64,000 nucleotides of DNA from Brevibacillus massiliensis (GTDB taxonomy: Bacteria > Bacillota > Bacilli > Brevibacillales > Brevibacillaceae), in NCBI RefSeq assembly GCF_000311785.1, contig NZ_HE978535.1:495076-559075 (forward strand), written 5' to 3'. Both the position numbers and the translations under genes were made by a program. Of this stretch, positions 1 to 64,000 are shown piece after piece; position 1 is the stretch's first letter; each line of letters starts with the position of its first letter. A model generated the notes under the pieces. That model made no database searches. It saw only the letters and a list, made by a program, of their open reading frames with translations, and had not been told where the DNA came from.

Positions 1-515
1 TTTGGAAATACTTCCAGCCGATCCCCTTCATCATAACTGACCGCTTCAACCCATTCCCCCACGATGTTCTTTCGATGTTCCGGCTCTACATAGAGAGTTA
101 ACCGGTGAGCGCCACAATAGGTCTCTGCAATATCGCATTGCACAGCCTCGGGAAGTAAATGCTCCACCCCCTTAGGTGGGCGATTTGAACGCGCGGTATG
201 ATCGGAAAAATGAACATAAGTACCGTTTGCCAGAAGTGTTTTTTCACACAGCTGGAACGCCAGCTGCGCAGGGATTCTTTTGTCATGGATTTCACGGCCG
301 TTATCGATCACATAACTGCCATTATAAGTGACATAAAGGGAACAGCCCAACTTTTCTCCGTACAGTACAGAGCCAGCCAAAGAACGGCCGGTTGCCAATC
401 CTATCAAAATTCCCATTCGCTTCAGTGCGTCAACAGTTTCAACCACTTCCCTGTCAAGTTCACCTTTGGAGGTCAAAATTGTTCCGTCAATATCGAGAAA
501 CACAATTCGGTACAT
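1..515 (-). CDS. Cof-type HAD-superfamily phosphatase (5' part only, runs off window)
   Basis: Reading from an ATG at 515 on the minus strand gives 171 residues that continue past the left edge. It opens with the HAD motif I, FLDIDGTIL, at residues 5-13, followed by a motif II-like LATGRS near residue 42 and a cap-type region, as in Cof/YwpJ sugar-phosphate phosphatases. A ribosome site (AAAGGTGAT) precedes the ATG. The gene is divergent from the yhf-type operon and shares its control region, so it may dephosphorylate an intermediate of that pathway; this is inference. The motif III lysine and motif IV aspartates lie outside the window. Confidence 0.85.
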   Translation of the reverse strand, partial: MYRIVFLDIDGTILTSKGELDREVVETVDALKRMGILIGLATGRSLAGSVLYGEKLGCSLYVTYNGSYVIDNGREIHDKRIPAQLAFQLCEKTLLANGTYVHFSDHTARSNRPPKGVEHLLPEAVQCDIAETYCGAHRLTLYVEPEHRKNIVGEWVEAVSYDEGDRLEVFP

Positions 516-559
516 TTACATCACCTTTTTTCAAATTTTTTTGAGACTTCGATTTTAAG

Positions 560-621
560 TATTGTGCAACGCGAAAATTCATTTTATAATCATAATACAA
601 TATACAGATTTTTGTACAATA
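560..621 (+). promoter_or_regulatory. Promoter and inverted-repeat operator of the yhf-type operon
   Basis: A sigma-A-like promoter reads TTGTGC (562-567), 17 bp spacer, TATAAT (585-590). It is flanked by an inverted repeat, TATTGTGCAA (560-569) and TTGTACAATA (612-621), with one mismatch between arms. The left arm covers the -35 box and the right arm ends next to the ribosome site of the regulator gene at 632. This is what an autoregulating YhfZ operator could look like; binding is inferred. Confidence 0.5.
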
Positions 622-631
622 GGGGGTCGAC

Positions 632-1549
632 ATGATAGAGCAGCTTCTCACCAAAAATGGCATGGCATTGGTCGGCATTGCCAAAATATTAATGGGTGTT
701 TCACCGGGCGACCGTATTCCGAAAATATCGGAACTGGCGGAAAAAATGCACTCTGGCAGAGGAACGGTGCAGGTGGCGTTAAAGCGAATGGAAGAGCTTG
801 GCGCTATCAAATTGGAATCAAGAGGGCATCAGGGTACTTTTTTGATTGAAATGGATCTGCCGAAAATGTGGCAAATCGCAGCTTTTGAAATGGTCACAGG
901 GGCGATGCCTCTCCCCTATTCCAAACGTTATGAGGGACTCGCGACCGGTTTATACAGTGTGTTTGAGGAAGCAAACGTTCCTTTCAGTTTAGCCTACATG
1001 CGGGGAGCCGAAAGTCGAATCAAAAGCCTCCTTAACAAGCGATACGACTTCATCCTGATCTCCCGTTATGCAGCGAAGAAAGCAATGGAAGAAGGAACTG
1101 CCATTGAAGTGGTCCTCAATTTTGGAGTAGGAACATATTTGTCTGCACATACTCTCTTGTTTGCGGATAAAAGTTTCAATGAAATCCAGGATGGCATGAG
1201 GGTTGGCTTAGACTTCGATTCCATCGACCAGCGCAATTTGACTTACAGGGTATGTGAAGGCAAAAACGTAGAGTATGTGAAACTGCCGTACACCCACATT
1301 TTGTCAAGTCTGCAAACGAAAAAAATTGATGCGTGCGTTTTTAATGGAGACGAAGTCCAGGAACGCTTTCTTTCTATCAAACAAGTTCCGATACCTCAAT
1401 CGGAACAAAGCTCAAATACAGAGGCTGTAATCGTCGTCAGAAAGGAGGATGCGGACATCTTCCAAAAACTTTTCTCGATCATGAATGTTTCAGCGGTTCT
1501 AAACATTCAAAAGCAGGTTATGAATGGCGAGATGTATCCAAGATATTAG
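632..1549 (+). CDS. yhfZ: YhfZ-type transcriptional regulator
   Basis: 305 residues. Residues 1-75 form a GntR-like winged helix (SGRGTVQVALKRMEELGAI is the recognition and wing part). Residues 85-300 resemble a periplasmic-binding-like effector domain, as in E. coli YhfZ. AGGGGG at 621-626 is its ribosome site. It is the first gene of an operon whose order (regulator, PRD protein, YhfU, YhfT, Php, YhfS, YhfX, YhfW) mirrors the enterobacterial yhf set, so it probably senses a pathway metabolite and controls the operon. The ligand is unknown. Recognition rests on the whole neighbourhood as much as on this protein. Confidence 0.82.
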   Translation: MIEQLLTKNGMALVGIAKILMGVSPGDRIPKISELAEKMHSGRGTVQVALKRMEELGAIKLESRGHQGTFLIEMDLPKMWQIAAFEMVTGAMPLPYSKRYEGLATGLYSVFEEANVPFSLAYMRGAESRIKSLLNKRYDFILISRYAAKKAMEEGTAIEVVLNFGVGTYLSAHTLLFADKSFNEIQDGMRVGLDFDSIDQRNLTYRVCEGKNVEYVKLPYTHILSSLQTKKIDACVFNGDEVQERFLSIKQVPIPQSEQSSNTEAVIVVRKEDADIFQKLFSIMNVSAVLNIQKQVMNGEMYPRY

Positions 1550-1560
1550 GGGGTTACGCA

Positions 1561-1932
1561 ATGGGAACAAACCTGGAAGCAAATTTGCTGGAGAGAATTG
1601 ACCTTCTCTATCAGACAAATCAGATTAATGACTATGTTTATGAGAAACTGCCTTCGCTGTTAAAAAGAGTGGAAGATTACTTGCAAATCACCCTGTCGGA
1701 AGAAAATGCAGGTTCGTTTGTAAGCCACCTTGCAATCGCCTTGCAGAGAATTATGCAAAATGCTCCCGTTCAGGAAGTTTCGGATGAAGTGAAAGCGTTA
1801 ACAGACAAGCACCCCGAATTTTATCAATTTGCCGGAGAAATTCTGGCCCTGCCCGGAACTGAAAGCGTTAACTGCCATGCAGAGGCATCATTTGTTACAT
1901 TATATCTTTGCTTATTAAGCGGAAAGGAGTAA
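1561..1932 (+). CDS. yhfY: Small PRD-like protein (YhfY type)
   Basis: 123 residues, all predicted helix, resembling one PTS-regulation domain. YhfY of E. coli is a similarly small stand-alone PRD protein. Conserved histidines that could be phosphorylated include those in FVSHLAI and TDKHPEF. The ribosome site overlaps the stop codon of yhfZ (TAGGGGG), so the two genes are translationally close. It may modulate YhfZ in response to phosphotransfer or another signal. No enzymatic motif is visible. The family call is moderate and supported mainly by position. Confidence 0.65.
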   Translation: MGTNLEANLLERIDLLYQTNQINDYVYEKLPSLLKRVEDYLQITLSEENAGSFVSHLAIALQRIMQNAPVQEVSDEVKALTDKHPEFYQFAGEILALPGTESVNCHAEASFVTLYLCLLSGKE

Positions 1933-1937
1933 ACAAA

Positions 1938-2309
1938 ATGTTACGAATCGTAGTGGGCGGACTTCGCAAGGATGTGATCGAAAGAACAGCAAAGGAGGCA
2001 GGTGGGGACAAGATAAGTGTGACTGTTACGTCGGATTTTGAAGCGGCGAAAAAGATTAAGGCAGGTGAGGCTGATTACTATCTCGGCGCGTGCAATAGCG
2101 GAGGAGGTGCAGCGCTCTCTATCCCGATTGGCATTCTAGGTTATTCGAATTGTGCAACCGTTGCCAAACTTGGAGGAAAACCTGATGCAAAAAACATTGA
2201 AAAATTGGTAAGTGAAGGAAAAGTTGCTTTCGGGATGGCTGTAGAAAGTGTTGAAGATGCGGTTCCCCTGATTATCAGCAGCTTACTGAAAAAGCATAAT
2301 CTCATTTAG
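1938..2309 (+). CDS. yhfU: YhfU-type small protein (DUF2620)
   Basis: 123 residues from ATG 1938, five bases after the previous stop, with the ribosome site GGAAAGGAG. It has a short alpha/beta fold with the conserved stretch YYLGACNSGGGAALSIPIG (residues 48-66) and a Gly-rich region ending in VESVEDAVPLI. DUF2620 members occur beside YhfT-type membrane proteins, so it may be a cytoplasmic partner of the transporter encoded 11 bp downstream. The biochemical role is unknown for the family. Confidence 0.8.
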   Translation: MLRIVVGGLRKDVIERTAKEAGGDKISVTVTSDFEAAKKIKAGEADYYLGACNSGGGAALSIPIGILGYSNCATVAKLGGKPDAKNIEKLVSEGKVAFGMAVESVEDAVPLIISSLLKKHNLI

Positions 2310-2320
2310 GAGGAGAAAGT

Positions 2321-3862
2321 ATGGAACCAATCAATTTATCATTCCTGCAACACATCTCCGCTGCCCAGGTTATTGTGCTTACACTCCTTACGGCTATAAC
2401 GGCTATGGCAGCTCATTTGGGAAAAGCGGTTTTTCATGACGGCATCCGCCCGATTATGCCGGAGTTCTTGGAGGGGAGGATGAGACGTCCTGAACTTGCC
2501 TCCATTTCCTTTGGATTAAGTATTGGCTTCATTGTATCGGTAGGTCTGTCGTTTGCCGTTTCGTTCCAGTTGTTAAATCCATGGCTGCTGTTTCTGCCAA
2601 CGGATATCTTAGGGGTTATGGCCACCAGTTGGTGGCTTGCGGCAATCCTTGGGGCTGCCTGGGGACTTGTCGTCTTGTTCGGTCTTGCTGGAGTGCAGAC
2701 GGTGTTTACGCTTTTACCGGTGGATTTAATCGGTGCATTAGGAGAGCTAACGACCCCGGTACTGGTTTCGTTTACCGCGTTCCCGGTGCTGGCAGTTCTG
2801 TATCAGTTTGGCTGGGTACGAGCTCTGATCACCGGTATCTCAGTCCTGATCGTTCGACAATTGCTGCCGGTGATCGGCGGAACGTTTACTGCCAAGGCAA
2901 ACGGTTTCCTAGATCAAGCGAAACAGCTTGCGGGTGTTACGTTCACGGAAAAAGCCGATTTTGCTGCGAAAGTAAATGCACTTAAGGATGCGGCGGTATC
3001 GAATCCACAAGTGCAGGATTTGATTTCGCAAGCTTCCTACAACAACTCGCTGGGAAACACCATATCCGGGTTCGTTATGCAGATTGCCGTACTTATGTTA
3101 GTAGGTATGATTTTTCTGGTGTGTTTCGCCATTTCCAAAGACCGGGCAATCAAAAAGAATGGTGCTGATGCTTCAGCGGAAATGGCAGCAGCGGCGGAAG
3201 CGGAGGCAAACATTTTTGACGTTCGCACGAAACGGATTTACAAAGGACTTCCGCTCTTGGCAGCGATTGGTGCACTTCTTGCGGTTTCGTGTAACATGGG
3301 GTTCTTTACCGGATCCGATGTTGCCGGTCCAATCTTGCAAAAGGCATGGCAGGCTACCGGACAGGAACAAACTGACCTTCTGCGCAGTGCTGCTGTAGCC
3401 GACGTGATACGGGGAATCAGTTTTATTCCGCTAATCGTTACAACCGCATTGGCTACCGGGGTTTATGGAGTAGTAGGTTTAACCTTTGTGTTCCCGCTAG
3501 GTTATTTATCTCCTAATCCAGTAATCGCCGCCATTTTGGGGGCTCTGTGGATTTGCATAGAGGTAGTTGCGCTTCGCGGAATCGGACGGTTCCTGCAGCG
3601 ATATCCGACACTACGTGAATCTTCGGATAACATTCGTACATCAATGAATACAATGATGGAACTCGCTTTGTTTATCGGGGGCGCGTTCGCCGCGATGAAA
3701 ATGGCGCCAAACGCATTCGGATTATCCTTGACGATTTTCATCCTGCTGTATGCGGCAAACGAAGGTTTGGGACGTCCGATCATGAGGCTTGCGGCTGCAC
3801 CCGTGGCCATCATCATAACCGGAATTCTTCTCAATCTGTTGCACTTTGTGAAACTCGTATAA
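2321..3862 (+). CDS. yhfT: YhfT-type multi-spanning transporter
   Basis: 513 residues with about a dozen hydrophobic segments. A soluble loop around residues 180-235 is rich in Ala/Lys, and a charged loop around 265-300 precedes the C-terminal membrane half. It matches the uncharacterised YhfT transporter family in context and layout. A strong ribosome site (GGAGGAG) precedes ATG 2321. It probably imports the substrate used by Php/YhfS/YhfX/YhfW. A small hairpin (GGTAGG/CCTACC near 3876-3892) lies between it and php and may tune expression. Confidence 0.75.
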   Translation: MEPINLSFLQHISAAQVIVLTLLTAITAMAAHLGKAVFHDGIRPIMPEFLEGRMRRPELASISFGLSIGFIVSVGLSFAVSFQLLNPWLLFLPTDILGVMATSWWLAAILGAAWGLVVLFGLAGVQTVFTLLPVDLIGALGELTTPVLVSFTAFPVLAVLYQFGWVRALITGISVLIVRQLLPVIGGTFTAKANGFLDQAKQLAGVTFTEKADFAAKVNALKDAAVSNPQVQDLISQASYNNSLGNTISGFVMQIAVLMLVGMIFLVCFAISKDRAIKKNGADASAEMAAAAEAEANIFDVRTKRIYKGLPLLAAIGALLAVSCNMGFFTGSDVAGPILQKAWQATGQEQTDLLRSAAVADVIRGISFIPLIVTTALATGVYGVVGLTFVFPLGYLSPNPVIAAILGALWICIEVVALRGIGRFLQRYPTLRESSDNIRTSMNTMMELALFIGGAFAAMKMAPNAFGLSLTIFILLYAANEGLGRPIMRLAAAPVAIIITGILLNLLHFVKLV

Positions 3863-3915
3863 AAATTCGGTTACAGGTAGGGAACCCCTACCTTTCCCTG
3901 TTAGGAGGATATCGT

Positions 3916-4824
3916 ATGAAAGTGCATTCGGTAACAGGAGCATTTGATCCTCAAGCCGTCCAAAAAACCATGATACATGAGCATCTAGTGTTTAATCTGT
4001 CGGGTGTTCGTCAAGACAATGACTCCATTTTGGAGGATTCGCCGGAGATGGATCGAGAGATGGAGTCGATTATCGCTTCGGGATGCAATACCGTCGTTGA
4101 AGTCTCAAACATCGGTATGGGGAGAAATCCACAGGGCCTGGCTGCCCTTGCCCGTAAGCATAACTTGCTGATTGTCGCATCGACCGGATTTTACAAAGAG
4201 CAGTTTTATCCATCCTTTGTGTTCGAGCGTAGTGCAGAGGAACTGGCCGAAATGATGGTCCGCGAGATTTTGGTGGGAATGGACGATACAAACATTAAAG
4301 CAGGCCTGATTGCGGAAATCGGAAGCAGTTTCAAGGAGATTACCGCAGCGGAAGAAAAGGTGTTCCGTGCTGCCATCTTGGCGCATAAACAAACAGGCGC
4401 CTCGATCAGTACCCATTGTGAGATTGGAACAATGGGAAAGGAACAAATGGCGATTTTTGAAAAATATGGCGTCGAGATGAACCGTGTCTCATTTGGACAT
4501 CAGGATCTCAACACAGATATGGAAGAACAATTGCTGATTTTGAAAAACGGTGCGTTCCTGCAGTTTGACACGATCGGAAAAAACAGTTACCGAAAAGACG
4601 AAGATCGCGTGAATCATCTGGTTGCCCTTCTTGATCGCGGGTATGAGGACCAGATCATGCTGTCATGCGATATCACAAGAAAATCGTATATGAAACAGCA
4701 CGGTGGATGGGGATACAACCATCTCTTCGAATTCTTTGTTCCTGCCTTGCAGCAAAAAGGGGTTACGCGAGACATCCTTGATAAAATGCTGATTTTCAAT
4801 CCGCGAAAGTTTTTGGCGTTCTAG
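3916..4824 (+). CDS. php: Phosphotriesterase-homology protein, amidohydrolase superfamily
   Basis: 302 residues of TIM-barrel amidohydrolase. Metal ligands can be read directly: HEH at residues 21-23, H167 in STHCE, H195 in FGHQD and an Asp in LSCDI near residue 252. The bridging position is a glutamate (AEIG, about residue 134) rather than a carboxylated lysine, as described for E. coli PHP. A strong AGGAGG precedes the ATG. Family members hydrolyse esters or lactones with a binuclear metal centre. The substrate is unknown; the operon suggests a sugar- or amino-acid-derived ester or lactone. E. coli names this gene php/yhfV. Confidence 0.86.
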   Translation: MKVHSVTGAFDPQAVQKTMIHEHLVFNLSGVRQDNDSILEDSPEMDREMESIIASGCNTVVEVSNIGMGRNPQGLAALARKHNLLIVASTGFYKEQFYPSFVFERSAEELAEMMVREILVGMDDTNIKAGLIAEIGSSFKEITAAEEKVFRAAILAHKQTGASISTHCEIGTMGKEQMAIFEKYGVEMNRVSFGHQDLNTDMEEQLLILKNGAFLQFDTIGKNSYRKDEDRVNHLVALLDRGYEDQIMLSCDITRKSYMKQHGGWGYNHLFEFFVPALQQKGVTRDILDKMLIFNPRKFLAF

Positions 4825-4833
4825 GAGGAAACC

Positions 4834-5931
4834 ATGATTAGAATTTCGACTCTGCCCACGATGACAAGGGAACAGGCGGTGCAAGCCCAATTTGCATTAG
4901 TGGACGCCATTTCCCATCATTTTTCCGGTACGGAGTTTTTATCGTCTGGAGATTATGGGGTAACACCGGGCCGGGGACGTCCAAATCAGACGATGAAAGT
5001 TGAAAAAGTGTTGGCCGAATTTTTTGGCACCGAAGATTGCGTTCTTGTTCGGGGTGCCGGTACAGGCGGCATTCGGCTTGCATTGAGCGCCTGCCTGAAT
5101 CCTGGGGATCCGATCATGTTGCATAAGGCTCCGATTTACACCACGACCAAAGAGACAATCCGTCTGATGGGGCTTAAGCCGGTATTTGTCGATTACCATG
5201 ATTTGGCTGAAGTCGTGCGGGCGCTTTCTCAGGTGAAAGTGGTATATGTACAGCATTCCCGCCAACAGATGAGAGACGAATATGATGTGGGACAGTTGAT
5301 TCAGGCGGTAAAACGAGCGCATCCGGATATCCCGGTACTCGTCGACGATAATTATACCGTGTTTAAAGTTCCGCATATCGGTGTTCAACTCGGTGCCGAC
5401 ATATCCACCTTTTCAGGGTTTAAGTTATTGGGGCCTGAAGGAATCGGGATTGTCGTAGGGAAACAGGCGCCGCTTGAAATGATAAAAAAACGGAACTATT
5501 CGGGCGGAGGCCAGGTGCAGGGACCGGAAGCGATGGAACTGCTCCGGGCACTTGTGACAGCCCCGGTTATGTGTGCGATTCAGACCGAACAGGCTGCGGA
5601 AATCTGCAGCCGGTTGAACGATGGCGAAGTACCGGGGATCGAATGGGCGCAACTGTCAAACTCCCAATCAAGAAACGTCATTGCCAAATTGTCGGATCCG
5701 ATTGCCCAACCGGTCATTGAGGCTTGTGATCAGTTTGGCGGCGCGATCTTTCCTGTAGGTGCCGAATCAAAATACGAGGTGCTGCCAATGATCTACCGCG
5801 TCTCGGGATCATTTGTGGAAAGCGATCCCGAATTGGCCCCGTATTTGCTGCGGATCAATCCCATGCGAAGCGGTGCGGGACTGGTCATTGACATTTTGAA
5901 GAAATCGCTTCATCAAGTGAACCGGTCATGA
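4834..5931 (+). CDS. yhfS: YhfS-type PLP-dependent enzyme (fold type I)
   Basis: 365 residues of aspartate-aminotransferase fold. The PLP lysine is in STFSGFKLLGPEG (about residue 195), the cofactor Asp is in VLVDDN, and a Gly-rich phosphate-binding segment lies at RGAGTGGIRLA. AGGAGG precedes ATG 4834 by 7 bp. It resembles Cys/Met-metabolism or class-V-like enzymes, as E. coli YhfS does, but the reaction (transamination, elimination or decarboxylation) cannot be fixed from sequence. It probably acts on an amino-group-bearing intermediate shared with YhfX. Confidence 0.78.
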   Translation: MIRISTLPTMTREQAVQAQFALVDAISHHFSGTEFLSSGDYGVTPGRGRPNQTMKVEKVLAEFFGTEDCVLVRGAGTGGIRLALSACLNPGDPIMLHKAPIYTTTKETIRLMGLKPVFVDYHDLAEVVRALSQVKVVYVQHSRQQMRDEYDVGQLIQAVKRAHPDIPVLVDDNYTVFKVPHIGVQLGADISTFSGFKLLGPEGIGIVVGKQAPLEMIKKRNYSGGGQVQGPEAMELLRALVTAPVMCAIQTEQAAEICSRLNDGEVPGIEWAQLSNSQSRNVIAKLSDPIAQPVIEACDQFGGAIFPVGAESKYEVLPMIYRVSGSFVESDPELAPYLLRINPMRSGAGLVIDILKKSLHQVNRS

Positions 5932-6077
5932 ATGTAGTAAGGGAACTAACGCGGAACAGGATGGCCGGGTTGCGCCAACAGTCGCGCCATACATGCGGAT
6001 CACGATGGGACAAGCCAATAAACAAAGATTATTTTTCAAACAAGATAAGCCAGTGCAAAAAAAGGCTTTTTCGGTAG
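5928..6077 (+). CDS. Possible 49-residue basic peptide between yhfS and yhfX
   Basis: The ATG at 5928 overlaps the yhfS stop (ATGA), and the frame stays open for 49 codons to a TAG at 6075-6077. That stop sits inside the ribosome site of yhfX (TAGGAGG). The product is very basic (N-terminus MNVVRELTRNRMAG) and I recognise no family. The overlap at both ends suggests translational coupling, but the upstream ribosome site is weak and the sequence could simply be a spacer. Low certainty. Confidence 0.25.
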   Translation: MNVVRELTRNRMAGLRQQSRHTCGSRWDKPINKDYFSNKISQCKKRLFR

Positions 6078-6088
6078 GAGGTGGTTGA

Positions 6089-7237
6089 ATGTTCCTTGGC
6101 GTCACTCGTCGCAGAAATCCTCAATTACTGGAGGCAGCATTATATTTTCACCAAAAAGGAGACATTCCGCCCAACACATATGTAATTGATTTGGATGCCG
6201 TCCGCGAAAATGCAGCCCATTTGGCAAAAGAGGCAAAGAAACAACAACTGCAGCTTTACTTCATGACCAAACAATTCGGTAGAAATCCAATCGTTTCAAG
6301 AGCAATTGTGGAAGCGGGCATTCCCAAAGCGGTTGCGGTTGACCCGTGGGAAGCCAGGACACTTGCTCAGAATGGCATAAAGCTGGGACATGTGGGTCAC
6401 CTTGTTCAAATCCCCCGTGCGTTCATAAGCGAGATATTGGAGCTGAACCCTGAAGTGATCACCGTCTTTAGTTATGACAATGCAAAATTGATTTCTGACG
6501 AAGCGGTGAAATTGGGAATACGGCAAAAAGTGCTTCTCCGCGTAATCGATGATGGCGATTTTCTCTATCCGGGACAATCGGGGGGATTCCGTCTGCGCGA
6601 TTTGCAAACCGATGTGGAAAATATCATGCAGCTGCCCGGAGTGGAGGTAGGCGGAGTTACAAGTTTCCCTTGTCTGCTCGTTGAAGATGATAAGGTGAAG
6701 CCAACGCCCAACATCAAAACGATCGAAAAGGCAATCGCATGTTTAAAGAAATGGGGGTTCAACGGGCTTCAGGCGAATACCCCCAGTGTCAGTTCGACTG
6801 CAACATTGGGATTGCTAAAACAGTTGGGGGCGACCCATGCCGAACCGGGACACGCACTTACGGGAACTACACCACTGCATGCGGTGGCCGAGCAGCCTGA
6901 GAAGCCGGCCATGGTTTACGTATCGGAAGTGTCACATTTATTTAGAGAAAAGGCTTATGTTTACGGCGGAGGGTTTTATTACCGATCGCACGTTAAACAT
7001 GCTTTGGTCGGTAAGCAATGGGATCAACTGAAACAAGTGGAGGTCATTGCAGATGAACCCGGGTCTATCGATTATTATGGAACACTTAATTCGGATCAGG
7101 TTTCAGTCGGAGATACAGCACTGTTTTCATTCAGGACCCAGATTTTTGTCACCAGAGCAAGCGTTGCTGTTGTGGAAGGGATAGGAAAGAATCCGAAAAT
7201 CCATGGCATCTTTGATTCGGAGGGGAGAAAATCATGA
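6089..7237 (+). CDS. yhfX: YhfX-type alanine-racemase-like PLP protein
   Basis: 382 residues. The N-terminal barrel is that of fold-type III PLP enzymes: the lysine is in YFMTKQFGRNP (residue 54), where alanine racemases carry their PLP lysine. The C-terminal part is beta-rich (AYVYGGGFYYRSH). It matches E. coli YhfX in length and context. A strong AGGAGGTGG site gives ATG 6089. It could racemise or decarboxylate an amino compound made by YhfS. The stop overlaps the start of the next gene (ATGA). Confidence 0.8.
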   Translation: MFLGVTRRRNPQLLEAALYFHQKGDIPPNTYVIDLDAVRENAAHLAKEAKKQQLQLYFMTKQFGRNPIVSRAIVEAGIPKAVAVDPWEARTLAQNGIKLGHVGHLVQIPRAFISEILELNPEVITVFSYDNAKLISDEAVKLGIRQKVLLRVIDDGDFLYPGQSGGFRLRDLQTDVENIMQLPGVEVGGVTSFPCLLVEDDKVKPTPNIKTIEKAIACLKKWGFNGLQANTPSVSSTATLGLLKQLGATHAEPGHALTGTTPLHAVAEQPEKPAMVYVSEVSHLFREKAYVYGGGFYYRSHVKHALVGKQWDQLKQVEVIADEPGSIDYYGTLNSDQVSVGDTALFSFRTQIFVTRASVAVVEGIGKNPKIHGIFDSEGRKS

Positions 7238-8436
7238 GCAGAACTGTGGTTGTAATTTTAGACGGGCTGGGTGTCGGCGAGATGCCCGATGTGGCTGAAG
7301 TGCGAAAACAGGATGTCGGTTCGCACACTCTCGGACATTTATTGGAAAAACGTCCTACGCGGTTACCCGTGCTGTCCAAGCTTGGTTTGGCGAAAATTTT
7401 ACGGAATTCTGCACTGCTGCCGGAAGTGGAGCCTGTTTCCAGTTATGGCGTTTGCCGTTTGGCTCATGATGGCGCGGATACTTATGCAGGACATAACGAG
7501 ATCATGGGTGCGAAACCCAAAGTTCCGGTCAAAATGTTCATGATTGACGTGGCTGAAGAAGTTGAAGCCGCTTTGCTTGAAGCCGGTTTTCCAGTCTCCC
7601 GTCCGATTAGCGAAACGGGAGTTCTTCTGGTAGACGGAAAAATCATTGTCGCCGACAATATGGAGACGGATCCCGGTCAAATCATAAATGTAACCGGTCC
7701 GTTGGATGAGGTTCCATTTGCAAAAATTCTAAAAGTCGGGCAAGTGGTTCGGCAAATCGTGAAAACCAGCCGGGTGATTGCTCTCGGTGGGACCGGAGTA
7801 ACGGCCCGGGATATCATAAATTCCTGCATCACCCGTAACCGTCAATGTGGAGTCGATACCCCAAGACTGAACATTTACAATGAAAATTATCAGGTTCGCC
7901 ACCTCGGTTACGGGATCAATCCGGAAACACAGATTCCTTCGATCCTGCAGCGGTCGGGAATACCCGTCTATTTATATGGGAAAATTGCCGACGTCGTTCA
8001 AGGGGACGTCGAGGAGCGGGATCCTGTTGTACAAACAGCGGGGGTTTTTGAGAGGATTCTTTCCCGTTTGGACGTGTTAAAACACGGACTGATTTGTGCC
8101 ACCGTTCAGGAAACGGATTTGGCCGGGCACGAGCAGGATTGCGAGAAATACGCACGTGTCCTGGAAATTTCGGATCGCGGAATCGGTCAAATCATCGACA
8201 GGTTGGAACCGGGTGATTTATTGATCGTAACCGCCGATCACGGGAACGACCCAACGATCGGTCACAGCGGCCATACCAGGGAATGTACCCCGTTAATGGT
8301 GTACCGCAGGGGGGAAAATAAAACAACTGAACTTGGAGTGCGAGATACACTTGCCGATGTTGCTGCTACGATTGCGGATTATTTTCAAGCGGCTTCCCCG
8401 GAATATGGCACGAGTATCTGGGCAGGTTCAAGGTAA
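7234..8436 (+). CDS. yhfW: YhfW-type phosphopentomutase-like enzyme
   Basis: 400 residues of alkaline-phosphatase superfamily, phosphopentomutase (DeoB) branch. Visible metal and catalytic motifs are VILDGLGVGE (residues 6-15), the phospho-threonine region GADTYAGHNEIMG near residue 85, DLAGHEQD near 290, and TADHGNDP with the following GHTRE near 330-350. ATG 7234 overlaps the yhfX stop by four bases, implying coupling. The DeoB-like centre suggests transfer of a phosphate on a pentose- or hexose-phosphate-like compound with Mn. The substrate is unknown, but the adjoining nagB makes a sugar phosphate plausible. Confidence 0.84.
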   Translation: MSRTVVVILDGLGVGEMPDVAEVRKQDVGSHTLGHLLEKRPTRLPVLSKLGLAKILRNSALLPEVEPVSSYGVCRLAHDGADTYAGHNEIMGAKPKVPVKMFMIDVAEEVEAALLEAGFPVSRPISETGVLLVDGKIIVADNMETDPGQIINVTGPLDEVPFAKILKVGQVVRQIVKTSRVIALGGTGVTARDIINSCITRNRQCGVDTPRLNIYNENYQVRHLGYGINPETQIPSILQRSGIPVYLYGKIADVVQGDVEERDPVVQTAGVFERILSRLDVLKHGLICATVQETDLAGHEQDCEKYARVLEISDRGIGQIIDRLEPGDLLIVTADHGNDPTIGHSGHTRECTPLMVYRRGENKTTELGVRDTLADVAATIADYFQAASPEYGTSIWAGSR

Positions 8437-8449
8437 GGAGTTGTCAACG

Positions 8450-9235
8450 ATGATCCGATTGGTCATAACAGACGACTATATGGAAATGAGCCGCAAAGCG
8501 GCTGAATGGATTGCTGGCGAGATGAAACAAAAGCCGGGCCTGGTTTTGGGATTGGCAACGGGGAGCACGCCGATCGGCATGTACAAGGAATTAATCGAGA
8601 TGTACCGTAAAGGCCAGATCGATTTCAGTCAGGTTACCACTTTTAACCTTGATGAATATGTGGGCCTACATCCGGAACATCCACAAAGTTATCATGCGTA
8701 CATGTGGAAACACTTTTTTTCCCACATCAACATCAACAAAGAACATGTAAACATTCCGCCGGGCCGATTTGAAAATGAGAAGGATGTGTGCAGCCGCTAT
8801 GACGAAAAAATCAAAAAAAGCGGCGGAATCGACATTCAGATATTGGGGATCGGGCGCAACGGCCATATTGGATTCAATGAACCCGACTCTTCCTTATCAA
8901 TCAAAACACATATTGTGAATCTCGCTTTGGAAACGATTGAAGCGAATTCACGATTTTTCCCGCAAAAAGACGAGGTTCCCAAGCAAGCGATTACGATGGG
9001 GCTTGGCAGCATAATGGAAGCAAAGACGATATTGCTGCTTGCCAATGGCAGAGATAAGGCGGCCGCCATCGCGAAAACGCTTATGGGAAAAGTGAGTACG
9101 CAAATCCCTGCTTCACTGCTGCAGCTTCATCCGAATGTAACGATGATAATGGACAAGGAGGCAGCCTGTTTTGTGACAGAAAACAAACACGTTCGCGAAT
9201 GGAGTTTTGCCTATCAAAGCGAGGGTATCGGTTAG
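8450..9235 (+). CDS. nagB: Glucosamine-6-phosphate deaminase family protein
   Basis: 261 residues. The family signatures are intact: GLATGSTPIG (residues 36-45), NLDEYVGL with the catalytic Asp (about 68-75), and GIGRNGHIGFNEP (about 134-146). ATG 8450 was chosen because it follows AAGGAG and starts the normal N-terminus. The enzyme converts glucosamine-6-phosphate to fructose-6-phosphate plus ammonia in canonical members. It closes the yhf-type operon, 13 bp after yhfW, an association that E. coli lacks. Either the pathway yields an amino sugar phosphate or this is a paralogue with another substrate. No terminator is obvious after it. Confidence 0.88.
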   Translation: MIRLVITDDYMEMSRKAAEWIAGEMKQKPGLVLGLATGSTPIGMYKELIEMYRKGQIDFSQVTTFNLDEYVGLHPEHPQSYHAYMWKHFFSHININKEHVNIPPGRFENEKDVCSRYDEKIKKSGGIDIQILGIGRNGHIGFNEPDSSLSIKTHIVNLALETIEANSRFFPQKDEVPKQAITMGLGSIMEAKTILLLANGRDKAAAIAKTLMGKVSTQIPASLLQLHPNVTMIMDKEAACFVTENKHVREWSFAYQSEGIG

Positions 9236-9288
9236 AAAGCGGGAAAAAACCGGAACGTTTAAACAAGCTGATGATCGGAGTGATTTGT

Positions 9289-9570
9289 TGGTTTTAACTC
9301 AACCGATTCGACGTGGGAGCATTATCCCACAGGGAGAAGGAGCTTCCTACTTTGAGTGGGCGATGTGGCGAGCGTTTCTTGCTATAAACCCTCTTGTGAA
9401 TGAATCGTAGGGAAGCAAGGCGATTTAGAATGGATCAAGAGTTTTTACCGTTAGGACCCGCACCAGGCAACGGTCCCGACATGATCTTTGGGTTTGATGA
9501 ATTTTATTGTGGTTGAGGTGACTCTAACGCAATCCTCTCGTCAGGAAGCGGCTGAAGGCGAACCAGCCGT
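9289..9570 (+). pseudogene. AlwI-family type II restriction endonuclease remnant
   Basis: Pieces of one protein appear in successive frames: LTQPIRRGSIIPQGEGAS with FEWAMWRAFLAI; then, after a shift near 9400, RREARRFRMDQEFLP and GNGPDMIFGFDEFY; then, after a shift near 9510, FIVVEVTLTQSSRQEAAEGE. The last two parts carry the PD...ExT nuclease core and the stretch typical of AlwI-type enzymes. Stops and at least two frameshifts, with both ends missing, make it a dead fragment. Family name is from memory of the motif; moderately confident. Confidence 0.62.
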
Positions 9571-9706
9571 CGATGGAAGAAAAATCAGCGAAAAGAAACT
9601 ATTGTATGGTAATTGGAACCTCGTCAATCTTTGGGAAGCGGTTAGTGCGGACCCGTATGCTAGCTGTTGTGAGAGGTCGGGGGTTAGTCACCCCCTCCTA
9701 CTCGTT

Positions 9707-9768
9707 TTGGCGGAGCGTGTGGAATCGAACCCACCTGCGACATCCCATGCCGCACACTCGGTTTTGAA
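9707..9768 (-). pseudogene. 3' fragment of a selenocysteine tRNA
   Basis: Read on the minus strand, this stretch gives the anticodon loop CTTCAAA (anticodon TCA at 9764-9766) and the 3' anticodon strand. A long variable arm follows with a perfect 8-bp stem (TGCGGCAT/ATGTCGCA, loop GGG), then a TTCGATT T-loop and the acceptor 3' strand CACGCTCCG ending in CCA. The 5' half (acceptor GGAGCG and D-arm) is absent upstream, and the T-stem appears to lack one C. This is a tRNA-Sec truncated at the anticodon loop, probably an integration or recombination scar rather than a working tRNA. Confidence 0.72.
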
Positions 9769-9809
9769 GTTTGAAAATCGCGTTTTTTTCCAATGCTTCT
9801 GAGTAAAAT

Positions 9810-10100
9810 GTTGTTGTGAGCGGGATGGATTTCCACCCAACTGCTTTGTTTATCCAAAATCTGAAGGGATGGGAACTTTTTGCACCATAATGTCGATGCC
9901 GGAATGGAAGGGTCGTAAATCGTGATACTGAAAATGACCGGGGTATGCAGCAGTAAGCAAACCTCGGTCAGTTTTTTTGTCGCTGCAATTTGATCTTCCA
10001 CTTTAATCGCCAATTGGGAATGACTCTGTGTAAAGGCATGAGAGAGATCCCGAATCAACAAGGCCGGTTTTTTCCCGAAACCCTGTAGAGATTTTGGGGT
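9810..10100 (-). pseudogene. Isochorismatase-family amidohydrolase remnant
   Basis: The minus-strand frame reads GFGKKPALLIRDLSHAFT, a stretch PVIFSITIYDP, FPSLQILDKQSSWVEIHPA, in the order found at the N-terminus of N-carbamoylsarcosine amidase-like isochorismatase-fold hydrolases. The sequence then loses similarity near 9810, next to the tRNA-Sec fragment, so the catalytic Cys region is missing. No credible start codon or ribosome site remains. It is a truncated gene, part of the scar zone between nagB and the yyaL-type gene. Confidence 0.55.
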
Positions 10101-10171
10101 GAAATTTTTTAGGGGTTTCGGATTCTATCTGACAGGAATCAATGATGTAACAATTGAAAGGGGAAAGAGGC

Positions 10172-10258
10172 ATGAGCGAACCGAAAATCAAAGCTGCTTA
10201 TTTGAAAACAGGAGAGGAAACAGACAAGGGTTTTTCTTTTTGCAACAGGGTATGCTAA
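10172..10258 (+). CDS. Possible 28-residue peptide
   Basis: ATG 10172 follows a plausible ribosome site (GGGGAAAGAGG) and encodes 28 residues, beginning MSEPKIKAAYLKTGEE and ending FSFCNRVC. I recognise no family. It stands alone in the decayed zone ahead of the broken yyaL-type gene and may be chance or the start of a lost gene. Confidence 0.2.
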   Translation: MSEPKIKAAYLKTGEETDKGFSFCNRVC

Positions 10259-10306
10259 GTTCTAAATATCGCCAAATAAATCCAGCAGACAAGGAGGTGG
10301 TACCCT

Positions 10307-12391
10307 ATGACAACGAACAATAAACCCAATAGATTAGCAAAGGAAAAGTCGCCGTACTTGCTTCATCACGCATACAATCCGGTTGATTGGTTCCCTTGGT
10401 CGGACGAGGCTTTTGAAACAGCATTGAGTGAAAACAAGCCTGTCTTTTTATCTATTGGGTATTCTTAGTCGTTGGAATAAAATACCACATGCCATTGGTG
10501 CCACGTCATGGAACGCGAATCTTTCGAAGACGAAGAAGTAGCATCGCTCTTAAACCAGCACTACATCTCCATCAAAGTGGACCGGGAAGAACGCCCGGAC
10601 ATTGATCACATCTACATGGCGGTGTGTCAGGCGATGACCGGACACGGCGGCTGGCCGATGACGATCATCATGACGCCAAAGAAGCAGCCGTTCTTCGCCG
10701 GGACGTATTTTCCCAAGGCCTCGAAGTGGGGCAGGCCCGGCTTGATGGATATCCTGCATCAGGTGGCGGAGCTCTGGGAGAAGGAGCCGCAGCGGATCGC
10801 CCATACCGTAGAGCGGATCACAGAGGCGGTCACTGTGCACCTGTCGGGGGACGCCGACGGAGAACTGACGGAAGATATCCTGGCCCATGCCTTTCAGTTG
10901 TTTCGCCAACAGTTTGACCATCGCTATGGCGGGTTTGGCGACGCGCCGAAGTTCCCCACGCCGCACAACCTTCTGTTTCTGCTGCGGCATTGGAAATTGA
11001 CCGGCGAAGAACAGGCGCTGGCGATGGTGGAACAGACGCTTGCAGCCATGCACCGCGGGGGTATTTACGATCACGTGGGATTCGGATTTTCCCGCTATTC
11101 GGTCGATCGGGAGTGGCTCGTTCCCCATTTTGAGAAGATGCTGTACGACAATGCGCTGCTGGCCTATACATACCTTGAGGCGTACCAGGCGACGAAGAAG
11201 CCGCCGTACGCCCAAGTGGCGAAGGAGATCTTCACCTACGTCCTGCGCGACATGACCGATCCGGAAGGCGGTTTTTACTCGGCGGAGGATGCCGATTCGG
11301 AGGGGGAAGAGGGCAAGTTTTACCTCTGGACGCCCGACGAGATCCGCCGCGTGCTGGGCAGCGAAGCGGGGGAGCTGTACTGTACAGCCTACGACATCAC
11401 GGAAACGGGCAATTTTGAAGGTCGCAGCATCCCCAACCTGATTCGCCGTTCTTTGGCCCAGACGGCAAGCCAGCTGGGCAAAGGCGAACCGGAGCTGCGG
11501 CAGCTCTTGGCAGACGCGCGTGAACGGTTGTTCGCAGCCCGGGAACAGCGCGTCCATCCCGGCAAGGACGATAAAATCCTGACAGCTTGGAACGGCCTGA
11601 TGATCGCCGCCCTGGCAAAGGCAGCCCAGGTACTGGGAGAAGATAGGTACGAGCAGGCGGCAGCCCGGGCGCTGCAGTTCGTGCAGGGCAAAATCAGCCG
11701 CCAGGATGGACGATTGCTCGCCCGTTACCGCGATGGCGAGGCGGCTCATCTCGGCTACGCAGACGATTACGCGTTTCTCGTCTGGGGGCTGTTGGAACTG
11801 TACGAGGCGACCTTGGATTCCCGGCATCTGCGGGAAGCGGTCCGATTGACGGACGACCTGCTTCGCCTGTTCTGGGATGAGCAGGCAGGCGGGCTGTTCT
11901 TTTACGGCAGTGACGGGGAAACACTGATCGCCCGGCCAAAGGAGATCTATGACGGGGCCACGCCGTCGGGAAACAGTGTCGCTGCCCACAACCTGCTTCG
12001 CCTGTTCCACCTGACCGGACGCCCGGAGTACCAAGAGCGGGCCGAGCGGCTGCTGCAGGCATTCGCCGGAAGCATCGAGCAGTATCCGCCGGGGTACAGC
12101 TTTTCCTTGATGGCGCTGCAGCTTGCCACTGGTCCGGCAAGGGAGATCGTGATCGCCGGCGAGCGCGGGTCGGAAGAAGTGAAGCAGCTTCGTGCCGTTT
12201 TGCGGGATAGCTACCAGCCGCTTGCCGTGATCGCCTGCCACGACCCGAACGACACCTTGGCCGACATCGCCCCGGCGATTCAGGAGAAGACAATGCAGGA
12301 TGGAAAAGCCACCGTCTACGTGTGCGAAAACTTTACCTGCAGTGCTCCGCTGACCGATGTGGAGCAGGTAAAACAACTGTTTGCCGATTGA
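10307..12391 (+). pseudogene. yyaL: YyaL/DUF255 thioredoxin-domain protein, interrupted by an in-frame insertion with two stops
   Basis: The family N-terminus starts at ATG 10307 after AAGGAGGTGG ([21 protein letters not shown]), and the frame remains open to 12391 apart from a 21-bp block at 10466-10486. That block sits exactly between IGYS and TCHWCHVM and contains TAG (10466) and TAA (10478). Removing it restores the usual CHWCH motif and a full-length protein of about 687 residues. The rest is intact: thioredoxin-like part, then an alpha/alpha-barrel like N-acylglucosamine 2-epimerases (FGDAPKFPTP, DADSEGEEGKFY). Translation could restart at ATG 10508, but that product would lack the CHWCH motif. 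The first 160 bp look AT-richer than the rest. Confidence 0.8.
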
Positions 12392-12400
12392 TGGCAAAGA

Positions 12401-12446
12401 CGAATCCCCGCTTCCAACCGTGCAGTTGGGTGCGGGGGATTTTTTC
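12401..12446. terminator. Bidirectional terminator between the yyaL-type gene and pyruvate oxidase
   Basis: AATCCCCGC and GCGGGGGATT form a stem followed by a T-run on the plus strand; an A-run precedes it less clearly for the opposite gene. It sits between converging genes. Confidence 0.75.
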
Positions 12447-12447
12447 T

Positions 12448-14148
12448 TTAGAGGGTGGGCATTTTCACTTTGCCTTCCTCGAACAGCTCTTTTAACAAGT
12501 GTCTGGCATATCCTGCCGCCTGCCCAAAGCTTACCCTTGCCGGCATCGGCGCTTCGTCGGCGTCAACGACAACGTCGACAATACAAGGTTTGCCGAGTGT
12601 GACAGCCTGCTGCAGCGCCGGCAGGATTTGATCCGGATATTCGACCCGGATGCCAACCCCGCCGCAGATGTCGGCGTACTTGGCGAAGTCGGGGTTGTGC
12701 AGATCGGTGGCGTATTCGAGGTTGCCCATGACCTCCTGCTCAAATTTGATCATCGCGATCTTGTGGTTGTTCAGGACCACGACGACGATCGGCAGTTTAT
12801 ACTTGACCGCGGTAAGAAAATCGCTCATCGTCATCGCGAACCCGCCATCGCCGCAGACGGCGATCACCTGCCTGTCCGGATAGGCGATCTTTCCGGCGAT
12901 GGCCCCCGGCAGGCCGCAGCCGAGCGTCGCCAGCCAACTGGAGATGACCATTTGCTGGTTGGTCATCTTCAGGTGGCGCGCCACCCAGACGGTGACATTT
13001 CCGACGTCGACTGACAGGACGGCATCGTCAGCCAACACTTTCTGCAGCTCCTGGATCACGCGCTGAGGCTTAATCGGCACATCGTCGTTTTGGGCGACCT
13101 CATCCATCTTGGCCCACCACTGATGCAGATTCTGCTGGCAGCGCTCCAGAAAGTCCCGGTCTTTTCGCGGGTTGATCTCATTGGTCAGCCAGCGCAGTAC
13201 CTTATTGGCGTCTCCTGTCAGCCCGATGTCGACCGGATATCTTTTCCCGATTTGCGAGGGATCGGTATCGACTTGGATGGTCATGGCCCGAGCCGGCAGG
13301 TACCCCGTAAACGGGTAGGAGGTGCCGACCATAAACAAGGTATCTGCCTCCTGCATGGCGTCGTAGGCGGGGCGCGTGCCGATCAGTCCCAGGCCGCCCA
13401 GGCAGAGCGGGTGATCGTCAGGAACAACCCCCTTGCCGGGCAAAGACAGGATGATCGGGGCTCCGATTCTCTCGGCGAATGCAAGCAGGTTGTCCCGGGT
13501 CCCTCTGGCTCCCCTGCCGGCGAGGATCACGGGTTTCTTCGCCTTCTCCAGGGCTTGTTTGGCCTGCATCAGATCCATCAATTGGGGCAGGATGACCGGC
13601 TTGGAGTAAAACGTACTCGTCCGGCGCGCTTCGCCCTTCACTTCAAATTTGGGGATGTCGTCGGGTACGGTGAGAACGGCAACGCCTTGCTTGGTATAGG
13701 CGCTTCTGATCGCCTGATTGACGACCGCCGGAAGCTGTTCAGCGGACATGATGCGCTGGTTGTAGACAGCGACATCGTCAAACATCCGCTCCAGGTTTAC
13801 TTCCTGAAAGAAATCCGTGCCGATCAGATCGGACTCCACCTGGCCGGTGATCGCAAGCACCGGAGCTTTGTCCAGCTTAGCGTCGTACAGCCCGTTTAAC
13901 AGATGGATCGCACCGGGACCGGCGATCGCCATACACACGCCCAGCTTTCCTGTCAGCTTGGCGTAGGCTGCCGCTGCGAGCGCGCCTGCTTCTTCATGTC
14001 TCACCTGAATGAATTTGATCTTGTCCTGTGCCTTGCGCAGCGGCTCGATCAAAGAATTGATCGAATCGCCAGGCATTCCGTAGATATGGTCCACGCCCCA
14101 TTCGATCAACAGATCGACCAGGACTTCTCCAGCCAATTTGCCAAACAT
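12448..14148 (-). CDS. Pyruvate oxidase-like ThDP enzyme (YdaP type)
   Basis: 566 residues from ATG 14148, chosen for the GGAGGAG site just upstream; the open frame extends further but without a ribosome site. Three ThDP-enzyme domains are visible: the Pyr domain with the catalytic Glu in VRHEEAGALAAAAYAKLTG (residue about 50), the central FAD-type domain, and the PP domain with the ThDP motif GDGGFAM...NN near residues 432-462. The C-terminus matches pyruvate oxidases such as E. coli PoxB and Bacillus YdaP. It would convert pyruvate to acetate (or acetyl phosphate) and CO2. Acetolactate synthase is less likely because of the C-terminal region and lack of ilv neighbours. Confidence 0.85.
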   Translation of the reverse strand: MFGKLAGEVLVDLLIEWGVDHIYGMPGDSINSLIEPLRKAQDKIKFIQVRHEEAGALAAAAYAKLTGKLGVCMAIAGPGAIHLLNGLYDAKLDKAPVLAITGQVESDLIGTDFFQEVNLERMFDDVAVYNQRIMSAEQLPAVVNQAIRSAYTKQGVAVLTVPDDIPKFEVKGEARRTSTFYSKPVILPQLMDLMQAKQALEKAKKPVILAGRGARGTRDNLLAFAERIGAPIILSLPGKGVVPDDHPLCLGGLGLIGTRPAYDAMQEADTLFMVGTSYPFTGYLPARAMTIQVDTDPSQIGKRYPVDIGLTGDANKVLRWLTNEINPRKDRDFLERCQQNLHQWWAKMDEVAQNDDVPIKPQRVIQELQKVLADDAVLSVDVGNVTVWVARHLKMTNQQMVISSWLATLGCGLPGAIAGKIAYPDRQVIAVCGDGGFAMTMSDFLTAVKYKLPIVVVVLNNHKIAMIKFEQEVMGNLEYATDLHNPDFAKYADICGGVGIRVEYPDQILPALQQAVTLGKPCIVDVVVDADEAPMPARVSFGQAAGYARHLLKELFEEGKVKMPTL

Positions 14149-14325
14149 ATGATCTCTCCTCCGCAAAAGCAATTCTCTCCGTAGTCTTTCGCAAACCAAG
14201 GAAAAGAAAACGTTGATTTCTTCTTGAACGGGAACGAAAAAAGGGAAAGCCCATCCGGGAAGATAGGCACCGAACCAGTCAGCCGGCAATAAACTGATCA
14301 AGAGAGAAAGGAGGAGCGCTTCCGT

Positions 14326-14757
14326 ATGCAGTTTTACTACGAGGAGAAAATGCCGCTGAGAATTTTGGACGAAGGGGAATTTTGGAAACTTCAGGAAAGC
14401 GAACACACGGATGTCATCCGCGCATTGGTGCCCGATCTGGAGCAGCCTTTCGTCGAGGCGCTGAAGACTTGGGAGCAGGCCCTGGCCGAAACACAGGCCT
14501 TGTTTGTCCGCTATATAGAGCTCGTCGTCCGCTCAGGCAAACATCTCAGCAGCGCTGTTTACGGGCAAATCATGGAACTGGTTCGCTTTGCGCTGAAACA
14601 AAGCGAGCAGTTCGTCCAACTGCTGAATCAGTTGGGGAAGGAGAGCAAAGCGCTGAGCAACAACCCGACGGCGATTACCGTACTGAACCATATCCGCCGC
14701 GAATCGGAGTATTTTATCGGCATTGCCCAGGCGGTGCTCCAAAAAGGGATGTTCTAA
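14326..14757 (+). CDS. DUF2935-like helical protein
   Basis: 143 residues, almost all helix, ending EYFIGIAQAVLQKGMF. It resembles one half of DUF2935 proteins, which usually carry two ferritin-like helical repeats in about 260 residues, so this is a single-domain version. Glu/His residues that could bind metal include those near the start (WKLQESEHTDVIRAL) and in HIRRESEYF. Ribosome site AAAGGAGGAGC. It is divergent from pyruvate oxidase and stands alone before a terminator. Function is unknown. Confidence 0.6.
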   Translation: MQFYYEEKMPLRILDEGEFWKLQESEHTDVIRALVPDLEQPFVEALKTWEQALAETQALFVRYIELVVRSGKHLSSAVYGQIMELVRFALKQSEQFVQLLNQLGKESKALSNNPTAITVLNHIRRESEYFIGIAQAVLQKGMF

Positions 14758-14770
14758 ACAGCAGTTCCCG

Positions 14771-14802
14771 GCCGCCCGACCCAAAGGTTGGCGGCTTTTT
14801 TC
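14771..14802 (+). terminator. Rho-independent terminator
   Basis: GCCGCC (14771-14776) pairs with GGCGGC (14790-14795), extended by CGACC/GGTTG pairs, followed by six T. It ends the DUF2935-like gene. Confidence 0.75.
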
Positions 14803-14892
14803 TGGCAAAAAAATTTGCTTGAAAAGAATTGATCAATTGATTACACTTAAACATGTTATGTATCAATTAAATAAGCAACCCTCATCGAACGG

Positions 14893-15136
14893 TGAGGTAG
14901 AGGTCGCGAATTTTAAGAGTCATTTGGGGAAGATGCCGAGAACGTCGATGAACCCGAATAAAAGGAAAATTCGCCGAAGTTTGCCTGTTTTCTCTGGACA
15001 GGCGGGCTGGGGCTGCACTCGAAAGGGGCAGAACTGTCACGGTTCCGTCATACGGGAATCGTGGAGAGCTATCTCAGGCGAAGGTATGGTGTGGTTATGA
15101 GAATGCCGTCCATCACTTTTGGCGGTATTTTTTATT
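14893..15136 (+). promoter_or_regulatory. Lysine riboswitch (L-box) with expression-platform terminator
   Basis: The L-box consensus can be followed along the strand: TGAGGTAGAGG, then GGGGAAGATGCCGAG, GCCGAAG, the GGGCTGGGGCTGC core, GAACTGTCAC, and GTGGAGAGCTATCTCA. P1 is formed by TGAGGTAG (14893-14900) with CTATCTCA (15069-15076). A terminator follows (AATGCCG 15102-15108 with CGGTATT 15123-15129 and a T-run). It precedes the permease at 15195, so lysine binding should terminate transcription. In L-box systems lysine stabilises the aptamer and lets the terminator form. Confidence 0.93.
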
Positions 15137-15194
15137 TTCAACCCCTGCACCTCGTGAGAGATCTCGAAGAAAATAAAGAAGAGGTGTTGTGCAC

Positions 15195-16658
15195 ATGAGA
15201 CAAGAATCGCCTGCATCATCCGGGCAGTTGCAGCGGGGGTTAAAGGCAAGGCATCTGACGATGATTGCCATTGGGGGGTCGATCGGGACAGGCCTGTTTC
15301 TGGCCAGCGGCGCCACGATCAGTGAAGCGGGACCCGGCGGCGCGATCGTCGCCTACATGGCGATCGGGCTGATGGTCTACTTTTTGATGACCAGTTTGGG
15401 GGAGATGGCGGCGTACATGCCTGTATCCGGATCGTTCAGCACGTATGCCAGCAAGTTTGTCGATCCGTCGCTGGGATTTGCGCTGGGCTGGAACTACTGG
15501 TACAACTGGGCCGTCACCATCGCCGTGGAAATCTCCGCAGGCGCACTGATTATGAAGTACTGGCTGCCCGACAGCCCGTCGATTCTCTGGAGCGGCCTGT
15601 TTTTGCTCCTGATCTTTACGCTGAACTACTTGTCCGTCAAAGGGTACGGGGAATCGGAGTATTGGTTTGCCTTTATTAAAGTGGCGACGATTGTCATTTT
15701 CCTCGTCGTCGGGCTGCTGATGATTTTTGGCATCATGGGCGGAGAAGCGGTCGGCTTCCGCAATTTCACGATAGGCGACGCACCGTTTCACGGCGGATTT
15801 ATGGCGATGTTGGGGGTTTTTATGATCGCCGGCTTCTCTTTTCAAGGAACCGAACTGGTCGGGATTGCCGCCGGGGAGAGTGAGAATCCCAGGAATAGTA
15901 TTCCAAAGGCGATCAGGCAGATCTTTTGGCGCATCCTGCTGTTTTATATTGTGGCGATTCTGGTAATCGGCTTGTTAATCCCGTACGACAGCCCTCATTT
16001 GATCAGCGGAGACGTGGACAGCGTGGCGATGAGCCCGTTTACCCTCGTCTTTCAAAAAGCGGGGCTGGCCTTTGCCGCCTCGGTGATGAACGCTGTCATT
16101 CTTACGTCGGTCCTCTCCGCCGGAAATTCCGGGATGTACGCCTCCACGCGGATGCTGTGGGTGCTGGCAAAAGAGGGACACGCCCCCAAGTTTTTGGCCA
16201 AGCTGAATTCACGCGGCGTGCCGCTGAACGCTTTGCTCGCCACCACGGTTGTCGGAGCGCTCGCGTATTTGTCTTCGCTGTTTGGCGATGGAGCCGTCTA
16301 CATCTGGCTGCTGAATGCCTCAGGCATGTCCGGCTTTATCGCCTGGCTGGGCATCGCTATCAGCCACTACCGCTTTCGCCGGGCATACCTGGCACAAGGG
16401 CATCAGCTGGCCGATTTGCCGTTCAAGGCCAAGTGGTTTCCGGTTGGCCCGATCTTCGCCTTTGTCGTTTGTCTCATTGTGATTCTGGGGCAAAATTACC
16501 AGGCGTTTCTGGGCGGAAGCATCGATTGGAACGGGGTGCTGGTCTCCTATATCGGCCTGCCGATGTTTTTGATCGTCTGGCTGGTGTACAAATTCGTCAA
16601 AAAGACCAAGGTCATTCCTTTGGATCAATGCCGTTTTCAAGATGATCATACCGCATAG
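15195..16658 (+). CDS. lysP: Lysine-specific amino acid permease (APC superfamily)
   Basis: 487 residues with 12 predicted membrane helices. The N-terminal APC signature (LKARHLTMIAIGGSIGTGLF) and the following SGATISEAGPGG segment are present, as is FQGTELVGIAAGESENPR. ATG 15195 is preferred over the upstream GTG because AAGAGGTG is correctly spaced. The lysine riboswitch directly upstream argues for lysine as substrate; LysP-type permeases are lysine:proton symporters. An inverted repeat terminator follows. Confidence 0.9.
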   Translation: MRQESPASSGQLQRGLKARHLTMIAIGGSIGTGLFLASGATISEAGPGGAIVAYMAIGLMVYFLMTSLGEMAAYMPVSGSFSTYASKFVDPSLGFALGWNYWYNWAVTIAVEISAGALIMKYWLPDSPSILWSGLFLLLIFTLNYLSVKGYGESEYWFAFIKVATIVIFLVVGLLMIFGIMGGEAVGFRNFTIGDAPFHGGFMAMLGVFMIAGFSFQGTELVGIAAGESENPRNSIPKAIRQIFWRILLFYIVAILVIGLLIPYDSPHLISGDVDSVAMSPFTLVFQKAGLAFAASVMNAVILTSVLSAGNSGMYASTRMLWVLAKEGHAPKFLAKLNSRGVPLNALLATTVVGALAYLSSLFGDGAVYIWLLNASGMSGFIAWLGIAISHYRFRRAYLAQGHQLADLPFKAKWFPVGPIFAFVVCLIVILGQNYQAFLGGSIDWNGVLVSYIGLPMFLIVWLVYKFVKKTKVIPLDQCRFQDDHTA

Positions 16659-16668
16659 AAAACAATGG

Positions 16669-16717
16669 AACAGGCCGTGCGCTTCCGGGATGTCCGGGCC
16701 CCGGCCTGTTTTTTTGC
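16669..16717 (+). terminator. Rho-independent terminator after lysP
   Basis: AACAGGCC (16669-16676) pairs with GGCCTGTT (16703-16710), with inner C/G-rich pairing and a run of seven T. Confidence 0.75.
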
Positions 16718-16728
16718 GGGGCGGCGGC

Positions 16729-17391
16729 TCACATCAGGAACATGGCGACAATCGTCGTTGCGACAAGCCCGATCACGACCGGCAGCAGGTTGCGGCGAGC
16801 CAGCTCAAACGGGCTGACATTGCAGATCGCCGCAGCCGGGATCAACGCCCAGGGGATGATCGTTCCGCCGCCCACCCAAATGGCGGCAATCTGGCCCAGC
16901 GCCGTCAGGGTGGCAATGCCGGTGCCAAGCGCGTGGGCAAATAACCCGGCGACCGAACCCGCCAAGGTAATCCCGGAAAAACCGGAACCGTCAAGGCCGG
17001 TAATAACGCCCACAGTCGTCAAGGTCACGGCAGCCACTTCCTTGTTCAGCGGGATCGTGTTCGCCAGGGCGATGCCCAGGTCGTTGACGATGCCCTGCGA
17101 ACCTGCTGGCAGCACTTCCCCGAAGACCTGCGTGAAGCCGCTGTCTCCCATGTAAAAGAAAGCGGCGATGGGGATCACCGGACCAAACACCTTAAAGCCG
17201 AACTGAAAGCCTTTGATCAGGCAGTCTGTCGCCTGCTCAAGCCCCTTTCCCTTATAAGCCAAGAGGACCGACAACAGCAGGATGACCAGCGCTGTTCCGC
17301 CGACCAGCGCGGTGGCGTTGCCGCCTTTTAGGTCAAACCAGAACATCGCCAGCACATCCAACAGGAACAGGAGCGGAACGAGTACGGCCAA
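16729..17391 (-). pseudogene. C-terminal half of a membrane transporter, N-terminus missing
   Basis: The frame encodes about 220 residues with six or so hydrophobic segments and the motif VITGLDGSGFSGITLAG. The reading frame upstream of the only possible start (TTG 17391) still reads like protein (KPALLSAGIRRG) back to a stop near 17426, with no ribosome site, so the beginning has been lost. The overall pattern resembles the second half of roughly 440-residue anion or C4-dicarboxylate-type permeases, but I cannot name the family. It lies convergent with lysP and divergent from the MoxR gene. Confidence 0.5.
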
Positions 17392-17526
17392 CCCCCGGCG
17401 AATTCCGGCGGACAGCAGGGCAGGCTTGCTTGAGTTATGCCACTATTAAGGATGATAGAAAGCATACATGCACATAGGAGGAGAGGCGCCCTGTGCCGGC
17501 GAGATGCGGGCGCGGCGCCGACATAG

Positions 17527-18831
17527 ATGAAGACAGACACAGCAAAGCTGCATGCAAAACTGGAGCAGGCGTTTGAGCTTTTGGAGAAGCGGTTTCTGGA
17601 GCGAAGCGAGCTGATCCGACTTCTGTTTTTGAGCATGATGAGCGGCGAAAACGCGTTGCTGATCGGCCCCCCCGGCACAGCCAAGTCGCAATTGGCGCGG
17701 TCGCTGGCTCAGTTGTTTGGGACGGAGCACTGGTTTGATTACCTGCTGACCCGGTTTACCACGCCGGATGAAATCTTTGGTCCGGTCTCGCTGCAGCAGT
17801 TGAAGCAGGATCAGTACGTACGCAAGACGGCCGGCTACCTGCCGACAGCCCAGTTCGCTTTTCTGGACGAAATTTTCAAGGCAAACAGCGCGATCCTCAA
17901 CGCGCTGCTGTCCATCCTGCACGAACGCGTCTTCTTTAACGGGCGGGAGCGGGAAGAGGTGCCGCTGCTGTTTTTGATCGCGGCCTCCAACGAGCTGCCT
18001 GACGAGTACGAACAGCTTGCCGCGCTGTACGACCGCTTTTTAGTCCGCTACGAAGTCAGGTATCTACAGACCGCTTCCAGTTATGAGGCGATGTTCCAGC
18101 TTCCGACTGAACCGCTGCCGGTTCTCTTCTCGCTGTACGATGTCAAGGATATACAGGCAGCGGCAAAGCAGGTGACGATTCCGGAATCGATCGTCTATTT
18201 TCTGTACCGTCTCAAGCAGGATTTGGAAGAGAAGGAATTTACCTTGTCAGACCGCAGATGGAGCAAGATCGGCCACGTATGGAAAACGTCTGCCGCCTTG
18301 AACGGACGCGAGGTCGTAAACGCCTGGGATACGGTGTATACGCCGCACATGCTGTGGGAGGTGCCGGAGGATTTGGAGGCGGTGCAGCAGATATTCGACG
18401 CCCGTTTCACGGAACTGTTGAAAGCCGAAGTGCAAAACGAGCTGCCGCTGCGCCGGTTTAAGCAGGTGGCAGACAAGTGGATGGACAAGGAAGCGGATCT
18501 GCACGCCTTCCAGTTTAAAAAGGAGATCGGCTCCCGGCTCGGCAAGGAAGCTCTGGAGGAATACCGCTTGCTCCTGGAGGAAAGCCGTCAGGAGGTAGAG
18601 GAGACTGCCCGCTTGCTCCGTGACAAGCTCGTCGACTGGCAGGCCAAGGAGCGGGATTTGGCCGGAATAATCCGCAAGAAGAATTTTTTGCTGCTGCAGG
18701 TGGAAAAGTATACGGTTAAATACGCCCATCTGCGAATAGAAGGAGAGCGGATTTTGCAGATGCTGCAGGGGTTCTACCGGACCGTGTTCGACCGGGAGAT
18801 CCCCGGCGCCGAGTACGATTATACGCTGTAG
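17527..18831 (+). CDS. MoxR-family AAA+ ATPase (RavA-like)
   Basis: 434 residues. Walker A GPPGTAKS (about 47-54), Walker B FLDEIFK (about 115), sensor 1 AASNELP, and the arginine-finger region LYDRFLVR are all present. The C-terminal 200 residues are helical with a coiled coil, as in RavA (LARA-type region not clearly visible). The ATG lacks a strong ribosome site. The next gene, 23 bp downstream, encodes a VWA protein, the standard partner. RavA/ViaA pairs act as chaperone-like AAA+ systems, in E. coli linked to respiratory complexes. The specific client here is unknown. Confidence 0.85.
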   Translation: MKTDTAKLHAKLEQAFELLEKRFLERSELIRLLFLSMMSGENALLIGPPGTAKSQLARSLAQLFGTEHWFDYLLTRFTTPDEIFGPVSLQQLKQDQYVRKTAGYLPTAQFAFLDEIFKANSAILNALLSILHERVFFNGREREEVPLLFLIAASNELPDEYEQLAALYDRFLVRYEVRYLQTASSYEAMFQLPTEPLPVLFSLYDVKDIQAAAKQVTIPESIVYFLYRLKQDLEEKEFTLSDRRWSKIGHVWKTSAALNGREVVNAWDTVYTPHMLWEVPEDLEAVQQIFDARFTELLKAEVQNELPLRRFKQVADKWMDKEADLHAFQFKKEIGSRLGKEALEEYRLLLEESRQEVEETARLLRDKLVDWQAKERDLAGIIRKKNFLLLQVEKYTVKYAHLRIEGERILQMLQGFYRTVFDREIPGAEYDYTL

Positions 18832-18854
18832 CATGAACATGCAGGAGGCAAAAG

Positions 18855-20558
18855 ATGATCATACGCTGCCATCGCGTCGACCAGTACGTGTTCGACGCGT
18901 ATTTTCATTCGTCCCGGGTCGCGATCGAGTGGATCGAAGAAGCCAAGCAAAGGGCTCCCTGGCTTGACCGGGCCCTGCTTGCCGATTTTTTTCTCTGTTT
19001 TTTCCTGGAGAATCCGGAAATAGATGAAACCAAGGAAGTGCCCCTGTTTCACCGCTGGATGGTGCGCCATCTGTTAAAACAGTACTTTTATCACAGCATT
19101 CATCCGCGGACGGTCAACCAGGAGGCAGCCGCGTTTAAAACGGCGGTGAAAGCGCTGATGTGGCTGAGCGAATCCTTTGCCGAAGAAGCCGCCAAGCGTG
19201 AGACGGAGCGGGCCCAAAATACGATCGGACTGCAGGGCAAAAAAGGAGGGCAGGGCGAGGAATCGTTTGGCATCACCGAGCATTTGTCCAAGGCGCAGCT
19301 GGAAAAGCTGCAGCTGGTCGGCTACACGCTGCAGTACGGCAAGCGAAGCATCGAAGAGCGGGAACAAAAAAGCGATACGAAGCCGCTGGTTGAAGCGGAA
19401 ATTCGCGCGCTGCGCGAGCGGATCCAAGAGGCGCAAGAGGAGATGAAGACGCAGTTCACCAAGCGAGGCAAACTGCAGCAGAAACTGAAAAAGCTGAAAG
19501 AAGAGCTGGCTCAGCGGGAAAAACAGCAGGAGAGGCTCTCCCGCCAGGAGCGGGAAGCACTTGCGGCCATTGAAAGCGAACTGGGGGGATGGCTGAACCA
19601 ATCCCTGCAGGCGGCATTAGGGGAACAGGACGATGAGACACTGCTCGTCGACGAACTGCTTCGCGCCAGCCAGCGAATCGCCAACCGCCGCTGGGGAACA
19701 GAGTTGGGGAAGCTGCGCAGGCAAGCGTATGAACAGTACCTCCTGTGGGTTAACAAGTTGAAGCGAAACCCGGAGTTGATTGCCTTCCTTGAGGACGTGG
19801 GACGCAGCGTGCAGCAATTCCGCGTCAAGCGCAGGGAGATTCGCTCCCGGAACATTCCCGAAGAATACGTTGACCTGCGTCAGTCCAATGACGTATCGCA
19901 CATGCTGCCAAGTGAAGCCGTACTCCTGGCTGATCCGGACCTGGAGACGTACTTTTCCTTAAAATGGGTGGAACAAAAACTGTTTACCTATGACGCCTGC
20001 GGTTGGATCGAAGAGCCGCCGAGAGGGCCGGTCATTTGCATGCTGGACACGTCCCACTCGATGCGAGGCGGCAAGCTTCGGCTCGCCCAGGTGTTCGTCA
20101 TGACGTTTGCGGCACTCTGCCTCATGGAGCGCCGCGACTTTTACCTCTTGCTGTTCGGGGCCAAAGGGGAGCTGGTGGAGCAGCCGCTGTACCACCGCCG
20201 GCCTGATTGGGAAGCGTTCTACGCCTTGGCCCGGATGGCTTTTGGCGGCGGGACGCACTTTGATGCGCCGATGAAACGCGGGATTCAGATTGTCGAGCAG
20301 AATCCCGCGTTTCACGGTGCGGATCTGGTCATGGTAACAGACGGCATCGGAGCGATCTCCCCCTATGTACAGGCGATGCTGGCCGATGCCGGAGGACGCA
20401 AACAGCTCAAGCTGCATACGCTGTTGATCGGCTCGGCCCGCCAGCATCTCGTCTCCCGGTACGATATTTACGGCGTCTCCCACCGGATTCGCTTTGCTGC
20501 CAGTTGGGAGAGTGCAGGAGAAGAACAGACGGGGCTGCTGCTTGATGTTTTCGGCTGA
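18855..20558 (+). CDS. VWA-domain protein (ViaA-like)
   Basis: 567 residues. The first 200 are helical. A long charged coiled coil runs from about 160 to 260 (EEREQKSD, then Lys/Glu/Gln-rich). A von Willebrand A domain occupies about 385-560 with MIDAS motif DTSHSM (about 397-402), the Thr in GGGTHFDAP, and the Asp in VMVTDGIG. AGGAGG precedes the ATG. It forms a two-gene operon with the MoxR ATPase, matching the RavA-ViaA arrangement. Confidence 0.86.
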   Translation: MIIRCHRVDQYVFDAYFHSSRVAIEWIEEAKQRAPWLDRALLADFFLCFFLENPEIDETKEVPLFHRWMVRHLLKQYFYHSIHPRTVNQEAAAFKTAVKALMWLSESFAEEAAKRETERAQNTIGLQGKKGGQGEESFGITEHLSKAQLEKLQLVGYTLQYGKRSIEEREQKSDTKPLVEAEIRALRERIQEAQEEMKTQFTKRGKLQQKLKKLKEELAQREKQQERLSRQEREALAAIESELGGWLNQSLQAALGEQDDETLLVDELLRASQRIANRRWGTELGKLRRQAYEQYLLWVNKLKRNPELIAFLEDVGRSVQQFRVKRREIRSRNIPEEYVDLRQSNDVSHMLPSEAVLLADPDLETYFSLKWVEQKLFTYDACGWIEEPPRGPVICMLDTSHSMRGGKLRLAQVFVMTFAALCLMERRDFYLLLFGAKGELVEQPLYHRRPDWEAFYALARMAFGGGTHFDAPMKRGIQIVEQNPAFHGADLVMVTDGIGAISPYVQAMLADAGGRKQLKLHTLLIGSARQHLVSRYDIYGVSHRIRFAASWESAGEEQTGLLLDVFG

Positions 20559-20578
20559 GCCTCCCGCGGTCGCAGCCG

Positions 20579-21454
20579 TCAGACGACCCGTTTGAGCAGG
20601 GCAGGTCCGAATTCCAGCTCGGCGAATTTTTCCGCCACACGCTCCCGCTGGTAATTCCAGGCCGCTTCTTCGAGCGTCAGTTCTACCGGAACGTCGCATA
20701 AAATCGTGGCCAGCCTGCGGCTCAAATAGACCTGTTCGCGATGTTCTTCCAGGCGTTCGCGCAGTTTTCCCGAGACCTTGTCCAGATTGGCGTACAACTC
20801 GTCTACGCTGCCGTATTCGCGAATCAGCTTGAGCGCGGTTTTTTCGCCCACTCCCGGACAGCCCGGGATGCAATCCGATGCGTCACCCTGCAGCGCTTTC
20901 AAGTCGATCACCTGCTTCGGGGTGATGCCGCGAAGCTCGAACAGACTGTCCGGCGTATAGTGTTCGTGTTTTCCGCCGTTTTTCAATATCTTGACACTCA
21001 CCTGCGGGCCGACTAACTGCAGGCTGTCGTAATCCCCGGTAGCGATGACGACCTGATGCCCGTCTGCGGCAAAACGCGTGCTGAGCGTTCCCAGGATATC
21101 ATCCCCCTCAAATCCGGGACAGCCGACACTAGGCACGGAAAACGCGTCCGTCATTTCTTTTACCAGGTCAAATTGCGGGACGAGCTCCTCGGGAGGGAGA
21201 GCCCGATTCGTTTTGTACCCGTCATACCACTGGCTGCGGACCAGCGTCTCCCTGGATGCAACGTCCCAGCCTACGGCAACATGGGTAGGCCGGGTGAGCT
21301 GAACGTAATCGAGCATCATCTTGGTAAAGCCGTAGACGGCATTGGTGTAGACACCTGACGTCGTCTGCCGGACACTGCCGCCCCATGATGAGGCGTAGAA
21401 GGCACGAAACAGGAAGCTCATGCCGTCGATAAGCAAAATGGTATGGCTGTTCAC
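20579..21454 (-). CDS. 5'-3' exonuclease, PolA N-terminal-domain type
   Basis: 291 residues from a GTG at 21454, chosen for the upstream GAAAGGGGT site; the open frame extends further to 21562 without a site. It has FEN-type motifs: LLIDGMSFLFRAFYA (residues 6-20), FEGDDILG near 120, TGDYDSLQL near 140, and the helix-3-turn-helix GCPGVGEKTALKLI near 205. This is the stand-alone form found in many Bacillales (YpcP-like), which removes RNA primers or flaps. The domain is complete and no polymerase follows. Confidence 0.88.
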   Translation of the reverse strand: MNSHTILLIDGMSFLFRAFYASSWGGSVRQTTSGVYTNAVYGFTKMMLDYVQLTRPTHVAVGWDVASRETLVRSQWYDGYKTNRALPPEELVPQFDLVKEMTDAFSVPSVGCPGFEGDDILGTLSTRFAADGHQVVIATGDYDSLQLVGPQVSVKILKNGGKHEHYTPDSLFELRGITPKQVIDLKALQGDASDCIPGCPGVGEKTALKLIREYGSVDELYANLDKVSGKLRERLEEHREQVYLSRRLATILCDVPVELTLEEAAWNYQRERVAEKFAELEFGPALLKRVV

Positions 21455-21694
21455 AGTCAAACCCCTTTCCGAAGAACCATGTAACCCGTCTATTATAGCA
21501 TGTCCGAAGCGAAAAGAGGGAAGAGCGTCTGGTGGGTTCTGCTGCTTGGCGATACAATACAAACAAAACGGTCATGACCGTTTTCCCCTCTCATCGGGGG
21601 ACAAAAGTGTTGACCGCAAGCGGTCACATCCATGTTTTATGAAAAACGTCGAGACGTTTTTCACAGAAAACAAACGAATCAGGCAGGAGGACGT

Positions 21695-22036
21695 ATGGAA
21701 ACGATATACTGTCTCGTACCAGCGGCATACTGGCAGAATTATGCCGGCAAAACGGAATACATACCGCGCGATTACGACGAGGAGGGGTTCATTCACGCCA
21801 CAAAAGGGGATGATCTGCTCGTCAAAGTGGCCAATCGCGTCTACCGCGATTTTACAGGCGAACTGTTGGTGCTGGTGATCGACGAATCCAGAGTTGCGGC
21901 AGAGATCAAATACGAACGGGCAAAGGACGGGCTGCTTTACCCGCACATCTACGGCGCCTTAAATCAGGACGCCATCATCCAGATTCGCAGGATGGACAAG
22001 GCGAGCGATGGATGGAGGCTGGGTGACGGGGTGTAA
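21695..22036 (+). CDS. DUF952 family protein
   Basis: 113 residues from ATG 21695 after GGAGGACGT. It starts METIYCLVPAAYWQ and has the family core DEEGFIHATKGDDLL with a conserved His, and LLYPHIYGALN with a second His. DUF952 proteins are small, of unknown role, with an ADP-ribosyltransferase-like fold suggested by the paired His and LYPHIYG motif. It is a single gene preceded by a weak inverted repeat (AAACGTCGAGACGTTT near 21639). Confidence 0.8.
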   Translation: METIYCLVPAAYWQNYAGKTEYIPRDYDEEGFIHATKGDDLLVKVANRVYRDFTGELLVLVIDESRVAAEIKYERAKDGLLYPHIYGALNQDAIIQIRRMDKASDGWRLGDGV

Positions 22037-22087
22037 AACGGCTCGCTTAACAGATTTTGCTTCACTGATGCAGGTATTTGAACGCTT

Positions 22088-22203
22088 GGACCGAGGGATG
22101 ATAGTAACACCGGACGCCCTGTTGCGGCTGGCGAGATGGTTTCCATCGTCTCTCGGTCCCTTGGGAGGAAGCCTGGCGGCTGACGGTGCAAATCCGTCCC
22201 GGG
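22088..22203 (+). ncRNA. Structured 5' leader of unknown type ahead of the spore protein gene
   Basis: GGACCGAGGGATGAT (22088-22102) pairs with ATCGTCTCTCGGTCC (22145-22159) to give a 15-bp stem with one G-T-rich section, enclosing a G/C-rich 42-nt loop. A second hairpin (GACGG 22182-22186 with CCGTC 22194-22198, loop TGCAAAT) follows, 36 nt before the SASP start. No T-run is present, so it is not a terminator. It does not fit the cobalamin, T-box, SAM, glycine or c-di-GMP consensus that I know. It may control stability or translation of the spore mRNA. Confidence 0.4.
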
Positions 22204-22234
22204 AGAAAAAATTCTGCTTAAGGAGGCAAAACAA

Positions 22235-22429
22235 ATGGCTAACAACGGTAGCAGCAACAACCTGTTGGTTCCGCAAGCAAACGCAGCCCTGGATCAACTG
22301 AAGTACGAAATCGCTGCTGAATTTGGCGTACAGCTTGGCGCAGATACGACCTCCCGTCAGAACGGTTCTGTTGGAGGAGAAATCACCAAGCGTCTGGTAA
22401 GCTTCGCCGAACAACAACTCTCCCGTTAA
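22235..22429 (+). CDS. Alpha/beta-type small acid-soluble spore protein
   Basis: 64 residues. It contains the family pattern: [14 protein letters not shown] (residues 19-32), the GPR protease cleavage region EIAAEFGV, and the C-terminal [16 protein letters not shown]. These proteins coat spore DNA and protect it from UV. The ribosome site is AAGGAGGC. A sigma-G promoter would be expected, but I could not place one with confidence. A terminator follows. Confidence 0.95.
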
Positions 22430-22449
22430 CCAAACTGAATAGCTGGATG

Positions 22450-22476
22450 AAGGATCCCTGCGGGGGTCCTTTTTGC
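22450..22476 (+). terminator. Rho-independent terminator after the SASP gene
   Basis: AAGGATCCC pairs with GGGGTCCTT around a TGCG loop, followed by TTTTT. Confidence 0.8.
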
Positions 22477-22571
22477 CTTTTTCTCGGAAAACGGGCAGAT
22501 CGAAGAACCGTTTTTCCGGACTAGTCATAGGATACAGTGTTCACACTTGCGCTTTGGAGGAGGTGGAGTAG

Positions 22572-22658
22572 ATGTCCCGGTGTGGATTTGACGATTTTTT
22601 GATCGTATTAGTCTTGTTCATCCTGCTCGTTATCGTTAGTACGACATTCGATTGCTAA
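22572..22658 (+). CDS. YjcZ-type short sporulation peptide
   Basis: 28 residues, starting MSRCGFDDFLIVLVLFILL and ending in a Cys. It has the pattern of YjcZ-family peptides: a short polar Gly-rich head then one hydrophobic helix. A strong GGAGGAGGTGG lies 7 bp before ATG 22572. It sits between the SASP and a coat-type gene, consistent with expression in sporulation. The family is functionally undefined. Confidence 0.7.
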   Translation: MSRCGFDDFLIVLVLFILLVIVSTTFDC

Positions 22659-22693
22659 CTGACGTATCCGTGACAGACGGGAGTTGAAGCCAA

Positions 22694-22975
22694 ATGGTCA
22701 AAAGAGAGACAAAAAAATTGCTGCGCGACCATCCAGAATTTTCTGCATGGCTGAAACAACACCCTGACAAACGCGAAACGGTTCGTAAAAATCCCGCTTC
22801 CATACGTCAATTGTTTTCAGAATGGCAGATGGCAAACCGGCGTCGGCGCTTATTCACTTCTTTGGATTTCAGTCAATGGGCAAGCAAAGCCAGACGGATC
22901 TCTGAAGTGCTGGAGAACATGAATGCTGTCATGGGAATGATGGCAGAAGACTCGAACAAAAAACAGGGAGACTGA
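22694..22975 (+). CDS. Small YlbD-like coat protein candidate
   Basis: 93 basic residues. The stretch HPEFSAWLKQHPDKRE followed by VRKNPASIRQLFSEW resembles the core of the Bacillus YlbD coat family (short helices with HP and a terminal EW). The family is usually longer (about 130), so the call is tentative. The ribosome site is weak (GGGAGTTGAAG). It is followed by a terminator and lies in a small sporulation neighbourhood. Confidence 0.5.
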   Translation: MVKRETKKLLRDHPEFSAWLKQHPDKRETVRKNPASIRQLFSEWQMANRRRRLFTSLDFSQWASKARRISEVLENMNAVMGMMAEDSNKKQGD

Positions 22976-22980
22976 AGATT

Positions 22981-23004
22981 GGCACTTTTCCGGTGCCTTT
23001 TTTT
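22981..23004 (+). terminator. Rho-independent terminator
   Basis: GGCAC and GGTGCC pair around TTTTCC, followed by TTTTTTT. Confidence 0.8.
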
Positions 23005-23101
23005 GACAGCAAACATCGTCTGGAAATCCCTTCCCAGCGGCAGATGCTTGTGCTACCCTAGGTAATGACGAGAAAACATGAAACAGGAATGGGGATTATC
23101 G

Positions 23102-24196
23102 ATGGCACAGGTAGAGAGACACGGACACGGCGGCGATTTGTGGTCTGCCGGGGAAATATTTGGGGTAAATCCACTAGAATTGCTTGATTTTAGTGCCAAT
23201 ATCAATCCCTTGGGGCCGCCGGACGGACTTTTTGCAAGGCTGGTACAAGCCCTGCCGGACATCACCCGCTATCCCGACCCCACCTGCCGGACATATCGCC
23301 GCAAGCTGAGCGGACATCTGGGGGTAGCGGCGGAACAGCTCCTCATCGGCAACGGGGCGGCAGAATGCCTCCAGCTTGCGGTCACGGCACTTTCTCCGAA
23401 GCGCGTTGGATTGGTATATCCGTCTTTTTCCGAATACGAAAGCGCAGCGAGAAAAGCCGGCTGCGAGATACTTCCGCTGTATACGAGTGCAGAACAAGAT
23501 TTTTTGCCGGAATTGGATCAGCTGCTCGCCTTGATCGGCAGATCAGACATGGTATTTCTGGGACATCCCAACAACCCGACAGGCAACCACCTGCCGCTTG
23601 CCGCGCTGTTGGAAGCCGCCCGGGCTTGCTCTGAGCACAAGACATATTTATGCGTTGATGAAGCGTTTATCGATTTTTTGCCTGATGGAGAGGAGCTCTC
23701 GCTGCTCTCTCGGTTAAATGATTTTCCGTATCTGCTAGTATTTCGCTCTTTGACGAAAATGTATGCGGTTCCGGGGCTTAGGTTGGGCTACGCGGCGGCT
23801 GCCGAATCGGTGATCACCCGCATGGCCGAGAAGCAGATTCCCTGGAGCGTCAACCATCTGGCACAGGTCGCCGGAGAATACCTGCTTGAGGCCAAGGATT
23901 TTATCGCAAGGTCACAGCAGTTCGCAGCCGCGCAGCGTGAGAGATTGGCTGCTGGCCTGGCGCGAATACATGGCGTACGGGTCTTTCCGAGCCGGACGAA
24001 TTACCTGCTGCTTTGCGTGAGCGGGGTATCGTCATATGAACTGCAGCAGCGGCTGGCGGCACATGGCCTGTTGATCCGAAATTGCAGTATGTATCCCGGG
24101 TTGGAGGACGGCTACGTGCGGGTGGCCGTCAAAGGGGATGCGGAGAACAGGCGTCTGTTGGACGCATTGACCCAGGCGCTTGAAGGAGAGAGGTAA
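23102..24196 (+). CDS. cobD: L-threonine-O-3-phosphate decarboxylase (cobalamin synthesis)
   Basis: 364 residues of fold-type I PLP aminotransferase. It begins VERHGHGGDLW, the usual CobD start, and shows LLIGNGAAE, the substrate loop HPNNPTGNHLP, the Asp in CVDEAFIDF, and the PLP lysine in FRSLTKMYAVPGLRLGY (about residue 222). An ATG 24 bp upstream is an alternative; 23102 is preferred because family members start near here. It makes (R)-1-amino-2-propanol O-2-phosphate, the linker of the cobalamin nucleotide loop. It is the first gene of a tight four-gene operon. Confidence 0.88.
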   Translation: MAQVERHGHGGDLWSAGEIFGVNPLELLDFSANINPLGPPDGLFARLVQALPDITRYPDPTCRTYRRKLSGHLGVAAEQLLIGNGAAECLQLAVTALSPKRVGLVYPSFSEYESAARKAGCEILPLYTSAEQDFLPELDQLLALIGRSDMVFLGHPNNPTGNHLPLAALLEAARACSEHKTYLCVDEAFIDFLPDGEELSLLSRLNDFPYLLVFRSLTKMYAVPGLRLGYAAAAESVITRMAEKQIPWSVNHLAQVAGEYLLEAKDFIARSQQFAAAQRERLAAGLARIHGVRVFPSRTNYLLLCVSGVSSYELQQRLAAHGLLIRNCSMYPGLEDGYVRVAVKGDAENRRLLDALTQALEGER

Positions 24197-24748
24197 ATGA
24201 GCATCTTGTTTGTCACGGGCGGAATCCGCTCCGGCAAAAGCGCGTTTGCCGAACAGCTGGCTGCAAGGTCCGGCGGTGACTCGGTCTTGTATGTCGCCAC
24301 CGGGCAAGCGTGGGACGAGGAGATGGCCGAGCGGATCAAAAACCATCAGGTGCGCCGTCCGGCAAGCTGGCAGACGCGCGAAGAGCCGCTTGCTTTGTCC
24401 GACATTGCGACGAGCTGGATCGATGTGCATACCGTGTTGTTGGAGACGTTGTCCGGATGGGTGGCCAACCTGCTGTTCACCTATCCAGAAGAGAAGTGGG
24501 GGAGCCGGCAAGCTGCCGGCGAGATCCGCCAACGGGTAGAGAAGTTCTTGAAGCAATGCGAGTCGTCTGGGCACACCTGGGTGATTGTCAGCGACGAAGC
24601 CGGCCTCGGCGGAGTCGCGGCGACACCCCTGGGCAGGGCCTTTCAGGATGCCGTTGGAGACGCGAACCAACAGGCGGCAGCCCTGGCTGAAGAAGTCTAT
24701 TTTGTGGCGGCAGGTCTACCGCTGCTGCTGAAGGGAAATAAGGAGTAG
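24197..24748 (+). CDS. cobU: Adenosylcobinamide kinase / adenosylcobinamide-phosphate guanylyltransferase
   Basis: 183 residues. P-loop GGIRSGKSAFAE (residues 8-19), the guanylylated His in NHQVRRPASW (about residue 50), and the C-terminal VGDANQQAAALAEEVYFVAAGLP are all family features. The usual DCLT motif reads ETLSGW here. The start abuts the cobD stop. It phosphorylates adenosylcobinamide and adds GMP. Upstream AAGGAGAGAGG lies inside cobD. Confidence 0.88.
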   Translation: MSILFVTGGIRSGKSAFAEQLAARSGGDSVLYVATGQAWDEEMAERIKNHQVRRPASWQTREEPLALSDIATSWIDVHTVLLETLSGWVANLLFTYPEEKWGSRQAAGEIRQRVEKFLKQCESSGHTWVIVSDEAGLGGVAATPLGRAFQDAVGDANQQAAALAEEVYFVAAGLPLLLKGNKE

Positions 24749-24751
24749 ATT

Positions 24752-25522
24752 GTGCAAATGAATGCCTTTCTGCAGGCTTTGACGTTTTTGACCAGGCTGC
24801 CGGTGCGATTTCGTCCGCAACCGGAGGCCTGGCCGCGCAGCACCGCCTACTATCCGCTGGTCGGCCTGATCATCGGTCTGGCGATCTGTTTGTTCTCATG
24901 GGTCAGCCACTTGGCTTTTCCCTCCTTTTTGGCCAGCGTGATTACGCTGGGCGGTTGGATTTGGATCACGGGCGGGCTTCATCTCGACGGATTGATGGAC
25001 GTGGCTGACGGGATCGGCTCCGCACGCTCCCGCGAGCGAATGATCGAGATCATGAAAGACAGCCGTGTCGGGGCAATGGGCGTGATCGCAGCGATTGCAA
25101 CACTGTTGGTGAAAGGAGCGGCCCTCGATGGCTTGGCTGCGGATGCGAGCGGGTATCTCCTCCTTGCTGCCATCCCGCTCTTGTCTCGGACCGGTTTGCT
25201 GCTTTCGATCCGTCACTGGCCGTACTTGCACGAACAATCGGCCGGCATGGCCCGTTCCCTCAAAGCGGGACTGACTTTGAAACGCTATGCGGCTTCCCTT
25301 TCCCTTGCCGTCTTGGCTGCATGGCTGCTGACGGGATTTTGGGCAGGGCTTGTATTTTTGCTTTGTTGGCTGCTCTTTGCCTGCCTGTTCAACCGGATGA
25401 TCACGGCCAAGCTGGGCGGGCTTTCCGGGGATGCGTACGGTGCATTGGTAGAGGGAAGCGAAGCTGTGCTGCTTGCGATCGGGGCCGCTTATCTGCATCT
25501 CGGGGGGAGCGTCGGATGGTGA
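24752..25522 (+). CDS. cobS: Cobalamin synthase (adenosylcobinamide-GDP ribazoletransferase)
   Basis: 256 residues, membrane protein with about six helices. The signature GGLHLDGLMDVADGIG (about residues 71-86) and MKDSRVGAMGVIA follow in order, with Asp/Glu that bind Mg. GTG 24752 sits 6 bp after AAGGAG; ATG 24758 is the alternative. It joins adenosylcobinamide-GDP to alpha-ribazole (phosphate). The stop overlaps cobC. Confidence 0.88.
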   Translation: MQMNAFLQALTFLTRLPVRFRPQPEAWPRSTAYYPLVGLIIGLAICLFSWVSHLAFPSFLASVITLGGWIWITGGLHLDGLMDVADGIGSARSRERMIEIMKDSRVGAMGVIAAIATLLVKGAALDGLAADASGYLLLAAIPLLSRTGLLLSIRHWPYLHEQSAGMARSLKAGLTLKRYAASLSLAVLAAWLLTGFWAGLVFLLCWLLFACLFNRMITAKLGGLSGDAYGALVEGSEAVLLAIGAAYLHLGGSVGW

Positions 25523-26106
25523 CGCTGATCTGGGCCCGGCACGGGGCCACGGCGGAAAATTTGCAGAAGCGCTACATTGGCCACCTGGACGTTCCGCTTT
25601 GCGAAGGGGGCAGAGAGCAGGCTGCAAGGCTTGCCGGCCGGCTTGCAAAGTGCCGCCTCAGTGCCGTGTACACCAGTGACTTGCGGCGGACGGAAGAGAC
25701 AGCCGCGATCATCGCCGCCTGTCATCCCCGGCTTTTTGTAAGCAAAACGCCGCTCCTGCGCGAATTGTCGTTTGGCCAATGGGAAGGATTAACATACGAC
25801 GAGATTGTCCGGCAGGATCCTGATTTGCTGACGAGGTTTTACGACGATCCTTGGACCAACCCGCCGAACGGCGGCGAGTCGCTGGCCCAGCTGCAACAAA
25901 GGCTGGATGCTTTTATGCGGCGCCTGCTCGCCAGGCACCGGGAAGGCACCGTACTGATCGTCAGCCACGGAGGGGTCATTCGGCTGTTTTATGCTTTATA
26001 CCTGAAGCGGGATCGCAGTCAACTGTTCGCGTTATCCATTCCGCATGGCGAACTCCTCCGGTGTACGGCGCAACAAACCTCTGGCGGCTGGCGGTATTCC
26101 TGGTGA
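25516..26106 (+). CDS. cobC: Alpha-ribazole phosphatase-like histidine phosphatase
   Basis: 196 residues of phosphoglycerate-mutase fold. The RHG motif is ARHGATAEN (residues 7-15), the acid motif is ELSFGQWEGLTY, and the second His is in VIVSHGGVIR (about residue 152). ATG 25516 overlaps the cobS reading frame, so the genes are coupled. The role in this operon is removal of the phosphate from alpha-ribazole-5'-phosphate or from adenosylcobalamin phosphate. A general phosphatase is possible, but context favours CobC. Confidence 0.85.
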   Translation: MVTLIWARHGATAENLQKRYIGHLDVPLCEGGREQAARLAGRLAKCRLSAVYTSDLRRTEETAAIIAACHPRLFVSKTPLLRELSFGQWEGLTYDEIVRQDPDLLTRFYDDPWTNPPNGGESLAQLQQRLDAFMRRLLARHREGTVLIVSHGGVIRLFYALYLKRDRSQLFALSIPHGELLRCTAQQTSGGWRYSW

Positions 26107-26218
26107 ACATTTCAGCAAAATCTAGAAAGAGTAACCAGCGGCAGGAAATGACCTTCCATGTGTTGAATTTTTTTGTTGAAAGCTGCTGCCTGTTCCGGGC
26201 AGACGGAGGTTAGCACAG

Positions 26219-27037
26219 ATGAATGCACAAGTCCCGAAAAAAGTACTCAATAGTCTGGTACATTTTCTGGCCCCGTACGAGCAAGCCGTAGAAGAATTAA
26301 AGCTGAAACTGAAAGGGATCAAATACGGTTTTTTAAAAAGCGGGCGATATTCGCCGATTGAATTCGTCGTCGGACGGGTAAAGAAAATGGACAGCCTTTT
26401 GAAGAAGGCGCGTGAAAAAGGAATCGATTTTCACCGCGACACCTGGGCCCAGGAGCTTGCCCAGGAGATAACGGACATCGCCGGACTGCGAATCGTCTGC
26501 CGCTACATTGACGACGTCCGTGAGGTACTGGCGCTGCTGCATGAACGGGAAGATCTCGTCATACACGATGTGAAGGATTATATTTCCAACCCGAAAGAAT
26601 CCGGATACCGCAGTATCCATATGATCGTTTCCTACACGGTGTATCACGGCAGCGACAAGAAGACGCTGTTTTGTGAAATTCAGATTCGCACGCTTGGCAT
26701 GAATTTTTGGGCGACCAATGAACACGAGCTGCGGTATAAGTACGCCGGAAATATGCCGGAACACGTACTGAGGCAGCTAAATGAAGCGTCCACCATCACC
26801 CACCAACTGGATGAGCTGATGAACAGCCTGCGGCAGGAAATCCTGGCGCCGGCGCCGATCGATACGTCGATGGAAGAAAAACTGGAGGAGATTTTCTCCT
26901 TGTTTGTCAAGCAGGATGTGGAATCAGCCGAGAAGATGTACCGCGATCACCTCAGCGGCTACGAAGAGGCATTCCGCGACAATCCCAAATTCCAAATGAT
27001 TTACGAATTGATCGGAAAGCGGTTTGGCAACCGATAA
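26219..27037 (+). CDS. Small alarmone synthetase ((p)ppGpp synthetase family)
   Basis: 272 residues. RelA/SpoT synthetase motifs are present without a hydrolase or TGS domain: ITDIAGLRIVCRY, DYISNPKESGYRSIHMIV, and CEIQIRTLGMNFWATNEHE. It transfers pyrophosphate from ATP to GDP/GTP. The C-terminus carries about 60 extra residues compared with the roughly 210-residue RelQ/RelP forms. It is a single gene ended by a terminator. Confidence 0.87.
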   Translation: MNAQVPKKVLNSLVHFLAPYEQAVEELKLKLKGIKYGFLKSGRYSPIEFVVGRVKKMDSLLKKAREKGIDFHRDTWAQELAQEITDIAGLRIVCRYIDDVREVLALLHEREDLVIHDVKDYISNPKESGYRSIHMIVSYTVYHGSDKKTLFCEIQIRTLGMNFWATNEHELRYKYAGNMPEHVLRQLNEASTITHQLDELMNSLRQEILAPAPIDTSMEEKLEEIFSLFVKQDVESAEKMYRDHLSGYEEAFRDNPKFQMIYELIGKRFGNR

Positions 27038-27043
27038 CAGCTG

Positions 27044-27077
27044 AAAAAAGCCTCTTCTGTCCACAGAAAAGGCTTTT
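27044..27077. terminator. Bidirectional terminator
   Basis: AAAAGCCTCTTCTGT pairs with ACAGAAAAGGCTTTT (one bulge), giving A-runs and T-runs on both sides between converging genes. Confidence 0.85.
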
Positions 27078-27083
27078 GGCTTG

Positions 27084-28466
27084 CTATACCAATTTTTCCG
27101 GGTTTAACAGCCGGTCGAGCTGTTCGAGGGGGATGGCAGTGTCCCGGGCGGCCACTTCCCTGATCGTTTTTCCCTCGGAGTAGGCGGTTTTGGAGATCGC
27201 CGCCGCTTTTTCATAGCCAATGGCCGGATTCAAAGAAGTAGCCAAGGCTAAACTATGTTCAACGTAATACCTGCACCGGTCCTCGTTGGCGGTCAGCCCG
27301 TCGATGCACCTGGTGCGGAAGACTTCGATTGCATTGGCCATGATACGGATCGATTGCAGCAGATTGTAAGCGATGACAGGCATCATGACGTTGATCTCCA
27401 ACTGAGAACCCATGCCTGCCGTTGTAATCGTCGCATCGTTTCCGATCACTTGACTGCAGACCATGTACATCATCTCGGGTATTACCGGGTTGACTTTTCC
27501 CGGCATGATGGACGAGCCGGGCTGTACGGCAGGAAGCTGCAGCTCGGCGAGGCCGGTGCGGGGACCCGACCCGAGCAGGCGGATATCGCTGGAGATTTTG
27601 ATCAAGTGAATGGCCAGCCCCTTCAAGCTGTTGCTTACCGTTATCGCGGCAGACGTATTTTGCATAAAGGCGAAACGATTGTTCGGCTGGTGAAATGGCC
27701 GACCCGTCCGTTTGGCAATTTCCTGCACGGCGTACCCGGCGTAGTCAGGGTGGGCATTAATGCCCGTCCCGACCGCGTTGCCGCCAATTCCGATGGCGAG
27801 CAAGCCTTTGCAAGCGTGTGCGAGATCGTCGCGGCATTTCGACAGGGTGGCAGCGTAGCCGCCAAACTCTTGCCCCAAACGGATCGGCACCGCGTCTTGC
27901 AAGTGGGTCCGTCCGGATTTGATGATCGGAAAAAACTGCTCCGCCTTGGCAGCAAGTGAATGGACAAGCTGATCCAGCGTGGGCAGTAGCTGTTCCTCAA
28001 TACTGGCGAGCGCACTGATGTTGATCGCAACGTGGATCGTATCGTTGGTGGATTGAGCCATGTTGACGTGGTCATTGGGGTGAATGCGGGAAAAGTCCCC
28101 GCGGCTTGTCGCTCCCAGCAGTTCACCCGCTCGATTGGCGATGACCTCGTTCGCGTTCATGTTTTGGGAAGTGCCGGCTCCGGCCTGGAACGCGTCGACG
28201 ACAAACTCATCGTCCCACTTCCCATCGATCACCTCTTCTGCTGCCTGCACGATGAACTTGCCAAGTTCTTCAGGCAGCGCTCCTACTGCCATGTTGGCCT
28301 GTGCTGCCGCAGCCTTGATAATTCCCTGTGCCTTGATGAATTCCCGCGGCAAACGAAGTCCGCTTATCGGAAAATTTTCCACCGCGCGCTGGGTTTGCGC
28401 GTCGTAGTAGACATTCGCTGGAACCCGGACCTCGCCAAGCGTGTCCCTGCTCACTCTGTATTCCAT
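27084..28466 (-). CDS. Aspartate ammonia-lyase / class II fumarase superfamily, aspartase favoured
   Basis: 460 residues from ATG 28466 after GAGGTGG. Superfamily motifs are intact: HPNDHVNMAQSTND (about residues 135-148), GRTHLQDAVP, and the signature GSSIMPGKVNP with the catalytic Ser. The following VIPE, the LEINVMMPVI segment and GTGINAHPDY favour aspartase over FumC (which tends to have TQCE and GTGLNT). HPNDHVN is the fumarase-like variant, so the call is not certain. It would release ammonia from aspartate to give fumarate, or hydrate fumarate. Confidence 0.75.
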   Translation of the reverse strand: MEYRVSRDTLGEVRVPANVYYDAQTQRAVENFPISGLRLPREFIKAQGIIKAAAAQANMAVGALPEELGKFIVQAAEEVIDGKWDDEFVVDAFQAGAGTSQNMNANEVIANRAGELLGATSRGDFSRIHPNDHVNMAQSTNDTIHVAINISALASIEEQLLPTLDQLVHSLAAKAEQFFPIIKSGRTHLQDAVPIRLGQEFGGYAATLSKCRDDLAHACKGLLAIGIGGNAVGTGINAHPDYAGYAVQEIAKRTGRPFHQPNNRFAFMQNTSAAITVSNSLKGLAIHLIKISSDIRLLGSGPRTGLAELQLPAVQPGSSIMPGKVNPVIPEMMYMVCSQVIGNDATITTAGMGSQLEINVMMPVIAYNLLQSIRIMANAIEVFRTRCIDGLTANEDRCRYYVEHSLALATSLNPAIGYEKAAAISKTAYSEGKTIREVAARDTAIPLEQLDRLLNPEKLV

Positions 28467-28574
28467 GAATACAACCACCTCTCGAATAGGGTTTTTCCTA
28501 TTCTTTGTAACTTGTCCTTGGCTATGTAATATTGGTAAAGTGTTTTTTGACTCACAAGAAAGGATTACAGACCA

Positions 28575-29813
28575 ATGCGACTACTCTTACTCAGTCTATT
28601 TCTGTTTGCAAACCTGTTTGCTTTTGTGCCGGGCGGGGCCGTACACGCGCAAGGCGACGACCAATTGACCCCGGAGAAGATCGACGGACAATCAGCTATT
28701 TTGATAGACGGCACCACCGGGACCGTTCTGTTTGAAAAGGATCCCGACGTTCCGATGTATCCCGCCAGCATCACGAAGATCGCCACCGGGATTTACGCGA
28801 TTGAAAACGGCAATCCTGACGATATCGTCACGGTATCGAAACGGGCCCGCAGCGAAGAGGGCACACGTGTCTACCTCGCAGAAGGCGAGCAGGTGACGCT
28901 GCGAAAGCTGGAATACGGACTGCTGATGAACTCGGGCAACGATTCAGCCACAGCCATCGCGGAACACCTGGCGGGGAGCAACGAAGCCTTTGCCGAGAAG
29001 TTGAACGAGTTTTTGAAAGAGAAGGTCGGAGTGACCAAAACTCATTTTACCAATCCTCACGGGCTGCACGATCCCAACCATTACACGACCGCGTCGGATA
29101 TGGCCAAGATCGCCCGCTACGCGATGAAAAACCTCACTTTCCGGGAGATCGTCGCGACGAAGACCCTGCCGTGGGACGGCAAGGAATGGAAGACGACGAT
29201 TGTCAACCACAACCGGCTGCTCTGGGATTACGAAGGGGCGACGGGGATAAAAAACGGGTTTACGGACGAAGCGATGCACACGCTGGTCATCTCGGCCAAG
29301 AGGGGAGATACCGAGCTGATCGCTGTCACGTTGAAGGCAAGCTCGAAGCAGGCGACGTATCATGACACGATGAGCATGCTCGACTACGGCTTTGCCCATT
29401 ACGAGACGAAAAAGGTGGCAGATGCCGGGGAGTCGTACACGATGAAGTCGGTCCTGCCGGATCAGCAGCCGCAGATCTTCTATACGGATGAACCGCTGTT
29501 CGTGACGGCGCCAAAAGGGGAAAAACTGGAGACAGAGGCGGCAGTCAACGGAGATTTGATCGTCCGGGGAGATTCGGGCTTTACCGCAACCCTGCCTCTG
29601 AAGCAAAAGCAGCAGCCCGTCGTGCAGGCGGCACCACAACCCGCAAAACAGGGAAAAGTGTCCCTGCTGCCCCATTACCTCCTTTTCTCCACCTGGCTCT
29701 TGCTAAATCTGCTGCTCGTCGCCTATACCTATCTGCGGGTCAAACGCAGACAAAGAGAGCGGCTGTCGATGAAGGCGCAGCTTCATCAGATGCACAGGCG
29801 TGCCAACTCTTGA
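28575..29813 (+). CDS. D-alanyl-D-alanine carboxypeptidase, S11 family (DacF-like)
   Basis: 412 residues. A signal peptide (MRLLLLSLFLFANLFAF, cleavage near AHA) is followed by the penicillin-binding fold with SITK (in PASITKIATG, about residue 65), SGN (MNSGNDS, about 123) and KNG (GIKNGFT, about 225) in place of KTG. A beta-sandwich domain follows, then a membrane segment near residue 370 and a basic tail, so it is anchored in the membrane. It trims peptidoglycan stem peptides. A terminator follows. Confidence 0.88.
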   Translation: MRLLLLSLFLFANLFAFVPGGAVHAQGDDQLTPEKIDGQSAILIDGTTGTVLFEKDPDVPMYPASITKIATGIYAIENGNPDDIVTVSKRARSEEGTRVYLAEGEQVTLRKLEYGLLMNSGNDSATAIAEHLAGSNEAFAEKLNEFLKEKVGVTKTHFTNPHGLHDPNHYTTASDMAKIARYAMKNLTFREIVATKTLPWDGKEWKTTIVNHNRLLWDYEGATGIKNGFTDEAMHTLVISAKRGDTELIAVTLKASSKQATYHDTMSMLDYGFAHYETKKVADAGESYTMKSVLPDQQPQIFYTDEPLFVTAPKGEKLETEAAVNGDLIVRGDSGFTATLPLKQKQQPVVQAAPQPAKQGKVSLLPHYLLFSTWLLLNLLLVAYTYLRVKRRQRERLSMKAQLHQMHRRANS

Positions 29814-29818
29814 AACAC

Positions 29819-29850
29819 GACAGGTTCCTGCACGCGGGAACCTGTTTGTT
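29819..29850 (+). terminator. Rho-independent terminator
   Basis: ACAGGTTCC (29819-29827) pairs with GGAACCTGT (29837-29845), followed by a short T-rich run. Confidence 0.75.
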
Positions 29851-29964
29851 TCTTCCATTTTACTCCTTTCCTGTGCTAAAATATAAAAGGTTTCATGCAG
29901 TGGACTTGTACAAGCACCTGTCGATTTCCTTTTCCATGTCCTTCACCAATGCGAGGTGACCTAA

Positions 29965-31407
29965 TTGGAATACACGATAACGAACGTGATTTTACTTTTT
30001 GCCGTCCTGCTGGTGATCGCTGTCATTACCACGAAATTTTCCTCCCGTTTAGGCCTTCCGTCTCTTGTTTTTTTCATCGCTGTTGGCATGGCCCTCAATC
30101 ACTACATCTACTTCGATAACGCCTACCTGGCCCAACTGTTTGGAATTTTGGCCTTGATCGTGATTCTGTTTGAAGGGGGCCTGACAACCAAGTGGTGCCA
30201 CGTGCGAAAAGTGCTGGTCCCATCCGCTTCGCTCGCGACGGTCGGGGTCATCGTCACGACGCTGATCATCGGTTTTTTCGCGACCTACATCCTGGAGCTG
30301 GAATGGCTCGAAGGACTGTTGTTCGGGGCGATCGTCGGTTCAACGGATGCCGCTGCGATTTTCGCCGTCCTCGGGAACAAGAATATCCGCACCAAGCTGA
30401 AGGCGACGCTGGAAGCAGAGTCCGGCTCCAACGACCCGATGGCGATTTTTCTCACGGTATCGTTTATCTCTCTCATCCAGTCTCACGAAGTGAATTTCCT
30501 TTCTTTGGTGTTGAGCTTCTTCTGGGAAATGGGCATCGGCCTTGTTTTGGGGCTGCTCTGGGGCAAGGTAGCCGTCTGGATGATCAACAAGATCAACCTG
30601 GATTCGTCGGGACTCTACCCGGTGCTGTCCTTGGCCTTGGCTGTGCTGACGTACAGCACGGTTTCCTTCGTTCACGCCAGCGGACTGCTGGCCGTTTACG
30701 TGATGGCCATTTTTGTCGGCAACTCCGATCTGACCTACCGGACTTCCATCATTCGCTTCAACGAAGGTTTTGGCTGGATGATGCATATCCTGATGTTTAT
30801 CCTGCTCGGGTTGTTGGTGTTCCCCAACCAGCTGGTCAGCATTGCCTGGCAGGGAATGGCCCTTGCGCTTCTGCTGATGTTCGTGGCCAGACCGATCGGG
30901 GTGTTTTTGTCGATGATGTTCATGAGATACTCGTTTCGGGAGAAAGTGTTCATCTCGTGGGCTGGATTGCGGGGAGCTGTACCGATCGTTCTCGCTACCT
31001 TCCCGCTGATAGCGGGGGTGGAGCACAGCCAGGTGATCTTTAATGTCGTTTTCTTCGTCGTCTTTACCTCGGCTCTGTTCCAGGGTGCGACCATCTCTCC
31101 GCTGGCGCAAAAACTGGGGTTTACCGGGGAAAAAAAGCCGCCCGCGCCGCACAGCCTGGAGCTGGTATCGATCGGCAGGACCAACAGCGAGATCGTCGAA
31201 ATTACGATCGAAGAAGGGTCAGCTGTTGTCGGAAAGGAGCTGCGCGAGCTTGAGCTCCCGGAGGAGACGCTGATCACCGCGATCATCCGCGGCAATAAAA
31301 TCGTGACACCCAGAGGAACGACGTCTCTGCAGGCGGGAGACATCCTCTACGTGCTGGTCACAAAGGCTCAGCGGGAAACGGCCAAACAAATCATTCTCGA
31401 AGGCTAG
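29965..31407 (+). CDS. Potassium/proton antiporter, CPA1/NhaP2-like with TrkA-C domain
   Basis: 480 residues starting at TTG 29965 (preceded by GCGAGGTGACC). About 12 membrane helices fill residues 1-380, with the ion-binding segment LEAESGSNDPMAIFLTV and LRGAVPIVLATFPL near 335. Residues 395-480 are a TrkA-C-like domain (EITIEEGSAVVGKELRELELPEE). CvrA/NhaP2 proteins exchange K+ (or Na+) for H+ and the TrkA-C part binds nucleotides. It is a single gene before a converging sensor kinase. Confidence 0.83.
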   Translation: MEYTITNVILLFAVLLVIAVITTKFSSRLGLPSLVFFIAVGMALNHYIYFDNAYLAQLFGILALIVILFEGGLTTKWCHVRKVLVPSASLATVGVIVTTLIIGFFATYILELEWLEGLLFGAIVGSTDAAAIFAVLGNKNIRTKLKATLEAESGSNDPMAIFLTVSFISLIQSHEVNFLSLVLSFFWEMGIGLVLGLLWGKVAVWMINKINLDSSGLYPVLSLALAVLTYSTVSFVHASGLLAVYVMAIFVGNSDLTYRTSIIRFNEGFGWMMHILMFILLGLLVFPNQLVSIAWQGMALALLLMFVARPIGVFLSMMFMRYSFREKVFISWAGLRGAVPIVLATFPLIAGVEHSQVIFNVVFFVVFTSALFQGATISPLAQKLGFTGEKKPPAPHSLELVSIGRTNSEIVEITIEEGSAVVGKELRELELPEETLITAIIRGNKIVTPRGTTSLQAGDILYVLVTKAQRETAKQIILEG

Positions 31408-31419
31408 GAGAGAAATTGT

Positions 31420-32790
31420 TTACGGCTGCACAGCGGGAAGCTTTACGTGCACATCTGCCCCGCCGGCAGGGGGAGAGGAGATGGATATCGTGCCCCCGTG
31501 TGCTTCGACGATTGAATTGGCGATCGCCAGGCCAAGACCGCTTCCGCCCTGTTCCCGGTTGCGGGAGGTTTCCACGCGAAAAAATCGTTCGAACAGATGG
31601 GGAATCTTCTCCTCGGGTATGCCAATCCCGGTGTCGATGACATGCAGATGGATCCACCCCGCATGGCGATGGGCGGTTACCCGCACTTCGCCTTCTCTTG
31701 TATACTTGCGGGCATTGTCCAACAGGATATCCAGCAGCTGGCGGATTTTTTCCTTGTCGACCGGGGCAGTAAGCGGCTCTTCCCACTCAAAAAACAGCGC
31801 TACCTGTTTGGTATACACAGGGGACCAGGCCAGCTTCGTCTCCTCCAGAATGGGAACAAGCGACTGCAGCTCTATGTGATAAGCCTGCACGGAGCTGTTT
31901 TGCAATTTGGCCAGACGGAGCAGGTCGTCGATCAAGCGAAACAGGCGGGTGCATTCATGGCTCATCGCCGCCAGGGCTTCTTCCCGCACATCTTCCCGTT
32001 CCTTGCCCCATCGCATGAGCAGGCGCAAGTACCCTTCGATGATCGTCAGCGGCGTACGGAACTCGTGGGATGCGTCATCGATAAACTGTTTTTGTTTGGT
32101 CATGGCTTCCTCTACTCGCTTGAGCAGCGTATTGAAGGCGACAATCAGCTCATCGATCTCCACCATTTTTGAGGTCACCGCGATCGGGTGGATCAACTGG
32201 TATTTGTTCATCGTATGGATTTGTGAGATAAAGCGGGTGAGCGGACGGAGGCCAAGCTGCGTCAACCCGTAGCTGCCAAAAACCGAAAAAGCGAGAATGC
32301 CGATGGAAGCCAGTGACAGGGTGATGAGCAGGTAGTGAAAAAACGGCAAAAAGGGCTCCAAGCTTTGCAGAATCGTGATCTGCAGGGGACCGCTGTACCC
32401 GGGCAGGTTGATGGTTTGGCTGGTGACAAGCACATTCCAGTAAGTTTTTTTTTGGCTCTCTTTCCAGCTGACACCAGGAAAGGCAGCCAGGACTTTCCCT
32501 TCTGGTGATAGCAGGAGGATGGACTGATTGACATCCGAATAGAGCGACAGTGTCTGTGTCAGGTCGGCGAGCCCAAACACCGGATTTTCAATCATCGCGG
32601 CGGTCAGGTCGCTGCGGATCGATTGACCCTTTTGCTCCAACAGCCGCTGTTCGTGCTGATTAAACAGCTGTGTCGTGTTGATGTAAACAAAGATGGAGAA
32701 GCTGAGCAAAAAGACAAACATTCCACAGGAGAGAAAAAAGGTCAATCTCCAAGCGAGTGATCGGTGAGTAGGAAATAATCTGATGGCCAT
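31420..32790 (-). CDS. Membrane sensor histidine kinase
   Basis: 456 residues starting at ATG 32790. Two membrane helices (about 10-35 and 150-175) enclose an extracytoplasmic sensor of about 115 residues, then HAMP, H-box ASHEFRTPLTIIEGYL (about 240), N-box LLDNARKYT, G1 DTGIGIPEEK and G2 GGSGLGLAI. It lies 36 bp after the response regulator and forms a two-component system with it. The stimulus is not evident, but the divergent gene is a cell-wall hydrolase, so envelope stress is a fair guess. Confidence 0.88.
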   Translation of the reverse strand: MAIRLFPTHRSLAWRLTFFLSCGMFVFLLSFSIFVYINTTQLFNQHEQRLLEQKGQSIRSDLTAAMIENPVFGLADLTQTLSLYSDVNQSILLLSPEGKVLAAFPGVSWKESQKKTYWNVLVTSQTINLPGYSGPLQITILQSLEPFLPFFHYLLITLSLASIGILAFSVFGSYGLTQLGLRPLTRFISQIHTMNKYQLIHPIAVTSKMVEIDELIVAFNTLLKRVEEAMTKQKQFIDDASHEFRTPLTIIEGYLRLLMRWGKEREDVREEALAAMSHECTRLFRLIDDLLRLAKLQNSSVQAYHIELQSLVPILEETKLAWSPVYTKQVALFFEWEEPLTAPVDKEKIRQLLDILLDNARKYTREGEVRVTAHRHAGWIHLHVIDTGIGIPEEKIPHLFERFFRVETSRNREQGGSGLGLAIANSIVEAHGGTISISSPPAGGADVHVKLPAVQP

Positions 32791-32826
32791 CAACCAAAAC
32801 GCCCTTTCTTCACTGCGGCTTTCAGG

Positions 32827-33507
32827 TTACTCGCGGAGGGAGTATCCGACCCCTCTGATCGTATGGATGAGCTTCGGCGCGTTGTCCCGCTCGATTTTCC
32901 CTCGCAAATAGCGAATGTAGACATCTACCACATTCGTATCCCCTGTAAAGTCAAACCCCCAAACGGCCCGCAGGATCTGATCGCGGGACAGGGCTTGTCC
33001 CTGATTCATCGCCAGGTACAACAGCAGGTCAAACTCCCTCGGAGTCAGTATGATCTCCTCATCGCGAAAGACCCTCCTCGCCTGGGGAGAGATAACGAGA
33101 TTGCCGATGACGATTTCTTCCAGCTCTTTTTGTTCCTGCCGGCGAATATGGGCCCGGATTCGCGCGAACAATTCTTCAATTGCAAATGGTTTCGTTACGT
33201 AGTCATTGGCTCCGCTGTCCAAACCGGCGACCTTGTCCGGAATCTCGCTGCGCGCAGTCAACAGGATGATCGGCACGCTTTTGCTTTCGCGTATGCGCCT
33301 GCACACCTCGAGTCCCGACAGTTGAGGCAGCATGATATCGAGCAAAATCAGATCGTAGTCGTTGTCCAATGCCTTTTGAATGGCGCTCAGGCCATCGTGG
33401 GAAACCTCTACTTCATACCCCTCATGGGTCAATTCCAGCTCGAGATATCTGGCCAGATTGGCTTCGTCTTCAACCAGCAGAATGGAGCCTTTTGATGCTT
33501 CAGACAT
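32827..33507 (-). CDS. OmpR-family response regulator
   Basis: 226 residues from ATG 33507. The receiver domain has the acidic pair in VEDEAN, the phospho-Asp in LILLDIMLPQ (about residue 54), and the Lys in YVTKPFAIEE. The DNA-binding domain ends DVYIRYLRGKIERD and HTIRGVGYSL. The stop is 36 bp before the kinase start. It probably also controls the divergent NlpC/P60 gene, across a 172-bp shared control region. Confidence 0.88.
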   Translation of the reverse strand: MSEASKGSILLVEDEANLARYLELELTHEGYEVEVSHDGLSAIQKALDNDYDLILLDIMLPQLSGLEVCRRIRESKSVPIILLTARSEIPDKVAGLDSGANDYVTKPFAIEELFARIRAHIRRQEQKELEEIVIGNLVISPQARRVFRDEEIILTPREFDLLLYLAMNQGQALSRDQILRAVWGFDFTGDTNVVDVYIRYLRGKIERDNAPKLIHTIRGVGYSLRE

Positions 33508-33679
33508 AGGTAACCGCCTCGATTTCGTCTCCATGTTTTCAGAGGTAGTATGGCCGATTATCGGAAAATATTGCATGGCATTCTCAGCAAACTTTAATTT
33601 GGCTATTAAGCCAATCTCATTTTCCTCCGGTAACATGAAATGCGTGAACACAAACATACCATTCAAGGGAGATGAGAAT

Positions 33680-34477
33680 ATGAAAAAAAGGAACTGGAAA
33701 ACAGGTACTCTGATGGCTGTCTTGGTGGGGGCTTCCTGCCTGATGACGGGACAAGCTTTCGCCGAATCAAACGGCTCTTATCATCACGAAGGCTCCCATC
33801 ACTACAAATACCAGATTCAAAAACAGGGGCAACAGGATCGTCAAGAAGAGAAAGACGACGACATCATTGATGCGAATTCATCTTACTGGCAAATCGTTAC
33901 ACGGCCTGACGAAGATGTGCAAGATTCTGACATATCGAATGTAGACAATACATCCAATTCGGTCGAAACCGATAACCCGCAAACGCCTGCTGCAGCTCCT
34001 CAGGCAGGTCAAGATTCATCCGCGCCGTCCACCAACTCCACACGAAGTGCTGTCAAGGCGCCGCAAAACACCCTCGGCGAACAAATCGTTGCGGCCGGCA
34101 AAAAGTACCTCGGGACGCCGTACAAGCTTGGCGGAGGCCGCCGCGACAAATCGACCATGGACTGCTCCGGTTTTACGATGGTAGCCTACAAAGAGGGAGC
34201 CGGCATTGACCTGGGGAAAGGCGGAGCGAGATCCCAGTACAAACAAGGGACTCCGATCGCCCGTAAAGACCTGCAGGTAGGGGACCTCGTCTTCTTCTCC
34301 ACGAAGGCAACCATGAAATATCCGGCAGGTTCGATCAATCGGATTGGACACGTCGGGATTTACGCAGGAAACAACAAAATCCTGCACACGTACGGCAAGC
34401 CAGGCGTTACATTCAGCAGCATGGCAAGCGGCTGGTGGGATCAACACTATGTCGGTGCCGTTCGCATCATCAAGTAA
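33680..34477 (+). CDS. Secreted NlpC/P60 peptidoglycan endopeptidase
   Basis: 265 residues. A signal peptide (residues 1-28, ending AFA) is followed by a His/Gln/Asp-rich linker to about residue 130, then an NlpC/P60 domain with Cys in MDCSGFTM, His in IGHVGIYAG, and a third His in ILHTYGKPG. It cuts stem peptides (D-Glu-mDAP type) outside the cell. The ribosome site is GGGAGATGAG. It is transcribed away from the response regulator, which suggests regulation by that system. A perfect hairpin terminator follows. Confidence 0.88.
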   Translation: MKKRNWKTGTLMAVLVGASCLMTGQAFAESNGSYHHEGSHHYKYQIQKQGQQDRQEEKDDDIIDANSSYWQIVTRPDEDVQDSDISNVDNTSNSVETDNPQTPAAAPQAGQDSSAPSTNSTRSAVKAPQNTLGEQIVAAGKKYLGTPYKLGGGRRDKSTMDCSGFTMVAYKEGAGIDLGKGGARSQYKQGTPIARKDLQVGDLVFFSTKATMKYPAGSINRIGHVGIYAGNNKILHTYGKPGVTFSSMASGWWDQHYVGAVRIIK

Positions 34478-34494
34478 ATAGGCAAAAAAAGCGT

Positions 34495-34531
34495 ACAGCC
34501 AATTCCCGGGCAACTGGGGATTGGCTGTTCT
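34495..34531 (+). terminator. Rho-independent terminator
   Basis: ACAGCCAATTCCC pairs with GGGGATTGGCTGT (one G-G end) around CGGGCAACT-like loop, in the intergenic region after the NlpC/P60 gene; the T-run is short. Confidence 0.65.
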
Positions 34532-34926
34532 CATGGCGTCTCCTCCAGGCTGCAACCGCAAATGTGCAAAGATTGGTCCAGGTTGGCAGCAGGGAATAAT
34601 TGCATTTTGGGTGTATTAGGTATAAACTATTGGATAGATGAATCGCCATTCCTTAATGTCAAAAGCAAGAAGGTGGAAACAACTCCAAACCGAAAAACAG
34701 CCGTGGAAGGGTTCCCCACACCCAGTGTTTCTGAGGCTTTGGAGAAGGGAAGAAAAGAGGACAGGTTATGTTTCAAGATGATGCAGTTGGAAGCAGTATG
34801 GTTGGATTGACGTTGTCTAGTTATTTTTTTGGAAGATGAATGGCGGAAATTTCAGACAAAACAAACAGTTGATTGCATTCTGCAAACGAAATGATTTACG
34901 AATATATGCAAGGAGATGCAGCCTAG
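34532..34926. other. 395-bp region without a clear gene, upstream of ilvE
   Basis: I see no gene with a ribosome site here. The only long frame (34562-34810, 82 codons) starts without a ribosome site and matches no family I know. No T-box core sequence (TGGNACCGCG) is present ahead of the branched-chain aminotransferase, so control is probably by other means. The stretch is AT-rich from 34800 onward, with AAGGAG close to the ilvE start. Confidence 0.5.
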
Positions 34927-35997
34927 ATGGACCGTTCGCTTGAAATCGTGATTAGCGAAGCAAAAAAATCAATACCAGAGCCTGAACAACTTGGATTCGG
35001 AAAGTATTTTACGGATCATATGTTTATTTTGGATTACACAACGGAAAAAGGGTGGCATCAGCCGCGAATCGTCCCTTATCAGCCGATCACCTTGGACCCG
35101 GCCGCTAAGGTTTTTCATTACGGTCAGACCGTTTTCGAAGGGTTGAAAGCATATCGGACCAAAGAAAACCGGATTCTCTTGTTTCGACCGGAGATGAATA
35201 TGAAGAGATTGAATCGTTCGAATGATCGCTTGAGTATTCCTCCGCTTGACGGAGAATTCTTGATCGAGGCTTTGAAAAAATTGGTGAGCATAGACAAGGA
35301 ATGGGTTCCGGCGGCGGAAGGCACGTCCCTGTACATCCGACCGTTTGTCATCGCCACCGAACCGACGCTTGGCGTCAACCCGTCAAACCACTACAAATTC
35401 ATGATCATCATGTCGCCAGTCGGCTCGTATTATGAAGAAGGCATTCATCCGGTTAAAATTTATGTGGAAGATCATTACGTTCGCGCCGTGCCAGGCGGGA
35501 CAGGAGCGGCAAAAACGGCTGGCAACTACGCAGCCGGCCTCAAGGCGCAAGAGGGAGCGACCGATAAAGGGTACTCGCAAGTACTGTGGTTGGACGGCGT
35601 TGAAAGAAAGTACATTGAAGAAGTCGGAAGCATGAACGTCTTCTTTAAAATCAACGGAGAAGTCATCACCCCGGCTTTGAACGGAAGCATTCTGGACGGG
35701 ATTACCAGAGATTCTGTCCTGCAGCTGCTCCGGCACTGGGGCGTTCCTGTATCGGAACGGAGAATCTCGATGGAGGAACTGCATCAGGCTTATGAAAACG
35801 GCACGTTTGAAGAGGCGTTCGGGACGGGGACCGCTGCCGTCATTTCGCCGGTCGGCGAACTGTACTGGCAGGGGCAAAAAATGGTCATCAACAACGGACA
35901 AACGGGCGAATTATCGAAGAAGCTGTACGACTCCTTGACAGGCATACAAAACGGCACACAGCCCGATCCTTTCGGCTGGACCATTCCGGTGGAGTAA
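34927..35997 (+). CDS. ilvE: Branched-chain amino acid aminotransferase
   Basis: 356 residues, fold-type IV PLP enzyme. Visible motifs are FHYGQTVFEGLKAYR (about 61-75), YIRPFVIATE, the PLP lysine in GTGAAKTAGNYAAGL (about 199), and VGSMNVFF with the Glu/Met that follow. It interconverts Val, Leu and Ile with their keto acids using glutamate. The ribosome site AAGGAG is 11 bp before ATG 34927. A single gene with a strong terminator; the next gene is an enoyl-CoA hydratase with its own start site. Confidence 0.92.
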   Translation: MDRSLEIVISEAKKSIPEPEQLGFGKYFTDHMFILDYTTEKGWHQPRIVPYQPITLDPAAKVFHYGQTVFEGLKAYRTKENRILLFRPEMNMKRLNRSNDRLSIPPLDGEFLIEALKKLVSIDKEWVPAAEGTSLYIRPFVIATEPTLGVNPSNHYKFMIIMSPVGSYYEEGIHPVKIYVEDHYVRAVPGGTGAAKTAGNYAAGLKAQEGATDKGYSQVLWLDGVERKYIEEVGSMNVFFKINGEVITPALNGSILDGITRDSVLQLLRHWGVPVSERRISMEELHQAYENGTFEEAFGTGTAAVISPVGELYWQGQKMVINNGQTGELSKKLYDSLTGIQNGTQPDPFGWTIPVE

Positions 35998-36012
35998 GGC
36001 TGGAGAAAAGAC

Positions 36013-36050
36013 AAAAGCAGTCTGGAGCTTTTTAGGTCCGGCTGCTTTTT
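36013..36050 (+). terminator. Rho-independent terminator after ilvE
   Basis: AAAAGCAGTCTGGA pairs with TCCGGCTGCTTTT (one G-T pair), followed by TTT. Confidence 0.8.
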
Positions 36051-36079
36051 CTTATAGGATAAAGAGAGGGGGTTATGTT

Positions 36080-36862
36080 GTGAAGGCGTTTCGTACACTT
36101 CTTGCGGAACAGACGGATCCTGGCATCTTGCGGATCACCTTGAATCGGCCGGAGAGATTAAACGCCATCGATGAAGAAATGATCACAGAATTGCATCATG
36201 CTGTAAGCGAAATTGAGAAGGGCTGCCCCGAAACGTATCGCGCCGTCATTCTTTCCGGAGCAGGCCGCGGGTTTTGCAGCGGAGGGGATCTGGCAGCGTT
36301 TCAGGCCAAAACGCAGGAGGATAAAAAAGCCCTGAAGACGTATATCTCGAAGTTCCACTGGTTTGCCCAACGCTGGTATGAACTGCCGCTGCCCACCATT
36401 GCCTGTTTGCACGGGCATGCAGCAGGCGGCGGGGCTGCCCTTTCGCTGCTTTGTGACATCCGTCTGGCCGCCCCCGATACGAGCATCCGCTTTTCGTTTT
36501 CCCGGATGGGTCTCATTCCTGATCTGGGTTCGCATTACCTTCTGCCGCAGCTGCTGGGGAGAGCGAAAGCCCTGGAGTTATTGTATCTGGGCACGCCTGT
36601 TGCGGCCAATGAAGCACTTGACATGGGGTTGGTCAACCAGGTTCTGCCCGCAGAGCAGTTGGAGCAGCGGGCGATGGAGATGGCACAGCAGCTGGCAAGC
36701 GGTCCCTTCGAAGTATTCAGAATATGCAAACAACTGTTGCAGCAAGGGATGAACTCCTCGCTGGCCGAGGTTCTGGAGCTGGAAATCATGCACCAGACGA
36801 ATCGGTTTAAAAGCGAGGAGTTTCAAATCGCTTCCCGCCAATTTTTCGGGCTGAAGAAGTAG
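36080..36862 (+). CDS. Enoyl-CoA hydratase/isomerase family protein
   Basis: 260 residues starting at GTG 36080 after AGAGGGGG. Crotonase fold: LNRPERLNAID (residues 20-30), the oxyanion-hole CSGGDLAAF (about 67-75), HGHAAGGGAALSLLCD (about 113-128), and the FSRMGLIPDLGSHYLLPQ segment. The second-glutamate position of bona fide hydratases reads D in PDLGS, so isomerase or another crotonase activity is possible. It probably acts in fatty or branched acid CoA degradation. Confidence 0.85.
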   Translation: MKAFRTLLAEQTDPGILRITLNRPERLNAIDEEMITELHHAVSEIEKGCPETYRAVILSGAGRGFCSGGDLAAFQAKTQEDKKALKTYISKFHWFAQRWYELPLPTIACLHGHAAGGGAALSLLCDIRLAAPDTSIRFSFSRMGLIPDLGSHYLLPQLLGRAKALELLYLGTPVAANEALDMGLVNQVLPAEQLEQRAMEMAQQLASGPFEVFRICKQLLQQGMNSSLAEVLELEIMHQTNRFKSEEFQIASRQFFGLKK

Positions 36863-36865
36863 GGC

Positions 36866-37465
36866 TCAGAGCTTGCGTCTATCATTTGGGGCCATATGAT
36901 CACGCATCGCGTGAATGCCCTCCAGGAACGCATCAAGCAGCAGTTGAAAGCTTTTATCCAGATCCAATGGAAGGCCGAACCCGCCCTTCTGCTCCAGCGA
37001 CGCGAAGCCGTGGAGAATGCTCCGCAGGCCGCGCACGGCGTGGAGGGCGGCATCGTCTGCCAAGTCATAAGCGCTTAGGATGTCTACGATCAGCTCGACG
37101 ATTCTGCTTCCTGCATCCGCTGCCTCCGGGTCGCCGGGATCGGCTGCGCGCAGGGTGAGCTCGTAAAGCCCGGGGCGGGAGCGTGCGAAGGCCAGATACG
37201 CCTTGCCCAACGCCCGGACAGCATCGTCGCCGGAGTGATTTTGCACCGCGTGACCCAGCTTCTCGTACAATCGTTCCAACCCGTAGACGGACAGCTTTTT
37301 GCGCAATCCCGGCAGACCGTCGATATGGTTGTACAGCGATGGGGTGCGTATGTTCAATTTCCTGGCGAGCAGGGCGAGCGTGACGTTCTCGAAGCCATGT
37401 GTGTCGGCGAGCTCCGCGGCCGCTTGCAGCAGGGTCGTCTGATCCAATCCGATTCTAGGTGACAT
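36866..37465 (-). CDS. TetR-family regulator with WHG-type C-terminal domain
   Basis: 199 residues. The helix-turn-helix is in LADTHGFENVTLALLARKLNIRT region (residues 18-40), and the C-terminal part contains ALHAVRGLRSILHGFASLE, typical of the WHG ligand domain. It lies convergent with the crotonase gene and 23 bp after the metallo-hydrolase, in the same strand direction, so the two may form an operon. It may bind the twin palindromes at 38219-38261 upstream of the metallo-hydrolase. Confidence 0.82.
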   Translation of the reverse strand: MSPRIGLDQTTLLQAAAELADTHGFENVTLALLARKLNIRTPSLYNHIDGLPGLRKKLSVYGLERLYEKLGHAVQNHSGDDAVRALGKAYLAFARSRPGLYELTLRAADPGDPEAADAGSRIVELIVDILSAYDLADDAALHAVRGLRSILHGFASLEQKGGFGLPLDLDKSFQLLLDAFLEGIHAMRDHMAPNDRRKL

Positions 37466-37488
37466 GCTTCATGCTCCTTTCCCGTTTT

Positions 37489-38196
37489 TTAAGTGAGGGT
37501 TCTTTCCGCTGCTTGGATGGCGGAGTCGATCGCTTTGAGCGGATCATCCAACATCCGCCCGTGGCCGACAGCTAACAGGGTCGGGCGGCACTCTCGCAGT
37601 TTTCGCGCGCTTGCCAGTGCCGCTTGCTTGTTCCACGTCGCCAAGGCAGGAAAGGGGAACAGCGGTTTGATCTGCCCGGATACGGCTGCGCCGCCTCTTG
37701 TCTGCATGGCGTCACCTGCGATCAAAGCCCGGCTGCGCGTATCGAGGAACGCCATCGACCCCGGCGTATGTCCCGGTACGGCTACCGCCAACAGCGAACC
37801 CACCCGATCTCCGTCGGCGAGCGTCACGTCTGCCCGCGTCTTCAGCTTTTTGGGGACCCCGCCGCGGATTGGCGTGTTCGGTTCTCCGGGATCGAGGGAA
37901 ACGTCCCCGGACAGTAAGCGGGCGTCGCGGGCGGAGATGTAGACCGGAACATGCGGGAGCGTTTCCTTCAGCGCGTCAAGCGATCCGACATGGTCGTCGT
38001 GGGCATGGGTCAAGACAATCCTGGTGATCGGTTTGCCGATCTGCCGAGCCGCCTCGACAATCCCGTTCTTGCTAAATGGCAGGGCAGCGTCGATCAGCGT
38101 GAGCCCGTCATCCTGTTCGACCAAATAGCAGTTGACTGGAAAAAACCGGGGCAAAAACGAAAGCTGGTAAACGGATCCCATTCGGGTGATTTTCAT
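37489..38196 (-). CDS. MBL-fold metallo-hydrolase
   Basis: 235 residues. The zinc signature THAHDDHVGSLDALK (about 64-78) is followed by a His in PGHTPGSM, an Asp in LIAGDAMQ, and a last His in VGHGRMLDD. It is the first gene of an operon with the TetR regulator. The class is broad (glyoxalase II/lactonase-like) and the substrate is not visible. ATG 38196 lies 23 bp downstream (in minus direction) of the twin operators. Confidence 0.84.
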   Translation of the reverse strand: MKITRMGSVYQLSFLPRFFPVNCYLVEQDDGLTLIDAALPFSKNGIVEAARQIGKPITRIVLTHAHDDHVGSLDALKETLPHVPVYISARDARLLSGDVSLDPGEPNTPIRGGVPKKLKTRADVTLADGDRVGSLLAVAVPGHTPGSMAFLDTRSRALIAGDAMQTRGGAAVSGQIKPLFPFPALATWNKQAALASARKLRECRPTLLAVGHGRMLDDPLKAIDSAIQAAERTLT

Positions 38197-38218
38197 AGCA
38201 GGACAACCTCATTCCAAA

Positions 38219-38261
38219 AAACTAATGTCGTTAGTTTAATTTAAACTAATGTTATTAGTTT
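38219..38261. promoter_or_regulatory. Two tandem palindromic operators upstream of the metallo-hydrolase/TetR operon
   Basis: AACTAATGTCGTTAGTT (38219-38235) and AAACTAATGTTATTAGTTT (38243-38261) are near-perfect palindromes with the same half-site, ACTAA..TTAGT, centred 25 bp apart. A TetR dimer pair would bind this; the TetR gene in the operon is the natural candidate. The left one is 22 bp from the metallo-hydrolase ATG. Confidence 0.75.
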
Positions 38262-38512
38262 TTGCAAGCAAAAACTGCACAATCGACCCCAAAATAGCGA
38301 GGTAGAGAACAATCCCGATCGACGCAGGGTTGATGACGAACTTGGAGACTCCAGGGTGACGCCTGGGCCATGAGCAGCCCGGCAAGCGTAAAGCGGATGC
38401 CGACGAGCAGCAGCGGGGAGATGTAGGCCAGGCCCAATTTTCCCTCTGCAAAGGAAGAACCCATAAGGGAGGTGGCAAGGAGGACAGGCATTCCGTACAA
38501 GACAGGGTTCAT
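38262..38512 (-). pseudogene. EamA/DMT transporter remnant with internal deletion
   Basis: From ATG 38512 (after GAGGAGGAATG) the frame gives a proper EamA N-terminus (MNPVLYGMPVLLATSLMGSS through SPLLLVGIRFTLAGLLMA). It then shifts frame near 38360 to a piece that belongs near the protein's C-terminus (INPASIGIVLYLAILGSIVQ). Most of the ten-helix protein is missing. This is a deleted and frameshifted gene. It is divergent from the ArsR remnant. Confidence 0.75.
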
Positions 38513-38608
38513 ACATTCCTCCTCAGCATGTATCATGATACGGCAATTGTATCATCATTACGATTCGGTTAAGATCGAAGTATGAATGTTGTTTCAGGGG
38601 GGCGGGAT

Positions 38609-39049
38609 ATGGGGGCAAATCCCAATATTGCCGAAATAGCGGGGCTGATCGGTGACCCGTTACGCGTCGCAAACCGGTGAAATCCTTCCGCGAGTCAGAG
38701 CAGCTGCACGCCCTGCAATTTGCCCGTACCTGTTACGACCATTTGGCCGGCAAAAATCGGCGTTGCCCTGACAGACCGGCTGCTGGAATTGCGGCTGATC
38801 AAGGAATCCGGCAAGGATTACCTCTTATGCGAAGCCGGCAAGAAGCGATTGCAGGATTTTGGCGTAGATGTAGAAGGGAACCCGAAAAGCCGTCCTTATT
38901 TTGCCCGCCAATGCCTGGACTGGAGCGAGCGCCGGCACCATTTGGCAGGGAGCTTGGGGGCTGCCCTGACAAGACGGCTGTTGGAGCTTGGGTGGATCGA
39001 GCATTTCCCGGACGGACGGGCTATGCTTGCAAGATCATCCGATGAATAG
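38609..39049 (+). pseudogene. ArsR-family regulator remnant
   Basis: The start ATG 38609 gives MGANPNIAEIAGLIGDP, the usual ArsR opening, then stops after about 22 codons. The C-terminal part (RTCYDHLAG and ALTDRLLELRLIKESGK through DWSERRHHLAGSLG) is in another frame. The DNA-binding helix-turn-helix, about 45 codons, is absent. A tract of five A in GGCAAAAATCGG near 38758 causes one further frameshift: four A would keep the frame. Non-functional. Confidence 0.8.
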
Positions 39050-39060
39050 GAGGAAAGGCG

Positions 39061-39537
39061 ATGTTGGCGGATATTGAAAAGGCGGAGAACGGTTATATCG
39101 CGCGATTTGAACGTCATTTCAGGCATTCGGTCGAGGAGGTCTGGGCGTTTCTGACAGAGAACGAGAAACTGGCAAAATGGTTTTCCGAGCTGCAGGTTGA
39201 AGATCTTCGCGAAGGCGGGCTGATCAAGTTTGACATGCAGGACGGCACCTTTGCGGAAATGAAGATACTTGAGCTTTCCACGCATTCTGTTTTGGAATAT
39301 ACCTGGGGTGACGACATCGTTCGCTTCGAGCTGTATCCGGAGGCAGACGGCTGTCTGTTGGTCTTCATTGAAAAAATCAAAGTGATGACGGCTCATACCC
39401 CAAAAGATCTGGCCGGCTGGCATGTATGTCTCGAGGTCATTTCTGCCCTGTTGGATGGCAGAACAGTGGAGTCCCGCAAGGCTGAATGGGAAAAATGGTA
39501 TGAAAAATACGTTCGGGCAACAGCGGAGGTCTCATAG
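39061..39537 (+). CDS. SRPBCC (AHSA1-like) family protein
   Basis: 158 residues of START/Bet v1-like fold: FERHFRHSVEEVWAFLTENEKLAKWF (residues 16-41), a middle beta-sheet, then a C-terminal helix starting DLAGWHVCLEVISALLDG. Such proteins bind hydrophobic ligands or Hsp90-type partners. The ribosome site is GGAGGAAAG before ATG 39061. ArsR and SRPBCC genes are often neighbours, so it probably once belonged to the dead ArsR gene. Confidence 0.8.
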   Translation: MLADIEKAENGYIARFERHFRHSVEEVWAFLTENEKLAKWFSELQVEDLREGGLIKFDMQDGTFAEMKILELSTHSVLEYTWGDDIVRFELYPEADGCLLVFIEKIKVMTAHTPKDLAGWHVCLEVISALLDGRTVESRKAEWEKWYEKYVRATAEVS

Positions 39538-39579
39538 AAAAAAGTCATGCGGATTGGATCCGACGTGGAGGTGACAGGC

Positions 39580-40284
39580 GTGTCCTCAATACTTATCGTT
39601 GATGACGAGCCGCAAATACTGGAGATTCTCTCCTCTTATCTGAAGAAGGAAGGGTATCATGTGATGACTGCCGAAAACGGGCGAGAGGCGTTGGAGCTGG
39701 CGGCAGCGGATCAAGCCGGACTGATTATCCTCGATCTGATGCTGCCGGACATGACGGGGGAAGCGGTATGCCGGGAAATCCGCAAAACTTCCCGCGTCCC
39801 CATCCTGATGCTGACGGCAAAAAGCAGTGAAGCCGACAGAATTGCCGGATTGGAGATCGGTGCCGATGATTATCTTGTGAAGCCGTTCAGTCCACGCGAG
39901 TTAGTCGCCAGGGTTCGCGCTATTTTACGCCGGACGGGCGATTACCAAGCGTTGAGCGATATCGTCGAATGTGGCGACATGATTGTTTCCCTGCGGAAGA
40001 AGAGTGTGACGAAGAGGGGACAGCCGGTGGAGATGACACCGAGTGAATACCGATTGCTGACAACGCTGCTCCGCTATCCGGGCCGCACGTGGACACGGGA
40101 GGAACTGGTGGAAGAAGTGCTGGGATTAGGCTTCGAAGGCAGCGACCGGACCATCGATACGCATATCAAGAACTTGCGTTACAAGATTGAGGATGATCCG
40201 AGACAGCCTCGCTACATAAAAACGGTGTACGGTCTGGGGTATCGCCTCGACAATCCCGATAAAGTCACCGGGGGGACCAGATGA
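39580..40284 (+). CDS. OmpR-family response regulator (BaeR-like)
   Basis: 234 residues from GTG 39580, preferred because GGAGGTGACAG precedes it. Receiver: VDDEPQILEIL, phospho-Asp in LIILDLMLPD, Lys in YLVKPFSPRE. The winged helix ends NLRYKIEDD and KTVYGLGYRL. It overlaps the next gene, its partner kinase, by four bases. Its regulon is unknown; the multicopper oxidase gene that follows on the opposite strand is a possible target. Confidence 0.88.
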   Translation: MSSILIVDDEPQILEILSSYLKKEGYHVMTAENGREALELAAADQAGLIILDLMLPDMTGEAVCREIRKTSRVPILMLTAKSSEADRIAGLEIGADDYLVKPFSPRELVARVRAILRRTGDYQALSDIVECGDMIVSLRKKSVTKRGQPVEMTPSEYRLLTTLLRYPGRTWTREELVEEVLGLGFEGSDRTIDTHIKNLRYKIEDDPRQPRYIKTVYGLGYRLDNPDKVTGGTR

Positions 40285-41615
40285 AAAGCATCTGGATCAG
40301 ACTGACGCTGGTGTTTATGGCGGTCAGCGCCAGCGGCATCCTCATTTCGACCATTCTCTCAATCAAAGAAATGGACCACCACTTTTCCCTTTATGTACGG
40401 GATGTAAATCAGAGACATACGGAGGCGCTTGTCGGCCTTCTGCAGGAAGCATACGAAAAGGAACATGGATGGAAGGATGTCGCCTGTAAGAAACTGGAGG
40501 ATGTTTCCCGTTTTTTAGGGCAGCAAATGACCTTGTATGACTCCAACAGACAGTCACTCTGCACATTTGGACAAACAGACCGGGATACGTTGTTCAGCGT
40601 CAGCGAAGACATAACTCCCATTACAAAAGAAGGCGAAGCGGTCGGATATATTGGCATACGATACGACAATGCAGGGGCCATGTCTTTGGAAGAACATTTT
40701 CAGATTGCCCATACCAATGCGATGTGGTGGACGATGACCGCTTTGCTCGTGATTGTCTGCTTGGTCAGCATCTTTACCGCCCGACATTTTACGAAGCCGA
40801 TTGTCATGATGAGTAAAGCGGCGGTCGCTGCAGCCAGGGGGAATTTTTCTGCGAGGGTAGCGGTCCCCAAGGGCAAGGACGAGCTGTCCAGCCTGGTCGA
40901 AACCTTTAATCACTTGATCCGGACTTTGAAGCAGCAGGATGAGCTGAGGAAGCGGCTCACCTCAGACATTGCTCACGAGTTGCGTACGCCGTTAAATACG
41001 CTGCTGGCGCAAACAGAAGGGATGATAGACGGGATTTGGGAGGCAACCCCGGAACATCTGGAGGCGACACGCTCCGAGGTCCTGCGGCTTACCCGACTCG
41101 TCAGCGACCTGGATCAGGTCATTCAGGCAGAAGCCGGTGCACTCAGCATCTCCTGCGAGGCGGTGGACCTGAACCAGGTCGTAGAAAAGACGGTGAATTC
41201 CATGATGGCGGCGTTTCAGCAAAAAGGGGTCATGTTGAGAAGCCAGCTGGCGTCTTTTGCCTGGGTAATGGGTGACAGCCAGCGATTGGCCCAGGTGTTC
41301 TCCAATTTGCTGACAAACTCGTTGAGACACACCCCACAAGGCGGCGAGGCAACGGTTTCGGTCAGCAATCAAGGAGGATTCGTTGAAGCAAGCGTAACGG
41401 ATAATGGCGCCGGAATTCCGCCTGACGATTTGCCATACGTGTTCGAACGATTTTATCGCGGTGATCGTTCCCGCCGCAGGGAAAGCGGCGGCACGGGACT
41501 GGGATTGACGATTGTCAAAGGAATCGTAGAAGCCCATCATGGAGAGGTCTTGATCACGAGTGGACCGGGAAGGGGAACAACTGTTACAGTCAGGCTGCCG
41601 GCAAAGAGAGAATAG
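40281..41615 (+). CDS. Membrane sensor histidine kinase (BaeS-like)
   Basis: 444 residues. Two membrane helices (about 9-29 and 150-172) surround a roughly 120-residue outer sensor. HAMP is followed by the H-box DIAHELRTPLNTLLAQ (about 232), N-box NLLTNSLRHT, G1 DNGAGIPPDD, and G2 GGTGLGLTIVKG. It overlaps the regulator by four bases (translational coupling). Confidence 0.88.
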   Translation: MKSIWIRLTLVFMAVSASGILISTILSIKEMDHHFSLYVRDVNQRHTEALVGLLQEAYEKEHGWKDVACKKLEDVSRFLGQQMTLYDSNRQSLCTFGQTDRDTLFSVSEDITPITKEGEAVGYIGIRYDNAGAMSLEEHFQIAHTNAMWWTMTALLVIVCLVSIFTARHFTKPIVMMSKAAVAAARGNFSARVAVPKGKDELSSLVETFNHLIRTLKQQDELRKRLTSDIAHELRTPLNTLLAQTEGMIDGIWEATPEHLEATRSEVLRLTRLVSDLDQVIQAEAGALSISCEAVDLNQVVEKTVNSMMAAFQQKGVMLRSQLASFAWVMGDSQRLAQVFSNLLTNSLRHTPQGGEATVSVSNQGGFVEASVTDNGAGIPPDDLPYVFERFYRGDRSRRRESGGTGLGLTIVKGIVEAHHGEVLITSGPGRGTTVTVRLPAKRE

Positions 41616-41643
41616 GGCGGGAACGGTTGTTCCTGCCCTTTTG
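41612..41643. terminator. Bidirectional terminator
   Basis: GGGCGGGAAC pairs with GTTCCTGCCC around GGTT, with TTTT on the plus side, between converging kinase and copper-oxidase genes. Confidence 0.8.
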
Positions 41644-41651
41644 CCACACGT

Positions 41652-43307
41652 TTACTCCGGTATATTGTTAACCGTCGGATCAATCGTAAAATCGGGTTTA
41701 AAGCCGGCGTATTTTACTTCGGTCATCATTCCTTTCGATGCGTGGCCAAGGTCGTGGCAATGGAACATCCAGTTGCCGGGGTTGTCAGCCTTGAAGGCCA
41801 CCACATATGCTTCGCCCGGGAGGAGATTCAACGTGTCCTTGACCAGCGGTGAACCGGAGACCGGCTTGCCGTTCTTGCTCAATACCTGGAAGAAGTGGCC
41901 GTGCAGATGCATGGGGTGTAGGTCTTTCGGTGAGTTGTTCACCAGCGTAACTTTTACCAGGTCACCCTTCCTGACATCGATGGGAGGGGTATCGGGGTAT
42001 GTTTTGCCGTTTATGGTAAACGCCATTTCTCCGTTGGCCATTTTCGTATTTAAGTCCATCGTATACTCGACGTCATATTTGTCGTCCAGCGAAAAATGGC
42101 TTTTTGCGGCTTCGCCGTACTGGGTGATGTCAAGCAAGGGCAAGTCGCCGGATTCTGCTTTGGCAGCCGCGGTTTTAAACCCTTCGTAGACGATCGGAAC
42201 GGTCAATGATTTTGCCCCCGGGTTGGAGCTTCGCTCTTCCAGCAGCCAACTGCCGGGGTTATTGGCGGTAAATTCGATATCGTACCGCTCTCCCGGTGCG
42301 ATGTTTAACAATTGCCCGCTTACAAGGGGCGGATGGTTGATCGGCTGCCCATCCGTGGCAACAATTTTGAATTCATGTCCCTGAAGGTTGAGTTTGTGCG
42401 AGAGAAAGCCGGCGTTGACAAGGCGGATTCTCACTTTATCTCCTTCTTTTACCATCAGGGGTTGAATCGCTGATCCGGTCTTGCCGTTGGCAGAGAAGAT
42501 CGTGTACATCAGCGGCATCATTTCTGCGTCACTCATCGGCATTTCCGGACTGCCCATGTTCATGCCGGAGTGGCCATTTCTGGAATGACCCATGTCCATA
42601 GCTTGGTGTCCACCGTCGGGATTGCCGTTTGACAGATTCATCCCGGCATGGCCACCGCCGTGTATTTCTGCCATGCTGTCATCTTTCAGCCATTCGTCCA
42701 GAACGAGCGTGTAATCCTTATCGACAGGCTGCGGATCGCTGGGTTCTACCACAAGAGATCCGTACAGTCCCTTGTCGACCTGCACCACACCGTTCTGATG
42801 GGAATGGTACCAATAGGTTCCGCGAACGTCCGCTTTGAACTGGTAGGTAAAGCTTTCGCCCGGTTTCACGGCATTCTGGGTAACCCCTGGAATCCCGTCC
42901 ATGCTATTGGTGACAGGGAGGCCATGCCAGTGAATCGTGACCGGTTCCGGCAATTCGTTCTTTAAGACTACCTGGATCGTCTCGCCCTGCTTGACGCGCA
43001 GCTCGGGCCCAGGGACTGTTCCGTTGTAGGTCCACACCTCTTTTACCGTGTTGTCATCGAGCCGAAGCGTGCTTTCCTTGGCCGTAAGTGTAAACGTATT
43101 TCCCGTCAGCACATGCTGAGCTAAATCTTCAGAAGCGGACACAGGCTTGGCTTGATCCCCTTGAGGAGCTGCTGATGCTGGGTGGGCCATGTCGTGCTCC
43201 TTGGGATTCGGCGGTTGACTGCTATTCGAGCAGGCGGAGAGCACCAGGGCTCCTGCAAGCAAGACCGGAAGAGCGATCCGCTTCTTCATGCGTGTCGTAT
43301 TTGACAT
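41652..43307 (-). CDS. Multicopper oxidase lipoprotein
   Basis: 551 residues from ATG 43307 after AGGAGGTAT. A lipoprotein signal ends LVLSACSNSS. All four copper-ligand clusters are present in order: TIHWHGLP, YWYHSHQNG, HPMHLHGHFFQV and WMFHCHDLGHASKGM, so type 1, 2 and 3 coppers can be built. Residues 225-275 form a Met/His/Gly-rich insertion (GGHAGMNLSN, MDMGHSRNGHSGMNMG), as seen in copper-tolerance oxidases. It oxidises Cu(I) or phenolics outside the cell using O2. It lies convergent with a two-component system. Confidence 0.9.
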   Translation of the reverse strand: MSNTTRMKKRIALPVLLAGALVLSACSNSSQPPNPKEHDMAHPASAAPQGDQAKPVSASEDLAQHVLTGNTFTLTAKESTLRLDDNTVKEVWTYNGTVPGPELRVKQGETIQVVLKNELPEPVTIHWHGLPVTNSMDGIPGVTQNAVKPGESFTYQFKADVRGTYWYHSHQNGVVQVDKGLYGSLVVEPSDPQPVDKDYTLVLDEWLKDDSMAEIHGGGHAGMNLSNGNPDGGHQAMDMGHSRNGHSGMNMGSPEMPMSDAEMMPLMYTIFSANGKTGSAIQPLMVKEGDKVRIRLVNAGFLSHKLNLQGHEFKIVATDGQPINHPPLVSGQLLNIAPGERYDIEFTANNPGSWLLEERSSNPGAKSLTVPIVYEGFKTAAAKAESGDLPLLDITQYGEAAKSHFSLDDKYDVEYTMDLNTKMANGEMAFTINGKTYPDTPPIDVRKGDLVKVTLVNNSPKDLHPMHLHGHFFQVLSKNGKPVSGSPLVKDTLNLLPGEAYVVAFKADNPGNWMFHCHDLGHASKGMMTEVKYAGFKPDFTIDPTVNNIPE

Positions 43308-43481
43308 GGTGTGATACCTCCTTTACAGTATCTGCAAAGAGGGTATCACACGATTATGTAGAAAAAATGAAGATGTTTCTGCTTGGGGAATTGGCTTTAC
43401 GCCCCGGACCAGGATCGTTGCAAATGGTTCGCAAGGTATTTTCTGACGATCTGTGGCAAAGTAATCGAGGGGGAAAATGAC

Positions 43482-44081
43482 GTGGCTGAATGGTTTTCTC
43501 GTTTCTACGACATCCTGATGGATCCCTTGGAAAGACGGGGCATGCGGGAAATTCGCGAAGAGCTGGTGAGCAGGGCAACCGGGGTGGTTCTGGAGATTGG
43601 TTCCGGCACCGGACTGAACTTCCCTTATTATGAGCATGCAGAAGAAGTGATCGCGATTGAACCCAATCCGCAGATGCGGAGCAGGTCAATGAACCGGAGA
43701 AGAGAGAGCCGCGTACCGATTCAGGTGATGGACAGCGGGGCGGAGCTGCTCCCTTTTGCAGACAACTTCTTTGATACAGCCGTAGCGACTTTGGTATTCT
43801 GTACCATTCCAGATCCCAAGCGGGCTTTTCAGGAAATCAGCAGAGTATGCAAACCAGATGCAAAGGTTCTCCTGCTCGAACATGTCCGGCTGGACCACCC
43901 GGTCGTCGGCAAAATACAGGATTGGGTTACGCCTCTGTGGAAACGTGTATGTGACGGCTGCGAGCTGAATCGCAAGACGGCTGAAGTGCTGCAGCAGGAA
44001 GGCTTCAAAGTCATCCGCAGACAAACACACTGCCGGGGGTTGTTCATAACGTTGGAAGCAGGTAATGGAAAGATGGTTTAG
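43482..44081 (+). CDS. SAM-dependent methyltransferase (phospholipid/quinone methyltransferase-like)
   Basis: 199 residues from GTG 43482 following GAGGGGG; the open frame extends to 43383 without a site. It has the class I fold: motif I VVLEIGSGTGLNFPYY (about 29-44), motif II IAIEPNP, then LPFADNFFDTAVATLVFCTI and LLLEHVRLD. The pattern is close to PmtA-type phosphatidylethanolamine methyltransferases and to UbiE-like enzymes; the substrate is not certain. The divergent gene is the copper oxidase. Confidence 0.82.
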   Translation: MAEWFSRFYDILMDPLERRGMREIREELVSRATGVVLEIGSGTGLNFPYYEHAEEVIAIEPNPQMRSRSMNRRRESRVPIQVMDSGAELLPFADNFFDTAVATLVFCTIPDPKRAFQEISRVCKPDAKVLLLEHVRLDHPVVGKIQDWVTPLWKRVCDGCELNRKTAEVLQQEGFKVIRRQTHCRGLFITLEAGNGKMV

Positions 44082-44110
44082 ACACGCATGGAGACACGGA
44101 GGTTGACGCC

Positions 44111-45622
44111 ATGAAATACATCGCCTCATTCGATATCGGCACGACGAGCGCAAAAGGGATACTCGTGTCGGAACACGCTACGATTCACGAGGAAACGACA
44201 ATCGCTCTGCGGACGGAATACGGCCAGGAAGGGGAAACGCAGACGATCGAGCAGGATCCGGAACAATGGTACGAGGCGGTCGTCGCCATCGCCCAAACAT
44301 GGTGGTCGTCCGGCATCAATCCGGCCGACGTGCAGCTCATTGTCATGAGCGGCCAGATGCAGGACTGTATTCCCGTCGACGGCGAGGGCAGACCGGTGCG
44401 TCCAGCCATTTTGTACGCGGACGTACGGGCAGGACAGCAAGCGGGGCGAATCGCCGCTGAGCTGGGGGAGGCCAACATCCGCCGGGTCACCGGGAATCAC
44501 ATGGACGGCTCGCTGACGTTTCCGAAAATCCTTTGGCTGATGGAACATGAGCGAGCAGGTTATGAGAAAACGGCAAGCTTTCTGATCAGTTCGAAAGATT
44601 ACGTGATCCGAAAACTGACCGGCCGCCACGTGGCTGACCCGACAACTGGCGCAACGACCGGCGTGATGGACCTGTCCACCCGGCAGTGGAGGGGGGAATG
44701 GCTCCGCCAGTTTGGCGTAGATATCGGGAAAATGCCGGAGCTTCTTTCGGCTGACAGCATTGCCGGACATGTCCTGCCGGAAGCGGCGGCAGCTACCGGG
44801 TTTGCTGCCCGTACCCCTGTGCTCTGCGGCATTGGCGATGCCGGTGCGACGACGATTGGGGCGGGAGTGACCGAACCGGGTGACGTCTATGCCTATCTGG
44901 GTACATCCGGCTGGGTAGCCGCTACGACGGACCGGGTTGGTTCCATTGCAGGAGGCGGGTTTCATCTCGCCCATGGGGCGTCCCGCTTGCTGATCGCAAT
45001 CACACCTCTGTCGAACGCCGGCAGTGCGCACAAATGGGCGCTGTCCGTCTTCGGCAGCCGCGGGACAACAGACGAAGCGGCGGCTTTTGCCGAGCTGGAG
45101 CAGGAAATGGCGGCGTGCGACCGCTCCCGCAGCGGCGCCATCTTCCTGCCGTATTTGAACGGGGAACGCTGTCCGGTCAACGACCCGCTGGCGAGCGGTT
45201 GTTTCTTCGGCTTGACTCCCAGGACGACCAGGGCGGAGATGAGCTGCGCCGTACTGGAAGGCGTGGCAATGGCGATGCGACAAGTCATGGAACTGCTGTC
45301 GGTCTCAAACCGCTCCCGCAGGCTTGTCCTGATTGGCGGGGGAACCAGAAGCCGCGTGTGGAATCAGATCTTTGCCGACATCACCGGGATGGAAATAACC
45401 GTACCCAAAGAAGCGCAATTTCTTCCGGCACTCGGCTGTGCCGCCGCCGGATTTGTCAGCCTTGGCTGGAGCGAAAGCTACGGGCAGTTCGCCAAAACGC
45501 GGCTGGCCAGTCAGCCGTTTGATCGTTACGTTCCGGACGATGCGTTGAACCAGGTGTATCAGAAAAAGTACGAACGGTATCTCATGCTTTACCCGGCTTT
45601 GCAGGATGTGTTTCACCGGTAA
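44111..45622 (+). CDS. FGGY-family carbohydrate kinase (xylulokinase-like)
   Basis: 503 residues with two ASKHA domains. FDIGTTSAKGIL (residues 6-17) is the first phosphate loop. The central part has MDGSLTFPKILWL, and the second domain has GIGDAGATTIGAG and YLGTSGWVAATT. The nucleotide-binding LVLIGGGTRSRVWNQI (about 400) completes the family set. It phosphorylates a sugar such as xylulose, gluconate or erythritol; I cannot decide which. The ribosome site is ACGGAGG. No transporter is adjacent. Confidence 0.85.
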   Translation: MKYIASFDIGTTSAKGILVSEHATIHEETTIALRTEYGQEGETQTIEQDPEQWYEAVVAIAQTWWSSGINPADVQLIVMSGQMQDCIPVDGEGRPVRPAILYADVRAGQQAGRIAAELGEANIRRVTGNHMDGSLTFPKILWLMEHERAGYEKTASFLISSKDYVIRKLTGRHVADPTTGATTGVMDLSTRQWRGEWLRQFGVDIGKMPELLSADSIAGHVLPEAAAATGFAARTPVLCGIGDAGATTIGAGVTEPGDVYAYLGTSGWVAATTDRVGSIAGGGFHLAHGASRLLIAITPLSNAGSAHKWALSVFGSRGTTDEAAAFAELEQEMAACDRSRSGAIFLPYLNGERCPVNDPLASGCFFGLTPRTTRAEMSCAVLEGVAMAMRQVMELLSVSNRSRRLVLIGGGTRSRVWNQIFADITGMEITVPKEAQFLPALGCAAAGFVSLGWSESYGQFAKTRLASQPFDRYVPDDALNQVYQKKYERYLMLYPALQDVFHR

Positions 45623-45652
45623 GGGCAGCTGTTCAGGTGATAACCGGAAACA

Positions 45653-46687
45653 TTACCTGGGCAAAGGGGCGGGTTTGCTAATCGAATCGGATAGCGGTTG
45701 TTTTAATCTGTCACGATAACCGTTGACCCAAAGCAGATCCAACTGCTCAAACTCTTCCCTGGAAAGGGGGGCGGTATCGGATGCCAGCGCGAATTCTCTC
45801 AGATTCTCTTCGCTGGTAATGTTAGGGATTACCGAGAGAACACGGGCATGGTACAGGGAAAACTGGATGGCCAACTGACCCAATGTTCGGTTGGTCTCGT
45901 CGAATAACCCTCTCGACTTCATCTCATTCACTACCTCATGGCCTGCTTTCATCCAATGGACCGGCCGATGCGCTCGATGGTCAGACTTGGCAAAATGCCT
46001 GTCAGGATCATAGGTCCCGTCCAGCAGCCCGGAGGCATGAGGGATTCGAACAATGAGTGATTTTCCCTGTTCGTTTGCCACCCGAAGCAAGTCTCTGGCA
46101 GGCTCTTGTTCCAAGATATTGTTGATCACCTGCACGGCCGCGTATCCTTTGTTCCAGGCTGCAAGAGCTTCCTCCCTCCAGCCGAGATCAGGTCCCAGCG
46201 CTGCTCCATAGCTGCGAATCTTGCCCTGGGCTAGCAACCGTTCCAGGGCTTCCAACACTTCATCATTTTGTATCGCGTCCATTCGCGGATTGTGAAGCTG
46301 ATAGTAATCAATGTAATCCGTACCCAGACGCTTCAAACTTTGTTCACAAGCCTTGGCGATATGTTCCTTTGACCAGTTTTGCGGCAGCTCTGCATGCCCT
46401 TTTCGCTCGCCGGGGTATTGGTAGATGTCGTATCCGAATTTGGTCGCGATGAAAATTTTCTCGCGAACACCGCCCAGTGTTTCGGCAAGGATGGTTTCTC
46501 CGTAGCCGTCGCCGTAGACATCCGCCGTATCAAAAAAGGTGATTCCGTAGTCCTCATACGCCGATTTCAGCAGCTTTCTCCCTGCATCTCGATCCGTGAC
46601 GCCCCACCAATGGGTTGCGACTGTCCAAACGCCAAAGCCAATTTCAGAGACCAGCGAATTGGTTCCAGGAAACGGTCTGTACTTCAA
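45653..46687 (-). CDS. Aldo/keto reductase
   Basis: 344 residues from TTG 46687: AGGAGAGAGGATCA lies directly upstream and the protein then starts LKYRPFPGTNSLVSEIGFG, the normal beginning. The catalytic tetrad is readable: D and Y in FFDTADVYGDGYGE, K in FIATKFGYD, and H in YQLHNPRMD. NADPH-dependent reduction of a carbonyl compound is expected. It is divergent from the MocR-type regulator and shares a 160-bp control region with it. Confidence 0.88.
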   Translation of the reverse strand: MKYRPFPGTNSLVSEIGFGVWTVATHWWGVTDRDAGRKLLKSAYEDYGITFFDTADVYGDGYGETILAETLGGVREKIFIATKFGYDIYQYPGERKGHAELPQNWSKEHIAKACEQSLKRLGTDYIDYYQLHNPRMDAIQNDEVLEALERLLAQGKIRSYGAALGPDLGWREEALAAWNKGYAAVQVINNILEQEPARDLLRVANEQGKSLIVRIPHASGLLDGTYDPDRHFAKSDHRAHRPVHWMKAGHEVVNEMKSRGLFDETNRTLGQLAIQFSLYHARVLSVIPNITSEENLREFALASDTAPLSREEFEQLDLLWVNGYRDRLKQPLSDSISKPAPLPR

Positions 46688-46730
46688 TGATCCTCTCTCC
46701 TCTCGTAAACCCTGCTCCATTCAACAATTG

Positions 46731-46846
46731 GTGATAATATAGTAATCTGGTGTTGAAACTATATTATCCATTACGAAACAGAAGCGAACCCTCCAGTTGG
46801 ATAAAATTATCACCGTCCACTAGGAACGCAGGGTGAGGGGAAGGAA
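46731..46846. promoter_or_regulatory. Control region with an 11-bp inverted repeat between akr and the MocR-type gene
   Basis: GATAATATAGT (46733-46743) is repeated inverted as ACTATATTATC (46758-46768). GGTGATAAT (46731-46739) recurs inverted as ATTATCACC (46807-46815). TTGGATAAA lies at 46797-46805, and the same 9-mer occurs upstream of the nitrilase gene at 50337-50345. These are probable sites for the divergent MocR-type regulator. Confidence 0.55.
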
Positions 46847-48301
46847 GTGAACCATATGATGGATTGGAAGCCGAATCGTAAAAGTCAAATCCCCGTGTAC
46901 AAGCAAATTGCCCAATACTTTGAGCAGCGCATCGCCAATGGAGAATTTCCTGCGGGAAGCCTGCTCCCTTCCGAACGCTTGCTTTCCAAGGAATTACAGG
47001 TAAACCGTTCGACAATCGTTGCTGCCTATGAAGAACTACGTTCTTTGGGCATTGTTGAAAGCTTGCAGGGAAAAGGCACGATCGTCAGCCGAAACATTTG
47101 GGGGAGCGCCAGCAAACGGGTTCCGAACTGGGAAAAACTAATTGAAACGGGGTCTTTTCTGCCGAACACAAAAGTGATGCGAAGCATCCGAAAAGAGACG
47201 TACGATCTTGACCTGATCGATCTGGCGAGCGGAGAACTTTCACCCGATTTGTCTGCTTCCCGATACTTTCGCAAGATCATGGCGACTCAAGAATTCAATT
47301 ACCATGTCGGCTACGATCATCCTCAGGGTAGTCTGCAATTGCGTGAAACCATCGCCGTACACTTGCAAGCATACAGAAATATTTCGGCAACCCCTGCCTC
47401 AATTCTCATCACTTCAGGGGCACAGCAGGCTCTTTACCTGATTGTCCAGTGCTTGCTCCAACCAGGTGATGCGATCGCGATTGAAGACCCGTCCTATTGT
47501 TATTCATTGCCTTTATTTAAATCGGCGGGAATAAGAGCCTTTTTGTTGCCGGTTGATGAACAGGGGATCCACCCGGATGATGTGGTTGAACTGTATAAGA
47601 AGCATCGCATAAAAATGGTATTTCTTAATCCCAATTTTCAAAATCCGAATGGCTCGTATCTCTCCCTGGAACGAAGAAAGCGAATCCTGGAGATTTCTTC
47701 CTACTACGGAATCCCGATCGTCGAGGATGATCCGTACAGTTTAACAGCGTTTGGAGACATCGAGGTCGCCACGTTAAAATCAATGGATCAGAGCGGTTCT
47801 GTTCTCTACATCAGTTCGCTGAGCAAAATCATGGCTTCCGGACTGCGCATCGGCTGGATCCTTGGCCCGCAAAAAGTCATTGAACGCTTGGCGGACGCAA
47901 AACAGCAGATCGATTTTGGACACAGCATTATTCCCGAGTGGATCGCGAATCAGTTTTTGTCTTCGCAGGATTTTTCGCTGCACCTGCATAGGCTTCGTGA
48001 CGCACTGGCGTACAACCGGGATAAAATCGTCTTCTCGCTCTACGACCTGTTGGATGATCAGGTGGAGTTTTTAGCGCCTGAAGGCGGGATTCACATCTGG
48101 TGCAAAGTGAAAGCGGATATCGATGAAAAGCTGTTGTTAAGAGAGTCAATCCGAAGAGGAGTTGTCTACGTTCCGGGAAGTATTTTTGGGACACAGAAAG
48201 GCTGCGCTCGATTTACCTTCGGACGGGCTGATGGAGAGCAGATTTACGAAGCCATATCCCGCTTCTCCGATGCCTTGCGCAGCTTTGACAAAAGCAAGTG
48301 A
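46847..48301 (+). CDS. MocR-type regulator (GntR winged helix fused to aminotransferase-like domain)
   Basis: 484 residues. The N-terminal 75 residues are a GntR winged helix (PSERLLSKELQVNRSTIV). A linker of about 55 follows, then a fold-type I PLP domain with NPNFQNPNG, the Asp/Tyr in VEDDPYSLTA, and the PLP lysine in YISSLSKIMASGLRIGW (about residue 326). GTG 46847 lies 8 bp after AGGGGAAGG; ATG 46856 and 46859 are alternatives. MocR regulators sense PLP or amino compounds and bind paired sites. It likely controls the surrounding genes. Confidence 0.86.
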   Translation: MNHMMDWKPNRKSQIPVYKQIAQYFEQRIANGEFPAGSLLPSERLLSKELQVNRSTIVAAYEELRSLGIVESLQGKGTIVSRNIWGSASKRVPNWEKLIETGSFLPNTKVMRSIRKETYDLDLIDLASGELSPDLSASRYFRKIMATQEFNYHVGYDHPQGSLQLRETIAVHLQAYRNISATPASILITSGAQQALYLIVQCLLQPGDAIAIEDPSYCYSLPLFKSAGIRAFLLPVDEQGIHPDDVVELYKKHRIKMVFLNPNFQNPNGSYLSLERRKRILEISSYYGIPIVEDDPYSLTAFGDIEVATLKSMDQSGSVLYISSLSKIMASGLRIGWILGPQKVIERLADAKQQIDFGHSIIPEWIANQFLSSQDFSLHLHRLRDALAYNRDKIVFSLYDLLDDQVEFLAPEGGIHIWCKVKADIDEKLLLRESIRRGVVYVPGSIFGTQKGCARFTFGRADGEQIYEAISRFSDALRSFDKSK

Positions 48302-48423
48302 CCGCAATCCCCATGCCGCAAGACGCTGCCTCGACCAGACAGCAGTCATCGCGATGGTCTTGAGCATGCACGGCTTCTGTACCGTCGCCATATTCTGTAG
48401 CAGAAAGGGAGGGGAGTGAGAAC

Positions 48424-48888
48424 ATGGGAAGGCTTACTTTGGAGACTGCCAAGCGGTTAATCGCGGTTGCCGAACAAAAATCCCGACAGATGGGGCTCTC
48501 CAGCAATATTGCGATCGTTGACGACGGCGGGAACCTGATTGCGTTTACTCGCATGGATCATGCTCGCATCGCCGGCATTGAAATTTCCAAGAACAAGGCC
48601 TGGACGAGCGTAAGCATGCAAATGCCGACAGCAAATTTGGCAGAATCAGCGCTTCCGGGCGGTCCTGCGTTCGGGGTGAACACGACCAATTACGGCAGAA
48701 TTGTCATCCTGGGAGGGGGCATACCGCTCGTTGTGCGGGGACGTATTGTCGGCGGGATTGGTGTAAGCGGGGGAAGCAGCGCACAAGACATCGAGATTGC
48801 CAATGCGGCGGTGCAATATTTCGAGTCGATGAATGGAAGGACCTCGAGCACTGACGTACAAAGTGGTTCGACACAGCGTTACAGTTAG
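48424..48888 (+). CDS. GlcG/HbpS-family protein
   Basis: 154 residues, one domain of the GlcG/HbpS fold (LETAKRLIAVAEQKSRQM; DDGGNLIAFTRMDHARIAGI; PLVVRGRIVGGIGVSGGSSAQDIEIA). Members are linked to heme binding or to diol/carboxylate degradation gene clusters. The ribosome site is GGAGGGGAG. It follows the MocR gene by 122 bp and is ended by a strong terminator. Confidence 0.8.
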   Translation: MGRLTLETAKRLIAVAEQKSRQMGLSSNIAIVDDGGNLIAFTRMDHARIAGIEISKNKAWTSVSMQMPTANLAESALPGGPAFGVNTTNYGRIVILGGGIPLVVRGRIVGGIGVSGGSSAQDIEIANAAVQYFESMNGRTSSTDVQSGSTQRYS

Positions 48889-48899
48889 CCGCCAAACGG

Positions 48900-48951
48900 A
48901 AAGGAGGCCATGTCCCCGTCCGATTCCACGATGGGAGCATGGGCCTCCTTT
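48900..48951 (+). terminator. Rho-independent terminator
   Basis: AAAGGAGGCC pairs with GGGCCTCCTTT, with further pairing (CATG/CATG) inside. Also functions as a candidate terminator for the converging benE gene. Confidence 0.75.
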
Positions 48952-49008
48952 GCAGTTGGCATGGTCAGCCGCTTTTAGATGAAAAAAGCCGTCAAAGTTC
49001 AAGTCCTG

Positions 49009-50193
49009 CTAGACTGCATTCTTTTCTCGTACTGCTGCAGTCCTTTCCTGCACCTTCCCTTCGCCCAGCAGCTTGGCTGTGATGCCGCCAACCAGCAATG
49101 ACCATACGGCAGACGATATCCCCAGAAATGATACGTTCGAAATGGCAATAACAAAGGCAAACAAGATCGAGTACCTGTAAGAGGTCGCTGTGAAGGCGGA
49201 TTGAAGACTGCCCAATAACACGCCCAAAAGGGAAAATCCGGTTACCAGAGAAATGAAAAATACGGGCAGCAATTCAAGTATGACGATGATTTTCCAGGCA
49301 AAGATTCCGAACAGGGCAACTGCTGTGCCTGAAATGACGGCTGCCCAGAAGCGGCTTTCCTTTTGACCTGCCTCATCGCTGCTGCAAAGTGCTGTCATCA
49401 TGCCCCCGATATTTGCGGAATGTCCTCCAAATAGGCTTACAAACGTTGTACCCATGCCGGAAATGGCAATCGCTTTATTGATTGGCGGGTCAAATCCGTT
49501 TTTTTTCAGCGCGGCCAGGGCAACAGCTATATCGTTACTCAATATCAACACGGCTACCGGAATGGAAAGGGAAAAGAAACCCTGGGCTGTAAAAGACGGC
49601 ACAATAAGATGCGGCAAGGTAAATTGCGCCTCTGATACCATCGAAAAATCATATCCCAGGAAAAGGCCAAGAACGCCAAAAACAAGGACGCCAAGCAGCG
49701 GCGGGATTGATTTGGAAATTTTAGGAACAAGGAAGAATCCCAAAATGGCGAATCCTGCTACAAGGGGAGACTCTTTGAAAGCGGGCACGATTTGAACGGC
49801 ATAATTTAGAATTAAACCTGCCAGCATCGAATCGATCAACGGTTTTGGGATGAGTTCCAATATTTTTTTACAGATTCCCGAAAATCCAAGCAAAGCGATT
49901 AACCCGCCTGCCATCATAAAGCTCCCGGCCAATTCCTGCGGCGAGAATGGGGCGGCCGCCGTGCTCAAAAAAGCTGCGGCTGTAATGGAATGAGCACCCG
50001 CAATCGGTATTTTATACCGCAGTGACAGCCCAATATTGAGGCTGCCGCCTACAAAATAAATAATGGATAGCCATGAGATCATTTCCGGCTGGCTTAATCC
50101 TGCCAAATTGCCTGTATTCATGACCAAGATGGCTCCACCCGTGCAAGCCATTAAAGCTGACAATATTCCTGCTGATATGTTTTGACTGTTCAC
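49009..50193 (-). CDS. benE: BenE-family benzoate/H+ symporter-like transporter
   Basis: 394 residues, about 11-12 membrane helices. It contains IPIAGAHSITAAAFL, PKPLIDSMLAGLILNYAV and a later FGGHSANIGGMMTALCSSDEA, which match BenE-type transporters of aromatic carboxylates. A nitrilase is transcribed divergently on its far side, so imported or exported acid could be the nitrilase product or a related aromatic acid. Confidence 0.82.
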   Translation of the reverse strand: MNSQNISAGILSALMACTGGAILVMNTGNLAGLSQPEMISWLSIIYFVGGSLNIGLSLRYKIPIAGAHSITAAAFLSTAAAPFSPQELAGSFMMAGGLIALLGFSGICKKILELIPKPLIDSMLAGLILNYAVQIVPAFKESPLVAGFAILGFFLVPKISKSIPPLLGVLVFGVLGLFLGYDFSMVSEAQFTLPHLIVPSFTAQGFFSLSIPVAVLILSNDIAVALAALKKNGFDPPINKAIAISGMGTTFVSLFGGHSANIGGMMTALCSSDEAGQKESRFWAAVISGTAVALFGIFAWKIIVILELLPVFFISLVTGFSLLGVLLGSLQSAFTATSYRYSILFAFVIAISNVSFLGISSAVWSLLVGGITAKLLGEGKVQERTAAVREKNAV

Positions 50194-50300
50194 GTAAAAA
50201 CGATACCCCTCTCAAGTATGCGACTGGCAGCTGAGATCCTTTGCTTTTCTTTTTTGCATTTTTCATGAATTTCATTATAAAGACTTTCTGTAGATTCGCA

Positions 50301-50378
50301 ACCATCCAATCGTTCAGCCTTTTTTATCATCCTATATTGGATAAATTGGATGGCCCGAAAAGCGGCCTATTGGATGGT
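50301..50378. promoter_or_regulatory. Repeated ATTGGAT sites between benE and the nitrilase gene
   Basis: ACCATCCAAT (50301-50310) is exactly the inverse of ATTGGATGGT (50369-50378). Two more direct copies, ATTGGAT (50336-50342) and AATTGGATGG (50344-50353), lie between them. The spaced direct and inverted repeats fit MocR-type binding. TTGGATAAA at 50337 is shared with the MocR control region at 46797. Confidence 0.6.
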
Positions 50379-50443
50379 TTGTTTTACCTGCGTTCCTTTT
50401 ATCATAGAATCAAGTATGTCTACGCTGAGAGGAGATTACGGTC

Positions 50444-51400
50444 ATGGAAAAAAGGAATGTTTGTGCTGCGGTCATCCAATCCTCGCCGATTCTTTTTGAC
50501 AAGCAGTCATCCATGGAGAAAATCGCCAGCAAAACGAAGGAGGCCGCTCGGCTGGGGGCTCAGCTCGTTGTATTTCCCGAAGTGTTCCTGCCGGGTTATC
50601 CGCGGGGATTGTATTTTGGGACGCGTGTCGGAAGCCGGAATGAAGATGGACGAAGGGATTGGGCGCGATACTGGGAAAGTGCCATCGATGTACCGGGTGC
50701 CGAAACGGAGATTCTCGGGGAACTTGCCAGAGAGACGGGTGTCTATCTCGTTGTCGGAGTTGTGGAGCGGGATCAAGAATTCAGCAGGGGGACCTTGTAC
50801 AATTCGATTGTTTACATCGGACCGGATGGGAATGTTCTGGGAAAACACCGCAAGCTTGTGCCGACGGGTTCCGAACGCCTCCTGTGGGGACAGGGTGATG
50901 GAAGCACGCTTACGGTCATTGATACTCCCTTCGGAAAAATCGGCGGTCTGATCTGCTGGGAAAATTACATGCCGCTGGCTCGCACCGCCATGTACGCCCA
51001 AGGCATCGACATTCTCATTACGCCGACGGCAGATGCCCGCGACACCTGGCAGGCGACGATCCGGCATATTGCCTGTGAAGGCCGCTGCTTTGTCCTGTCC
51101 TGCAATCAGTTTGTGACAAAAGATTCCTATCCAACCGATCTGGCATGCTACGAGGACATCAATGAAGATCCGGACGTTATTTGCAGAGGAGGCAGTGCGA
51201 TTGTCGGACCGCTTGGCGAGTACATTGCGGAGCCGCTCTATCATCAAGAGGGCATGCTGATTTCCGATCTGGATCTTTCCCTGGTCGCGCGAAGCCGTTA
51301 CGACTTTGACGCCGTGGGCCATTACAGCCGCCCGGATGTCTTTCAATTGGTGGTGAATCGACAAAAGCAGGATATCGTTCGGTATTCGCCTGATAAATAG
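50444..51400 (+). CDS. Nitrilase
   Basis: 318 residues. The catalytic triad is evident: Glu in VVFPEVFLPGYPRG (residue about 45), Lys in GKHRKLVPTGSER (about 130), and Cys in GGLICWENYMPLARTAMY (about 165). This set and the length are typical of true nitrilases (nitrile to acid plus ammonia) rather than amidases. The ribosome site is GAGAGGAG. It is divergent from benE. Aryl or aliphatic specificity cannot be told. Confidence 0.9.
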   Translation: MEKRNVCAAVIQSSPILFDKQSSMEKIASKTKEAARLGAQLVVFPEVFLPGYPRGLYFGTRVGSRNEDGRRDWARYWESAIDVPGAETEILGELARETGVYLVVGVVERDQEFSRGTLYNSIVYIGPDGNVLGKHRKLVPTGSERLLWGQGDGSTLTVIDTPFGKIGGLICWENYMPLARTAMYAQGIDILITPTADARDTWQATIRHIACEGRCFVLSCNQFVTKDSYPTDLACYEDINEDPDVICRGGSAIVGPLGEYIAEPLYHQEGMLISDLDLSLVARSRYDFDAVGHYSRPDVFQLVVNRQKQDIVRYSPDK

Positions 51401-51421
51401 CGTGAATAGTGGTACATTCAA

Positions 51422-51449
51422 ACGCGTCCTTTTCCAGGACGCGCTTTTT
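51422..51449 (+). terminator. Rho-independent terminator after nitrilase
   Basis: GCGTCC and GGACGC pair around TTTTCCA, followed by GCTTTTTC. Confidence 0.75.
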
Positions 51450-51775
51450 CATGAAACGTATTCGAGAAACTCGGACGCAGACGCGTTTTCATTCACGTCT
51501 GAACGTCTAAGGTTTTTTCGGTTAACCGGGGGAAACGGAATTGCGTCCGATTGTTTTGCCTGTTGGTTGACAGTTTTCTTTGCATAAGCTTTCCATGAGT
51601 GCATACAATACCGGGAATCATGAAACAACACGTCCTCGATGATCTGACTACCATGATTGCAAGGGTCGAAAAAGTTCTGTGCTTAAAGTTCCCTATCGCC
51701 TGTTTGTTTAGTGGATGGCAATCTTTTTCGAAAAATGGCTGGTTCATTTCTAGCGCAGGGATTTCCATTCTGTGA
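51450..51775. other. 326-bp region with no clear gene
   Basis: A 51-codon frame (51620-51775, starting MKQHVLDDLTTMIARVEK) is the only candidate and has a weak ribosome site (GGGAAT); I recognise no family. No inverted terminal repeats of an insertion sequence were seen. Confidence 0.35.
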
Positions 51776-51950
51776 TATAATGAAGTGTCAGATCATTGAT
51801 GTGTGGTAAAAACGGTTTGCCAATCACATCCTGATCACCCCTAAATCTATGGCGGGATGGATAACTGGTATCATTCGTTGCCAAGTGTTAGCCCACCATA
51901 AAACAGTTTGTGTATCTGTTTTGCACAAGTTGTTTTATGGTGGGCTTTTA
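51776..51950 (+). promoter_or_regulatory. Structured leader and terminator-like hairpin upstream of fdhA
   Basis: TATAAT (51776-51781) could be a -10 box, although no good -35 is visible. A long hairpin follows: GATCA/TGATC (51791-51795, 51832-51836), GATGTG/CACATC (51798-51803, 51825-51830) and TGGTAAA/TTTGCCA (51804-51810, 51816-51822). After a short stem (TGGTA/TGCCA near 51866-51882) comes a perfect 15-bp hairpin, AGCCCACCATAAAAC (51890-51904) with GTTTTATGGTGGGCT (51932-51946), and a T-rich tract, 23 nt before the ATG. This is the shape of a transcription attenuator. No known riboswitch consensus was matched. Confidence 0.55.
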
Positions 51951-51972
51951 TTTGAAACAGGAGGTTTTGCAG

Positions 51973-54921
51973 ATGAAAAAAGCGAGTTTTCACGTAAATG
52001 GAGCAAAGCACGAAACCGAAGCAGGCACACGCATCCTCGATTACCTTCTGCAGCAGGGGATAGAGCATCCGCACATTTGTTACTCCCCCGAACTGGGTCC
52101 GATCCAGACCTGCGACACGTGCATGTGTGAAATCGACGGAAAGATCATGCGGGCATGTTCGACCTATATCGAAGACGGGATGAACATTCTCACTTCTTCC
52201 GAGCGGGCAAAGCGGGCTCAGACGGAAGCGATGGACCGGATTTTGGAAAACCACATGCTGTATTGCACCGTCTGCGACAACAACAACGGAAACTGCCGGG
52301 TTCACAATACAGCGGAGCTGCTGGAAATTGAGCATCAGACACGTCCGTTCCGGGAAAAAGGCTACGAGGTAGACATGTCGCATCCCTTCTATCGCTACGA
52401 TCCCAATCAGTGCATCCTCTGCGGACGCTGTACAGAGGTTTGTCAGGATTTGCAGGTGAATGAAACGCTCACCATCGATTGGGAACGAGAGATTCCGCGG
52501 GTGATCTGGGATGACGATAAACCGATTAATGAGTCATCTTGCGTCTCTTGCGGACAGTGCGTAACGGTCTGCCCTTGCAATGCGCTGATGGAAAAATCGA
52601 TGCTGGGCGAAGCTGGGTTTATGACCGGTCTTGATCAAGAACTGTTGAATCCGATGATCGATTTGATCAAGGAGGTTGAACCCGGCTACAGCAGCATTTT
52701 TGCCATTTCGGAAATGGAAGCGGCCATGCGGGAGACGCGGACCAAGAAAACAAAAACAGTATGTACCTTCTGCGGTGTAGGCTGTTCGTTTGAAGTCTGG
52801 ACGAAAGGCCGTAAAATCTTGAAGATCGAACCTTCTCCGGAAGCGCCCGTTAACGGAATCTCAACGTGTATGAAGGGGAAATTCGGGTGGGATTTCGTCA
52901 ACAGCGAAGAGCGACTGACGAAACCGCTCATTCGACAGGGCGATGAATTTGTGGAATCCACCTGGGAGGAGGCCCTCAGTCTGGTTGCAAGGAAACTGGG
53001 TTCCATAAAAGAAGCGCATGGGGGAGATGCTTTGGGATTTATTTCCTCCTCCAAGTTTACCAACGAAGAAAACTACTTGATGCAAAAATTGGCCCGCCAG
53101 GTATTTGGAACGAATAACGTAGATAACTGCTCTCGTTACTGTCAGTCCCCGGCGTCATGGGGCCTTCAGCAGACCGGCGGGATTGGCGGCGACACGGGGA
53201 CGATCCAAGACATTGCACAGGCTGGACTTGTGATTTTGATCGGGACTGCCACGGCCGAAGCACACCCCGTACTCGCGACCCGAATCAAGCGTGCGAAAAA
53301 ATTGCACGGGCAAAAACTGATTACCGTCGACCTCCGCAAGCATGAAATGGCAGACCGGGCGGATTTGTTCATTCGGCCGCGACAAGGAACGGATTACGTC
53401 TGGCTGTCAGCCGTGGCCAAGTACATGATCGATCAAAACTGGCACAACCAGGCTTTCATCGATGAACATGTGCATTTCTTCCCGGAATATGTGAAATTGC
53501 TGGAGAGGTATACACTGGAATTCGCCGAACAAGAGACCGGCATCTCAAAAGAGACGATCATCGAAATAGCCAAAATGATACGGGACGCAGACGGAACCGC
53601 CATTTGCTGGGGGATGGGCGTCACGCAAAACGTGGCGGGCTCCTATACGTCCACGGCCATTGCCAACCTGCTGCTCGTCACCGGCAACTTTATGCGTCCG
53701 GGTGCCGGTGCGTTTCCGCTGCGCGGGCACAATAACGTTCAAGGGGCCGCCGATATGGGAACCATGCCGGATATTTTTCCGGGATACCAGCGGGTGACAG
53801 ACGATGAGATTCGCGCCAAATTTGAAGCGGCTTACGGAGTGAAGCTGCCTGGCAAACGCGGTTTGGACAACATTGAAATGCTGGAGGCGGTAGACCGGGG
53901 CGAGCTTAGGGGCATGTACATTGCCGGCGAGGACATGGCGTGGGTAGATTCAGACTCCAACCATACCCAAGAGATGCTGGCCAAACTTGATTTTCTCGTG
54001 GTGCAGGACGTCTTCTTCAGCAAAACCGCTGAATTTGCCGATGTCATTTTGCCCGCGGTGCCATCGCTTGAAAAAGACGGCACGTTTACCAATACCGAAC
54101 GCCGTGTGCAGCGGCTGTACCAAGCGCTCGACCCTGTCGGCGACAGCAAACCGGACTGGTGGATTTTCAGCCAGCTGGCGAAGCGAATGGGATTTGATTG
54201 GGATTACAGCCATCCAAGCGAAATCTTCGCCGAAATGGCTTCGCTCACACCGTTCTTTTCGCAATGCAATTACGACGTTTTGGAAGGTTGGAACAGCTTC
54301 CACTGGGGCTCGCCGGACGGAAGCAATACGCCGCTTCTCTATACCAAGGGATTTAACTTCCCGGACAAAAAGGCGCGGCTGGCGCTCTTTGAATACGTCC
54401 CTCCCATGGAGTTCCCGGAAGAATTTGACTTGACGCTGAACAACGGCCGTCTGCTGGAACAGTTTCATGAAGGAAATCTTACAAACAAATCCGAAGGTCT
54501 CCAATACAAGCTCCCGAAAGTGTTTGTTGAAGTCTCGCCGGAATTGGCCGCGGAGCGGGGGATCCAGGACGGAACGCTGGTACGTCTGGAATCGCCTTAT
54601 GGAAGAATCAAGCTTCACGCACTCGTGACCGACCGCATGCGCGGGAAAGACATCTACGTTCCGATGCACTCGGCAAGTCATGAAAGCGCCGTAAATCTGC
54701 TGACCGGCGGCGGGTTTGACGTGCAGACGCATACTCCGGCCTACAAACAGGTGAAGGTTCGCATGCAGATTCTTGAAGAAACAGGAACGATTCCGCTTCC
54801 CAGGTACAACCCTCGTTTCGCCAAGCGAAATCCGCAGCTCGGGGTACAAGTAGAACGCAAGTGGGCCAGAGCCGATTATGAGCCAATCTCAGATGTAAAT
54901 GTAGCGGGAGGGAGAAAATAA
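51973..54921 (+). CDS. fdhA: Formate dehydrogenase alpha subunit, Cys-type, with N-terminal ferredoxin domains
   Basis: 982 residues from ATG 51973 after AGGAGG (an upstream in-frame extension has no site). Order: [2Fe-2S] domain with CDTCMC (about 47-52), an HMLYCTVC...NC motif, two [4Fe-4S] motifs (CILCGRCTEVC and CVSCGQCVTVCPC), then the molybdopterin oxidoreductase with CTFCGVGC and CMKGKFGWD. The catalytic position is Cys in CSRYCQSPASWG; no in-frame TGA is present. The residue after it is Gln where selenoenzymes have His, as in the Bacillus YjgC/YrhE type. It oxidises formate to CO2, probably passing electrons to NAD or a quinone partner. Confidence 0.9.
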   Translation: MKKASFHVNGAKHETEAGTRILDYLLQQGIEHPHICYSPELGPIQTCDTCMCEIDGKIMRACSTYIEDGMNILTSSERAKRAQTEAMDRILENHMLYCTVCDNNNGNCRVHNTAELLEIEHQTRPFREKGYEVDMSHPFYRYDPNQCILCGRCTEVCQDLQVNETLTIDWEREIPRVIWDDDKPINESSCVSCGQCVTVCPCNALMEKSMLGEAGFMTGLDQELLNPMIDLIKEVEPGYSSIFAISEMEAAMRETRTKKTKTVCTFCGVGCSFEVWTKGRKILKIEPSPEAPVNGISTCMKGKFGWDFVNSEERLTKPLIRQGDEFVESTWEEALSLVARKLGSIKEAHGGDALGFISSSKFTNEENYLMQKLARQVFGTNNVDNCSRYCQSPASWGLQQTGGIGGDTGTIQDIAQAGLVILIGTATAEAHPVLATRIKRAKKLHGQKLITVDLRKHEMADRADLFIRPRQGTDYVWLSAVAKYMIDQNWHNQAFIDEHVHFFPEYVKLLERYTLEFAEQETGISKETIIEIAKMIRDADGTAICWGMGVTQNVAGSYTSTAIANLLLVTGNFMRPGAGAFPLRGHNNVQGAADMGTMPDIFPGYQRVTDDEIRAKFEAAYGVKLPGKRGLDNIEMLEAVDRGELRGMYIAGEDMAWVDSDSNHTQEMLAKLDFLVVQDVFFSKTAEFADVILPAVPSLEKDGTFTNTERRVQRLYQALDPVGDSKPDWWIFSQLAKRMGFDWDYSHPSEIFAEMASLTPFFSQCNYDVLEGWNSFHWGSPDGSNTPLLYTKGFNFPDKKARLALFEYVPPMEFPEEFDLTLNNGRLLEQFHEGNLTNKSEGLQYKLPKVFVEVSPELAAERGIQDGTLVRLESPYGRIKLHALVTDRMRGKDIYVPMHSASHESAVNLLTGGGFDVQTHTPAYKQVKVRMQILEETGTIPLPRYNPRFAKRNPQLGVQVERKWARADYEPISDVNVAGGRK

Positions 54922-55400
54922 TGGCAAGACCCATCACCCGTATCGCAAGAACACCTGTCACCGAAAAAGAAAGACAGAACCAAGCCGTGGAGAATGTCAT
55001 CGAAGTGCTTGCGAAAAACGCCGACGGCATCCAAGAAGCGATCAAACTGCTCCAGGAACTTCACAATAGCGGGATTCTCGGAGCGCTCAACGCCGCCGTC
55101 GAAGCGAAAGAAGAGATTGCCAAAATCGTCGTGGGGCAAATGGGACGCCCCCCTGTCACCAATATGATCAACAATGCGCTGGCCGCTGCCGGGGAGTTAA
55201 CGGCGGTAAATCCGGAGATGACGAAAAAGCTGATGAGCGGGTTGGCGAAAGGGCTGCAAAAGGCTGAAGAGGGGAGTCGTACGGAAGCTGCCATTGGCAT
55301 TTTCGATTTGATCAAGGCCCTGCGCGATCCTGACGTCAATCGGGCGATCGCTTTTGGCATCAACCTGCTGAAAGGGGTAGGAGAAGGCTTAAAAGACTGA
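54921..55400 (+). CDS. DUF1641 protein linked to formate dehydrogenase
   Basis: 159 residues, mostly helix. ATG 54921 overlaps the fdhA stop codon by one base, so translation is coupled. The family (YjgD/YrhD in Bacillus) is the constant neighbour of this formate dehydrogenase type; its role (assembly or an accessory subunit) is not established. The core contains GALNAAVEAKEEIAKIVVGQ and a repeated helical segment. Confidence 0.85.
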   Translation: MARPITRIARTPVTEKERQNQAVENVIEVLAKNADGIQEAIKLLQELHNSGILGALNAAVEAKEEIAKIVVGQMGRPPVTNMINNALAAAGELTAVNPEMTKKLMSGLAKGLQKAEEGSRTEAAIGIFDLIKALRDPDVNRAIAFGINLLKGVGEGLKD

Positions 55401-55434
55401 CTCTGTTTTGAAAGTGGCAAAAGGGGGAAATCGC

Positions 55435-55791
55435 ATGACCAAAAACCTGGAGCATCAATTCAGCATGGTGGTTCGCGAGATCAGAAAAGAACATGTGGGA
55501 AACGGTCCGAAAGAGATATTGACTCGTTTCGTCGATTCCTGGGCGATCAGCGAGATGAGAGGGAACCTGACGAATGTGGAAAAATTTATGATTGGTTCGA
55601 AGGACGGCAGACGAATGGTTCATGAAGCACGGACGAAGTTGGTGAAAAACATCTACAAGAATCCTGAGGTCATAGAGAGACTGGAACATTTGATGAAGGC
55701 GAAAATCTTGAGGATCTTTTCGGACATCAATATCGAAGAAGACATTGCCATGACCGTGTTTGTATTCGATAAACCGCTTGATCCCAGGTAA
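55435..55791 (+). CDS. DUF2294-like protein
   Basis: 118 residues from ATG 55435. The sequence ILTRFVDSWAISEMRGNLTNVEKFM is characteristic of the DUF2294 (Na-translocating-linked) family, which often occurs beside formate dehydrogenase genes. Function is unknown. It follows DUF1641 by 34 bp and probably belongs to the same operon. No terminator is obvious after it. Confidence 0.65.
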   Translation: MTKNLEHQFSMVVREIRKEHVGNGPKEILTRFVDSWAISEMRGNLTNVEKFMIGSKDGRRMVHEARTKLVKNIYKNPEVIERLEHLMKAKILRIFSDINIEEDIAMTVFVFDKPLDPR

Positions 55792-55854
55792 TCTTTCGCA
55801 TCTTTCGTTGAAAGTGGATGACGAAAAAAACGGGCAATTGGATGATATAGATTT

Positions 55855-56208
55855 CGCTTTGGCGAGATCAACCGGGTCAAGGTGAATGCAGACGGATCTT
55901 TCGGCCGGATGGAGCGCGTGGCGAAAGATCCGCTTCTGTACGGAGCAGACGGCTTCGCTTTCGGTCCGAAGGGCGATTTCTATGTATGTGCGAACGAACG
56001 CAATTCCATCGTCAAAGTGACTTCCGACGGCAAAGTGGCGGAGGTGGCCGGCAACGATAATCACGGGCCGTTGGAGTTCCCGGCAAGCTTGCATTTTGTT
56101 GGAACCACGCTCTACGTGAGCAACTATGACCTGCCCCGAGGAGTCAACAAACCGAACGAACCCGGGATCGGTACGTCTATTGCCAAGATTGAACCCGGCA
56201 GCAAATAG
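55855..56208 (+). pseudogene. SMP-30/NHL-type beta-propeller remnant
   Basis: The frame begins without a start codon (FGEINRVKVNADGSFGR) and continues through DGFAFGPKGDFYVCANE, repeats typical of SMP-30/gluconolactonase or NHL propellers, to a stop at 56208. Only the last third of such a protein remains, so the 5' part is lost. No ribosome site. Confidence 0.6.
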
Positions 56209-56358
56209 ATTGGTGGCGGCATGGATCGAAATTGGACCATGACGAACGACTACTTTTCCTTTTTTAGAATGGCAAATAATCACTTATCGTGTAAAAACTT
56301 TCTAACCATAAAATGCAAGTTTCGTGAAATGCTAAGGATGGTTAGGGGGTTATGCACT

Positions 56359-56799
56359 TTGCGTATCAAGCCATTGATATTATCGCTGTTTGTATTGTTA
56401 ACCGGTTGTGCTGCACAATCCAATCAACAGACAAAAGCTGCGTCTGCAGCGGAATGCAAAGAGACACCCGTCCGGCATTTTCATGTGGAAAAGACTGTAA
56501 AATCCATTGTGGAGCAAGTACCTGGCGTTGACGATGCTGTCGCGGTACAAATCGATAAAGAACTGCATGTAGGGATCAAAATAAGCAACTTTAACCGCCT
56601 CAGATTCAAATCCATCGAAAAAAATACAGCGAAGAAGTTAAAGGAAGCGTTTCCGAAATCAAACATTCACATTTCCTCCGACAAGGCGATCATCAATGAA
56701 TTACAAATGCTAAGCAATACTCCCTGGTCTTCTAAACGCGAGGATGCCTGCAAGCAAAAGAAACAGATGAAAGATATTGAAGATAGGATGAAGGGATGA
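56359..56799 (+). CDS. YhcN/YlaJ-like sporulation lipoprotein
   Basis: 146 residues from TTG 56359, 9 bp after AGGGGG; the frame extends upstream to 56221 but without a site. A short signal peptide ends in the lipobox LTGC (about residues 15-18), followed by a small alpha/beta domain with VPGVDDAVAVQIDKELHVGIK, like the Bacillus YhcN/YlaJ lipoproteins. It probably sits on a spore or cell membrane surface. Confidence 0.65.
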   Translation: MRIKPLILSLFVLLTGCAAQSNQQTKAASAAECKETPVRHFHVEKTVKSIVEQVPGVDDAVAVQIDKELHVGIKISNFNRLRFKSIEKNTAKKLKEAFPKSNIHISSDKAIINELQMLSNTPWSSKREDACKQKKQMKDIEDRMKG

Positions 56800-56964
56800 G
56801 CGGCATATAAAAAATGGAGTTGACCGGAAATGGGTCAGGGAGGTTGTCCCTGGCCCCTTTTGCTTTTGGAAGGGTCCGGTCGTTTTTTAGGGTTACCACT
56901 GTGTATATATTACAAATTCGAGTGAAAGGATATAAATGTATTTTTGCGGAAAGGACGTGGTGTA

Positions 56965-59900
56965 GTGGATAACGCGATGAACAGTCTGAAATCTTTGATT
57001 ATCGGCATTGATGTCGGTTCGACTACTGTCAAAGCCACCGTGGTCAACCCCGTGACCAATGAAATCCTTTGGTCGGACTATCAACGTCACCACACGAAGC
57101 AGGCAGAGAAAGTCCTCGAGTTTCTCATTACGATCGGCAACGAATTTGCCGGTGTCAGCCAGGAGAATATCCGTGTCTTTATGACAGGCTCCGGAGCCGG
57201 TCCGATTGTGGAGCACATCGGCGCCAAGTTTGTTCAGGAGGTGAATGCCGTCACGATGGCCGTGGAGCATCTTCACCCCGATGTAGGCAGCGTGATTGAA
57301 CTGGGCGGTCAAGATGCGAAGATCATCATTTTTAAAGCAAACGAAGAAACAGGAGACAAGCAAGCCCTTACCTCGATGAACGACAAGTGTGCGTCCGGGA
57401 CGGGGGCGACCATTGACAAGTGCATGATCAAAGTGGGGATGCCGATGGAGGAAGTGGGCATGCTCCATTTTAACGACAGCAAACTGCACCATGTGGCAGC
57501 CAAATGCGGTGTATTTGCAGAAACGGATATCGTCAATCTGGTCAAAAGCGGCATTCCCGGAGACGAGATCATGTGTTCGCTTGCCGATGCGATCGTGATG
57601 CAAAACCTGTCTGTACTCACCCGCGGCAATACGCTGCGGCATCGCGTGCTTTTGCTCGGCGGTCCAAATACATACCTGCCTTTCCTGCAAGAATGCTGGC
57701 GAAAGCGCATTCCAGAGACCTGGGAGGAACGGGGGTACGATTATCCCAGGGATGTACCCATTGAGGAACTGATCTTCGTACCGAGCAACTCCCAATATTA
57801 CGCCGCTTACGGGGCTGTCATGTACGGCATGCATGAACCGGCCGGTGTCGGCGCCTACACCGGGCTTGAAGGGCTGAAGGAATTCATAGCCCACGGCCGC
57901 AAAGCGAAATTGGGGGAGAATGCCGGACCGCCCCTGGTCAGCGAAGAGAGGGAATTGGAAGAGTTTCGCCGGAAGTACAGCATTCCCCGTTTTACGCCGG
58001 CAAGCTTTACACCGGGCCAAGAAGTACGGGCGGTCATCGGACTGGACGGGGGCTCCACTTCGTCTAAAGCCGTGCTGGTCGATGAAAGCGGCACGATTTT
58101 GCTGAAGGAGTATCAGCTGTCCAAAGGCAATCCCCTGGAAGATACCAAGGAAATGCTGAAACGAATCGACGAGAGAGTGAGGGAGCAGGGAGCGCGGCTT
58201 GAGATCATCGGCTTCGGCGCCACCGGATATGCGGCCGACGTTCTGGAAAAAACGCTGAAAGCCGATGTCAACATCGTCGAGACCGTGGCCCATATGATGA
58301 GCGCCGTTCACGAATTTGGCGATGTGGACGTGATCTGCGATATCGGCGGACAGGATATCAAGGTCCTCTTTATGAAAAACGGAGACATCCGCAACTTCAG
58401 ACTGTCCAATCAGTGCTCGGCAGGGAACGGCATGCTGCTGCAGGCGATGGCCGATCAGTTCGGCATTCCCGTCCAGGAGTATGCGGAAACCGCGTTCAAG
58501 GCTGACCTCTCTCCAAAATTCTCCTATGGATGTGCGGTATTCCTGGACGCGGACCGCGTCAATTTTCAGAAGGAAGGGTATTCGAAGGAGGAACTGCTGG
58601 CCGGACTTGCGCTCGTCTTGCCAAAGAATGTCTGGCAGTACGTCGTGCAAATCCCGCGAATGGCTGAATTGGGGCGCAGGTTCGTGCTGCAGGGCGGCAC
58701 GCAGTACAATCTCGCCGCGGTGAAGGCGCAGGTCGATTACATCAAGCAGCGCGTACCCGACGCGGAAGTATTCGTCAATCCTCATCCAGGGGAAGCGGGG
58801 GCAATCGGGGCGGCGATGGAGACGCTGAGAGTCGTGAAGCGGCGCGGGTATTCCACTTTTTTGGGACTGGATGCGGCCATTCATCTGCAGTACGTCACCC
58901 GAAACGACGAAACCACCCGCTGCACCTTCTGTCCCAACCACTGCAGCAGGACCTTTATCGACTCGCAAACGCCGGACGGACAAACGGCCCGCTACATCTC
59001 GGGCTTCAGCTGCGAAAAAGGGACGGTGGAGAACAAGGAAGCGGTCATCCAGCTGACCCGGAAGCGGCAGGAGCTGAAAAAACACTACCCGAACCTGGTG
59101 GAGTACGAGGCGCAGCGGATGTACCAGCACTTCTACGACCCAATGCCGCTGCCCGAAGCCGAAATGCCGATCAAGGATGTCCGGGTCGTGCGCAGTTGGC
59201 TCGGGCTGGCCAGAGTGAAAAAGACCAGGTATCAGCGCGGCTTTCAGCGTTCGTCCGTGGAGGCGATGGAGCGGCGGGGCAAGATCCGCGTCGGGATTCC
59301 GCGCGTCCTGAACATCTGGTCGACAGCGCCGTTCTGGCGGACGTACTTCGAGACGCTGGGCATCGACAAAAACAACGTGGTGTTCAGCGATTTTACCAGC
59401 GAAGAGATGTGGCTGGAAGGGGGCAAGTACGGCTCGATCGACCCCTGCTATCCGTCCAAGGTGGCGCAAGCCCACATTCACAATTTGCTGTTCAAGCACC
59501 ATGAGCGAAAGCCGCTGGATTACATCGTCTTCCCGTGCATTACGCATATTCCGACCCACTTGTCCAATGTGATGGACTCGGCGAGCTGTCCGATCGTAGC
59601 GGGGGCTCCCAACGTGATCAAGGCCGCCTTTACGAAGGAGATCGACTTTTTCCAGACGAGGGGCGTCACCTATTTGGATCCGGCCGTTTCCTTTACGGAG
59701 CGGCACCTGATGAAGAAGCAGTTGTACGAAGCGTTCCGGGATGCGTTGCAGATGACGGAGGACGAGAGCGACTTTGCCGTCGAACAAGGGTGGCGGGCTC
59801 TGGACATGTTTGACGCCGAGATGCAGGAGCGAGGGAAGATGATCCTGGAACAAGTGGAACAGGAGAATCGCCTGGCGATCTTGATGATCGGGCGGCCCTA

Positions 59901-60468
59901 TCACTCCGATCCCGGTCTGAATCACGGGATTTTGGAAGAGTTTCAAGTACTGGGCTATCCGATTCTCTCGATGCGTTCCATCCCCAAAGACGAGGAGTGG
60001 CTGGGCCGCTTTTTCCAGGGCGACATCGAAAGCGGGCGCGTGCAGCGCGCATTGGAAGTAACGGACGTCTGGCCGGAGAACTTCAGCTCCAACAGCGTAC
60101 AAAAGGTCTGGGCGGCAAAATTTTCCGCGCGCCACCCCAATGTGGCCGTACTCGACTTGTCCAGTTTTAAATGCGGACACGACGCGCCTACGTACGGGCT
60201 GATCGACTCGATCATCTCGACGGCGGGAACGCCGTACTCCGCGCTGCACGACATCGATGCCAACAAGCCGAGCGGCTCGATCAAAATACGTGTGAAAACA
60301 TATGCCCACAGCCTGGGACTGCATGAGGAGCGGCTGCAGGATCTGGCAAAGAAAAAGGCGGTGCTGCAGCAGCGCATCGAACAGAAACGGCAGGAACTGC
60401 TGGGTCTGAAGCCGCCTGCGCCGATCATCCCGATCGAGCATTCCGCTATGTCGCAAGCAGGCAACTAA
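56965..60468 (+). CDS. Tandem acyl-CoA-dehydratase activase fused to a dehydratase-like module
   Basis: 1167 residues from GTG 56965 (AAAGGACGTGG upstream; ATG 56977 alternative). Two BcrAD/BadFG-type ASKHA ATPase domains occur in tandem: GIDVGSTTVKATVV (about 15) with ELGGQDAK and KCASGTG, then GLDGGSTSSKAVLV (about 361) with DIGGQDIK and QCSAGNG. Each has the two Cys (KCASGTG/KCGVF and QCSAGNG/GCAVF) that in HgdC dimers bind a shared [4Fe-4S] cluster. From about 680 a DUF2229-like part has CTFCPNHC and IDPCYPSK, then an HgdB-like part. It couples ATP to low-potential electron transfer onto the partner encoded 38 bp downstream. The substrate is unknown. Confidence 0.85.
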   Translation: MDNAMNSLKSLIIGIDVGSTTVKATVVNPVTNEILWSDYQRHHTKQAEKVLEFLITIGNEFAGVSQENIRVFMTGSGAGPIVEHIGAKFVQEVNAVTMAVEHLHPDVGSVIELGGQDAKIIIFKANEETGDKQALTSMNDKCASGTGATIDKCMIKVGMPMEEVGMLHFNDSKLHHVAAKCGVFAETDIVNLVKSGIPGDEIMCSLADAIVMQNLSVLTRGNTLRHRVLLLGGPNTYLPFLQECWRKRIPETWEERGYDYPRDVPIEELIFVPSNSQYYAAYGAVMYGMHEPAGVGAYTGLEGLKEFIAHGRKAKLGENAGPPLVSEERELEEFRRKYSIPRFTPASFTPGQEVRAVIGLDGGSTSSKAVLVDESGTILLKEYQLSKGNPLEDTKEMLKRIDERVREQGARLEIIGFGATGYAADVLEKTLKADVNIVETVAHMMSAVHEFGDVDVICDIGGQDIKVLFMKNGDIRNFRLSNQCSAGNGMLLQAMADQFGIPVQEYAETAFKADLSPKFSYGCAVFLDADRVNFQKEGYSKEELLAGLALVLPKNVWQYVVQIPRMAELGRRFVLQGGTQYNLAAVKAQVDYIKQRVPDAEVFVNPHPGEAGAIGAAMETLRVVKRRGYSTFLGLDAAIHLQYVTRNDETTRCTFCPNHCSRTFIDSQTPDGQTARYISGFSCEKGTVENKEAVIQLTRKRQELKKHYPNLVEYEAQRMYQHFYDPMPLPEAEMPIKDVRVVRSWLGLARVKKTRYQRGFQRSSVEAMERRGKIRVGIPRVLNIWSTAPFWRTYFETLGIDKNNVVFSDFTSEEMWLEGGKYGSIDPCYPSKVAQAHIHNLLFKHHERKPLDYIVFPCITHIPTHLSNVMDSASCPIVAGAPNVIKAAFTKEIDFFQTRGVTYLDPAVSFTERHLMKKQLYEAFRDALQMTEDESDFAVEQGWRALDMFDAEMQERGKMILEQVEQENRLAILMIGRPYHSDPGLNHGILEEFQVLGYPILSMRSIPKDEEWLGRFFQGDIESGRVQRALEVTDVWPENFSSNSVQKVWAAKFSARHPNVAVLDLSSFKCGHDAPTYGLIDSIISTAGTPYSALHDIDANKPSGSIKIRVKTYAHSLGLHEERLQDLAKKKAVLQQRIEQKRQELLGLKPPAPIIPIEHSAMSQAGN

Positions 60469-60506
60469 CCACGGCATTCACAAAGTGAAAAGAGGCGAGA
60501 TGACAC

Positions 60507-62090
60507 ATGGAGACAACGAAGGAAATCCCTGTCGGCAATCCTTTTGAAGACGAGCTGCGCCGCTTTCAGGAGGAACAGGAGAGGGAGCTTGGACTAACCG
60601 ACAAACGGGCCCAATGGTTCGACCCGGTTCCCCGCCGGTTTTTGGCGAGGGACAGAGCAACGACGACGATCCTGTTCGGCGGACTGACCATGGCGCACGA
60701 TTATCTCGTGGAAGGGGCGCTCTCGGGGCTTGGTTACAACGTGCAGCACCTTGATTGCCCGGACAACGATTCGCTCCGTTTCGGAAAAGAGTTTGGCAAC
60801 CGCGGGCAGTGCAACCCGACGTATTTCACAGTCGGCAATCTGATCAAGCACTTGGCTTACCTGCGGGATGTCCAAGGAAAGTCGAAAGAGGAGATCGTCA
60901 AAAACTACCTGTTCATCACCAGCGGCTCGTGCGGTCCATGCCGCTTTGGCACGTATGTCACAGAGTACCGCAAAGCCTTGCGCGACGCCGGTTTTGACGG
61001 ATTCCGCGTCCTGCTCTTCCAACAGCAAAGCGGTCTCAAGCAGGCCACCGGAGACGAATCCGCGCTCAAGCTGGACACATCCTTCTTCCTCAGCTTTTTG
61101 AAATGCATCTTGATCGGGGATATTTTGAATGCGATCGGCTACCGGATCCGTCCCTACGAAGTGGAAGCGGGCGCCACAGACGCGGCTTTGGAGCGCTGCA
61201 AGAAGTACTTGTACGAAGCCATGCGTCAGCGCAAGCAGCTGCTTCCCGCCTTGCTCCGCTGTCGAAAGGAACTGAAGGCCGTAAAGGTGGACCGGACGCG
61301 GGTCAAACCGAAAGTAAGCATCATCGGCGAGTTTTGGGCGATGACCACGGAAGGAGACGGCAACTATCAGCTGCAGCGTTTTCTGGAGAGCGAAGGAGCG
61401 GAAGTGGAAGTGCAGTCCGTGACCGCCTGGATCCTCTACCTGATCTGGGAAGGACGATACGATACCCGCAAGCGCATGCAGCTGCGCGGAGAGGATTCCG
61501 GCCGGTACGGACTGCAGGGCAAGAATCCCCTCATGCGCCTGCGTATGCTGTGGGCGGCGGACCGGGTGATCCGGCTGATGTTCCAGAGCTATGCCAAGCT
61601 GATCGGCCTTGCCGGCTACCATCTTCCGGACATGGACGAAATCGCCCGCGTTGCCCATGAACACTACAACAACCAGTTGCGCGGCGGTGAAGGCCACATG
61701 GAAGTGGGCAAGCTGATCTTGAATGTGGCAAAGCGCAAGGTGAACATGACGATCTCTGTCAAACCGTTCGGCTGCATGCCCTCATCCGGCGTCTCGGACG
61801 GCGTCCAATCGCTGATCACCGAGAGGTACCCGGAGGCGATTTTCCTTCCGATCGAAACGACGGGAGACGGCGCGATCAATGTGTACAGCCGGGTGCAGAT
61901 GATGCTGTTCAAGGCGAAGCAGGCGGCCCAGAGGGAGTTTGACGAAGCTCTGGCGAAAAAGAGGTTGTCACCGGATAAGCTTCGATCTGTAACCGACCGC
62001 CCAACCTTTGGCCACCCGCTCAAAGCTGGCCGTCACGTAGTCGCCTGTACGGCGGCAAACAGCGTGTACAGCTTCCGTTCCTGGATGTAA
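60507..62090 (+). CDS. HgdB-like dehydratase subunit partner of the activase
   Basis: 527 residues. It has HgdB/DUF2229-like alpha/beta domains with several Cys that could hold an iron-sulfur cluster: C84 (HLDCPD), C102 (GQCNPTYF), C142/C145 (SGSCGPCRFG) and a later KPFGCMPSSGVSDG. It begins with an acidic tail of 35 residues. The ribosome site is weak (AAAAGAGGCGAG). It ends with a strong terminator, so the two genes form an operon. In many Firmicutes the same modules are part of one longer polypeptide; here they are split. Together they probably act as an ATP-dependent reductase or dehydratase. Confidence 0.8.
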   Translation: METTKEIPVGNPFEDELRRFQEEQERELGLTDKRAQWFDPVPRRFLARDRATTTILFGGLTMAHDYLVEGALSGLGYNVQHLDCPDNDSLRFGKEFGNRGQCNPTYFTVGNLIKHLAYLRDVQGKSKEEIVKNYLFITSGSCGPCRFGTYVTEYRKALRDAGFDGFRVLLFQQQSGLKQATGDESALKLDTSFFLSFLKCILIGDILNAIGYRIRPYEVEAGATDAALERCKKYLYEAMRQRKQLLPALLRCRKELKAVKVDRTRVKPKVSIIGEFWAMTTEGDGNYQLQRFLESEGAEVEVQSVTAWILYLIWEGRYDTRKRMQLRGEDSGRYGLQGKNPLMRLRMLWAADRVIRLMFQSYAKLIGLAGYHLPDMDEIARVAHEHYNNQLRGGEGHMEVGKLILNVAKRKVNMTISVKPFGCMPSSGVSDGVQSLITERYPEAIFLPIETTGDGAINVYSRVQMMLFKAKQAAQREFDEALAKKRLSPDKLRSVTDRPTFGHPLKAGRHVVACTAANSVYSFRSWM

Positions 62091-62094
62091 GGCA

Positions 62095-62135
62095 AATCCC
62101 GCCAGGCTTTTTATGAGACCTGGCGGGATTACTTT
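62095..62135. terminator. Rho-independent terminator
   Basis: AATCCCGCCAGG pairs with CCTGGCGGGATT, a perfect 12-bp stem, with T-rich flanks (the loop itself has TTTTTATG). Confidence 0.85.
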
Positions 62136-62286
62136 GTGTATTGCTTACAAAGCATGGTGGGTCTAATGGGTTTGTAATCGCCACATCGCCGACACAATTG
62201 TCGCTTACGGTATAAGCGTACCGGAACGGAACACCGGAAACGGTAAAATCGAGATAGCCATACTCCCGCGGTGCATACAAAACCGC
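62136..62286. other. Intergenic stretch without a supported gene
   Basis: A minus-strand frame spans 62020-62448 and contains GYLDFTVSGVPFRYAYTVSD, which could be the remnant of a gene. It has no start site and overlaps a terminator and a promoter, so no gene is called. Confidence 0.3.
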
Positions 62287-62334
62287 TTGATAATAGTTGC
62301 TTAAGTCATATATAATCATGACAGAGGCAACTAT
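62287..62334 (+). promoter_or_regulatory. Promoter and inverted repeat of the MarR-GNAT gene
   Basis: TTGATA (62287-62292), 18-bp spacer, TATAAT (62311-62316) is a sigma-A-like promoter. It is overlapped by ATAGTTGC (62293-62300) and its inverse GCAACTAT (62327-62334), which is a fair MarR operator and suggests autoregulation. Confidence 0.6.
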
Positions 62335-62349
62335 ATGGGAGGGATGAGT

Positions 62350-63279
62350 GTGCCAAACCTTGGTTTTGAAGAGAAGATTGCTGTTGTTCGGCGATTTAAT
62401 CGGTTCCTGACAAGAAATTTGGGCGTCTTGAGGGAGGGCTTGCTGCATAGTCCATACTCGCTTACCGAATCCCGCATTATCTACGAGATTGCGAACCGGG
62501 ATAACTTAATTGCGGCTGATTTGTCGAAAGACTTGGGACTAGACCCTGGATATCTTAGCCGGATATTGGACCGTCTTGAGCAACAGGGCCTGATTGAAAA
62601 GGTTCCTTCCGAAGCGGACGGACGGCAGCGCTTGCTTCACCTTACACCAGAAGGGGAGAAGGCTTTCTCACTTTTGGATAGCCGTTCGCGGGAAGAGATA
62701 TCAGAGTTGCTGCATAATCTCTCTGAACAGGATCAGAACCGCCTAATTCAATCGATGAACACCATCGAACAGTTGCTCGGCGAAGGGATGAAGTACTCGG
62801 AACCGTATTTTCTTCGTCAGCATGAACCCGGCGACATGGGATGGGTCGTCCATATGCATGGCCGCCTGTATGCAAAGGAGTATGGCTGGGACGAACGCTT
62901 TGAGGCACTGGTCGCTCAAATATGTTCAGACTTTATCAACAATTACAACCCGGATAAGGAACGGTGCTGGATTGCGGAAATGGATGGACAGATTGTAGGT
63001 TCCGTATTTGTGGTACAAGACAGCGAGGAAGTGGCAAAGCTTCGCCTTCTATTGGTCGACCCAAGGGCTCGTGGTTTAGGTTTGGGTACACGTCTCGTCG
63101 ACGAATGTATTCGTTTTGCAAGACGAAAGGGATACAAAAAACTGGTTTTGTGGACCAACAGCGTGCTTGAAGATGCAAGAAAAATCTATAAAAAGGCAGG
63201 TTTTGAACTTGTCGAGCAGGAACCGCACCATAGTTTTGGCCATGCATTGATCGGGGAGACTTGGGAGAAGTTACTGTGA
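62350..63279 (+). CDS. MarR-GNAT fusion regulator/acetyltransferase
   Basis: 309 residues from GTG 62350 (GGGAGGG ends 6 bp before it; the upstream ATGs lie on or before the ribosome site). Residues 1-145 are a MarR winged helix (YSLTESRIIYEIAN; DLGLDPGYLSRILDRLEQQGLI). Residues 160-309 are a GNAT acetyltransferase, with the acetyl-CoA loop DPRARGLGLGTRLVDECI and a C-terminal ARKIYKKAGFEL. Such fusions are common in Bacillales; the acetyl acceptor is unknown. It precedes an MFS-type gene by 37 bp. Confidence 0.87.
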   Translation: MPNLGFEEKIAVVRRFNRFLTRNLGVLREGLLHSPYSLTESRIIYEIANRDNLIAADLSKDLGLDPGYLSRILDRLEQQGLIEKVPSEADGRQRLLHLTPEGEKAFSLLDSRSREEISELLHNLSEQDQNRLIQSMNTIEQLLGEGMKYSEPYFLRQHEPGDMGWVVHMHGRLYAKEYGWDERFEALVAQICSDFINNYNPDKERCWIAEMDGQIVGSVFVVQDSEEVAKLRLLLVDPRARGLGLGTRLVDECIRFARRKGYKKLVLWTNSVLEDARKIYKKAGFELVEQEPHHSFGHALIGETWEKLL

Positions 63280-63316
63280 TTCCGCGACATCTATGGAGGA
63301 GTCAGAGGGGGATCTC

Positions 63317-63928
63317 ATGAAGATTTCCAGATCTCATGGCGAAACTCCATCACCGCGTACCTGTTGGGGGCCGGTAGCTGCGGCAGTGATTGCCACACTC
63401 GCCGCAGTGACGCCTGGTTTTACGCTTGGTGGATTAGGATACTCCGTTTCCACGGCCGCTTCACTTGCTCTGGCCATGTGTGGATCTGCGGCTTTGATCA
63501 GGATTGTGGCCGGAATAATAGCTGATCAACGCCCGTATGCCAACATTGTCATCGTCATTGCGATGATGCTTTTGGGAATGGTCGGGCTTATAATCGTTTC
63601 GTTTCATGTAACCAGCCTTTTTTTGGCGGGGGCGTTTGCCTTAGTGGTAGGCCTGTTTGGGTGGAATGGGTTGTTGGTTGCCGCCGCGATTCGACTTATT
63701 CCCGGCAATAGCGCAAAGATTCTAGGTTGGATTCAGGCGGGTTATTTCACAGGTGCCACATTGGCTCCGATGGTCTTTGGGGCCTTGATGAGTGCAGCGG
63801 GTATCAAATGGGCGCTCCTTACTACCGCGGCGTGTGTATTTGTTGGCGCTATCCTGATCATGTATGGTGAGATGCTTCGTCGAAATGGTTTGGGTGTACG
63901 GGAAACTTCAACAACAGAGGTGCAATGA
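63317..63928 (+). pseudogene. MFS transporter with a large internal deletion
   Basis: 203 residues from ATG 63317 after GAGGGGG. The N-terminus has one membrane helix (WGPVAAAVIATLAAVTPGF). The sequence then goes straight into a pattern typical of the second half of MFS proteins (STAASLALAMCGS, GIIADQRPYAN, IQAGYFTGATLAPMVFG). MFS transporters are usually about 400 residues, so about five helices are missing and this is probably non-functional. The MarR-GNAT gene upstream would have been its regulator. Confidence 0.6.
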
Positions 63929-64000
63929 CGGGCTGTTTTACACTGGTTTTGGGCTGAAGGACGCAATACTGCAAATATGGATAGAGAACCGCACGCCCGG

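Follow-up and report, generated by a model that had tools for sequence, protein, structure and literature searches.

Docking of mobile elements at the tRNA gene for selenocysteine (tRNA-Sec) is best known from selC of enterobacteria. In Escherichia coli, the tRNA-Sec gene selC is an integration target, for instance of AGI-3 (PMC2704930), and Pf prophages integrate in the tRNA-Sec of Pseudomonas aeruginosa (PMC11878078). A regenerated tRNA and a displaced fragment mark the ends of islands, according to two reports (PMC4383910, PMC9897764). For Bacilli or Firmicutes, we found nothing specific in the literature on tRNA-Sec integration sites.

We analyzed a stretch of 64,000 nt of the Brevibacillus massiliensis genome (contig NZ_HE978535.1, positions 495,076 to 559,075), in the following called the window. 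On its minus strand, positions 9708–9769 hold the 3′ half of a tRNA-Sec gene, from the first base of the anticodon loop to the CCA end (minus strand 9769–9708: CTTCAAAACCGAGTGTGCGGCATGGGATGTCGCAGGTGGGTTCGATTCCACACGCTCCGCCA). The limits are 9708 (A of CCA) and 9769 (C of CTTCAAA), and the candidate att core sequence is TTCAAAACC. The earlier note had recognized the fragment correctly but placed it at 9707–9768; the corrected limits are one base wider on the 5′ side. The fragment and its surroundings comprise the following features:

632..9235, plus strand: yhf-type operon and a glucosamine-6-phosphate isomerase-like gene, low GC (Pfam; YhfT count)
9243..9565, plus strand: remnant of a gene for an AlwI-family type II restriction endonuclease, amino acids 336–447 of a Geobacillus protein (blastn 75%, tblastn, annotation)
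9600..9706, plus strand: putative group II intron 3′ end, 5′-truncated, with the end of the ltrA region and the terminal domains (repeat beside annotated ltrA)
9708..9769, minus strand: decayed 3′ half of a tRNA-Sec, foreign by its DNA identity to intact genes, CTTCAAA to CCA (Rfam covariance model)
9813..10084, minus strand: remnant of a hydrolase gene, amino acids 71–161 of 267 (66% amino acid and 68% DNA identity; full-length homolog L076)
10309..12391, plus strand: yyaL-like gene, the first of the family-conserved right flank (Pfam PF03190 and sequence; intact in G005)

Applied to positions 9704–9769, the Rfam tRNA-Sec model (RF01852) gave a 5′-truncated match on the minus strand at 9709–9769, covering model positions 34–91 of 91, with 27.2 bits and an E-value of 3.6e-4. 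Together with 92% DNA identity to intact genes, this bears out the previous reading as a truncated tRNA-Sec 3′ half. A functional gene would have a complete cloverleaf and a score above the gathering cut-off of 47 bits; the fragment has neither. ARAGORN called no tRNA over the window. The covariance model, which had been proposed as a check for an upstream 5′ half, yielded no full-length tRNA-Sec match in the whole 1.3-kb interval. When three tRNA-Sec 5′ halves were aligned locally with the 730 bases next to the fragment on its 5′ side, none was detected either, with scores of 13, 13, and 19 versus shuffle maxima of 21, 21, and 24. The score of 19 belongs to the 5′ half of the genome's own tRNA; 2% of shuffles reach this value, and 26 was scored elsewhere in the window. 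The statement that nothing is present 5′ of the anticodon loop therefore stands.

Anticodon, variable arm (5 bp paired by the Rfam tRNA-Sec model, compared with the perfect 8-bp stem given in the earlier note), T loop, and CCA are all retained, as would be expected if this were one part of a split or otherwise functional tRNA-Sec with its 5′ half located elsewhere. However, two one-base deletions distinguish the fragment from intact homologs. Because one C of the T stem and one base of the acceptor strand are missing, even the 3′ half could not adopt its proper fold. The CCA also borders directly on an antisense intron end, and the genome possesses an intact tRNA-Sec, all of which makes a split gene exceedingly improbable. 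The fragment is non-functional, with no present function, and annotation of 3′ tRNA-Sec pieces of this kind as tRNA genes should be avoided.

Intact tRNA-Sec genes of other Bacilli match the fragment with 92% identity over ~65 bp and E-values of about 1e-19 to 1e-22, hence not by chance. The genomes with these matches (G088, G072, and G051) belong to other families within the same class. Identity to the genome's own tRNA-Sec is about 79%. Because of this difference, the fragment is, judged by its identities, a piece of a foreign tRNA-Sec, and an origin by recent partial duplication of the host's own gene was ruled out. A first, stricter pattern searched over genome contigs gave zero matches, and a looser one retrieved one intact tRNA-Sec, from Ammoniphilus sp. 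YIM 78166. Viral contigs searched by a pattern with the exact acceptor end of the fragment gave zero matches.

As the earlier note had supposed, a complete tRNA-Sec lies elsewhere in the genome, the single intact copy being at C2:653935-654027 (63.6 bits), on a different contig than the fragment. The suggested search for selA and selB was also successful, with selB at C2:664943-666832 and a selA-like stretch between the intact tRNA-Sec and selB. The assertion that selenocysteine is not needed does not agree with this retention of tRNA-Sec, selB, and a selA-like gene.

Related genomes illustrate the integration of elements at tRNA-Sec. In G045, a tyrosine integrase gene (7903-9051; PF00589) faces an intact tRNA-Sec (C17:7698), and a tRNA-Sec 3′ half with no 5′ half attached lies 35,679 bp away, delimiting a 35.7-kb prophage (C17:7698-43485, L057–L059). 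The two repeat copies agree at each of 109 bp, the first of which is precisely the C of CTTCAAA. The prophage encodes a YqaJ-type recombinase and, by reading, a repressor as well as holin-like and endolysin-like proteins; its integrase is also carried by IMG/VR 2784746787_000001. In G076, an insert of about 0.9 kb with HicA/HicB (PF07927, PF05534) has an intact tRNA-Sec on one side and, on the other, a 3′ half that also begins at CTTCAAA. The repeat there is 67 bp long, with two differences that preserve a T-stem pair by compensation. Tyrosine integrases with 40% mutual identity are encoded within about 0.3 kb behind the intact tRNA-Sec in G088 and G051. A detached 3′ half of 65 identical nt at C43:8280 in G051 has the orientation expected of a far end; we infer its pairing with the intact gene across unjoined contigs, and the copies have some bases in common on the 5′ side of the anticodon loop as well. 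On an IMG/VR phage contig (L094), an integrase gene occupies 2184-3287, and a tRNA-Sec 3′ half lacking its 5′ counterpart comes next, at 3386. These cases show the mechanism, in which recombination takes place at the anticodon loop, the tRNA is rebuilt at one end of the element, and the 3′ half comes to lie at the other, in agreement with the published descriptions (PMC4383910, PMC9897764). The tRNA-Sec gene is a repeatedly used docking site in Bacilli.

Two further observations were made in these genomes. The HicA/HicB pair of G076 (L045, C33 about 1001-2054) stands alone, like a minimal integrated cassette, and HEPN- and nucleotidyltransferase-like open reading frames, assigned by reading, come next. 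Besides its intact gene, G072 contains two tRNA-Sec pieces (C1:2912346 and 3293460; L037, L038), one including the 5′ strand of the anticodon stem and one consisting only of the T arm and a portion of the variable arm, both with similar terminators behind them.

Because the related genomes show how such 3′ halves arise, we consider the fragment most likely to be an attachment-site fossil of an element with tRNA genes as its integration sites, with a probability of roughly 70%. A phage or genomic island would have used its tyrosine integrase to recombine with a tRNA-Sec gene at the anticodon loop, and the 3′ half, which runs from this loop to CCA, would have been left behind or carried as the element's own attP. 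The copy in the window may have been made by the same process as in the related genomes and have arrived by horizontal transfer, either with the element or with DNA that already bore the fragment. A group II intron would later have inserted in antisense direction directly behind the CCA, and deletions would have removed the remainder.

The boundary of the fragment points in this direction. Its first base, base 1 of the anticodon loop, is the same base at which the repeats in G045 and G076 start, a known sublocation of integrase crossover. This match agrees with the previous claim of a 3′ fragment of the attachment-site type. Alternatively, foreign DNA with a complete tRNA-Sec could have been acquired and the 5′ half lost by ordinary deletion. 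Deletion is common here, as the neighboring pieces are all cut at arbitrary points, and further 3′ pieces in G072 (L038) start at different positions of the gene. Nevertheless, a break exactly at the base where the G045 and G076 repeats start would occur by chance in the order of 1 in 100, and we regard random truncation as unlikely.

The assembly contains the fragment only once, and a partner att repeat was not found. Neither a linked direct-repeat partner nor an intact target tRNA in the same orientation was detected, with a 1355-base N gap to the left that leaves some room. Neither the window nor the left flank examined shows similarity to integrases, and no integrase or other element genes adjoin the fragment. 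As the intact tRNA-Sec is on C2, a normal att pair would need rearrangement or integration at a secondary site. Because a linked partner or intact tRNA was not found, we call the fragment a relic of attachment-site type, which is less than a proven att site.

From 9235, the end of the last yhf-side gene, to 10309, where yyaL starts, there are no intact genes and only truncated pieces, forming a patchwork of 1.07 kb. The AlwI-family remnant contains frame breaks in the tblastn alignment. Positions 9600–9706 correspond to the 3′-terminal 107 bases of a group II intron and represent a high-copy repeat, with homologs adjoining annotated ltrA in three plasmid records and a second copy within the genome at C26:18274. 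Rfam returned no group II intron match for 9600–9707 at E-values up to 1; because this piece is short, degenerate, and without an Rfam match, we class it only as homologous to the 3′ end of ltrA-bearing introns. Its 3′ end abuts the CCA end of the tRNA in antisense orientation, with TTGGCGG as 3′ exon, which fits an intron insertion just behind the 3′ end of tRNA-Sec. Copying of a tRNA by the intron reverse transcriptase was also considered and rejected, since the order, with CCA beside the intron 3′ end, better fits simple insertion. The hydrolase is isochorismatase-like by reading, with a MerR-like N-terminus, and has an intact relative at C6:103875. The idea that the other half of its gene lies at the far left end of an insert was discarded, as the search of the genome gave intact relatives but no C-terminal piece. 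The 43 bases between the fragment and the hydrolase remnant matched nothing, so that the 5′ side shows no recognizable element DNA. The truncated pieces around the fragment are the scar of decayed mobile DNA, and their mobile character speaks for the attachment-site explanation.

The right flank, from yyaL to a polA-like gene, is syntenic in G005, a genome of the same family, except for an insert with a TPP-enzyme and a lysP-like gene in the window. The left flank has nothing in common with the G005 locus, and YhfT is present in just one of 39 family genomes. For these reasons, the interval is a junction between the family backbone and probably imported DNA. The GC content is 0.43–0.52 on the yhf side versus mostly 0.54–0.61 on the right. 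The low-GC yhf block was probably imported, as had been proposed for the segment to the left including the yhf operon.

Within the right flank, the yyaL-like gene contains a 21-nt in-frame insertion (TAGTCGTTGGAATAAAATACC, about 10466–10486) with two in-frame stops. It sits between SIGYS and TCHWC, right before a CxxC-like motif, while the G005 gene is intact; the yyaL-like gene is probably a pseudogene or restarts at 10508. A lysine riboswitch at 14890–15079 (plus strand) precedes the lysP-like permease gene.

Ordinarily, a displaced 3′ half has its element on its 5′ side. In the window, this side faces right, opposite to yhf and toward the hydrolase remnant 43 bases away. It is possible that the fragment marks the end of the yhf block, but only via secondary-site integration or later rearrangement. 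In this special case of the attachment-site explanation, the fragment would be the right end of the yhf import, left by an element with a tRNA-Sec attP that entered a non-tRNA secondary site and extended to the left. The scar does lie between the family-conserved right flank and a block with the family-unique YhfT, and the fragment is closer to foreign tRNA-Sec than to that of the host. However, the left block has no integrase, other truncated pieces intervene between the fragment and the yhf operon, and a second junction is absent, the left boundary of the block falling in the 1355-base N run (C1:493721-495075). The proposed search for a direct repeat beyond the left edge was negative for the assembly, with this boundary inside the N run. 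We therefore find it doubtful that the fragment ends the yhf import, and equally so that a secondary-site element brought in the yhf operon with its foreign attP half as the only mark left. If this were true, tRNA-Sec would, together with G045, G076, G051, and G088, be a general integration hotspot of Bacilli.

By itself, the fragment is a small fossil and ordinary as a kind. It marks where the family backbone joins probably imported DNA and extends the known tRNA-Sec docking by cases from Bacilli. Only the repeated use of tRNA-Sec for integration in Bacilli is of wider note.

Like the displaced tRNA 3′ fragments of genomic islands (Islander, PMC4383910; PMC9897764), the fragment consists of the tRNA 3′ part from the anticodon loop, without the 5′ half. 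It differs from these in having no linked intact tRNA, integrase, or element and in diverging from the host tRNA. With the selC islands such as AGI-3 and the Pf prophages it shares the targeted tRNA-Sec gene, but those are whole linked elements in Gammaproteobacteria, whereas the window holds a relic in Bacilli. The G045 prophage, which is complete with 109-bp att repeats where the window has the fragment only, comes from the same class, and the tRNA-Sec 3′ half at its far end starts with the same base.
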